This document shows, in pieces, positions 1-43,665 of a DNA stretch of 43,665 nucleotides. The DNA is from Flavobacteriales bacterium (GTDB lineage: Bacteria > Bacteroidota > Bacteroidia > Flavobacteriales_D > Sanyastnellaceae). The stretch's first letter is position 1. Each line of letters starts with the position of its first letter. The notes below the pieces were generated by a model. It saw only the letters and a program-made list of their open reading frames with translations, was not told where the DNA came from and did not search any database. The stretch covers positions 1 to 43,665 of the forward strand of contig JAIYBR010000221.1 of assembly GCA_027488435.1 (NCBI GenBank). Direction: 5' to 3'. Position numbers and translations under genes: made by a program.

Positions 1-1195
1 CACCAATAGCGTTGCACACATCTGGCTTCTCTCCGAATTTCTCGGCGAGTTTCATACCGAGGATTGCGTGCGGCAATTCGCTTTCATCATCCGGTACTTT
101 TCCTATATCGTGCAGAAGACCTGCGCGCTTGGCAGCTTTCGGGTTTAAGCCTAATTCGCTTGCCATTGTAGCGCAAAGGTTGGCAACTTCACGCGAGTGC
201 TGCAGCAGGTTTTGTCCGTAAGAAGAGCGGTACTTCATGCGGCCTACCATGCGAATGAGTTCGCTGTGCAAGCCGTGAATACCTAATTCTATGGTGGTGC
301 GCTTACCGATTTCAACGATTTCGTCGTTGATGTTCTTGGTCACCTTCGCAACAACCTCTTCAATACGCGCGGGGTGAATACGTCCGTCTGTAACCAACTG
401 GTGCAACGACAAACGAGCAATTTCACGGCGAACCGGATCGAAGCATGAAAGCACAATGGCTTCTGGGGTGTCGTCTACGATGATTTCAACACCTGTGGCT
501 GCTTCCAGCGCGCGGATGTTGCGGCCTTCACGACCGATGATGCGGCCTTTGATTTCGTCGTTCTCGATGTTGAATACAGAAACACTGTTTTCTACCGCAT
601 GTTCAACGGCAGTGCGTTGAATAGTTTGAATGACGATTTTCTTGGCTTCTTGGTTGGCCTTCAGCTTGGCCTCGTCTACAATGCCTTGAATTTGAGAAGC
701 TGCTGCGTTGCGCGCATCTTCTTTCAGCTGTTCCATGAGACGCTTCTTTGCGTCATCGGCCGACATCTTCGCAGTCTCTTCCAAAAGAGCAACTACTTTT
801 TGGTTACTCTTCTCTAGTTCTGCCTGCTTGCGCTGAGTAGTGTCGAGTTGCTTATTGAGGTTTTCGCGCTGAGTTTCGAGTTCCTTTTCCTTACGCTTGG
901 TTTGTTCTACTTGCTGAGAAAGTTCACGCTCGCGCGATTTAACTCTGTCTTCACCTTGCTGTAGTTTTTTGTTGCGTTCACGAACTTCGTTTTCGTGTTG
1001 GTTCTTCATTTCCAAAAATTTCTCTTTGGCTTGAAGAATCTTTTTTTCCTTAATTGTTTCACCTTCTTTGGTTGCTTCTGCCAGAATTCCTTCCTTCTTA
1101 TTCTTCAAAATGTTGTTGAAGACTACCCAGGTAAATCCACCACCTACGGCCACTCCGGCAAGAGAAGCAACGAGCACATACATAATTTCGCCCAT
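1..1195 (-). CDS. rny: Ribonuclease Y (C-terminus truncated by window edge)
   Basis: Reverse-strand translation starts [35 protein letters not shown], followed by a long coiled coil, a KH motif ([51 protein letters not shown]) and an HD motif ([12 protein letters not shown]). Absent from the ORF track because it runs off the window. Confidence 0.96.
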
Positions 1196-1278
1196 AGCTT
1201 TATATAATTAAAATGTTATTCCCGCCGGCACTTTGCCTTTGGGTTGTGACACAGGAATGTTCGGAAATTACGATGGGG

Positions 1279-1599
1279 TTAGGCCAGGTAATGGTCTAAC
1301 TGACTTTCCAAAGCAAGCAGAGAAGGAGAGAGATCGACCGGTACTTCTACACGTTCAACCACTTTTTCTACCACGCGCTCAATGCGTGGTTCCTGGTTTT
1401 TGATAGCACTGGCAGCCATTTGTAACGATGCCATGGCCAGCAGGTCTTGTTTATCTTTTACTGCGTAGTTCTGTTGGAATGCCTGTATGCTCTCTTCAAT
1501 GGCCGTTTCTGCCTTGCGGATGTTTGTCTCTTCCGCACTGCCCAATGTGAGAGGGTAGGTGCGGCCTGCAATGTTCACTTTGATCGAAATGTCGCTCAT
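1279..1599 (-). CDS. zapA: Cell division protein ZapA
   Basis: 106 aa, MSDISIKVNIAGRTYPLTLGSAEETNIRKAETAIEESIQAFQQNYAVKDKQDLLAMASLQMA, a typical ZapA N-terminal pattern. Confidence 0.9.
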   Translation of the reverse strand: MSDISIKVNIAGRTYPLTLGSAEETNIRKAETAIEESIQAFQQNYAVKDKQDLLAMASLQMAASAIKNQEPRIERVVEKVVERVEVPVDLSPSLLALESQLDHYLA

Positions 1600-1608
1600 G
1601 TCTATTGC

Positions 1609-1899
1609 TTATTTGTTGAGAAGCGTAATACACTCATCTATTTCCTTCACCAGCTCATTGATCCTGTGTCGGGTAACACCGCGGAAGTTTTCGTCCTGCG
1701 GTGTAGGCATTGAGCCGGTGTTTACACCATTAGTTACTCGATTACTCAATTCATCAACCTGTTGTTGAAGTTCCTTATTGATGCGATGCATGGCCTCATT
1801 TTCTTCGCGCAAGCGTTGAAGCTGCTGCTGAAGATTCAGTTTGGCCTCACCTAGTGTGACGATTTTGGCCTGTATGCGTTCGATCAAAAGTTCATTCAT
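1609..1899 (-). CDS. Small coiled-coil protein upstream of zapA
   Basis: Heptad-rich sequence (MNELLIERIQAKIVTLGEAKLNLQQQLQRLREENEAMHRINKELQQQVDELSNRV). The ORF-track start at 1911 is a TTG inside a promoter-like box; ATG at 1899 is preferred. Confidence 0.75.
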   Translation of the reverse strand: MNELLIERIQAKIVTLGEAKLNLQQQLQRLREENEAMHRINKELQQQVDELSNRVTNGVNTGSMPTPQDENFRGVTRHRINELVKEIDECITLLNK

Positions 1900-2052
1900 T
1901 GGATCTGACAAAGAATAGAGTCATTAATGATTGTGGGTCAAATTTACGCTAAGTTCTATTTGCAACAAGTTTGATTTTTCCTTTTTCGTGTGTTCATATT
2001 TTAAGGGAAAGTATGTCGAATAAAGCGTGAGTTCCCGCCATCTTGGGCCATT

Positions 2053-3774
2053 ATGTCGTATATGTGCAAGTGCCCGATTGTTGTTTTCATTCTTGTTCTC
2101 TCAACATTGCCGCGAGCATTATTCGCACAAGTCAAGGAGTATCCTACCGATTTTTTTCGGTCGCCTCTGGAAATACCTCTTAATCTTTCCGGAAATTTTG
2201 GAGAATTGCGCACCAATCACTTCCATGCCGGTATCGATATAAAAACAGAGCAACGCGAAGGGTTGAATGTTGTCGCGGCTGCCGATGGATATGTTTCTCG
2301 GATAAAGGTTGCTTCGGTTGGATACGGGTACGCTTTGTATATAGACCACCCCAATGGATACACGACCGTTTACGGTCATTTGCTGAAGTATGCACCTGCT
2401 ATTGAGGAGTATGCCAAAAGCCAGCAGTATGATTTGGAGTCTTTCAGCGTAGACCTTTTTCCGGAAAAGAGTCTTTTGCCGGTTTTCAAAGGCCAGGTGG
2501 TTGGGCTTTCGGGTAATACGGGTAGTAGTGGGGGGCCACATCTTCACTTCGAGATTCGTGAAACCGCAACCGAAAAACTGCTGAATCCGCTCTTATTCGG
2601 GTTACAGGTGAAGGATAAAATTCCGCCTTCTGTATCTAATGTTTGGGTTGTTCCTATGAACGATTCTTCCTGGGTGAATGGAGCGCGCATACCCGTATCG
2701 CTCGAAACAAAGGGTGGAGGGCTCAAGACTACCACGTTGCCCAACGTTTATGGCGATGTCGGATTTGCCATTACTACGGTTGATATGTTGGACGGTAATA
2801 GCAACCGATGTGGAATTTACCGCATCGAGTTTTTTGTAGATGGTTTGCAGATATACGGTCAGCGCATGGATCGTCTCGATTTTGCTACGAACCGTGCTAT
2901 GAATGCTCACACTATCTATGAGCGATTTAAAAAAGATCGAAGTTCTATACATGGCTCGTATCGTTTGCCGGGAAATCCACTCGATATTTATGACAACCTT
3001 GTCAATGATGGTGTAGTCAGCTTTCGTGATGGAAAAAGCCACGTGTGTGAGTATCGATTACTCGATATTATGGGCAATGAAACGCGCGTTAAGTTCAGTG
3101 TTCAGTCGCTGACAGCGCAGGGAAAAGTTGCTCCTTCGAAAGCTCATCTTGCTCATTGGGACTGGGAGCGTGACAATGCTGTTGAAACAGAGCGTGTAAG
3201 GCTCTCCATGAAAGCCAATACACTTTATGAAAATCTAGATTTGGATATCAGTGAAACGACAAAGATTCCAAACTCAGTAGGGCCTGCTTATTTGATTGCA
3301 TCTGCATACGAGCCTGTGCACAATTCATATTCTCTTGCATTGAAAGCCGACAAAGTAAAATCGGGTTATGAGAAGAAAACAACGGTTGTTCGCTGGGACC
3401 CTGATAAAGATAAATTGATTGCTGAGCCTAGTAAGTATGAGAATGGATGGATTACTGCGGAGCCCATGTATCTCGGGTATTTCGGACTTATGACGGACAC
3501 AGTTAAGCCTGCTATTTCTGTCGTCGATTTTGCACCGGTGATGAAAGGAAGGAAGAGTTTTTCTTTTAAAATTTCCGATGGGCTTTCCGGTGTCGATCAA
3601 ATTATTCCTCGTATCGACGGCAAGTGGGCGCTCATGGAGTATGATGCAAAGAACAGTCGACTGACCTATTATTTCGAAAACCGATACATATCGCCCGGAG
3701 CGCATCAATTTGAACTCACCATAATTGACGGTGTGGGCAATGAGAAACGATTTAATGGGCAATTCACATGGTGA
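2053..3774 (+). CDS. M23 family metallopeptidase (LytM-like)
   Basis: Signal peptide, then HFHAGIDIKTEQREGLNVVAAADGYVSRIKV and SGNTGSSGGPHLHFEIRE, the M23 HxxxD / HLHFE motifs. Confidence 0.92.
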   Translation: MSYMCKCPIVVFILVLSTLPRALFAQVKEYPTDFFRSPLEIPLNLSGNFGELRTNHFHAGIDIKTEQREGLNVVAAADGYVSRIKVASVGYGYALYIDHPNGYTTVYGHLLKYAPAIEEYAKSQQYDLESFSVDLFPEKSLLPVFKGQVVGLSGNTGSSGGPHLHFEIRETATEKLLNPLLFGLQVKDKIPPSVSNVWVVPMNDSSWVNGARIPVSLETKGGGLKTTTLPNVYGDVGFAITTVDMLDGNSNRCGIYRIEFFVDGLQIYGQRMDRLDFATNRAMNAHTIYERFKKDRSSIHGSYRLPGNPLDIYDNLVNDGVVSFRDGKSHVCEYRLLDIMGNETRVKFSVQSLTAQGKVAPSKAHLAHWDWERDNAVETERVRLSMKANTLYENLDLDISETTKIPNSVGPAYLIASAYEPVHNSYSLALKADKVKSGYEKKTTVVRWDPDKDKLIAEPSKYENGWITAEPMYLGYFGLMTDTVKPAISVVDFAPVMKGRKSFSFKISDGLSGVDQIIPRIDGKWALMEYDAKNSRLTYYFENRYISPGAHQFELTIIDGVGNEKRFNGQFTW

Positions 3775-4463
3775 AATTTTCGAAATCGAACAGCTATTTA
3801 CCGCTTTTTATTCTAAGCCTCATTTTTATTGGTTGCACCGGAGGTTCCCTTCGTGAGCCGGCAATGAAGTCGGCCGCACTTGTTGGTGCAACAAAGGCCA
3901 AAGCAGAATTGTTGGAGCAATCGACCGGGAATGTTTATTCGCTCAGTATTGAGGGCGCGAACATTATGCCCGATTTCACACCAGAGCAAATCACATCTGT
4001 TTGCGCATTGGCTTTCTTCAATGAGCTTAGCGAACAGCAGCGAAGTAGCAATTGCTTTGTGAGGGTTAATATTTCTCCGGATAAGTTTGCTCCTATGCAA
4101 GCCACCTTCACAAGCGAAGAATTGACCATAGCCGATCGCTGTATCGAAAATGCGGCGACTTTTTTAAGTTGGCATCCTTCCAAGGGACTTGATTCCATTC
4201 GGCCGGCTATCGATGCCTCATTCTTCCCCGATTCTTCACTCGCATTTATTGGCCAGAGTATTCTTGCGCAAGACTCTGCCGACAATGCTTGGATACGCAC
4301 TGAGATTATGGGTTTCCGCCAAGATACGCTCGCTAAAATCCCGGTGCTTGTATTAAACGCAAAGTCTATCCGAAAACAACAAACGCAGTGGTATGACGTC
4401 TTTGCACGTTACTCCAATCAGCAACTCATTTTTGTTTCGGCTAAGCTCGGTAAGACTAAATGA
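3768..4463 (+). CDS. Hypothetical lipoprotein
   Basis: 231 aa with lipobox-like FIGC; ATG overlaps the end of the M23 gene (3768-3774). Confidence 0.7.
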   Translation: MVKFSKSNSYLPLFILSLIFIGCTGGSLREPAMKSAALVGATKAKAELLEQSTGNVYSLSIEGANIMPDFTPEQITSVCALAFFNELSEQQRSSNCFVRVNISPDKFAPMQATFTSEELTIADRCIENAATFLSWHPSKGLDSIRPAIDASFFPDSSLAFIGQSILAQDSADNAWIRTEIMGFRQDTLAKIPVLVLNAKSIRKQQTQWYDVFARYSNQQLIFVSAKLGKTK

Positions 4464-5466
4464 ATTGACTTCGATCGAGTTTCAACCACTCAAGAGTTGA
4501 ATCACAAAAAATGGCCTGCAAATCTTCGGATGGCAGATTCATTTGAGTAATGAATTTACCCACTTCTAAATCGCCTAATGGGAATGGATAATCTGTTCCA
4601 AGGGAAACACGTTTAGATCCCTGCATGCTCAACACATATTCGAACAGCTTCGCATCGTGCGTTGCGCTGTCGACCCAAAATTTTCCTACATACTCTCTGG
4701 GATTCACGGGATTGTCGATTGCAACCAAATCGGGTCTGCAATTGAATCCATGCTCAATTCGCCCCAAGGTTGGCAAAAAGGAACCTCCGGCATGTGCGAA
4801 ATTGAAGCGAATTTCCGGGTAGCGCTCCAAAACACCTGCGAAAATGAGCGAGCACATCGCCCGTGCTGTTTCTGCAGGCATTCCGACTAACCAGGGAAGC
4901 CAATATTTCTTCATGTCGTCTTGCCCCATCATTTCCCACGGGTGGACCAAAACAGCCATGTCTAGATCGCGTATGGCTTGCCACAGTGGTTCGAAAATAG
5001 TTTCGCCCAGATTTTTTTGATTGACATTACTTCCTATTTGAATGCCCTTCATGCCGATAGCCTTGCACCGCTCCAATTCATGAATGGCCATGTCGATATC
5101 TTGCATGGGGATTGTGCCGAGGCCCACGTAGTTTTTAGGATATCTAGCCACGATGTCTGCAATATGATCGTTGAGGTAACGGGCAACGGTAAGTCCATCG
5201 GAAGGCTGTGCCCAATAAGCAAACAAAACCGGAATGGTACATACCACTTGCACTTGTGTGTCATACTTCGCATACTCTTCTATGCGAATATTTTCGTCCC
5301 AGCAATTCGATTCAATTTCGCGGAAAAATTTATCGCCCTGCATCATTCGCGCAAACCCCGGCCTGTGATGATCGAGATGAATGAAACTGCCATAACCGAA
5401 TTGTGCCGACCAGTCGGGAACAACCTTGGGCATGATGTGGGTATGCATGTCTATTTTGAGATTCAT
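4456..5466 (-). CDS. Amidohydrolase-2 family protein, ACMSD-like (2-amino-3-carboxymuconate-6-semialdehyde decarboxylase)
   Basis: KIDMHTHIMPKVVPDW (HxH), VLVHPWEMMG, RFNFAHAGGSFLPTLGRIEHGF and RVSLGTDYPFPLG match the ACMSD metal-site motifs. Confidence 0.88.
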   Translation of the reverse strand: MNLKIDMHTHIMPKVVPDWSAQFGYGSFIHLDHHRPGFARMMQGDKFFREIESNCWDENIRIEEYAKYDTQVQVVCTIPVLFAYWAQPSDGLTVARYLNDHIADIVARYPKNYVGLGTIPMQDIDMAIHELERCKAIGMKGIQIGSNVNQKNLGETIFEPLWQAIRDLDMAVLVHPWEMMGQDDMKKYWLPWLVGMPAETARAMCSLIFAGVLERYPEIRFNFAHAGGSFLPTLGRIEHGFNCRPDLVAIDNPVNPREYVGKFWVDSATHDAKLFEYVLSMQGSKRVSLGTDYPFPLGDLEVGKFITQMNLPSEDLQAIFCDSTLEWLKLDRSQFI

Positions 5467-5483
5467 AGTCGATGATGTGTGTG

Positions 5484-7130
5484 TTAGTTTTTGCGCACCG
5501 TTCGCAGGTCGAGCATGTTCACGGGGTTGGTTTGCAGTCCTTGAATATTGTTGCGCACGAAATGTGAAACCTGGTCGTAGTAAAGGGGTATGACAGGCGC
5601 GTCTTCCATAAGCAGATTATTCAAGGTTGCTATTTGTGAGTGTCGAATACTGTCATTGGATTCGTGGCGAACGGCTTCGTAGCGTGAATCGAATTCGGCA
5701 TTTTTATAGTGCGTGTAATTCGGGCCTGTTGGACAGAAATTCGGCGAATAAAATACCGTCAAGAAGTTTTCTGCATCGGCGTAATCGGCCAGCCATGATT
5801 TTCTGAATACGGCCAACTGTGCTTTTGCTGATTGTTCGCGCAGGGCCGGTCCTTGCAATACATTGATACGGACCGGTATTCCGATCTTACCGAGGGCATG
5901 CTGAATGTACTCCATCAGGTCGGCATAGTCGCTGGTGGTAGAGAGAACCACTTCAGACATATTCTTTCCATCCGGATAACCGGCTTCGGCGAGCAGCGCG
6001 CGCGCCTTCATTACATCATAGGCATAGAATTGAATTTTGTTAGCCGGATTCAACATAGGAGGAACGAATCCACTGTGAGCTGCAAATACCGTGTTATTGC
6101 GGAGGTATCTCACCATCTCATCTTTATCGATTGCGTGTGATATCGCTTGCCGCACTCTTACATCCATCAAAGGCGAATTGGCGTTGATTTCTGCCGATGG
6201 ATCCATCTGAAAACCGAGATAATCGGTCTTAATGAAAGGCGTTCGTTGAAACTTCAATTTGCTTTTATAGGTTTCTGCCAGCTCGCCCGATTGATTGAGC
6301 AACTCATCTTTGAACGAGGTATGAATGCCGCTCATGAAATCGTACTTGCCTTGAAGTAGCCCTTGAAACTCGACAGACATATCTTTCACGAATTCTATTT
6401 TGACTGCATCGAGATAGGGGAGTGTATGACCTGACTCATCCTTCATCCAATAGTTATTACTTCGATGCATCACCAACGCAACGTTCTCATACCAAAAGGC
6501 AAATCGGAATGGGCCTGTTCCAATTGGATGCTCTCGAAAGTCGGCACCATAGTGTTCGACCACTTCTCTTGGGACGACATTGCAATATTGCATTGTGAGC
6601 ATACCTAAAAATGGTTGGAAAGGCTCTTTTAAATGAATGACGAAAACACTGTCGTTGATTGCTTCAAATCCGCCCTGATTAGAACGATCTACACTGCTGA
6701 AAATCCACGAAGCCGGGCAAGCTAATGCAGGGTCGAGCAATCTATTGAAGCTGTAAACGAAATCGGATGCTACTACTTTGCGTCCTGAAGTGTCATTGAA
6801 AAGAGGACTTGGATGGAAGTAAACGTGATCGCGCAAATAGAAGGTGTAGTCTTTTCCATCATTACTTATCTCCCAGCGATGAGCAATGCACGGAATGACT
6901 TTCATCTGTGAGTCGAGTTCAACCAGTCCATCGAATAACTGATTGGTTGCCCACATCACTTCGATATCGCGCGAGAACGCCGGGTCGAGTGTTGTGATGC
7001 CATTGCTCTCGTTGTAACAAAATACCTTTCGTGCATCAAGCGAATTGGATTGACACGACATCAACGCCGAAAGCACTGACCAGGTCAGTGCCATCGAAAG
7101 ATAGGTTCGGCAGGAATATCGTTTCATCAT
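5484..7130 (-). CDS. ABC transporter substrate-binding lipoprotein, SBP_bac_5 / OppA-like
   Basis: 548 aa; SALMSC lipobox; ITTLDPAFSRDIEVMWATNQLFDGLVELD and DGKDYTFYLRDHVYFHP are typical of family 5 SBPs. Confidence 0.9.
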   Translation of the reverse strand: MMKRYSCRTYLSMALTWSVLSALMSCQSNSLDARKVFCYNESNGITTLDPAFSRDIEVMWATNQLFDGLVELDSQMKVIPCIAHRWEISNDGKDYTFYLRDHVYFHPSPLFNDTSGRKVVASDFVYSFNRLLDPALACPASWIFSSVDRSNQGGFEAINDSVFVIHLKEPFQPFLGMLTMQYCNVVPREVVEHYGADFREHPIGTGPFRFAFWYENVALVMHRSNNYWMKDESGHTLPYLDAVKIEFVKDMSVEFQGLLQGKYDFMSGIHTSFKDELLNQSGELAETYKSKLKFQRTPFIKTDYLGFQMDPSAEINANSPLMDVRVRQAISHAIDKDEMVRYLRNNTVFAAHSGFVPPMLNPANKIQFYAYDVMKARALLAEAGYPDGKNMSEVVLSTTSDYADLMEYIQHALGKIGIPVRINVLQGPALREQSAKAQLAVFRKSWLADYADAENFLTVFYSPNFCPTGPNYTHYKNAEFDSRYEAVRHESNDSIRHSQIATLNNLLMEDAPVIPLYYDQVSHFVRNNIQGLQTNPVNMLDLRTVRKN

Positions 7131-7163
7131 GGCCTGCCAAAAGTAGTCAGGCCAACAGGAAGT

Positions 7164-7610
7164 TTAGTTGTCTGTGGATATGTCGATGTTCATCGATTTG
7201 CGCCGCATACTCGCGCTTGACGGTGGATAGTAACGATCCGGTTTTCGATTTCCCATAAAGTCGAATCGCTTCCAATAACCAACTTTCACGCCGGCTTGGT
7301 ATTCACCCTCGCTTTCTACACTTCCATTTGGAAAGAAGTATTTAAAGTATCCGTCTTCAATATAGCGGCCGCTACGTTCGATGTATTGACCCTCTACTTT
7401 TAGGTTTTCCATTCCATCATAAACGGAGCCTTTGTATTTGGTGTCGTCGAGGGGCGTAAGCTGCAGTCGATACGTGGATCCCGTTTCCGCGGCGGTTTGC
7501 ATCATTGCATTTAAATGTACTGTTTTCGGCTGAAGTTGGCTTTGTGCCATTACTCCGAATCCGAACGTGCACATGCCAAACAGCAGCGTGTAGAGTTTAC
7601 GTTTATTCAT
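7164..7610 (-). CDS. Secreted protein with MORN-like repeats
   Basis: Signal peptide; GQYIERSGRYIEDGYFKYFFPNGSVESEGEYQAGVKVGYWKRFD resembles the MORN/YwqK-type repeat. Confidence 0.65.
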   Translation of the reverse strand: MNKRKLYTLLFGMCTFGFGVMAQSQLQPKTVHLNAMMQTAAETGSTYRLQLTPLDDTKYKGSVYDGMENLKVEGQYIERSGRYIEDGYFKYFFPNGSVESEGEYQAGVKVGYWKRFDFMGNRKPDRYYPPSSASMRRKSMNIDISTDN

Positions 7611-7708
7611 GTTAGATCAGTTTGCAGGGTAATACGCGCTCCGGCTGCGGTTAGTTACATTTTTTTGAAATTCGTTTTATCAGGGCATCTTTGCGGAAAA
7701 ACTATGTG

Positions 7709-8743
7709 ATGAAGAAACACTCATTTTTAATGCTACTATCCGTTCTTTTTGCGGGCCTCACTTCTTGTGCGATTGCACAGAAAATAGATAAGGGCTCGAA
7801 TGAAGAAGCGGTAGTTGCTTTCTATAATGTCGAGAATCTGTTTGATACAATCGATGATCCACTTACCATCGATGAAGACTTCACGCCAACGGGTAAACTT
7901 CAATGGACGGCACCGCGATACAATGAAAAGCTGTCGCGTATATCAGAAGTAATCGATCTGTTGCCGGGCGAGTTGCCGGTGTTCATCGGATTGTGTGAGA
8001 TTGAGAATCGTTCAGGACTCGTTGATCTCGTTAAGCAACCTAAATGGAATACAAGAGCTGATAAGGTTTCGTATGAAATCATTCATGCCGATAGTCCGGA
8101 TGAGAGGGGCATCGATGTGGCTGCTATCTACGATGCTTCGAGATTGAAGAATGTTCGCTTCGAATATTATTCCATTGCATTGCCCGACCCTAAAGATCCA
8201 AACACAAGAGACATTCTTCACGCTAGCGGAGTATTAGGTAAGGATGAAATTCATTTTTTTGTCAATCACTGGCCAAGTCGAAGTGGTGGACAGGCGGAAA
8301 GCGAACCGAACAGGTTCGCAGTAGCGGCCTTGTTGAGGTCTAAGGTAGATGCTGTCCTTTCAGAGAATTCGAATGCGAAAATTCTAATCATGGGCGATTT
8401 CAATGATCATCCAAACGACAAGAGTATGTTCGAAATCCTTGGCGCCAAGAATGAACCTTCAGCTCCACTTTACAATCAGATGTATGCTATTCATACAGCT
8501 GGAAATGGTTCTTATTTTTATAAGGGTGAGTGGGGAGCATTGGATCAAATGATCACTTCTTCCGGATTCATGATCACCAAGGGCTGGCATGTTGATGCGC
8601 AAGCTGCGGGTGTATTGCGCGATGAGAAGATATTGTTTCGCGACAAAGAGGGAATTGCTCGTCCAAGTAGATCCTATGCCGGCGACTCTTACAAAGGAGG
8701 CTACTCGGATCATTTGCCTGTGTTCATCAAACTGCAGAAATAG
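7709..8743 (+). CDS. Endonuclease/exonuclease/phosphatase family protein
   Basis: VAFYNVENLFDT, GLCEIENRSGL, HFFVNHWPSRSGG, ILIMGDFNDHPND and YSDHLPVF motifs. Start moved from track TTG 7691 to ATG 7709. Confidence 0.9.
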   Translation: MKKHSFLMLLSVLFAGLTSCAIAQKIDKGSNEEAVVAFYNVENLFDTIDDPLTIDEDFTPTGKLQWTAPRYNEKLSRISEVIDLLPGELPVFIGLCEIENRSGLVDLVKQPKWNTRADKVSYEIIHADSPDERGIDVAAIYDASRLKNVRFEYYSIALPDPKDPNTRDILHASGVLGKDEIHFFVNHWPSRSGGQAESEPNRFAVAALLRSKVDAVLSENSNAKILIMGDFNDHPNDKSMFEILGAKNEPSAPLYNQMYAIHTAGNGSYFYKGEWGALDQMITSSGFMITKGWHVDAQAAGVLRDEKILFRDKEGIARPSRSYAGDSYKGGYSDHLPVFIKLQK

Positions 8744-8780
8744 AAATCATAGTTACGGAGTATCCATATTTTTAAAAACA

Positions 8781-8810
8781 AAAAACCCCGCATTGCGGGG
8801 TTTTCATTTT
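8781..8810. terminator. Bidirectional intrinsic terminator
   Basis: AAAAACCCCGC-ATT-GCGGGGTTTT hairpin followed by TTTTCATTTT on +, with a T-rich run also on the - side; lies between convergent genes. Confidence 0.85.
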
Positions 8811-8824
8811 CGTTAATAAGAATA

Positions 8825-9325
8825 TTACTTCTTTGCAGCAGCTTTCTTAGGAGCGGCAGCCTTCTTAGGAGCAGCTTTCTTAGCAGCGGCCTTCTTAGGA
8901 GCAGCAGCTTTCTTAGCAGCAGCCTTCTTAGGAGCAGCAGCTTTCTTAGGAGCAGCCTTCTTAGCAGCAGCCTTCTTAGGAGCAGCAGCCTTCTTCTTAG
9001 GAGCAGCTTTCTTAGCAGCAGCTTTCTTCTTAGGAGCAGCCTTCTTGGCAGCAGCCTTCTTCACGGCCTTTGGGGCAGCGTGTGATTTTGACTTTGTTTT
9101 CATATTTGTAACAGTTGATTTGTGATTTACAATTTCATAAGTGACCTTGGCCGTAACGCAAAACTCATTCACCTTTCCATTTAACACTTTTGCGGTTTGG
9201 TCTTGAACATACACCGAACTAACACTATTGAAACGAGCCATTGCCTCCTCTACAACTTTTTCCGTAGCATCTTCCCAGCTTTTGGGTGAGGCATGTGTTA
9301 TCTCTGTCACTCGATAAACTCCCAT
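8825..9325 (-). CDS. Dodecin-like domain fused to a Lys/Ala/Pro-rich histone H1-like C-terminal tail
   Basis: N-terminus MGVYRVTEITHASPKSWEDATEKVVEEAMARFNSVSSVYVQDQTAKVLNGKVNEFCVTAKVTYEIVNH matches the dodecin pattern; then MKTKSKSHAAPKAVKKAAAKKAAPKKK...AAAKK (36 Lys in 92 residues, no acidic residue). Frame continuity checked across the junction. Confidence 0.85.
   Translation of the reverse strand: MGVYRVTEITHASPKSWEDATEKVVEEAMARFNSVSSVYVQDQTAKVLNGKVNEFCVTAKVTYEIVNHKSTVTNMKTKSKSHAAPKAVKKAAAKKAAPKKKAAAKKAAPKKKAAAPKKAAAKKAAPKKAAAPKKAAAKKAAAPKKAAAKKAAPKKAAAPKKAAAKK
8828..9066 (-). repeat. Imperfect tandem repeats encoding AAAKK/AAPKK/AAAPKK units
   Basis: On + strand, recurring 'gcagcagccttcttaggagcagcagctttcttag' units with little synonymous variation. 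Confidence 0.85.
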
Positions 9326-9357
9326 TTCAATTTTTCACTTCGGTTTCTGTTCAGGTC

Positions 9358-10251
9358 TTAAAAAAACAATCCGTGAAATTTTATTTTTCCATTATCACGA
9401 ATTTCAAAAGTTGGTCCTGGAATTTTTATGAAGCTTAAAACTTTCGCTGTTCGCCGCATCCATTTTTTCTTCCATCGAACACGTTCCAAATCTGCATCAA
9501 ATGAAAAGTAGAATTCACGCTCACGTTGAAAATTATTAACATCATCAACAACGAAATTTGCACTCGTCATTTTAGTTGCACCATATCCAATTGCAACATT
9601 AAGCCACCTCGGGAAATCCGCGCCAGAAGCCAGAAATCGATGTATGTTGAATGATGCCCAGTATGTTTGTGCGTTGTAGTCTTTTAAAATGCGTTGTTGA
9701 AAATTACGACCAAGTGTTGATTCATTCATCACTGCAAATGTTGATGGAGTGTAAGAAAATTTTAGTGCGATGCGTTGCTCTTTCCAAAAAAAATCTTGTG
9801 TTGCATACACGAAAATTCCACTCGCATTCGCAAGCATGTCACCCCATGAGAATCCCCACTGCGCACTTCGCCCATCTAATATTTCTATGCTCGTCATATA
9901 GAGCAGACTTGTTGAAATGCCGCGCCAATTGTCTTTTCCAGAAGGTTGTGCCCACGAATAGAAATCGGAAAGTTGTTTGGCAAGCAAATAAGATGTGAAT
10001 GCATGTCCGGCTTTATCTACCTGAAGCCATTCACTGTTGTCGTTAAAGGAGTGAAGCTTGGTACGGGGAAAATTTTTGTACCACAATTCATTTAGCAACG
10101 TATAGCTGATGCCTGCTGTTGCCATACAACTGCTCCATGCGATTACATCACGTCGCTTGAAGTTTGTTGTATCTTTTTGCGAGAATGAGTTGGAATGAAA
10201 ATGCAGAAGAGCGATGAGCAGAAGGTGAACAATCCAAGTTTTTATTTTCAT
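9358..10251 (-). CDS. DUF2279-like (YfiM-type) secreted protein
   Basis: WLQVDKAGHAFTSYLLAKQLSDFYSWA ... WGFSWGDMLANASGIFVYATQDFFWKEQRIALKFSYTPS. Confidence 0.7.
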   Translation of the reverse strand: MKIKTWIVHLLLIALLHFHSNSFSQKDTTNFKRRDVIAWSSCMATAGISYTLLNELWYKNFPRTKLHSFNDNSEWLQVDKAGHAFTSYLLAKQLSDFYSWAQPSGKDNWRGISTSLLYMTSIEILDGRSAQWGFSWGDMLANASGIFVYATQDFFWKEQRIALKFSYTPSTFAVMNESTLGRNFQQRILKDYNAQTYWASFNIHRFLASGADFPRWLNVAIGYGATKMTSANFVVDDVNNFQREREFYFSFDADLERVRWKKKWMRRTAKVLSFIKIPGPTFEIRDNGKIKFHGLFF

Positions 10252-10318
10252 GTCTACACCATCATGTTACAAGACGAAAGCATTGATTGAATGAAAGGCT
10301 TTAATTCCACGAGACGAT

Positions 10319-12514
10319 TTACTCTTGGATAATCCAGTAGTTGATTTTTTGACGCAGCGTTTCTGCACTCATTGGTTTTTCTAAGATGTCGTCCATGCCC
10401 GCTTGCATGCATGATGCTTTGTCTTTTTTCTGATCATTACTCAAACCGATTATCACAGGCATGGCATCGTAACTCACTAATCGCTTCAATTGTTTGGTTG
10501 TTTCAATGCCATCAATTTCGTTGTCCTTTACATCCATTAGAATCAAGTCATAATCTTCTCTGCGCGACTTTTCAATAACTTCTCTTCCTGATGCTACTGT
10601 GATAAACGTATGACCGAGCAACTCGAGAGTTTTTGCATTCACCGCCCTCGACAATTCATTGTCTTGCGCTAGCAATATTTTGATGGGAGATTTCGCAGAT
10701 AGTATATCTGTGTTGCCACTTTGCATGTTGAGTTTAGCTCGTTGCGTCGGGCTAATTTTCATCACATCAATTATGGTGTCGAGCAATTTTGATTGCTTGA
10801 CCGGCTTCGTTAAGTAAGCGTTGTATAAATTGTCGTTATCGGCCATAGCATATTCACCAATGGAAGATAGAACAATGATGGGAAGCTCTTGAATATTGAA
10901 GTGAGCGCGTATACTTTTCGCAACAGAGTGTCCATCCATTTCTGGCATTTGCATATCGAGAATCACAAAATCGAATTTGTTGAGACTCGACATAACATCA
11001 GTGACAAGTTGGGGGCTATTGAACGGTGTGACTTGGATGCCCCAGCCCGACAGTTGCTTAACGAGAATTTTTAAGTTGGTTGTATTGTCATCGACAATTA
11101 GCGCCTGCATTCCTCGTAACGCATTTACTTTCTCCCGATGTTCTTCTCCCGAAACTTCAGCAACCAGACCGAACGAAAATGAGGAGCCTTTTCCGAGTTT
11201 GCTTTGAACTTTTATCTTGCTTCCGAGTTCAGTCGCTAGGCTTTGACTAATGGCAAGGCCCAAACCTGAGCCACCGTATTTTTTTTGAAAAGATGAATCA
11301 ACTTGATAAAACGACTCGAATATTTTCTCAAGTTTATCCTCTTCGATTCCTATTCCCGTATCGGTCACACTGAATTCAACTTGCACGAATCCATTTTCTA
11401 TGTTAACCAATTCTGTTCTTATTACTACTTCACCCTTCTCTGTAAACTTGATGGCGTTATTGACTAAATTCATCAATATCTGTCGCACTCGATGTTCATC
11501 ACTGATGAGCTCTATCGGAACTTTTGAACTCAGGTCGCTCATCAGTTCGATTTTCTTGCCATGTGCCAGTGGCTTGAGCATGTCTATTACTTGGTCGATA
11601 CAGTCAGACAAATTGAATCGCTCTTTGCGTATTTCCATTTTACCCGATTGTAATTTGGCGACGTCGAGAACATTGTTCAATAGATCAAGCAAATGAAATG
11701 CACTGTTGTGAATGTTTCGTGCACACGCACGCTGCTCTTCATCTAACTTGCTCTGAAGGAGAATTTCGCTCATTCCGATTACTCCATTTAATGGAGTTCT
11801 CACCTCATGACTCATGTTTGAAAGAAATTCTGCTTTCGCACTGAGTGCTTCTTTCACTTTTTGCTCAGCAGTTTCTATTTCGGTATGAACAGAGTCGAAC
11901 GTGAGCTTCAAGGGTTTTAGAATGGCGATAATTCCAAAGAAGATTAGAAAAATCGTGGACGCCGCGATAACGATGAGCGCGACAGTCGTAAGTTTACTTT
12001 GCAATTCACTCTCAGCCAAGAACTGCCCTGTCACGTTGTTGATGCTGCCAATGTAATTCTCCAACACAACCATCCCCGAATCGAGTTGAGCCGTTTCATA
12101 ATCGTTCGGATTTCCAATAAAGCCTGTCAGAAAATCACGCCCTTGAACAAACTGCCCTGATGATTGCTGAAGCATCGCTTGTGATGCGTTGGAGTTATTG
12201 CCGTTCGTGCCGTAATGCTCGCTTCCGGTCAATAGTGCTTTTTGTGCACTTTCCCATTTGCTGAGCGTGAGGCGTAAATCATCGGTCTCTGAAGTAATAT
12301 CTGTATTGGATTTAGCATGGCGTTGAATGCCGTACATCTTACGACCCAATTCTTCCGCGATGGCTTTTTGCCGCGATGAAAGGCTAATTTTCGTGAGATA
12401 GTTGTTTTGACTGCGCTGGCTGAAGAAAAGCGCAATTGCTGCTGCAGTGGTGATGAATACCATAAGCAGCAGAAGTGCTTTAAGACGACTTGATATCTTA
12501 CTACTTCCTAGCAT
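10319..12514 (-). CDS. Hybrid sensor histidine kinase with two receiver domains
   Basis: Two TM segments; HisKA box FLSNMSHEVRTPLNGVIGMSEILL; HATPase GIGIEEDKLEKIFESFYQVDSSFQKKYGGSGLGLAIS; REC1 LIVDDN...FVILDMQMPEMDG; REC2 LLAQDN...LILMDVKDNEIDG. Confidence 0.95.
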   Translation of the reverse strand: MLGSSKISSRLKALLLLMVFITTAAAIALFFSQRSQNNYLTKISLSSRQKAIAEELGRKMYGIQRHAKSNTDITSETDDLRLTLSKWESAQKALLTGSEHYGTNGNNSNASQAMLQQSSGQFVQGRDFLTGFIGNPNDYETAQLDSGMVVLENYIGSINNVTGQFLAESELQSKLTTVALIVIAASTIFLIFFGIIAILKPLKLTFDSVHTEIETAEQKVKEALSAKAEFLSNMSHEVRTPLNGVIGMSEILLQSKLDEEQRACARNIHNSAFHLLDLLNNVLDVAKLQSGKMEIRKERFNLSDCIDQVIDMLKPLAHGKKIELMSDLSSKVPIELISDEHRVRQILMNLVNNAIKFTEKGEVVIRTELVNIENGFVQVEFSVTDTGIGIEEDKLEKIFESFYQVDSSFQKKYGGSGLGLAISQSLATELGSKIKVQSKLGKGSSFSFGLVAEVSGEEHREKVNALRGMQALIVDDNTTNLKILVKQLSGWGIQVTPFNSPQLVTDVMSSLNKFDFVILDMQMPEMDGHSVAKSIRAHFNIQELPIIVLSSIGEYAMADNDNLYNAYLTKPVKQSKLLDTIIDVMKISPTQRAKLNMQSGNTDILSAKSPIKILLAQDNELSRAVNAKTLELLGHTFITVASGREVIEKSRREDYDLILMDVKDNEIDGIETTKQLKRLVSYDAMPVIIGLSNDQKKDKASCMQAGMDDILEKPMSAETLRQKINYWIIQE

Positions 12515-12521
12515 GTTGCCA

Positions 12522-12529
12522 CAAAGATA
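12522..12529 (-). promoter_or_regulatory. TATCTTTG (-7 type TAnnTTTG box) 7 nt upstream of the histidine kinase ATG
   Basis: Exact match to TAnnTTTG on the minus strand; no clear -33 element sought or found. Confidence 0.45.
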
Positions 12530-12555
12530 ATTAAATATACAAGTTATGAACAGGG

Positions 12556-13569
12556 TCAGTTTTTCGCTTGATTATTCAGCCATCGGATGTAATCAGCTCG
12601 ATTCTGTTCATGTTCACCAAGATTTACTGCAAAGCGATGCTTGCCCGTGCCCCCCGGTTCCGCACACATATATAGGTAGCGATGCTGTTCAGGGCGTAGC
12701 ACTGCGTCGACATACGTGCTCTCAGGGAAGTTGATAGGGCCCGGGGGCAAGCCGGTAAATTTGTATGTGTTGTAGGGGGTCTCACTCTGTATGTCATTCA
12801 GGTATACTCGGCCCGACGATTTCCTTCGGCCGAATAGAGCAGTTGGGTCAGACTGCAATGGCATGCCAATGCGGAGTCTATTCAAATACAATCCGGCAAT
12901 GCGAGGTGCTTCTCCTAAATTCGAAGTTTCAGCCTTTACAATGGAAGCAAGTGTTATGACTTCATGTGTGTTCAATCCCAACTGACTGCATTCATCGGTT
13001 CTCGATGAATTCCATAGCTTATCCGACTGCTCTTTCATCTTTTTCAAGAAGGAAGCGCCATCCATAATCCAATAAAATTCATACGTGTCGGGACGAATGA
13101 TTGATGCGACTTTGTTTTTTTCGATATTCAACTTGCTGAGAATGGTGTCATTTTCAAAAGAGCTCATGAAGTGAGAACTATCATGCATTAGAGACTCACC
13201 TAATTTTCTGGCAAGTTCATCTAAGGAAGAAACATCATCAATTCTGAGTTTGACGGTGGCCTGTCCACCCGATCTGAATTCGCGAATGATATCGTTGTTA
13301 GACATTCCTTTTTTAAACTGATACCTTCCCGGTCGAATGTCCCTAAGACGTTTGATGGTCGTTGCAATTCCCCAGGTTGAATAATTCTCCAAAGGAAGGT
13401 TACATTCATAACAAATTTCACTTGCACGCGTGGTTTTTTTCACCTGGCAAGTGAAGTCTATTTCAATGCCTGAAATATTCGTTTTTAAGAATATGAAATA
13501 AAAGAAGTATCCGCCCAACAGGATACCTGCTAGAAAAAGGGTAGCAATAATTTTTATGCGCGTGTTCAT
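12556..13569 (-). CDS. mltG: Endolytic murein transglycosylase MltG
   Basis: NTHEVITLASIVKAETSNLGEAPRIAGLYLNRLRIGMPLQSDPTALFG ... SETPYNTYKFTGLPPGPINFPESTYVDAVLRPEQHRYLYMCAEPGGTGKHRFA. Start set to ATG 13569, overlapping the upstream stop (ATGA). Confidence 0.95.
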   Translation of the reverse strand: MNTRIKIIATLFLAGILLGGYFFYFIFLKTNISGIEIDFTCQVKKTTRASEICYECNLPLENYSTWGIATTIKRLRDIRPGRYQFKKGMSNNDIIREFRSGGQATVKLRIDDVSSLDELARKLGESLMHDSSHFMSSFENDTILSKLNIEKNKVASIIRPDTYEFYWIMDGASFLKKMKEQSDKLWNSSRTDECSQLGLNTHEVITLASIVKAETSNLGEAPRIAGLYLNRLRIGMPLQSDPTALFGRRKSSGRVYLNDIQSETPYNTYKFTGLPPGPINFPESTYVDAVLRPEQHRYLYMCAEPGGTGKHRFAVNLGEHEQNRADYIRWLNNQAKN

Positions 13570-14045
13570 ACATTTCTTGTCCAAATAAATTGATGAGCAG
13601 GTTGACGGTTGTATTCAATAGCAGCGCCTTCGGAGAATCCTGCGTTCAAAAAAAGGCGTCGACTCGAAGTGTTGTTGCTATAGATGATACTGCGTATGAC
13701 TTGACAACCTCTTCTATTTAATATGTCAATGGCATGATTCAAAGCGATGGCTCCGTAGCCTTTGCCCCTGTGCTCCGGTTTTGCAATGAAAATACCCAAT
13801 CCGCAATGATTATTGGTTTCATCGTATTCGAAAATGTCAATAGCACCAATAGGCAGCAACTCAAAGCAAATAACCAGGCGCTCAATTTCTGGGTTGTTTT
13901 GGTCCAAGCATTTTGCGTGAAAGGAATCTATTTCTTCCATATTGTATGGGCCTTGTTGTTCCGATACTTGCCATAACTCCGGTATATTCTCCCATTCGAA
14001 GGCGAGAAGTAGGTCCTCTTTTAGTAATGGTCGCAGAGAAATCAT
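13566..14045 (-). CDS. GNAT family N-acetyltransferase
   Basis: ISLRPLLKEDLLLAFEWENIPELW ... GLGIFIAKPEHRGKGYGAIALNHAIDIL ... NNTSSRRLFLNAGF. Confidence 0.9.
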   Translation of the reverse strand: MISLRPLLKEDLLLAFEWENIPELWQVSEQQGPYNMEEIDSFHAKCLDQNNPEIERLVICFELLPIGAIDIFEYDETNNHCGLGIFIAKPEHRGKGYGAIALNHAIDILNRRGCQVIRSIIYSNNTSSRRLFLNAGFSEGAAIEYNRQPAHQFIWTRNV

Positions 14046-14055
14046 GGATGGAACT

Positions 14056-14415
14056 TCAATATTGATCCGTAGCTAGTAATACGAGTGTGCATGCGTGTTC
14101 TACAGTTATTCCTTTTGAGCGAAAAAGATTCTCGATTGCTGTATTTTCTGTTCCCGGATTGAAAATGACTCTTCGCGGGGATAATGCAAGAATCGTTTCT
14201 TGCCATTGGGCTTGATGGTGGGGGCCAACGTATAGTGTCACCGTGTCGATGTGCTTTGCATTTTCTAACTTAGACTGAATATTGATTCCGGCGACGGTTC
14301 CTTCGCGTAGCCCAAGTGCCAAGGTTTCGATGCCATGCGCAACTAGCGCCTGAATGGCTTTATAGCTGTAGCGCTCCGGATTGAGTGATGCTCCAATCAC
14401 AACCGTTTTTTTCAT
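14056..14415 (-). CDS. CoA-binding protein (YccU-like)
   Basis: KKTVVIGASLNPERYSYKAIQALVAHGIETLALGLREGTVAGI ... FNPGTENTAIENLFRSKGITVEHACTLVLL. Confidence 0.88.
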   Translation of the reverse strand: MKKTVVIGASLNPERYSYKAIQALVAHGIETLALGLREGTVAGINIQSKLENAKHIDTVTLYVGPHHQAQWQETILALSPRRVIFNPGTENTAIENLFRSKGITVEHACTLVLLATDQY

Positions 14416-14479
14416 GTTGCAAAGATGATAAGTCGGATTCCTTTTTCCATCTTACTTTTGTCGATAAACTTATTGTAAC

Positions 14480-15250
14480 ATGCTTCGGTCTAAAGGTTTT
14501 CTATTTGCTGTGATCTTATCTGCCTTGATGAGTTCGTGCGGAATCAATTCTGAGTTTATGTTTCAGGCGCCGAAGGATTATGTTTACGATGTTCCGGTAA
14601 TCGATTCTTCCAGTATCGATTATCGCATTCAGCCCAACGATGTTATTTCCTTCGAACTCTTTACCAACGAAGGTGCGCTTATGATTGAAGTGAGCACGAG
14701 TTCAGCTGAAACTCAATCTACTCTTCGAACTGCCAATGTTGAGTATCTGGTAAATTCACAAGGGTTTGTAGAGCTTCCCGTTATTGGAATGCAAAAACTC
14801 AGTGGGCTCAATATAGCAGAAGCACAGGACTTTATTGAAGCTCTTTATACACCTCAATTTAATCGGCCCTACGTCCAACTGAAAGTGATGAATCGCAGAG
14901 CGATAATTTTTACTAGTCCCGCGGGCAATGGACAGGTTTTGCAACTTGGTGCAGAGAGCATTAGTGTCATTGAAGCTTTAGCCAAATCAGGTGGTATTGG
15001 GCAATACGCAGAAGCCGACAATATCAAGTTGTTTAGAAAGTCTGAGAGTGGCGAGCGACTTACCTATCATATTGATTTGTCAACGATAGATGGTATACAG
15101 TATGCGGATATGTCGGTGGAAGCTGGCGACATTATTTATGTCCAAACACGAAAAAGAGTTGGTCAGCAAGTTTCAGCCGAGGTGCGCTCATGGGTGTTCC
15201 TGTTTTCGGGTATAGTATTGTTACTCACGCTTCCACAACGTTTACAGTAA
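14480..15250 (+). CDS. Polysaccharide export (Wza-like) lipoprotein with C-terminal hydrophobic segment
   Basis: SSCG lipobox; DYRIQPNDVISFELFTNEG...EYLVNSQGFVELPVIG; SLBB-like region; C-terminal SWVFLFSGIVLLLTLP. Confidence 0.85.
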   Translation: MLRSKGFLFAVILSALMSSCGINSEFMFQAPKDYVYDVPVIDSSSIDYRIQPNDVISFELFTNEGALMIEVSTSSAETQSTLRTANVEYLVNSQGFVELPVIGMQKLSGLNIAEAQDFIEALYTPQFNRPYVQLKVMNRRAIIFTSPAGNGQVLQLGAESISVIEALAKSGGIGQYAEADNIKLFRKSESGERLTYHIDLSTIDGIQYADMSVEAGDIIYVQTRKRVGQQVSAEVRSWVFLFSGIVLLLTLPQRLQ

Positions 15251-15251
15251 A

Positions 15252-15800
15252 ATGAAGATTCGACGTACTGAATTTCGAGATATTTTAATAATTGAAAGTT
15301 CTGTGTTCACGGATGGACGAGGGGCCTTTCAAGAGACTTTTAACGAGGCGCGTTTTCGAGTGGAAACAGGTTTGAACGTCACTTTTGTTCAAGATAATGA
15401 AAGTGTTTCCAAGGCGAATGTGTTGCGTGGTCTTCACTTGCAATTTCCGCCCAAAGGTCAAGCAAAGCTGGTAAGGGTTTCGCGTGGTCGGGCCCTAGAT
15501 GTGGTGGTTGATTTGCGAAGAACAGAGCCAACTTTCGGCCGGCACTTTATGATTGAGTTGTCAGCAGAAAATGCCACACAACTTTTCATACCTGAAGGTT
15601 TTGCCCATGGTTTTTTGACCCTGGAAGATCAAACCGTGTTCGCTTATAAATGTTCCAACTATTACAGCAAGGAATTAGAACGCAGCATCCGATGGAATGA
15701 TCCTGAATTGGCAATCGATTGGGGGGCTTTTAACCCGTTAGTTTCGGAACGTGATGCTCAGGCTTCATTCATGCGTGAATTCGAGTCACCGTTTTTTTGA
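15252..15800 (+). CDS. rfbC: dTDP-4-dehydrorhamnose 3,5-epimerase
   Basis: DGRGAFQETFNEARFR...FVQDNESVSKANVLRGLHLQFPPKGQAKLVRVSRGRALDVVVDLRRTEPTFG...FIPEGFAHGFLTLEDQTVFAYKCSNYY. Confidence 0.95.
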   Translation: MKIRRTEFRDILIIESSVFTDGRGAFQETFNEARFRVETGLNVTFVQDNESVSKANVLRGLHLQFPPKGQAKLVRVSRGRALDVVVDLRRTEPTFGRHFMIELSAENATQLFIPEGFAHGFLTLEDQTVFAYKCSNYYSKELERSIRWNDPELAIDWGAFNPLVSERDAQASFMREFESPFF

Positions 15801-15808
15801 AAATCAAA

Positions 15809-16744
15809 ATGAACGCTCGCCTAATAATAGTATCTGCCACAGCCGTCATTTCGGCTTCTGTCGCTGTCTTAGTTCTTGTGGCATTTGCAAATCGATTGAA
15901 ACCAACCAAAGAAGAGAATGACGCCTATAAGCAACTCATCAACGGAGAGTATCGGATTTTTGCTATGCCTCTTCCCGAGAGAATAGATTTTGCCGGTGAA
16001 ATGGTTCCTCTTGAAAGGGCAGATATTCGGGAAAGTTTGGACCGTGAGCTCTTAGTTAATACCTATTGGCATAGTAACACCTTGTTGGCAATTAAACGGT
16101 CGTATCGGTGGTTCCCTGTCATCGAGCCTATCTTAAAGGCCAATGACATACCCGATGACTTTAAGTATCTGGCGGTTATTGAGAGTGCATTGTCCAATGC
16201 TACTTCCCCTGCCGGGGCGAAAGGGTTTTGGCAGTTTCTTGAGGAGACGGGAAGGCAGTATGATTTGGAAATTACTGATCAGGTAGATGAGCGTTATGAT
16301 GTCGAGAAGAGCACACAAGCTGCTTGCCATTACCTCAAAGATGCTTTCGATCGCTACGGTTCTTGGGCTATGGCTGCAGCATCTTATAATATGGGAATGG
16401 GTGGCTTGCAACGTCAGTTGGGGCGTCAGAACCAAAACGCTTATTGGGATTTATTGCTGAATGAAGAAACCGCGCGTTATGTGTATCGCATTCTCGCGAT
16501 GAAGGAGATTTTTAATCACGCCGATCAATATGGTTTTGTAATGCGCCCCGCCGAGTTGTATGAGCCATTAGCATACGCGGTTTTCTCTGTCGATACAACC
16601 ATTGGTAACCTGGCCGTATTTGCAAATGAGCAAGGTATTTCTTATAAACTATTGAAGTGGTACAACCCCTGGCTGCGCGAAAATTATCTGAAGATTTCTC
16701 AGGGAAAGAGTTATCAAATCAAGATTCCAACCGGAAAGCAATAG
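15809..16744 (+). CDS. Lytic transglycosylase (SLT family) with degenerate LysM-like C-terminus
   Basis: DDFKYLAVIESALSNATSPAGAKGFWQFLEETGRQYDLEITDQVDERYDVEKSTQAACHYLKDAFDRYGSWAMAAASYNMG. ATG 15809 preferred over track TTG 15797. Confidence 0.92.
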   Translation: MNARLIIVSATAVISASVAVLVLVAFANRLKPTKEENDAYKQLINGEYRIFAMPLPERIDFAGEMVPLERADIRESLDRELLVNTYWHSNTLLAIKRSYRWFPVIEPILKANDIPDDFKYLAVIESALSNATSPAGAKGFWQFLEETGRQYDLEITDQVDERYDVEKSTQAACHYLKDAFDRYGSWAMAAASYNMGMGGLQRQLGRQNQNAYWDLLLNEETARYVYRILAMKEIFNHADQYGFVMRPAELYEPLAYAVFSVDTTIGNLAVFANEQGISYKLLKWYNPWLRENYLKISQGKSYQIKIPTGKQ

Positions 16745-17789
16745 ACGTCATTCGCTTTGTATGACTTTCGGAAATAACTTCCTCACGTACCATACTCTTA
16801 GCGAAATCATCCTTGAAAATTTCTTCCATGGAACGAATCGAACCAGCGGGTACACCGATTTCGATGAAACGTTTCATCCAGTAATCTCTGGTTTCTAAAG
16901 CAAGTTTTGATTGAAGAAGAGCAGCGAGTTCGCTGCGATGAAGCACTCTTTTCTGGTTCGTTGAAAATTGCTCTTCATGTGGCAAACGCATTAGCATGGT
17001 GCATTCGCATAGCTTTTCGAATTGTTGATTGCTGCCAATGGCTAAAACAAGTTGCTTTTGATCTAAGCAGGTAAACGTTTCACCATACGGTGCAATATTC
17101 GGATGCAGGGATCCTTCGGGTTGAGCAATGTGTCCGGCCATGAGGTAGTTGCTGGCCTGATTCATCAGCGCTGATAATGCTGACTCTTCAAGTGTTACGC
17201 GAACGATTGAACCTCGACCGCTTTTTAGGCGTTGAATGAGCGCACATAGAATTCCTTCTTTCATCTGATGGGCTGCCAAAACGTCGATGAGTGCAACGGG
17301 CATTTTCAATGGTCCGCTGTTTTTTTCTCCATTCATGAACATAAATCCACACTCGGCTTGCAGCACAACGTCGTATGCGATTCGATTCGGGTTTGAAGCA
17401 AACCCTTTTAATGACGCATAAATAATTCGGGGATTGATGGCTTGCACATCACTTGGGGAGAGTCGAAATTTTAGGTCATCACCTTCTTTGAAATTGACAA
17501 TTACAATATCGCTTTTGGCAATTAATTCGTTTAGTTCAGATCTATCCGATTCCTTTGAGAAATCGAGCTTTCGATATGATTTTTTGTAGTTGACCGACGC
17601 AAAATAGGCGCTGACATCGCCAAGTACATCTTCAGAATTCAAGCGCCAAGTACGCGTCACATCGCAGCCTCGCGGGCTTTCGACTTTTACAACAGTGGCA
17701 CCTAATTCAGCAAAGAAAGTTCCAACCGATGGACCCGCTAAAACAGTTGAAAGGTCGAGTACCTGTAAGTCCTGAAACATGTTTTCCAT
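16719..17789 (-). CDS. CaiB/BaiF (class III) CoA-transferase
   Basis: LQVLDLSTVLAGPSVGTFFAELGATVVKVESPRGCDVTR...IVNFKEGD...NPRIIYASLKGF...YDVVLQAECGFMF. Confidence 0.93.
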   Translation of the reverse strand: MENMFQDLQVLDLSTVLAGPSVGTFFAELGATVVKVESPRGCDVTRTWRLNSEDVLGDVSAYFASVNYKKSYRKLDFSKESDRSELNELIAKSDIVIVNFKEGDDLKFRLSPSDVQAINPRIIYASLKGFASNPNRIAYDVVLQAECGFMFMNGEKNSGPLKMPVALIDVLAAHQMKEGILCALIQRLKSGRGSIVRVTLEESALSALMNQASNYLMAGHIAQPEGSLHPNIAPYGETFTCLDQKQLVLAIGSNQQFEKLCECTMLMRLPHEEQFSTNQKRVLHRSELAALLQSKLALETRDYWMKRFIEIGVPAGSIRSMEEIFKDDFAKSMVREEVISESHTKRMTSIAFRLES

Positions 17790-17793
17790 TCAA

Positions 17794-17801
17794 CAAATCT
17801 A
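17794..17801 (-). promoter_or_regulatory. TAGATTTG (TAnnTTTG box) 4 nt upstream of the CoA-transferase ATG
   Basis: Minus-strand reading TAGATTTG-TTGA-ATGGAAAAC. Confidence 0.4.
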
Positions 17802-17804
17802 CTT

Positions 17805-19112
17805 TCATTCTTGCTGCAAAGCAGCTTTGAATGTTTTCAAAACGCGGTCTCGCGCGAAGGCGTGATCAACAATCGGATCAGGGTAGTTTGATGTTCCATA
17901 TTCGGGTATCCATTGCCTGATGTAGCGGTGTTCTTTGTCGAACTTTTCGGTTTGCAGGGTTGGATTAAATACACGGAAGTAGGGTGCGGCGTCGCAACCA
18001 CTGCTTGCTGCCCACTGCCAGCCGCCTACGTTGCTTGCTAAATCAAAATCGAGAAGTTGTTTGGCGAAGTAGCGCTCACCCAAGCGCCAATCGATGAGCA
18101 AGTGTTTTGTGAGAAAGCTTGCTGTAATCATACGCACTCGATTGTGCATGAACCCTGTTTCGTTCAATTCGCGCATGCCGGCATCCACAATCGGATAGCC
18201 TGTTTTTCCGTTACACCATGCATTGAATTCTTCCGGAGCGTGGCGCCAGGGTATTCTGTCATAGGCCGACTTGAAAGCGTGAGAAACGGTATGGGGGAAA
18301 CGATAAATTATCATTTGATAGAAGTCTCTCCATATTAGCTCGTTCAACCATTTTTCATTTTCATTGAACCCAATTCGTGCAAGCGATCGAATGCTGATCG
18401 TTCCAAATCGAAGATGCAGACTCAATCGGGTAGTGCCTCTTATCGATGGAATGTCTCGCGTGTTGTGGTAGTTTTGAATAATAGTCAACGATGTTTGTTC
18501 AGATGGATAATGCTGGAATTCGTCGTTTTTAAACCCCATCGATTCCAATGACAGAATCTCTTCGTTGAGCTGAACTAGCTGATCTGAATTGGGAATGCTG
18601 GCAAACGCGTCAAATGATTTTGAATGGAGTTTTGATTTCCATTTTTTACTGTAAGGTGTGAAAACTGTGTAGGGTAGTCCGTCATCTTTTACAATTTCCT
18701 CTTTCTCGAAAATGACGTGGTCTTTGAATCCATGGAATGGAATCCCTTTGCCTGCGAGAAATTCGTATATCGTTTTATCGCGCTCCCGAGCATAGGGCTC
18801 ATAATCACGATTACAGAAAACTTCGGCCACCGGATATTGACTTACAATTTCCTTCCACACCTCGAGCGGTTCACCATAGAATGTTCTGATTGTACTTCCT
18901 TGCGATACAAGTTGACTATTCAGGCTCTCCAGTGATTTATGAATGAATGTGAGTCTGCGGTCTGTCTTATTCTCAAGTTTATCAAGGATGAGCTTGTCAA
19001 AAATGAAAATACACAAAACAGGTTTGCCGCTCAGAATTGCACGTGAAAGGGAATGATTATCTTCCAGTCGGAGGTCACGACGAAACCAGTGAATGGCTAT
19101 GGGACTTTTCAT
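17805..19112 (-). CDS. Deoxyribodipyrimidine photolyase / cryptochrome family
   Basis: IHWFRRDLRLEDNHSLSRA; WLNELIWRDFYQMII; GYPIVDAGMRELNETGFMHNRVRMITASFLTKHLLIDWRLGERYFAKQLLDFDLASNVGGWQWAASSGCDAAPYFRVFNP. Confidence 0.97.
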   Translation of the reverse strand: MKSPIAIHWFRRDLRLEDNHSLSRAILSGKPVLCIFIFDKLILDKLENKTDRRLTFIHKSLESLNSQLVSQGSTIRTFYGEPLEVWKEIVSQYPVAEVFCNRDYEPYARERDKTIYEFLAGKGIPFHGFKDHVIFEKEEIVKDDGLPYTVFTPYSKKWKSKLHSKSFDAFASIPNSDQLVQLNEEILSLESMGFKNDEFQHYPSEQTSLTIIQNYHNTRDIPSIRGTTRLSLHLRFGTISIRSLARIGFNENEKWLNELIWRDFYQMIIYRFPHTVSHAFKSAYDRIPWRHAPEEFNAWCNGKTGYPIVDAGMRELNETGFMHNRVRMITASFLTKHLLIDWRLGERYFAKQLLDFDLASNVGGWQWAASSGCDAAPYFRVFNPTLQTEKFDKEHRYIRQWIPEYGTSNYPDPIVDHAFARDRVLKTFKAALQQE

Positions 19113-19148
19113 TTTCAGAACACATTTGTTTCAAAACAAGTGCATCAA

Positions 19149-21029
19149 TCATTCGTTCGTGCCCTGCGAATTTTCTTCATCCAAGCTTTCTTCAAGCAAT
19201 TGCTTGCGATGCAAAGAAGCATAGGATCCGTTGAGATTCAGAAGTTCGTCATGTGTTCCTTGTTCGGTTATTCTGCCTTGATCCAGGTAAATTATTAAAT
19301 CGGCATCTTTCACCGTGGAAATGCGATGTGCAATCACAATACTTGTTTTCCCCTTCATGATCAGTCTTAGATTCCGAATGATACGATCTTCAGTGTGTGT
19401 GTCGACGGCACTTAGACAGTCATCGAAGAGCAGAATATGCGGGTTGTTTATGAGAGCTCGTGCAATTGAAATGCGTTGTTTCTGTCCTCCACTTAGGTTG
19501 ATTCCTCGCTCTCCTAAAAGAGTTTCATAGCTTGATGGAAATGATTGAATGCTGTCTTCTACGTCGGCTGCTCGCGCTGCGGCTGATATTTCTTCCATCG
19601 CAGCTTCTCTGCCAAACGAGATGTTGTTGCGAATGGTATCTGAGAATAGAAACACTTCCTGTGGTGCATATCCAATATGAGCTCTTAGTGAGGATGTAGT
19701 AATATCGCGAGCGTCTGTTCCGGCTATGTGAATTGATCCTTGGGTTGGGTCAATCATGCGAGGAATAAGCTGTGCAAGTGTTGATTTGCCGCTGCCTGTT
19801 CGACCAATTACACCGATTGTTTTTCCTTCAGGAACGGTGAACGTGATATCCTGTAATGCCGCGATGCCGCTATCGGGGTAAGTATAGCTGACATGATTGA
19901 ATACAATATCGCCCGATTTCCAGTTTTGTGCATTTTCTGAATCATAAATGGATGATGAAGTATTCAGAAACTCGTTGATACGTGCTTGGCTGGCCTCAGC
20001 TTTTAACACAAGGCTTGTAACCCAACCAACCACAGCGAAGGGCCAGGTAAGGATGTTCACGTAAAACACAAACTGTACTATGACTCCGGGAGATAGTTCT
20101 CCGTTCATGACTTTGTGCGCACCGACGTATACGGTTAGAATTGTGCTCAGGCCAACCAAGATGACTATAACAGGCATAAAAAGCGCGTCGGTTCTTACAA
20201 GTTCCAGTTGCTTTTTCTTGTAGTGTTCACTTTCCTCCGTAAAAGAGGTTGAATAGCTTGACTCACGGCCAAATGCCTTTAGTATGCGAATGCCTGAAAT
20301 ACTTTCCTGAACTATTGCACTCAGTCGCGATTGTTGTTGTTGAACGAGTTCTGTTTTTTTGTTGATGGTCTTACTTACGTAAAAAATAAGTATCATCATA
20401 AAGGGAAGTGGCGAAAGGGTATAAAGCGTCAGCTCGACGTCTATTTGTAGCATGACAACTATACACATTACCAATAGCACGAGCAAGTTGAGAGTGTACA
20501 TGACTGCAGGACCCACATACATGCGCACGCGATTAACATCTTCACTGATGCGGTTCATAAGATCGCCTGTTCTATTGCGTTTGTAGAAAGTTGAATCCAA
20601 CTCCTGGTATTTCGCATACACACTATTCTTTATGTCATATTCAATATGTCGTGACATTACGATCAGAGCCTGACGCTGGTAGAACAGAAAAATTCCCTTT
20701 ACAATGAACATGAGAATGTAAAGGCCTGCGAGCAGCAATCCGATTTTGACAACAGTTGAAGCATAATTTTCCTGAGTGAAATGAATGGTTGCCGGAAAGT
20801 CGCTGAACCAGGAATGAATGAATTGAAAGGAGCTTGGAGCCGCAATATTCTGAGGTGATTCTAATTCGTTTTTTACGCGAAGTGCATCGGCTAGAAAATC
20901 AATACCGTCGCGAACAACAACAGGTGCGTATACACTGAAGATGTTTCCCAGAAAAATGAGAAAGAATCCTGCGAATAACCTTCCCCTGTATTTCCAGAAG
21001 TACTTGTTTAGTTGAGCCAGGTTTTTCAT
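19149..21029 (-). CDS. ABC transporter, fused permease/ATP-binding (MdlB-like exporter)
   Basis: Six-TM region; GRTGSGKSTLAQLIPR; LSGGQKQRISIARALINNPHILLFDDCLSAVDTHTE. Confidence 0.96.
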   Translation of the reverse strand: MKNLAQLNKYFWKYRGRLFAGFFLIFLGNIFSVYAPVVVRDGIDFLADALRVKNELESPQNIAAPSSFQFIHSWFSDFPATIHFTQENYASTVVKIGLLLAGLYILMFIVKGIFLFYQRQALIVMSRHIEYDIKNSVYAKYQELDSTFYKRNRTGDLMNRISEDVNRVRMYVGPAVMYTLNLLVLLVMCIVVMLQIDVELTLYTLSPLPFMMILIFYVSKTINKKTELVQQQQSRLSAIVQESISGIRILKAFGRESSYSTSFTEESEHYKKKQLELVRTDALFMPVIVILVGLSTILTVYVGAHKVMNGELSPGVIVQFVFYVNILTWPFAVVGWVTSLVLKAEASQARINEFLNTSSSIYDSENAQNWKSGDIVFNHVSYTYPDSGIAALQDITFTVPEGKTIGVIGRTGSGKSTLAQLIPRMIDPTQGSIHIAGTDARDITTSSLRAHIGYAPQEVFLFSDTIRNNISFGREAAMEEISAAARAADVEDSIQSFPSSYETLLGERGINLSGGQKQRISIARALINNPHILLFDDCLSAVDTHTEDRIIRNLRLIMKGKTSIVIAHRISTVKDADLIIYLDQGRITEQGTHDELLNLNGSYASLHRKQLLEESLDEENSQGTNE

Positions 21030-21053
21030 TGCGAAGTTTCCGAGGATGTCATG

Positions 21054-23489
21054 TTAAAATTCAAAGTTCCAGGTTACACTCGGAAGAACGGGAAACAGAC
21101 TTACTTGGTAAGCCTTTATTTGAACCACCCCATTTTGTAACTGGCCTTCGGAGCCAAAATAGATGAAATAAGGATTCATCCTGTTATATAAGTTGTAGAC
21201 AGAAAAATTCCAGTTGCTCTTGAAGTTTTTTCTGCGGACTTTCAATTCTCCGTCAACCGTTTTTTCTGCTCTTTTGTTTTTCATGTGCCAGGTGGCTGAA
21301 ATGTCTGCTCGGTGGTAAGGAGCCATTCTGAAAGCATTACGCTCCGTGTAGACATCAATGATTTTATTTTCATAGAAATATCTTTCAGAAGGTAAGGTAA
21401 TGGCGTTACCTGTTGAGTAAACAAAAACAAATCCTAAATCCAACCTTGGGTGTAGTTTATAGTTTGCGACAACGCTCAGATCATGTCGGCGATCCCAGCG
21501 GGTTGGAAATGGTTTTCCGTCATTGATTGCTTCGAATGTTCTGTCCGTTTTGGACCATGTATAACCAATCCATCCGTTTAGTTTTCCGGTGGCTTTTTTG
21601 AGGAAAAACTCACAGCCATAACTTCTGCCTGAGCCAAATAACAGAAGGTTTTCGATGTTGTCGTTTAGCGTTTCATCTGGTCTTGTACCTTCCTTGTATT
21701 CGCTTTGGTTGGACATCGTTTTGTAATAAATTTCAACACTACTCTCCCAATTGTTGTCTAAGAAATTCTGGAAATAACCGGCACTCCACTGATTGCCAAT
21801 TTGAGGTTGAAGCAGCGCTGTGCTAGGCAGCCAAATGTCGGTAGGCAATGACGTGGGAGATAGACTAGTGAGGTGTATAAACTGATAGTTACGCATATAG
21901 CCAGCTTTGATACTCGAATTGCGTCCTACAATCCAGCGAACATTGATTCGAGGCTCTAATCCGTTGTAATCTTTGACTAATTGTCCTTTCGAAAATTCTT
22001 TTTTCGTTACGGTAACAACCGATGCCAAAGGCCCGGATTCTTGTCGTGAATATTGAGTGAATGGTCCGACGTGCGCGAAGTGCGAATAACGGATTCCGGC
22101 ATTGAGACTAAGCTTTTCAGTTATGTCAAATTCGTCCAGGATGTAAACGGATGTCTCATGGGATATCAGTGTCACCTTGGGGCCCGTATCAAATTCGGTG
22201 TCACCGCTCCGCGCATAAACACTATTAGGTCTGAAGTCATGTCTGGTGTAATCGATGCCCCATTTTAGTCGTTGTCTGTAATTTGGAAAGTAACTCCATT
22301 GTATTTTTCCTCCAATATCCTGAATGCCACTGGAAAGTGTGAACTCAAAACTTTCCTGTTTTGCACCAAATGCGAACGAATAACTAGTGAACGTTGCTAT
22401 GGAGTTCATGAAAAGTTTAGGGTTGATTACCCTGTTCCAGCGAAGTGTTGCCGTTGAATTTCCCCAAGGAATGTTGGTGTTGAAGTTGGTCCGCTTACTC
22501 TTGAAGTCGAACACGTCACGTCCGAAGTAGCCACTCAAAAATAATTGATCACGTGAGCTAATTTTCCAGTTGATTTTGGCGTTGACATCATAAAAATAGT
22601 ATCCTGATCCGTAAGCGTTTGCCGTGGGTTTTATAAATGGTTTCAACAACACATCTATGTATGTTCTTCTTGCGCTGATGATGAAAGATGCTGTATCTTT
22701 TTTGATAGGACCTTCGATTGTGAGTCGAGACGAAATGGTTCCAATACCGCCCTGGGCATGAAAAGATCTTTTATTTCCCTCCTTAAGGGAAATGTCAAGA
22801 ACAGAAGCTAGGCGACCTCCATAATTGGCGGGTATACCTCCTTTGGTGAGTTCCAGATTTTTTACAGCATCGGCATTGAAGACAGAGAAAAACCCGAAGA
22901 GATGCGAAGCATTATATACCGTTGCATTATCGAGCAGAATAAGGTTTTGATCAACACCGCCTCCGCGTACGTAAAATCCGGCGTTGCCTTCGCCACTGCT
23001 TTTAACTCCTGGTAAAAGTGTAAGGGTTTTTAGTATGTCAATTTCTCCCAGCAGCACGGGTAAGGTTTTGACTTGATCCATCTCCAATCCTATTTTACCA
23101 ATATCGGTGCTACGGGTGTTGTTGTCCTTATCTCCTTGAATAGTAACCTCACCGGCTTGAATAACCTGGCTGGTCAAGGCTCGGTCGATGCTAAGGTCTT
23201 TATTTAGATCGATAGTTAACTCCTGTGTCTCGTATCCTAGTAAACTAAAGCGTAAGGTTTGCTTACCGGCTGGTAGTGTGAGAGAGTAAAATCCGTAGAG
23301 ATTGGTAGAAGTGCCAATTCCTTTTTCGGGTTCCGACACCAAAGCTCCCACGAGATATTCTCCATTGGCGGCATCTTGAATTGTTCCATTAATGGTGTGA
23401 TATTGCGGCTGCGAGGAAGATTGGCATAGAGAATCCAACCAGCAAAAGAGCAGTGATATACTCCATATGAATCGACACGTTTTTTTCAT
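21054..23489 (-). CDS. TonB-dependent receptor with N-terminal carboxypeptidase-regulatory-like domain
   Basis: INGTIQDAANGEYLVGALVSEPEKGIGTSTNLYGFYSLTLPAGKQTLRFSLLGYETQEL, then plug/barrel (PGVKSSGEGNAGFYVRGGGVDQNLILLDNATVYNASHLFGFFSVFN). Confidence 0.94.
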   Translation of the reverse strand: MKKTCRFIWSISLLFCWLDSLCQSSSQPQYHTINGTIQDAANGEYLVGALVSEPEKGIGTSTNLYGFYSLTLPAGKQTLRFSLLGYETQELTIDLNKDLSIDRALTSQVIQAGEVTIQGDKDNNTRSTDIGKIGLEMDQVKTLPVLLGEIDILKTLTLLPGVKSSGEGNAGFYVRGGGVDQNLILLDNATVYNASHLFGFFSVFNADAVKNLELTKGGIPANYGGRLASVLDISLKEGNKRSFHAQGGIGTISSRLTIEGPIKKDTASFIISARRTYIDVLLKPFIKPTANAYGSGYYFYDVNAKINWKISSRDQLFLSGYFGRDVFDFKSKRTNFNTNIPWGNSTATLRWNRVINPKLFMNSIATFTSYSFAFGAKQESFEFTLSSGIQDIGGKIQWSYFPNYRQRLKWGIDYTRHDFRPNSVYARSGDTEFDTGPKVTLISHETSVYILDEFDITEKLSLNAGIRYSHFAHVGPFTQYSRQESGPLASVVTVTKKEFSKGQLVKDYNGLEPRINVRWIVGRNSSIKAGYMRNYQFIHLTSLSPTSLPTDIWLPSTALLQPQIGNQWSAGYFQNFLDNNWESSVEIYYKTMSNQSEYKEGTRPDETLNDNIENLLLFGSGRSYGCEFFLKKATGKLNGWIGYTWSKTDRTFEAINDGKPFPTRWDRRHDLSVVANYKLHPRLDLGFVFVYSTGNAITLPSERYFYENKIIDVYTERNAFRMAPYHRADISATWHMKNKRAEKTVDGELKVRRKNFKSNWNFSVYNLYNRMNPYFIYFGSEGQLQNGVVQIKAYQVSLFPVLPSVTWNFEF

Positions 23490-23600
23490 GATGAACGATT
23501 CGCGAATTTACAGCCAACATGCGGAGAGCTGCTTTCTGCAAATTTGATCTCTGCCACAAACCAATGAAGCTGCAATTTGTTTATTTCTTGTCGTAAAATG

Positions 23601-23608
23601 TACTTTTG
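23601..23608 (+). promoter_or_regulatory. TACTTTTG (TAnnTTTG box) upstream of the DUF5916 gene
   Basis: Exact pattern 12 nt upstream of ATG 23621. Confidence 0.4.
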
Positions 23609-23620
23609 CCGCTGCTTTCT

Positions 23621-26107
23621 ATGAAAAAAACTGTGTTCACCCGATTGGTACTCATGACGCTCTGCGCCTTGGGTTTGCATGTGGCTCGTGGACAATATGA
23701 GGCAAAATCGCTTAGCGCTCTGCGAGTGGAGGAGTTGCCCAAATTGGATGGCTTTCTCGATGATTCATGCTGGTTACATGCATCAGTAGCGGGAGATTTT
23801 ATTATGGATTCACCAACTCCAGGGGTGCCTCTTTCGCAGTCAACCGAGGTGCGGGTGCTTTACCACGATGATGCACTATATATCGGTATCATGTGTTACG
23901 ATTCTTCGCCCGATAGTATCTTACGCGAGTTGTGTGGTCGCGACAAGACTTGCAATACAGATTATGCCGGAGTAGTATTCAGTTGTTATCGCGATGGTAT
24001 GAATGGATTTGCTTTTTATGCAACACCTAATGGAGAGCAATACGACGCGCGCCTGGATAATAATGGTGATGACCCGAGCTGGAATGCTGTGTGGTATTCC
24101 AAAGCTAGAATCGTGGAAAACGGTTGGTCATTGGAAATGAAAATTCCATTTGCGGCCATTCGTTTTCCTGATCTTTTGGAACAAACATGGAATATCAATT
24201 TTGAACGTGACATCCGCAGAACACGCCATCATGGCTATTGGCGCGGGGTCGACCCGATGGTGGCAGGCACTCTCACTCAAATGGGCACTTTGACGGGAAT
24301 TCGGAATATTAAACCACCACGGCGTATATTTTTATTCCCATACACATCGGGCTATTACAATACGGAGGGCAGTGATACGGGTGAATCAACGAAATCGATG
24401 AGCTATAATTTTGGTCTCGACCTCAAGCTTGGTTTGAATGATGCATTTCCCCTCGATGCAGCATTGCTTCCTGCTTTTGGGCAGACAATCAGCGACCAGC
24501 AAGTGTTGAACCTTAGCGCGTATGAATTGCAGTTTGCCGATAACAGACAGTTTTTTACGGAAGGAACAGAGCTTTTCTCGAAGGGAAATCTGTTTTATTC
24601 ACGTCGAATTGGATTTGAAAGGCCGCTTCGTTTTTTTGATGCATACAGCAATTTGAATGCGCATGAAATTGTAACTGAAAATCCGTCGAAAGATCAAGTC
24701 ATCAATGCAATGAAAATATCCGGTCGCAACAAGCACAAGTTGGGAATAGGGTTTTTCAATGCGGTGACAGCGCCAAGCGAGGCTATGGTACTAGATACCC
24801 TGAACGGACAGAAGCGAACGGTTAGTACATCGAGCCTTTCTAATTACAACGTTACGGTGCTCGATCAGGTGCTGCCTAATAACTCGTTTGTGTCTCTTAT
24901 CAATACCAACGTCTTGCGAAACGGTTCAGATTATGACGTCAACGTTTTGGGAACTTCTTTCGATTTGCGTAACAAGGCTAATTTATTCAGCATCTCGGGC
25001 AATGCTGCATTCAACTTGAAATCGGGCTTGGCCAACAACATAAGTTCAACGAGCCGAAACGGGTTCAGAGAGGATGTGTCTATTAGTAAGATCAGTGGCA
25101 ACTGGACATCATCCATTGGTCAGTGGCTGGAATCAGACACCTACGACCCAACAGACTTGGGCTTTCTGGAGGCCAACAATTCTGCAGGAGCGTGGCTATC
25201 GAATGGATATAGTATTTTCAAGCCGTTTGGAAGGTTTAACAGGATGTGGAGCGATTTAACCATCATGTGGGAAAATTTGTATGCGCCTCGCCGATTTTCA
25301 TCGCTTACTTATGAAGGTTCCGCCGGTATTACAACCAGAAAATTTAATACGTGGGGAATCAATATCGATGGCAGCCCAATTCGGGGAAATGACTTTTTTG
25401 AACCGCGGGTTTGGGGAAGATCTTTCAGGACATTTACCAACTCAATGCTTTACGGTTGGTACAGCAGCGATTACAGAAAGCGAATTGCAATCGACGTAGG
25501 AACGGGTTATGGGTTTTACGAGGATAAAGCGCGTTTTCGATATAATTTCAGGATTTCCCCGCGCATTCGGTTCAATGATCATCTTTTCTTGAATTATGTG
25601 TATAGTTACCAAAGCCATGTCAACGATATTGGTTTTGCATACACCTTTGAAGATGAAGCCCAATCAGAACCGCTTTTTGGAAAAAGAAATGTCATTTCGC
25701 ATACAAACGTACTTTCGCTGAAGTATGCGCTAAATGCTTTTGCTGTTATTAATGCGCGTGTACGACATTATTGGGGTTACACTGTTTTCAATGAGTTTTA
25801 TTCCTTGACCGATTCCGGCGATCTTCAGCAAACCCAAAATTCCGGGGAGAACCAGAACTTCAACTCATACACTGTAGACCTCATTTTTACGTGGATCTTT
25901 ACTCCTGGCAGCGAGCTGAATCTGGTCTGGAAAAATGATATTTCAGCTTTTGACAATTCGGTGCCCGGCTCGCTATCGGAAGACATTCAGTATACCCTCG
26001 GACTTCCTCAAAATAATAGTTTTAGCCTCAAGTTAATTTGGTTTTTGGACTACCATGCTGTTCATCATAGGTTGAGTCATGGTTTTCAGCGTGATAGGTC
26101 GTCGTAA
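23621..26107 (+). CDS. DUF5916 / CBM9-like N-terminal domain outer-membrane protein
   Basis: PKLDGFLDDSCWLHASVAGDFIMDSPTPGVPLSQSTEVRVLYHDDALYIGIMCYDSSPD...YWRGVDPMVAGTLTQMGTLTGIRNIKPPRR; barrel-like remainder. ATG 23621 preferred over track TTG 23606. Confidence 0.9.
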   Translation: MKKTVFTRLVLMTLCALGLHVARGQYEAKSLSALRVEELPKLDGFLDDSCWLHASVAGDFIMDSPTPGVPLSQSTEVRVLYHDDALYIGIMCYDSSPDSILRELCGRDKTCNTDYAGVVFSCYRDGMNGFAFYATPNGEQYDARLDNNGDDPSWNAVWYSKARIVENGWSLEMKIPFAAIRFPDLLEQTWNINFERDIRRTRHHGYWRGVDPMVAGTLTQMGTLTGIRNIKPPRRIFLFPYTSGYYNTEGSDTGESTKSMSYNFGLDLKLGLNDAFPLDAALLPAFGQTISDQQVLNLSAYELQFADNRQFFTEGTELFSKGNLFYSRRIGFERPLRFFDAYSNLNAHEIVTENPSKDQVINAMKISGRNKHKLGIGFFNAVTAPSEAMVLDTLNGQKRTVSTSSLSNYNVTVLDQVLPNNSFVSLINTNVLRNGSDYDVNVLGTSFDLRNKANLFSISGNAAFNLKSGLANNISSTSRNGFREDVSISKISGNWTSSIGQWLESDTYDPTDLGFLEANNSAGAWLSNGYSIFKPFGRFNRMWSDLTIMWENLYAPRRFSSLTYEGSAGITTRKFNTWGINIDGSPIRGNDFFEPRVWGRSFRTFTNSMLYGWYSSDYRKRIAIDVGTGYGFYEDKARFRYNFRISPRIRFNDHLFLNYVYSYQSHVNDIGFAYTFEDEAQSEPLFGKRNVISHTNVLSLKYALNAFAVINARVRHYWGYTVFNEFYSLTDSGDLQQTQNSGENQNFNSYTVDLIFTWIFTPGSELNLVWKNDISAFDNSVPGSLSEDIQYTLGLPQNNSFSLKLIWFLDYHAVHHRLSHGFQRDRSS

Positions 26108-26175
26108 ACTCCGATAAGTGATTTTTTGGATAAGACGTGCAACCTATGGCGCACTCCCTTAGTTTTATAGTCGAC

Positions 26176-26733
26176 ATGCCAAACAGCAGAGACATAATTG
26201 AAGGGTGCATTCGCGGCGAGAAAAACGCTCAGGATCGTCTTTACAAGCAATACTCCTCGCTGCTCTATGGTATATGTCTTCGGTATGCCGGTAATAAGAT
26301 GGAGGCCCAGGATGTGTTGCAAGAGGTATTTGTGAAGATTTACAACAATATCGCGAGCTACAATCACCAGGGGAGCTTTGAGGGCTGGCTTCGCCGAATC
26401 GCAGTAAATACCTCTATTACTAATTATCGCCGCAATTTAAAGCATGCTTTTCAGAAGGACGTAGATGATTTGACCAGGATGAATGAAGAGCCCGCTGCTT
26501 ATGAGGATTCGGAGTATACCGCTGAAGAGTTGATGTCATGCATTGAGAAACTGCCAATGGGCTACAAGACCATCTTCAATCTGTATGTGGTAGAAGGTTT
26601 TATGCACAAGGAAATCAGTGAAATGCTCAACATCGATGTGAATACGTCCAAGTCGCAACTTTCAAGAGCAAAAGTTTACCTGCAACGAGAACTAAAAACT
26701 ATAGCAACCGTAATAAAAGAACATCATGTCTGA
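26176..26733 (+). CDS. ECF-type RNA polymerase sigma factor (sigma-70 family)
   Basis: SLLYGICLRYAGNKMEAQDVLQEVFVKIYNNIASYNHQGSFEGWLRRIAVNTSITNYRR...CIEKLPMGYKTIFNLYVVEGFMHKEISEMLNIDVNTSKSQLSRAKVYLQ. Start may instead be 26137 or 26146. Confidence 0.93.
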   Translation: MPNSRDIIEGCIRGEKNAQDRLYKQYSSLLYGICLRYAGNKMEAQDVLQEVFVKIYNNIASYNHQGSFEGWLRRIAVNTSITNYRRNLKHAFQKDVDDLTRMNEEPAAYEDSEYTAEELMSCIEKLPMGYKTIFNLYVVEGFMHKEISEMLNIDVNTSKSQLSRAKVYLQRELKTIATVIKEHHV

Positions 26734-27280
26734 AGATCGTTTTTTCCAGAACATACATTCCGTATTGGTTGAATACAAACCGGAGGTTCCTCATTCTGTT
26801 TACAAGGGCGTGAGGAAAAAATTGTGGTGGTCAAATTTCACAAGGATTAGTGCTACTCGCTTCAATATCTGGTATGCTGTGCTCATTGTTACAGCTGCAT
26901 CGCTGTTGATTAACCTCAGGATGAAGGATGCAACACCGGTGCTCGATGGCCCTTCATCGGCCCAGTCGGAAACACCTAGCGTCAGCAACCAGGAATTGCC
27001 CGCTTCTCATGCACCCGAGGTCAATTCGGGTGCGCAATCCATAGAATTGACCAGCAAAGAGATATCGCCCAAATCTTCTCGTCAAGCGTCCTCCTCTGAA
27101 GCAATTCCAGAAAAGGAACCAACGGATGTTGTTAGAGATATGACCTCTGCAGAGACTCGTTCTGATGAAGCCAATTCTGAAGCGAGCTCAGTTGTTGGTA
27201 AGAAGGATTCTGTGCCACCTTCGGGCAAGGGAGTAAAGAAGGGTTTGAAAGTGAAGACTTTCCAGGTTTCGGATAAGTGA
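26726..27280 (+). CDS. Single-TM protein with Ser/Glu/Pro-rich C-terminal region (possible anti-sigma or signalling partner)
   Basis: Overlaps the sigma gene by 8 nt; one hydrophobic segment IWYAVLIVTAASLLINL followed by a low-complexity region. Confidence 0.7.
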   Translation: MSEDRFFQNIHSVLVEYKPEVPHSVYKGVRKKLWWSNFTRISATRFNIWYAVLIVTAASLLINLRMKDATPVLDGPSSAQSETPSVSNQELPASHAPEVNSGAQSIELTSKEISPKSSRQASSSEAIPEKEPTDVVRDMTSAETRSDEANSEASSVVGKKDSVPPSGKGVKKGLKVKTFQVSDK

Positions 27281-27304
27281 GATTCTGTATCTTGCTCTGT
27301 CTAA

Positions 27305-28300
27305 TTGAAAATTGTGGGCAGTTTTAATTGGTATCGGATAATTTCATTTTTTTTGGTAGCTTCGATTAACGATGCTGCCTTTGCTGGTTTTTTGGAATAT
27401 GGTCCGTTATCGGATACGCTCATCATCGATTCTGATACCATATACATTGAGCAAGATGAAGTGACTATTGCCATTGATTCAGCCTTCCGCCAACCCGTTG
27501 TTCTGAAGCCCATGCGAAAACAGCTGTGGTGTGCTTCTATTTCAGCGGGAGTTCACAATACGTTGGCCACGGTCTTATCAAATTCAAATACGTTGCGTTT
27601 ACTCAATGATTTCGCAGGTTTACCTTCGCTCCTGCAGCCCAGCTTCAGCATTGGTGGTGAATTCGGGATGCGATTTCTTACCATCGAAGGAAATCAGGGG
27701 ACATTGGAACTAACAGCCTCTGCTGCTTTTGCGTTTAATAGAATAAGAATTGGTTACACTTCGCTGAAGTCTCCGCAGCAGTTGCAGGAAGACAGCATTG
27801 TTGCGTTTTCTTCGGATGCGAATGAACTACTGATGTCTTATTTTACAATTACGGAGCCACCGGATATTGGTGAGGTTGACACGTTGTCTATTGCACTGAA
27901 CAGTCCCGTGCTCGTTTACAATACCCGGGATGTCTTGGCTACAGTAAGAGCCACATTCAGTCGGGGGTTTAAGTATCCGCGCTTTTTCGTAGAAACGGGT
28001 GTAGCTAAAAGGTTTGTTCAAACAGCGAATACTAGTGACCCTTTCTATTTGATCAACGAGAAAGGAGAGTGGACCACCGTGACATCGGAAAAACTAGAGA
28101 AGCGCAACCTGCTTGTGCCTCATTTTGCGCTGGGAATTGAAAGAAATATCGGCGGTGAATTTTCTTCAAGTAATCGATTTATAACGCTCGGTGCTAGTGT
28201 AAGCGGATCGTTTCCCTCGGCCACTTTTAGCAGTAATGCGCTGCTCACAGTTGAGTTAAAGAGTGTCGGCGTGATGCTTTTTGCTCGTTGGTTTTTTTAG
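27305..28300 (+). CDS. Outer-membrane beta-barrel-like hypothetical protein (non-ATG start)
   Basis: Signal peptide-like MKIVGSFNWYRIISFFLVASINDAAFAG (TTG 27305 or GTG 27314); beta-rich sequence ending in aromatic FARWFF. Confidence 0.65.
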   Translation: MKIVGSFNWYRIISFFLVASINDAAFAGFLEYGPLSDTLIIDSDTIYIEQDEVTIAIDSAFRQPVVLKPMRKQLWCASISAGVHNTLATVLSNSNTLRLLNDFAGLPSLLQPSFSIGGEFGMRFLTIEGNQGTLELTASAAFAFNRIRIGYTSLKSPQQLQEDSIVAFSSDANELLMSYFTITEPPDIGEVDTLSIALNSPVLVYNTRDVLATVRATFSRGFKYPRFFVETGVAKRFVQTANTSDPFYLINEKGEWTTVTSEKLEKRNLLVPHFALGIERNIGGEFSSSNRFITLGASVSGSFPSATFSSNALLTVELKSVGVMLFARWFF

Positions 28301-28351
28301 TCATTTTAATAATGTAATTATGCTATCTTAGCAACATTACAAGAGCTAATC

Positions 28352-29377
28352 ATGAGAAGTTTGCTTTTAATTTTCATGGCTTCATTGCCAATGATTCTCC
28401 GAGCTCAACTCGACAATGGGAGTTTTGAATCGATTAGTTCTATGCCCAATGGTTTAGGTCAATGGCAAAGAGCAACAGGATGGTCGAATGCAGGAAGCAG
28501 TGAATCAACGCCCGATCTTCTTCACTACGATGCGGTAAGTTCTTGCGATTTGCCTGAGACATCAATGGGGATCGTTCAATCATTTGATGGTGATGCCGTG
28601 ATGGGGCTTGCCATTTGTGGTCGATCAAATACAAACGTGCGAGAATACATCAGCACACGACTTTCTGAGCCCCTTGTTGCTGGTAAACCTTACGCTGTTG
28701 CTTTTCGAATGACGAATGGTAGTCATTTACCGACATCTCAGGCAGGGCTCGCCGTGAACGGGATAGGAATCCACTTTGGTATGTCACCTGCGATGCAGAC
28801 AGGCACAAATCCAATCAGCACACAGCCTCAATTGAAAATAGAGTCAACCGTCTATTCCTCTGAATGGCAGACGTTTCTCTTTACTTTTTATCCGCAAGAA
28901 GCTTACGAGTATATGACGGTCGGATTGTTTGGTGAAGATGCCGATAAGAATATACAGATTTTCAGAGGCACCAATCCAAGCGTAGCCTACTACTTCTTCG
29001 ATTACTTCACTATTGAACCACTTTGGTCGAATGGTGAGGAAGTAGAGGAGGAGGATAGCTCTAAGGTGGTTCTTGAGCCCATTTCAGGAGGGGGGCAGTT
29101 TTTTATACCGAATACATTTACGCCGAATGGCGATGGTAATAATGATCGTTTTATTCCCATTTCATACAGTGAAAAGGAGTGGACGGTAGAAGTCTTTAGC
29201 CCGTGGGGAACCAAAGTGTTTGATTCAAATCAGCTAACCAATGGGTGGGATGGTGCCTTTGAAGGTTCCCCATGCTCTCCGGGTGCCTATGTCTGGCAGA
29301 TCACATATTGGAGAAATCTGCCCAATGGTAAAAGACAACGTGAGGATAGGAGGGGAATGTTTCATTTGGTGCGTTGA
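28352..29377 (+). CDS. T9SS substrate with gliding motility-associated (type B) C-terminal domain
   Basis: C-terminus FFIPNTFTPNGDGNNDRFIPI...VEVFSPWGTKVFDSNQLTNGWDGAFEGSPCSPGAYVWQITYW...GMFHLVR. Confidence 0.92.
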   Translation: MRSLLLIFMASLPMILRAQLDNGSFESISSMPNGLGQWQRATGWSNAGSSESTPDLLHYDAVSSCDLPETSMGIVQSFDGDAVMGLAICGRSNTNVREYISTRLSEPLVAGKPYAVAFRMTNGSHLPTSQAGLAVNGIGIHFGMSPAMQTGTNPISTQPQLKIESTVYSSEWQTFLFTFYPQEAYEYMTVGLFGEDADKNIQIFRGTNPSVAYYFFDYFTIEPLWSNGEEVEEEDSSKVVLEPISGGGQFFIPNTFTPNGDGNNDRFIPISYSEKEWTVEVFSPWGTKVFDSNQLTNGWDGAFEGSPCSPGAYVWQITYWRNLPNGKRQREDRRGMFHLVR

Positions 29378-29419
29378 ATAACAATGTAAATGGCCGTGGC
29401 TTGTCCTTAATTTCGCCTC

Positions 29420-30994
29420 ATGCCGCTCAATTCCTTTCCTGATATCGATTTCAGAAAGCTAAATCCTCTTGTAGTCGATTATTGTAAGGCCAATGCTCAA
29501 GTTAGGACCTTCTATGAGATTGAGCCTTCGCTGCATGCAATTGCGCGCTATGCCAATGAGCGACACTTTTCTTCAAAGGAGTATGACGCTCTTCACTCGG
29601 TTTTATTGAATCAATATGCCAAGTTGGTATCCATTCGGCAGGTCAATGACAACATCCAAGCATTTGCTGATGGTGATGCCATTTGCGTTTCCACAGGACA
29701 TCAGTTGTGTCTTTTCGGAGGTCCGGCATATTTCTTTTATAAAATTATTAGTACAATCAAACTTGCTCAGAATCTTCAATCGCTTGTTCCAACGAAGAAG
29801 GTAGTTCCTGTTTTTTGGCTTGCTAGTGAAGACCATGATCGAGAGGAGATCAATCATACATTTCAAAACGGAGCACGTATTGAATGGAATACAAATCAAA
29901 CGGGTGCAGTTGGACGTTTTACTCTGAATGGATTTGAAGATGTGTTCCAGCGGTGGCTCGATTCGGTTCACGATGAGGGGCTGCGCAAAACACTCCTCGA
30001 GATGTGGAGTCGGGCAATGCAAGTAAATGCATGGTCTGAATTAACCCAATCATGGGTGCATGAGTGTTTCGGTGAATGGGGATTGGTTGTTATCAATCCG
30101 GATGATGCCCGGCTGAAGCAGATGTTTGTGCCCATAGTAAAGCGTGAGCTACTAGAAGGTATTGCCTTCTCATGCGTGGGTAGATCGAATGAAATGCTTG
30201 TGCGGCATGGTTATAACGTTCAGGTGAATCCAAGAGAAATTAATCTGTTCTACTTGAGCCCAAACTCGAGGGTGCGCATCGAAAGAGCAGCCGATACTTG
30301 GCATACGACCGATATGCAACGCACCTGGAGCGAGTCTGAATTGATGGAAGAAGTAGACATGCATCCCGAAAATTTCAGTCCCAATGTGTTGCTTCGACCT
30401 CTTTATCAGGAAACCATTTTACCCAACGTAGCGTACGTTGGTGGTCCGGGCGAATTAGCCTACTGGCTTCAATTAAATGCGTTGTTTACCGAATGTAAAA
30501 TGATCATGCCGGCATTGGTGTTGCGCGACTCTGCAATTATTTTGTCACAGGCGACCGGTAAGCGTCTTTCTAAATTGGGATTGAAAGCAAGCGATTTGCT
30601 TAGCGATAAGCAAGAACTTATCACAGCTCTTGCCGGCGACAAGCCCGATTTCTCGAATGAAAAGAAAGAGCTTGTCATACTGTTTGAGCGACTGGCCGAG
30701 CGAATTGGGAAAGTTGAACCGACCCTCGTGGCAACAACAATGGCCGATGCGCAACGCGCTTTAGCGGGCATCGATCAGTTGCAAGCCAAAACTTGGAAGG
30801 CAATTAAAATGAAGGAAGAGCAAAAGCTGACCGCTCTCGAAAAAATCTGGGAAGAGATATATCCATCCAATAACTGGCAGGAGCGCTCACAAAATATCTT
30901 GAAGGAAACCTTGGCAAACGACAAAGAAATGATTCGACAATTGTTCAATGCGTTTCAACCTCCGAAAAGTACGCTTGTGATTATTGAGAGTTAA
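29420..30994 (+). CDS. bshC: Bacillithiol biosynthesis cysteine-adding enzyme BshC
   Basis: CVSTGHQLCLFGGPAYFFYKIISTIKLAQ...VVPVFWLASEDHDREEINHTF...LPNVAYVGGPGELAYWLQL. Confidence 0.95.
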   Translation: MPLNSFPDIDFRKLNPLVVDYCKANAQVRTFYEIEPSLHAIARYANERHFSSKEYDALHSVLLNQYAKLVSIRQVNDNIQAFADGDAICVSTGHQLCLFGGPAYFFYKIISTIKLAQNLQSLVPTKKVVPVFWLASEDHDREEINHTFQNGARIEWNTNQTGAVGRFTLNGFEDVFQRWLDSVHDEGLRKTLLEMWSRAMQVNAWSELTQSWVHECFGEWGLVVINPDDARLKQMFVPIVKRELLEGIAFSCVGRSNEMLVRHGYNVQVNPREINLFYLSPNSRVRIERAADTWHTTDMQRTWSESELMEEVDMHPENFSPNVLLRPLYQETILPNVAYVGGPGELAYWLQLNALFTECKMIMPALVLRDSAIILSQATGKRLSKLGLKASDLLSDKQELITALAGDKPDFSNEKKELVILFERLAERIGKVEPTLVATTMADAQRALAGIDQLQAKTWKAIKMKEEQKLTALEKIWEEIYPSNNWQERSQNILKETLANDKEMIRQLFNAFQPPKSTLVIIES

Positions 30995-31407
30995 GTGTGG
31001 TGATAGTCGAGCCATGATTGAAGGAGAATGGCCGCACTTATTTTATCGAGGTTTCCCTTATCTCGACGTGTGCTTTGCTTTGCCCCTGAAGTGATTAAAG
31101 CCTGAGAAGCCATTTTACTCGTAAACATTTCATTCACTCGATGGATTCTGATTTTTACATTTTGTGCTGCAAGCTTTTGCACAAACTCGAGTTGCAAGCC
31201 TGTGATTTCTGAATCTTCTCCATTGAGGTATTTAGCTTCGCCGACGACAACGTCTTCTATTTTTTCTTTCTCGATTAGTTTTTTCAGATACTGCAGAGCC
31301 CCGCTGCTGGGGATAGTCTCTAACGGTGAGGCAATGATGCGCGCCGAATCGGTCATGGCGAGCCCTATGCGAACTGTTCCGAAATCGATGCCCAATGCTT
31401 TACTCAT
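30991..31407 (-). CDS. ruvX: Holliday junction resolvase-like RuvX/YqgF
   Basis: MSKALGIDFGTVRIGLAMTDSARIIASPLETI...VVGEAKYLNGEDSEITG...VNEMFTSKMA...DKISAAILLQSWLD. Start trimmed to ATG 31407; the track ORF extends antisense into dapD. Confidence 0.94.
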   Translation of the reverse strand: MSKALGIDFGTVRIGLAMTDSARIIASPLETIPSSGALQYLKKLIEKEKIEDVVVGEAKYLNGEDSEITGLQLEFVQKLAAQNVKIRIHRVNEMFTSKMASQALITSGAKQSTRRDKGNLDKISAAILLQSWLDYHHT

Positions 31408-31464
31408 GATGATTATTTCAGGTTGTGAATATGCACCAACTATTTTTGACCAAATAAATCGAAG

Positions 31465-32283
31465 ATGACCAATTTGCAATCGATCATTGAATATGCATGG
31501 GATAACCGTGAAGCCCTTCAGGAGAATGAGGCCCAACAAGCTGTTCGCGAAGTAATCGAAAAACTGGATAAGGGTGAGTTGCGAGTAGCCAATCCGAATG
31601 AGAACGGAGGCTGGGATGTCAACGAATGGATTAAAAAGGCGGTGGTCATGTATTTTCCCATTCAGCAAATGAGAACGATGGAGGCGGGACCGATGGAGTT
31701 TCACGACAAAATGGAGCTCAAGCGAAACTATGCGACACTTGGAGTGCGCGTTGTGCCTCATGCTGTAGCTCGCTATGGCGCGTACTTGGCACCCGGCGTT
31801 ATTATGATGCCGAGCTATGTAAACATCGGTGCGTATGTCGATGCAGGAACGATGGTCGACACTTGGGCTACTGTAGGAAGTTGCGCGCAAATAGGGAAGA
31901 ACGTTCACTTGAGTGGTGGTGTTGGAATTGGAGGTGTTCTCGAACCGCTGCAAGCGGCGCCGGTAATTATTGAAGATGGTGCATTCATTGGATCGCGAGC
32001 AATTGTCGTGGAAGGAGTGCGAGTAGGGAAGGAGGCAGTGTTGGGCGCCAACGTAGTGCTCACGAAGACCACACGCATCATCGATGTGAGCGGTCCCGAG
32101 CCCGTTTCGTTTACAGGTGAAATCCCGGATCGCTCGGTGGTCATTCCGGGCGTGGTCAACAAATCATTTCCCGCCGGAGAATTCGGCGTGCCCTGTGCTC
32201 TCATCATAGGAAAACGCAAAGCCAGCACCGATTTGAAAACATCACTCAACGACGCTCTGCGCGATTTCAATGTATCAGCCTAA
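31465..32283 (+). CDS. dapD: 2,3,4,5-tetrahydropyridine-2,6-dicarboxylate N-succinyltransferase
   Basis: GVRVVPHAVARYGAYLAPGVIMMPSYVNIGAYVDAGTMVDTWATVGSCAQIGKNVHLSGGVGIGGVLEPLQAAPVIIEDGAFIGSRAIVVEG, left-handed beta-helix DapD. Confidence 0.97.
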   Translation: MTNLQSIIEYAWDNREALQENEAQQAVREVIEKLDKGELRVANPNENGGWDVNEWIKKAVVMYFPIQQMRTMEAGPMEFHDKMELKRNYATLGVRVVPHAVARYGAYLAPGVIMMPSYVNIGAYVDAGTMVDTWATVGSCAQIGKNVHLSGGVGIGGVLEPLQAAPVIIEDGAFIGSRAIVVEGVRVGKEAVLGANVVLTKTTRIIDVSGPEPVSFTGEIPDRSVVIPGVVNKSFPAGEFGVPCALIIGKRKASTDLKTSLNDALRDFNVSA

Positions 32284-32292
32284 GTTCCACAC

Positions 32293-33288
32293 GTGAAAAA
32301 ATTTCTTGTCATACAAACAGCTTTCATTGGTGATGTGATTCTCGCTACTGCAGTGACAGAGCAACTACACAAGCATTTTCCGGATGCTCAAATCAGCATG
32401 CTTGTGCGTGCCGGTAATGAGACGCTTTTTCAAGGACATCCATTTATTCATCGCGTACATGTTTGGAACAAAAGATCGGCGAAATACCAAAATCTGTTCA
32501 AGCTTATACGCACTATTCGCGCTGAACATTTCGATGGCGTCATCAACTTGCAACGTCATACTGCGTCTGCGCTTATAACCTTTTTGTCGGGTGCCGTTAA
32601 AACCTCCGGATTCAGTTCATCTGCACTTTCTGTTTTCTTCTCGCACAGAGTCAAACATCGATTGGGAAAAAGGAATGAGCTGGAATATATTCACGAAGTT
32701 GATCGCTGCTTGCAACTTACGACACCCTGGTTGAAAGTGGAAAAGGCAAAACCTGTGCTTTATCCGACCACGAATGATTTTTCTGCTGTGACTCCTTATA
32801 CGAGCAAGCCTTTCATCACAATCAGTCCATCTTCGGTGTGGTTCACGAAGCAAGCGCCGGTGGAAGTATGGCGAGAGCTTATCGCTGCTCGCACCGATGT
32901 TCAGATTTACTTGTTGGGAGGGCCGGGCGACAGCAGTCTCTGCGATTCACTCGCCTCAAACAATACACATGTTTCCGTTCTTGCCGGTAAGCTATCGCTC
33001 TTGCAATCGGCCGCGCTTATGAAACAGGCCGAGATGAACTATACCAACGACAGCGCTCCGCTGCATTTGTGCTCTGCTGTGAATGCGCCTGTAAGGGCCG
33101 TATTCTGCAGTACTATTCCGGAATTTGGTTTTGGTCCTCTGTCCAACAATTCCGGCATAGTTCAATCACGGCTTGAGCTTCCCTGCAAACCTTGCGGTAA
33201 TCATGGTAAATCGGCTTGTCCGAAGGGGCATTTCGATTGCGGTAAAATTTCCCTGCCCGATTTGCTTCACACTGAAACGGTAGCATGA
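32293..33288 (+). CDS. Glycosyltransferase family 9 (ADP-heptose:LPS heptosyltransferase-like), GTG start
   Basis: KKFLVIQTAFIGDVILATAVTEQLHKHFPDAQISMLVRAGNETLFQGHPFI...YTNDSAPLHLCSAVNAPVRAVFCST...CKPCGNHGKSACPKGHFDC. Confidence 0.92.
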   Translation: MKKFLVIQTAFIGDVILATAVTEQLHKHFPDAQISMLVRAGNETLFQGHPFIHRVHVWNKRSAKYQNLFKLIRTIRAEHFDGVINLQRHTASALITFLSGAVKTSGFSSSALSVFFSHRVKHRLGKRNELEYIHEVDRCLQLTTPWLKVEKAKPVLYPTTNDFSAVTPYTSKPFITISPSSVWFTKQAPVEVWRELIAARTDVQIYLLGGPGDSSLCDSLASNNTHVSVLAGKLSLLQSAALMKQAEMNYTNDSAPLHLCSAVNAPVRAVFCSTIPEFGFGPLSNNSGIVQSRLELPCKPCGNHGKSACPKGHFDCGKISLPDLLHTETVA

Positions 33289-34220
33289 AGTTTACCACTG
33301 AAATACCTGTCGCCCGGTCGGAACATCAAATCAATGTTTCAGATAAACTGCTTCTTGCAGGCTCCTGTTTTGCCCAGGAGATGGGCCATTGGTTACAGCA
33401 AAGACGTTTTGACGTCAATCTGAATCCCAACGGAATTCTGTTTCAACCCTCCGTGATAGCGCGTTGCTTGCGCCGAGCAATTCTGCAACGGAAGTACGAT
33501 GAGAAGGAACTCGTTCTGAATAATAGCCTTTATCATTCTTTTGACTTTCATGGTTTGTTTAGCTCAGAAAAAACAGCTGAGCTTGTTTTAAAGTTGAATA
33601 CACAACTGGCGAGTTCTTGTGAGTCAATGTCCAATGCATCAACGCTCCTCTTAACATGGGGTTCTGCTTGGGGATATAAATGGAAAGCAACCAACGAGTG
33701 GGTTTCTAATTGCCATAAAATACCTCAGGAAAAGTTTACCAAGGAATTGATGTCTTCCGATGAAATTGTAGAGGAGTATCAGGTTCTTTTGAATGAATTA
33801 TGGTCGATTAATCCGCACCTGAAAGTCATTATTTCGGTAAGTCCTGTGCGCTATTGGAGAGATGGGGCGCAAGGAAATCAATTGTCGAAAGCTCATTTGC
33901 TAATTGCTGCTAGTAAACTCGCAGCTAATAATGCCGCTGTTCATTATTTCCCGGCCTATGAAATCATGATGGATGAACTTCGCGATTATCGATTTTACAA
34001 TCCTGACATGTTGCATCCTACGTCTCAGGCAGTCGACTTTATCATTGGTAAGTTTCAGGAAATGTTTTTTTCGGAAAAGGCGAAGCAATTTGTGGTGCGT
34101 TCAGAGCCGCTTATCCGATTTCTGGGACATCGCCCATTGCAAGAAGATGAACGTGTTTGGCTGGAAAAGCGCTCGCTCAAGGAACAAGAGCTTATTCAAT
34201 TATTGAAGACTTACAAATGA
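33285..34220 (+). CDS. GSCFA domain protein
   Basis: LLLAGSCFAQEMGHWLQQRRFDVNLNPNGILFQP contains the GSCFA signature; ATGA overlap with the preceding gene. Confidence 0.93.
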   Translation: MKFTTEIPVARSEHQINVSDKLLLAGSCFAQEMGHWLQQRRFDVNLNPNGILFQPSVIARCLRRAILQRKYDEKELVLNNSLYHSFDFHGLFSSEKTAELVLKLNTQLASSCESMSNASTLLLTWGSAWGYKWKATNEWVSNCHKIPQEKFTKELMSSDEIVEEYQVLLNELWSINPHLKVIISVSPVRYWRDGAQGNQLSKAHLLIAASKLAANNAAVHYFPAYEIMMDELRDYRFYNPDMLHPTSQAVDFIIGKFQEMFFSEKAKQFVVRSEPLIRFLGHRPLQEDERVWLEKRSLKEQELIQLLKTYK

Positions 34221-34221
34221 A

Positions 34222-34244
34222 AAAAGCCGCTCATGGCGGCTTTT
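34222..34244. terminator. Hairpin terminator between convergent genes
   Basis: AAAAGCCGC-TCATG-GCGGCTTTT. Confidence 0.8.
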
Positions 34245-34266
34245 GTTAGAATGAAATTTCAGCTTC

Positions 34267-34611
34267 TTATTTGTGTGGAGCTGCATTTTTTTCTTCAGTA
34301 TAAAACTTCGTAATCGGATTAACCTGAATATGCACATTGGCTCCGTTTTGTTGAAGCGCTATATGCTCTCCTTCCCCGATTAAAACCTGATCGGTTGTTG
34401 TGAACTTATATCTCAATGCTGTTAAGTGGCGTTCCTGATCAAATTGAGGTGAGTAGGTGAATACAACGCCCTGTAAATGCAAATCTTTGCGCATTTGATT
34501 CAATTGTTCGCGCGTGGTTTGTCCGCTGATACTCACGTCAATGTTTCCGGTCGATTGTGCGAAGAGGATACGGCTTGCACAAACGATGATGGCTGTGATG
34601 AAGTATTTCAT
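34267..34611 (-). CDS. Hypothetical secreted protein
   Basis: 114 aa with signal peptide MKYFITAIIVCASRILFAQ; no family recognised. Confidence 0.6.
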   Translation of the reverse strand: MKYFITAIIVCASRILFAQSTGNIDVSISGQTTREQLNQMRKDLHLQGVVFTYSPQFDQERHLTALRYKFTTTDQVLIGEGEHIALQQNGANVHIQVNPITKFYTEEKNAAPHK

Positions 34612-34732
34612 GTGTGAAGTTTTGTAAACTTGAATGGCTAGGCAAGTTTACTCCAAAAAAAATCAAGCCTTCTGTTTTTTCTGAAACTTCTTTGGTATAG
34701 CTAAAGTCTACATTTGCAAAAAAAATGTAAGG

Positions 34733-35278
34733 ATGTCAATAGCACAACAACGACGTTTAGATGCAATACGCAACGACCTGTTCAGCGGTGATGATACACG
34801 CGCAGCCAAAGCGATCAGCAGCTGCGAAGAGGATGGATCGGCACCCATGGTTGAACCGTTGATCGCGTTCTTTGCGTCAAATGCTTCCGAATCGCTTCGA
34901 ACCCGAGTGGCCTCTATGCTTGGCTCTCTGAAAGTCTCGAACGTGGAAATCTATTTCTTGCAGGCGCTTTCAAATCCTGAATGGAAACACATCCGAAAGG
35001 ATGTTATCGGGTTTATGTGGAATACCGGCTTGCAACCAGTTGATGCTGTTAGCCAGATTAGTGAATTGGCAGCCTCAGGGGATTATGCCCTCGCATTGGA
35101 ATGTCTTACGCTTTTGGAAAGTATAGAAGATCCTATTCCCGAGGAGCAGCTGCTTGAGAGCATTGCTGTCGTGCACAAGACCAATTCAGAATCCGTTGAT
35201 GTGGACTATAAAAGGTTATTGAATGAGTATATGAACGTGTTGAATTTTCACCGCGCTCAAACAGATCTAAATAGCTAA
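34733..35278 (+). CDS. HEAT-repeat-like hypothetical protein
   Basis: Alpha-helical, AAKAISSCEEDGSAPMVEPLIAFFASNASESLRTRVASMLGSLK; TACATTTG box at 34709-34716. Confidence 0.6.
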   Translation: MSIAQQRRLDAIRNDLFSGDDTRAAKAISSCEEDGSAPMVEPLIAFFASNASESLRTRVASMLGSLKVSNVEIYFLQALSNPEWKHIRKDVIGFMWNTGLQPVDAVSQISELAASGDYALALECLTLLESIEDPIPEEQLLESIAVVHKTNSESVDVDYKRLLNEYMNVLNFHRAQTDLNS

Positions 35279-35282
35279 TGCT

Positions 35283-36227
35283 ATGAGTTGGATGAATGAG
35301 TTTACTATTTCGGAAGAAGTGCATGCCGCTCTCAACGAGCATAGGCCTGTGGTAGCGCTCGAGAGTACCATCATTTCTCATGGCATGCCTTTTCCCGATA
35401 ATTTGGCCGTAGCGCGTGAAGTTGAGCATGCAGTGAGAAGCAATGGTGCAGTGCCCGCAACCATCGCCATACTGAACGGTAAAGTTTGTATTGGATTGGA
35501 GTCGGCTGCGCTCGAGCGCTTTGCGCAGGCAACAAATGTGATGAAATGCAGTCGACGTGATCTTCCATTTGCGATTACTCAGGGCATCAACGGAGCAACA
35601 ACGGTAGCTGCTACCATGATTCTGGCCGAAATGGCGGGAATACAAGTCTTCGCCACCGGTGGCATTGGTGGTGTGCACCGCGGAGCAGAGTCGACGTGGG
35701 ATGTATCAGCCGATCTTCCCGAATTCGCCCAAACGAATGTGGCTGTCGTAAGTGCAGGTGCAAAGGCTATTCTCGATTTACCTAAGACACTGGAGTATCT
35801 CGAAACTGCAGGAGTGCCCGTGATAGGTTATCAAACCACCGAATTTCCCGCTTTCTATTCGCGCACATCGGGACTCCCATTAACCCTGTCCCTGAATACT
35901 ACATCTGAAATCGCAGCTTTCATTCATGAAAAACGGCGCATGAATCTTTCAGGCGGAACGATAGTCGCCAATCCGATTCCGGCACAATTTGAAATAACGC
36001 GCGAGAAAATTGAGCCTGCAATAGAGCAGGCCATAGCGGAATCTGTTCGCGCCGGAGTGAGTGGAAAGGAGCTAACTCCGTTTCTCTTGAAGCAAATGCA
36101 TAGCATAACGGGCGGTAACAGCCAGGCGGCTAACAAGGAACTTGTTCTCCATAATGCAAAGGTTGCCGCTCAGATAGCAGTTGACCTTGCAGCCATCAAA
36201 AAAAAACACACTTTCATAGCACTTTGA
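35283..36227 (+). CDS. psuG: Pseudouridine-5'-phosphate glycosidase
   Basis: VVALESTIISHGMPFPDNLAVAREVEHAVRSNGAVPATIAILNGKVCIGL...GINGATTVAATMILAEMAGIQVFATGGIGGVHRGAESTWDVSADL. Confidence 0.96.
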   Translation: MSWMNEFTISEEVHAALNEHRPVVALESTIISHGMPFPDNLAVAREVEHAVRSNGAVPATIAILNGKVCIGLESAALERFAQATNVMKCSRRDLPFAITQGINGATTVAATMILAEMAGIQVFATGGIGGVHRGAESTWDVSADLPEFAQTNVAVVSAGAKAILDLPKTLEYLETAGVPVIGYQTTEFPAFYSRTSGLPLTLSLNTTSEIAAFIHEKRRMNLSGGTIVANPIPAQFEITREKIEPAIEQAIAESVRAGVSGKELTPFLLKQMHSITGGNSQAANKELVLHNAKVAAQIAVDLAAIKKKHTFIAL

Positions 36228-36254
36228 TATTTCCGCAAAGGGGCCTGTACTCAT

Positions 36255-36262
36255 TATCTTTG
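36255..36262 (+). promoter_or_regulatory. TATCTTTG (TAnnTTTG box) 4 nt upstream of the E1 dehydrogenase ATG
   Basis: cat-TATCTTTG-cgcc-ATG. Confidence 0.5.
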
Positions 36263-36266
36263 CGCC

Positions 36267-38633
36267 ATGTCTAAAACGTTTGAAACGCCCGACTATATTC
36301 TCACCGAAGAGAAGATCCGTCAACGTATGCTCGATGACTATCGCTTAGCGTGTATTTCGCGCGAGGCTTCTCTGTTAGGAAGAAAGGAAGTCCTGACCGG
36401 AAAAGCCAAGTTCGGAATCTTTGGTGATGGAAAGGAGTTGGCGCAAATTGCGCTTGCTAAGCAGTTCAAACCGGGCGATTGGCGTAGCGGTTACTACCGC
36501 GACCAGACGCTTATGATGGCCATTGAGCAGTTGACAGTGCAGCAGTATTTCGCAGCACTATACGCGCATACCGATATTGAGCATGAACCTGCAAGTGGCG
36601 GAAGACAAATGGGCGGACACTATGCCACGCGTTTTTTGAACGAGGACGGATCGTGGAAGAATGTCGCCGAACTGAAAAATTCATCAGCCGATATTTCACC
36701 GACAGCAGGACAAATGCCGCGTCTTGTTGGGCTGGCGCAGGCTTCCAAACTTTATCGTAATCTGCCGGAATTGCAAGACCATACCCAGTTCAGCAATAAG
36801 GGTAATGAGGTAGCTTTCGGAACCATCGGTGACGCTTCAACCAGTGAGGGACTTTTTTGGGAAAGTATGAATGCGGCTGCTGTGCTAGGCATACCCATGT
36901 GCATGAGCGTGTGGGACGACGGTTGGGGTATCTCCGTACCAAAGAAATTTCAGACCGTCAAGGAAAGTATTTCTGAAGCATTGAAAGGTTTTGAGAAAAC
37001 AACTACGACCAACGGAATTAAGATATTCAAAGCAAAGGGATGGAATTATCCTGAGCTCCTCATGACGTACGAGAAGGCAGTCAACTATTGCCGTGAAAAT
37101 CATATTCCCGTTTTAGTTCATGTGGAAGAAATTACGCAGCCGCAAGGTCACAGTACGAGCGGTTCACACGAGCGATATAAATCAAAAGAGCTTTTATCTT
37201 GGTATGAACAATACGACTGCATAGAACAGTTCAAGAAGTTCATCATTACCGATGGCTCTGCCAGCGAAAAGGAATTGGATGATATTCGCGAAGCGGCCAG
37301 AAAACAAGTACGTGAAGAACAAAAGAAGGCTTGGAGTGCTTATCGAGCCGATGTAGATTCCGACATTGTGACGTGCGTTGCGACTATCGAGGCGCTAGGT
37401 ACAGAAAGCGCAATGGCAATCGCGTCTGAACTTCGCAAGACTCTAGATCCTATTCGCAAAGATGCTTTTGTAGCCGGTAAGAAAGCCTTGCGTTTGAACG
37501 CCAAGGTTGCAGCGGCTCCGCAGCTTGAGTCGGTTTTGCAAGCCTTGCGCGATAAATGCGAAGACCGTTACTCAGGTCAACTATACAACGAATCAACTTC
37601 ATCGGCTTTGTCAGTAACACCGGTGCCTCCACAGTATGATTCACAACCCGAAATGGTTGATGGTCGCGTCATCATTCGCGATAATTGGGATTATGTGTTG
37701 CGCACCCAACCGGAGACACTCATCTTCGGGGAAGACGTTGGTAAGATAGGCGGTGTTAACCAGACAGCAGAGGGCTTGCAGGAAAAATACGGGGATTTGC
37801 GTGTGAGCGATACCGGGATTCGCGAAGCTACTATTATCGGACAAGGCATTGGAATGGCCATGCGTGGCTTGCGCCCCATTGCCGAAATTCAGTATCTCGA
37901 TTATTTATACTACGCGTTGCAAATAATGCGCGACGATTTAGCAACTGTTCATTGGCGAACGCGCGGAGGCCAGCGCGCTCCGCTCATCATATCGACGCGA
38001 GGTCATCGACTTGAAGGTGTATGGCATGCAGGAAGCCCGATGGCTGCTATCATCAGCAGCGTTCGCGGAATGCATGTGTGCGTGCCACGCAATATGACAC
38101 AAGCTGCCGGCATGTACAACACGTTGCTTGCAGCGCAAGAACCTGCTTTAGTAGTGGAGTGTTTAAATGGATATCGATCGAAAGAGCCCATGCCAACGAA
38201 TATTGGGGAATTCAGAATACCATTAGGCGTTCCTGAAATAGTTCGCGAGGGCAGTGATGTGACGATTGTTTCGTATGGTTCAACCATCCATATATGTTTG
38301 CAAGCGGCCCAAATGCTCGAGGAGAGCGGATTACAGGCAGAAGTAATCGATGTGAGAACCCTGCTGCCTTTCGATCGTAATCACAGTATTGTCGAATCGC
38401 TGAAGAAAACGAATCGCATTCTTTTCGTTGATGAAGACGTACCAGGAGGCGCAACTGCCTTTATGCTCAACGAGGTTATCAATATGCAGGGTGGTTACCG
38501 TTATTTGGATGCTCAACCGCAAACACTTTCAGCTCAGCCGCATTTACCTGCCTATGGAAGTGATGGTGATTACTTCAGCAAGCCGTCGGCAGAGGATGTA
38601 TATGATAAAGTCAGAGAACTTTGTGCTTCCTGA
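36267..38633 (+). CDS. 2-oxoisovalerate/branched-chain 2-oxoacid dehydrogenase E1, fused alpha and beta subunits
   Basis: N-terminal half E1-alpha-like (YYRDQTLMMAI, TIGDASTSEGLFWESMNAAAVLGIPMCMSVWDDGWGISVP); C-terminal half E1-beta-like (IFGEDVGKIGGVNQTAEGLQEKYGDLRVSDTGIREATIIGQGIGMAMRGLRPIAEIQYLDYLYYALQ). Confidence 0.94.
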   Translation: MSKTFETPDYILTEEKIRQRMLDDYRLACISREASLLGRKEVLTGKAKFGIFGDGKELAQIALAKQFKPGDWRSGYYRDQTLMMAIEQLTVQQYFAALYAHTDIEHEPASGGRQMGGHYATRFLNEDGSWKNVAELKNSSADISPTAGQMPRLVGLAQASKLYRNLPELQDHTQFSNKGNEVAFGTIGDASTSEGLFWESMNAAAVLGIPMCMSVWDDGWGISVPKKFQTVKESISEALKGFEKTTTTNGIKIFKAKGWNYPELLMTYEKAVNYCRENHIPVLVHVEEITQPQGHSTSGSHERYKSKELLSWYEQYDCIEQFKKFIITDGSASEKELDDIREAARKQVREEQKKAWSAYRADVDSDIVTCVATIEALGTESAMAIASELRKTLDPIRKDAFVAGKKALRLNAKVAAAPQLESVLQALRDKCEDRYSGQLYNESTSSALSVTPVPPQYDSQPEMVDGRVIIRDNWDYVLRTQPETLIFGEDVGKIGGVNQTAEGLQEKYGDLRVSDTGIREATIIGQGIGMAMRGLRPIAEIQYLDYLYYALQIMRDDLATVHWRTRGGQRAPLIISTRGHRLEGVWHAGSPMAAIISSVRGMHVCVPRNMTQAAGMYNTLLAAQEPALVVECLNGYRSKEPMPTNIGEFRIPLGVPEIVREGSDVTIVSYGSTIHICLQAAQMLEESGLQAEVIDVRTLLPFDRNHSIVESLKKTNRILFVDEDVPGGATAFMLNEVINMQGGYRYLDAQPQTLSAQPHLPAYGSDGDYFSKPSAEDVYDKVRELCAS

Positions 38634-38761
38634 GGTGGTTGAATAAGACACCTCAAACTATACCAATTGCTTGCCTTCGGAGCGTGGAATCGTTTACTTT
38701 TGAAAGAATAAAACCACAGCTTATTCCTTCGTTCGATGCGAAGGATCGATAATCACCATCA

Positions 38762-41700
38762 ATGGCGCGTTCACGAATAATCTTTTGCCTTATAGGTCTT
38801 GTTCTTTTCTTGAAAGGCAACCTTGTTGGTCAAACCGAGAGTCAACCTTATTCGCGCACGCTGACCAAAATCGATGAGTCTAGCTTCTTGGTCACCATAA
38901 AAATCAATATGCCCAATGCAAGTGATGTAATTCGCGTGTTGGAAGCATTACCTGAAAGTGCCGAATTGCTGGTTCAAGAGTCCGGTGGATCCATCACAGA
39001 GGTAACTGATCAAACTGTCAAGTTCATTTGGTTTAGGAGTTCAACTACCATGCTCACATCGCAGTATGTGGTTCGCTATTCGAATCAGGCCATGTTGAAT
39101 GGTGCCATCAGCGGTGAATTCATGCAGCTCGACTCCGATAGGGAGCTTTTGCAAATTGTAAAGTCTCCCGTCATTTCTTCCATGCTGAATACACAGCCAA
39201 GTTCATCTGAAAACCAACCGACAGAAGACAAGGAAACTACATCCGGTGAGTTCGAAGTAAGCGGACGTGTTTATGACGAAGTAACGGGAGAACCTCTCAT
39301 TGGTGCTGTGATTGGCGACGCAGCGAGCGGCAATGGAACGACGACCGATCTAGACGGAAACTTCAGTTTCAAGATTTCACAGTTGCCAACAACGCTTCAA
39401 ATTTCTCTGGTTGGTTATACTTCTCAGGAGTTAGTCATAGCCTCAGCGGAAAAGCCTTTGGATATAAGGCTTTCATCGAATGAAAGTCTGTTGAAGGATG
39501 TGAATATCGTTTCAGACCGCATCCTGGAAAGGCAGAAAATGAATCCACTTACGGTAGAAAGTATGGATGCGATTGCCATCAAGGAAGTTCCCACGGGTAA
39601 TTTCTACGAGGGATTAGCTGCACTCAAAGGTGTCGATATTGCTTCGGCTAGTTTGGGATTCCGAATCATTAATACGCGCGGTTTCAATAGCACGTCTCCG
39701 GTGCGCGTGCTGCAACTGATTGATGGAGTAGACAATCAGTCACCCGGATTGAATTTCTCACTTGGAAATTTCTTGGGAGCACCTGATCTGGACGTGAAGT
39801 CGGTGGAGGTTGTTCAAGGAGCGAGTAGTGCTTATTATGGCCCTGGTGCATTCAATGGCGTAATCAGCATGGAAACAAAGAATCCATTTCTGACGCCCGG
39901 ACTAACCGCCAATCTGAAAGTCGGGGAGAGGAGCATGGTACAACCCAGTGTGCGATGGGCTGATTTTTTCCGAAACAAGAATGGCCATCCCTGGTTTGCC
40001 TATAAGTTGAATGTTCTCTACCTCGCAGCTGAGGATTGGCAAGCGACAAATTATACTCCCATTTATGGTTCGTCAGACGGAAGCAATAATCCCGGTCGAT
40101 TTGATGCGGTCAATATTTATGGCGACGAGTATTTCCCGGCTAACGACTATTCAACTGCATCTCCTTCATCGCAACAGTATAGAGGAGTTGGTGCTTTCTA
40201 CCGAACAGGGTATAGGGAGGAGGATTTGGTTGATTATGACACTGAAAATTTGAAGGTGAGTGCAGCGGCCCACTTTCGTTTGAAGCCCGAACTTGAATAC
40301 GATTCACCTGAACTCATACTTCAGTCGAATTTTGGTCAGGGCACTACTGTATATCAGGGCGACAACCGATTTAGTTTGCGTAATATTCTCTTCTACCAGA
40401 ACCGAATAGAGCTGCGAAAAAATAAGAAGTACTTTCTGCGTGCTTATGCTACTCATGAAAATGCGGGCGACAGTTACGACCCGTACTTCACAGCTAAGCG
40501 ATTGCAAGAGGATGCTCGATCGAATGAAGACTGGGCTTCGGTGTACCTCAAGTATTGGCAACAGAAGGTTATTCCGCGAATGAATGCGCTGGGTTACCCG
40601 AATTTACAGTTAAACCCAGCCTGGCCGGGCCCGGTGCTCGACCCATATTACGAACAGTTTTTCTTGCCTTACAGTAATACAGTCTGGATGAATACGTACA
40701 GTGATTCTCTTGCGCAATGGCATCATTGGGTTGAGAATCTCACCAATAACGGGAACGCCGGGATACCCATGGATAGCCTTGGCTACTATTCCCCAGGAAC
40801 AGATCAATTCAATACTGCCTTCAATAGAATTACTTCAGGTAAAAACAACGAAAAGGAACAAGGCACGAAATTCTATGATAGGTCAGCGTTGTACCAATTG
40901 CAAGGTGAATATCAATGGTCTTTTTCTCGACTGGATGAATTGAGAGTAGGGTTTAGTGGCCGTTTGTACACTCCAGATTCGGATGGTACTATTTTCATTG
41001 ATACGCTCACAGAAACAATAACCGGCGATGCCGCGTCGGGTTTCGATACTACGTACAGCAAAAACAGATTTACAAATTATCAATATGGATTTTACGTAGG
41101 GATGGAAAAGAAGGTGGCCGACAAATGGGTATTCAGCGCTACCATGAGAGCCGATAAAAATCAAAATTTTGACGCTGTTTTTTCGCCGGCAGCATCTGTG
41201 GTTTTTTCACCAAGGTCCAATCATTTCTTGCGTTTATCTTTTACCAGCGCAGTTCGCAATCCAACTTTGACCGACCAGTACCTCAACCTGAACGTGGGGC
41301 CGGCAATTCTGAGGGGGAATTTGGAGGGGGCCGACAGCCTTATCACAGTCGATTCATTCATCAAATGGCGTGATACGCAAAAAGCCTCATCGTTGGAATA
41401 TTTCAATGTAGATCCAATACGTCCGGAACAAGCTCAGTCAATAGAAGTGGGGTATAGGGCAACATTGAACAATCGCCTTTTCCTGGATGTTTCGGCATTT
41501 AGCACATTCTATAAAAACTTCATAGGTTATCGCATTGGAATTGACGCTCCTTTCACTGAGTCAGGTCAAATCGAGAATTTGTCTCAGATTCGTGTTTATC
41601 GATATGCTGCCAACAGTTCAAATGAGGTCGTTTCGCAAGGCGCCAATCTTGGTGTCAATTATTACTACTGGAAGCAACATGCCTTTTCATTCAACTATTC

Positions 41701-42073
41701 ATTCAATAAACTGGTGAAAAAGCAGGAAGATGACCCTATAATTCCAGCATTCAATACCCCTCTTCACAAATTCAACGTGGGAGTTAACGGACGAGAGCTA
41801 TGGCCGAACAGCGTAGGTAATACCTGGGGCTATGCTTTGAATTATAAGTGGGTCGATGATTATTTCTGGGAAGGTTCACCCCAATTTACAGGTCCGGTAC
41901 CGGGCTTTACCATACTGGATGCACAAGTAAACTATTCACTTAAGAAATCGGGTGTCAACTTCAAGCTTGGTTGCTCGAATTTGCTCAATAACCTTCACAT
42001 CGAAGCATACGGAGGACCATTAATTGGTCGAATGGCATTTTTTGCCATTCAGTATGAGTGGGATAAAAACTGA
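38762..42073 (+). CDS. TonB-dependent receptor with additional N-terminal domain before the carboxypeptidase-regulatory-like domain
   Basis: FEVSGRVYDEVTGEPLIGAVIGDAASGNGTTTDLDGNFSFKI...LKGVDIASASLGFRIINTRGFNSTSPVRVLQLIDGVDNQSPGLNFSLGNFLGAPDLDVKSVEVVQGASSAYYGPGAFNGVISMETKNP. Confidence 0.94.
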   Translation: MARSRIIFCLIGLVLFLKGNLVGQTESQPYSRTLTKIDESSFLVTIKINMPNASDVIRVLEALPESAELLVQESGGSITEVTDQTVKFIWFRSSTTMLTSQYVVRYSNQAMLNGAISGEFMQLDSDRELLQIVKSPVISSMLNTQPSSSENQPTEDKETTSGEFEVSGRVYDEVTGEPLIGAVIGDAASGNGTTTDLDGNFSFKISQLPTTLQISLVGYTSQELVIASAEKPLDIRLSSNESLLKDVNIVSDRILERQKMNPLTVESMDAIAIKEVPTGNFYEGLAALKGVDIASASLGFRIINTRGFNSTSPVRVLQLIDGVDNQSPGLNFSLGNFLGAPDLDVKSVEVVQGASSAYYGPGAFNGVISMETKNPFLTPGLTANLKVGERSMVQPSVRWADFFRNKNGHPWFAYKLNVLYLAAEDWQATNYTPIYGSSDGSNNPGRFDAVNIYGDEYFPANDYSTASPSSQQYRGVGAFYRTGYREEDLVDYDTENLKVSAAAHFRLKPELEYDSPELILQSNFGQGTTVYQGDNRFSLRNILFYQNRIELRKNKKYFLRAYATHENAGDSYDPYFTAKRLQEDARSNEDWASVYLKYWQQKVIPRMNALGYPNLQLNPAWPGPVLDPYYEQFFLPYSNTVWMNTYSDSLAQWHHWVENLTNNGNAGIPMDSLGYYSPGTDQFNTAFNRITSGKNNEKEQGTKFYDRSALYQLQGEYQWSFSRLDELRVGFSGRLYTPDSDGTIFIDTLTETITGDAASGFDTTYSKNRFTNYQYGFYVGMEKKVADKWVFSATMRADKNQNFDAVFSPAASVVFSPRSNHFLRLSFTSAVRNPTLTDQYLNLNVGPAILRGNLEGADSLITVDSFIKWRDTQKASSLEYFNVDPIRPEQAQSIEVGYRATLNNRLFLDVSAFSTFYKNFIGYRIGIDAPFTESGQIENLSQIRVYRYAANSSNEVVSQGANLGVNYYYWKQHAFSFNYSFNKLVKKQEDDPIIPAFNTPLHKFNVGVNGRELWPNSVGNTWGYALNYKWVDDYFWEGSPQFTGPVPGFTILDAQVNYSLKKSGVNFKLGCSNLLNNLHIEAYGGPLIGRMAFFAIQYEWDKN

Positions 42074-42175
42074 TTTTCCAATCTTCCTGTTTATAAGTAA
42101 GCGTTGCTCAGGTGCAGCACTATCAGATTTTTGTAGATTGCACTGCAATTTCATAAACCATTTAATCTTTTAACC

Positions 42176-43665
42176 ATGAACAAAATTTCTACTCTATTTC
42201 TGGCTTTGGCCATGTTAGTGTATTCGGGTTCATCTGCTCAACGCTACCTCACCGAGGTTTTCGAGTCAGTTGATGTACAGTCGAATGTAACCTATGGCGT
42301 AAACGCTACTGTTATTGCTTATGCGCAGTTGGGGCAGGCAATTCCACAACCTTTGTTAATGGACGTGTACACTCCTAGCGGTGATACCGTTTCTAATCGT
42401 CCTGTTATTTTGTATTTCCACACGGGAAACTTCCTGCCAACTCCGCAAAATGGCAGCACTAGCGGAACAAAGACCGACCTGAATGTGGTTGAAATGTGTT
42501 CACGTTTGGCTCGTATGGGTTACGTTGTTGCTTCTTGCGATTATCGCCTAGGTTGGAATCCGGTTGCAACCACTCAGGAAGAACGCGTTAACACGCTCAT
42601 CAATGCTGCATACCGTGGTGTTCAAGATTGCAGAACGGCCATTCGTTATTTCCGTAAAACTGAGGCGGAGAATGCTAACCCATTCGGCATTGATCCTTCC
42701 CGTATCTGCGTATGGGGACAAGGCACAGGTGGATACATTTCCTTCGCCGCTGCGACCATCAATGAATATGCTGACATAGCTATTCCAAAATTCACTCGTC
42801 AAATTGAAGTGCCACCAGGTTCTGGTAATTTCATCACGGTGCCTATGGTTATCGAGGCGATCAACGGGGATATTTTCGGAACTTCTCTAGGAATTAATCC
42901 GGCGGATAATGATACACTTTGCTATCCTAACCACGTGGGTTACTCTTCTGACTTTAATGTTATGGTCAACATGGGTGGTGCTTGTGGTGACAGCTCATGG
43001 GTAACTGAAGAAGATGTTCCCATGATATCATTCCATGCTCCATTGGATCTATTCGCTCCTTATGGAATCGGAACTGTTATCGTTCCCGGATTCAATCTTC
43101 CTGTAGTGGAAGTAAGCGGTAGTTATCATGTTCAGCAAATGGCTAATGCTTTCGGTTTGAATGCTTCATTTGCTGCAGCAGATGTTCAAGGTGACATCTT
43201 TACTGCGCAGGCAAACATTTACAACGACGGTTATTTTGGATTGTACCCTTTAAATCGTCCTGTATCTGCAGCCGCTGACAGCGCTCCTTGGGAATGGTGG
43301 AATGCGGACAATCCCAATAATGCGAATGGTTTGTTAACGAACCCTGATATGTCTATGGAAAAGGGTATGACCTACTTAGACACGATTCAGGGTTATGCAG
43401 CTACTAGAATCATGTGCGCCATGCAATTGCCTGGCAATCCATGTGAAGCTTCTGTAGATATAAATGAGGTAGAGTCTGAGTTTAAACTTTATCCAAATCC
43501 AACAACCGGTATTTTCACTGTAAGCGCTGCGAATGGCTCAGCGATTCAAATGCTTGATGTATACGACGTGGCAGGCCGACGCGTAATGAGCATGAATCCA
43601 TTACGTTCGAATGTTACGATGGATATCACCGATTTGCCTCGCGGTATGTATACTATTCAACTGCG
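42176..43665 (+). CDS. Alpha/beta-hydrolase-fold secreted protein with T9SS type A sorting domain (truncated by window end)
   Basis: MNKISTLFLALAMLVYSGSSAQ signal peptide; LLMDVYTPSGDTVSNRPVILYFHTGNF; YVVASCDYRLGWNP...YRGVQDCRTAIRYFRK...VWGQGTGGYISFAAA; C-terminal EVESEFKLYPNPTTGIFTVSAANGSAIQMLDVYDVAGRRVMSM. Absent from the ORF track because it is open at the 3' edge. Confidence 0.9.
   Translation, partial: MNKISTLFLALAMLVYSGSSAQRYLTEVFESVDVQSNVTYGVNATVIAYAQLGQAIPQPLLMDVYTPSGDTVSNRPVILYFHTGNFLPTPQNGSTSGTKTDLNVVEMCSRLARMGYVVASCDYRLGWNPVATTQEERVNTLINAAYRGVQDCRTAIRYFRKTEAENANPFGIDPSRICVWGQGTGGYISFAAATINEYADIAIPKFTRQIEVPPGSGNFITVPMVIEAINGDIFGTSLGINPADNDTLCYPNHVGYSSDFNVMVNMGGACGDSSWVTEEDVPMISFHAPLDLFAPYGIGTVIVPGFNLPVVEVSGSYHVQQMANAFGLNASFAAADVQGDIFTAQANIYNDGYFGLYPLNRPVSAAADSAPWEWWNADNPNNANGLLTNPDMSMEKGMTYLDTIQGYAATRIMCAMQLPGNPCEASVDINEVESEFKLYPNPTTGIFTVSAANGSAIQMLDVYDVAGRRVMSMNPLRSNVTMDITDLPRGMYTIQL

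Follow-up and report, generated by a model that had tools for sequence, protein, structure and literature searches.

A single minus-strand frame of the window (by which we mean the whole 43,665-nt stretch of DNA that was analysed) encodes a dodecin-like domain that runs without interruption into a long lysine-rich tail. The locus raises the question of whether this combination is a genuine protein architecture, where its two halves come from and what the gene makes. The features on which the answer depends are collected in Table 1.

Table 1. Features of the composite locus and its surroundings, with positions in the window.
Feature	Position	Strand	Basis or remarks
Convergent endonuclease/exonuclease/phosphatase-like gene (our reading)	7691..8743	+	Right synteny anchor
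Terminator-like hairpin, 11 pairs + T run	8781..8805	-	Just past the stop codon; similar hairpin in other species
Composite gene, 166-aa dodecin-H1-like fusion ORF	8825..9325	-	Single frame, ATG to TAA; kept in 8/8 genomes of the genus
H1-like ORF, 92 aa (MKTKSKSHAAPKAVKK then AAAKK/AAPKK repeats)	8825..9103	-	Stand-alone counterparts in g4, g11, g17, g19, g20
Met75, probable start codon within the ORF for the stand-alone H1-like protein	9101..9103	-	A at -3, -6, -12, -13; low-structure site
Codons 66-74 (VNHKSTVTN), deduced former 5' leader now read as linker	9104..9130	-	Nucleotide conservation; homologous untranslated leader before stand-alone genes
Core leader motif AATCAAC(C/T)GTT (AATCAACCGTT, 11 nt)	9110..9120	-	12/12 loci, 7 genera
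Dodecin domain, residues 3-65	9131..9319	-	Pfam, AF2 model + Foldseek, PDB profile search, dN/dS
Upstream neighbour, DUF2279-like (our reading)	9358..10251	-	Left synteny anchor; 32 nt between its end and the dodecin start

The N-terminal part is a dodecin

The sequence-only reading of this ORF had proposed a dodecin-like N-terminal part, and had named the lack of an HMM or structure match as grounds for abandoning the idea. Both kinds of search returned dodecins. Residues 3-65 match Pfam Dodecin (PF07311) with an E-value of 8e-16 and a score of 58.6 bits, against a curated cut-off of 22.5, which places the domain in that family. In an AF2 monomer model built from seven genus-level sequences, block-mean pLDDT was 92-96 over residues 11-60 and confidence was low from residue 68 on; the strands and helix (E3-13, H17-31, E35-48, E51-65) follow the order expected of the family, i.e. 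beta-alpha-beta-beta. A Foldseek search of the PDB gave 26 matches to dodecin entries at E <=0.001, the best of them all dodecins (probability 1.00, TM ~0.8), and the closest solved sequence in a PDB profile search was SecE2/Rv0379, the 'calcium dodecin' (PDB 3onr, 2.6e-10).

The dodecin part is under purifying selection, with dN/dS of 0.04-0.22 among the seven closer species (dS is near saturation in comparisons with G002, the remaining genome). No stop codon lies between the dodecin and the tail, so that the fusion must be translated whenever the dodecin is. By analogy with its family, the dodecin part plausibly forms a 12-mer that would display the tails. In a studied dodecin both termini are exposed on the surface of the particle and tolerate fused cargo (PMC7414021), so that twelve outward tails are sterically reasonable. 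The charge of the Lys-rich tails could hinder assembly of the 12-mer.

The tail is H1-like in composition

The cationic tail of 92 aa with 36 Lys and no acidic residues that the sequence-only reading described is confirmed by recounting: residues 75-166 comprise 36 Lys, 41 Ala and 9 Pro among others, with Asp, Glu and Arg all at zero. This is a long low-complexity K/A/P tail without acidic residues, i.e. the H1-like Lys/Ala/Pro kind of AlgP, Hc2 and BpH1. The match of the tail to the NCBIfam model NF038053 (hist_H1_lk_Burk, Burkholderia; 1.8e-9, 38.2 bits) lies well under that model's own cut-off of 80, so that the tail is not filed as a member and is H1-like in composition only. Tails of the KPAA type bind DNA (PMC9239181), and the composition of the present one suggests that it, too, would bind DNA or another polyanion. 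Species differ in the number of AAAKK/AAPKK units, and with it in the length of the tail, which ranges over 71-102 residues.

The fusion is shared by a whole genus

The genome to which the window belongs (2.7 Mb, 89% complete) has a single dodecin and falls in a genus of uncultured Flavobacteriales. The sequence-only reading had proposed a check of conservation in relatives, and the same in-frame fusion is present, with one dodecin copy each, in all 8 available genomes of the genus, which are separate assemblies. At the junction there is exactly one codon difference between G002 and the rest, and the frame is kept. An assembly chimera or frameshift is ruled out by the presence of the fusion in 8 of 8 genomes. 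That an assembly or annotation artefact has joined two genes might be suspected from the H1-like half being a separate gene in other genera; however, the fusion is common to eight separately assembled genomes whose dodecin parts diverge by up to ~40% at the nucleotide level, and this conservation leaves the artefact with virtually no probability. The earlier concern about a frameshift between genes that are separate in relatives was therefore right in one part and wrong in the other: the H1-like gene does stand apart in other genera (without a dodecin there), but the fusion is genus-wide and not a frameshift. All eight fused genomes belong to one genus, so that they represent few independent events.

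Dodecins were present in 24 of the 299 genomes of the order, i.e. the 8 with the fusion and 16 others without a cationic tail, and the sampled dodecins of the order end at about residue 66-70. No dodecin was found in any sampled genome of the family outside this genus. In the phylum, dodecins were present in 167 of 396 genomes, and none of the best-scoring and longest frames inspected carried an H1-like tail. The long open dodecin frames inspected in other Bacteroidota were mostly upstream extensions; long C-terminal tails were seen in these frames only in a Hymenobacter-like family, where they are acidic and Gly-rich, and in one truncated-looking frame (L071).

Two other departures from the usual dodecin outline were observed in this survey. 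In L065, L066 and L067, a family that we take, as a guess, to be Hymenobacter-like, the acidic and Gly-rich C-terminal extension is conserved over ~60 residues and ends ...GGSATEPESGGGYSG. In the dodecin L157 (genome G184), 16 additional residues (about VSFPKNSPVFGEAYTS) separate the first strand from the helix; the otherwise near-identical L156 lacks them.

No description of a dodecin-H1-like fusion of this kind was found in the open-access literature searched. The architecture is genuine and, judging from the papers and genomes examined, has not been described before. What is new is the way in which known parts are combined, not the kind of system.

Flavin binding is not supported

Flavin-binding dodecins have a Trp that stacks on the flavin and a Gln that contacts the isoalloxazine. 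In an ungapped alignment to the flavin-binding dodecin 2vxa, Ser37 occupies the position of the stacking Trp, as the sequence-only reading had already seen by eye, and Cys56 occupies that of the Gln, i.e. the ORF has neither residue of a flavin-binding dodecin. The same reading had suggested that the protein might couple flavin or redox state to chromatin. The ORF does belong to the dodecin fold family in which flavin binding occurs, but with the Trp and the Gln both absent, a calcium dodecin (SecE2) as the nearest solved sequence by profile, and no stacking Trp in any of the order-level dodecins inspected, a flavin or redox role is not supported and we regard a flavin- or redox-coupled chromatin protein as very improbable. 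Ser is found at the stacking-Trp position in stand-alone dodecins of the order as well. Since the Trp is also missing from the order-level dodecins inspected, its loss is unrelated to the fusion.

The tail has stand-alone counterparts in sister genera

We searched 80 relatives with the first 54 residues of the tail and read the matches. In six sister genera an H1-like gene without a dodecin is present at the same locus. In five of these (g4, g11, g17, g19 and g20) it is clearly a stand-alone gene whose start Met is the equivalent of Met75, and the proteins of g11, g17 and g19 begin MKTKSKS(A/H/N)AAPK. An in-frame stop lies 5-13 codons before the H1-like Met in all five, with no start codon between the two, and the H1-like gene is therefore separate in these genera. 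The sister-genus genes sit between counterparts of the two synteny anchors, and the counterpart of the upstream neighbour adjoins the H1-like gene in g1, g4, g8, g11, g17, g19 and g20. The distance from the upstream gene to the H1-like ATG is 54-91 nt in these five genera, as against 254-271 nt in the fused genus, where the interval is filled by the dodecin.

Comparison of these loci indicates that the apparent 'linker' derives from the 5' leader of the H1-like gene, and the beginning of the tail from its start codon, both of which sister genera keep in a stand-alone gene. The sequence-only reading had missed this history, in which the tail goes back to an older gene, separate at this locus in five sister genera, whose leader and start are kept in the fusion.

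The same leader is present in g8 (L083 1291-1497 (+) and L085 (-)), where 57-58 open codons (MIHQSN... / MNNLSN...) without similarity to dodecin precede the H1-like gene in the same frame. This stretch may be a second, unrelated N-terminal extension or may be due to chance. The gap before the H1-like ATG is also ~240 nt in g8, and a decayed dodecin was considered there and rejected, as no dodecin signal was found in any forward frame.

The leader is conserved inside the coding sequence

In 12 of 12 representative loci, drawn from 7 genera, the core motif AATCAAC(C/T)GTT is followed after 6-7 nt by the H1-like ATG, whereas agreement in most columns upstream of the motif is limited to between one third and two thirds of the 12 loci. 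Within the fused genus, the leader of G002 is identical to that of six other species at 27 of 27 nucleotides (26 of 27 in the window), against ~38% nucleotide divergence in the dodecin part of the same pairs. Averaged over all pairs, nucleotide divergence is 0.9% in the leader vs 23% in the dodecin part, and codons that specify the same amino acid are identical in 66% of cases in the dodecin, 97% in the leader and 87% in the first 20 tail codons, a test that leans on one deep split, i.e. G002 vs the rest. Selection at the protein level does not by itself account for the conservation of the leader, as its core bases are preserved in untranslated form as well.

These results bear on the possibility that only the 166-aa fusion is made, the leader being a relic that serves as linker and the 12-mer version having replaced the free H1-like protein, which corresponds to the sequence-only reading minus its flavin part. 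Such a reading fits the open frame, which is without a stop in 8 of 8 species and survives the one-codon difference of G002 at the junction, and it fits the result that the fused genus yielded no further H1-like gene with this N-terminus. However, the third-codon positions of the leader are frozen while the dodecin has diverged, the same leader nucleotides are kept untranslated in sister genera, and the initiation determinants at Met75 are complete (see below); we therefore consider production of the fusion as sole product unlikely.

Alternatively, the conservation of the leader could reflect a function in transcription and not in internal translation. The Bacteroidetes -7 promoter motif TAnnTTTG was not found near or before the leader in any of the 12 loci. 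No Rfam element was found around the locus, and a search for a leader regulon gave no clear sign of one, with 9 sites for a looser form of the motif in its own genome vs 5 for the backward control.

Met75 is a likely internal start codon

Bacteroidota are naturally without Shine-Dalgarno sequences, and in F. johnsoniae initiation is favoured by adenines at -3, -6, -12 and -13 together with low structure (PMC6847099). Among the 224 in-frame internal ATGs in 24 genes of the window, Met75 is the only one with A at all four of these positions, and in 8 species the site ranks at the 88th-98th percentile of ORF positions for low structure. The in-frame internal start codon is preceded by a conserved initiation region. 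Internal initiation at Met75 appears likely from these features, and the one gene probably makes two proteins, i.e. the dodecin-H1 fusion and a free 92-aa H1-like protein. No promoter for a separate short-form transcript was recognised.

A composite gene with two probable products

The best explanation of the locus, which we hold with moderate confidence, is a composite gene with two products, namely the fusion, which would probably be a 12-mer bearing 12 tails, and the H1-like protein on its own. A dodecin coding sequence would have been joined in frame, without a stop, before an ancestral stand-alone H1-like gene, and the leader of that gene would have become a 9-residue linker. Translation from nt 9325 would give the 166-aa protein, whose dodecin part would assemble into a 12-mer with 12 flexible Lys-rich tails on its surface. 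With its 12 tails the particle would bind DNA (or RNA or polyphosphate) multivalently. Translation would also start from Met75 via the retained leader and yield the ancestral product, the free 92-aa H1-like protein. The tail would be common to both forms, and the dodecin part would cluster what is otherwise a monovalent binder of polyanions, so that it could bridge or condense them. Neither flavin nor redox sensing would play a part.

We also put forward, as a tentative possibility, that the gene encodes a nucleoid protein in two forms, free H1-like monomers and tailed 12-mer dodecin particles. The ratio of the two, set by the old leader, would tune the bridging and condensation of DNA (or of polyphosphate or RNA), and the arrangement would be a genus-specific means of making a monovalent H1-like protein multivalent.

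A further explanation is that the halves act separately, the dodecin in storage or ion binding and the H1-like part as a nucleoid protein, and that the link between them is incidental or is cut in the Lys-rich linker. Both halves are complete in themselves and are known to function on their own, and Lys-rich linkers are sensitive to proteases. However, no cleavage motif is evident and a stop has been regained in none of the 8 species, though a one-base shift at the junction would give TAA, and separate action of the halves seems quite improbable to us.

If both products are made, the locus illustrates how a protein may become multivalent and yet keep its original form. It also allows a direct test of whether multivalency is enough to make an H1-like polycation act as a nucleoid protein that condenses or bridges. 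The evolutionary result is more informative than the architecture: the fusion retains, within its coding sequence, the leader that belonged to the downstream gene. The locus offers a clear before-and-after case of domain fusion: sister genera have the separate gene with its leader, and in one genus a particle-forming domain has been joined to it, with the leader inside the coding sequence. The 11-nt core of the leader also deserves study for its own sake, as a sharply defined cis-element that 7 genera have kept in a phylum that lacks Shine-Dalgarno sequences.

Comparison with known systems

Among solved dodecins, the calcium dodecin SecE2/Rv0379 of M. tuberculosis (3onr) has the same fold, domain length and HMM match as the N-terminal part described here, and likewise has no Trp at the flavin-stacking position. 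Compared with dodecins (PF07311) in general, the present ORF adds a cationic C-terminal extension of 71-102 aa. A 12-mer with cationic tails is known to compact DNA in the case of Dps with Lys-rich tails; this is a likeness in working only, as Dps has a ferritin fold and an N-terminal tail and is unrelated.

The chlamydial protein Hc2 (HctB) has Lys-rich repeats and a length that varies between strains (PMC2848022), which resembles the variation in tail length seen here; Hc2 has no dodecin, and the two are compared by type of repeat and not by sequence relationship. AlgP and PhaF of Pseudomonas combine a domain with an H1-like KPAA tail and act in the positioning of polyphosphate or PHA granules and in nucleoid association (PMC9239181). 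As in the present protein, an N-terminal domain (helical or granule-binding in AlgP and PhaF) is followed by a disordered Lys/Ala/Pro repeat tail, which in those proteins binds DNA. By analogy, the tails of the fusion may join a particle to the nucleoid or to polyphosphate, as such tails can in AlgP and PhaF (PMC9239181). The present protein differs from AlgP and PhaF in that its N-terminal domain is a dodecin and in that its tail has a conserved leader and start codon of its own. The stand-alone H1-like genes of the family (L087, L094, L137, L088 and L095) share with the composite gene the locus, the leader core and the repeat composition, and those of g11, g17 and g19 also share the N-terminus of its tail (MKTKSKS.AAPK); they differ from it in having no dodecin fused to them.
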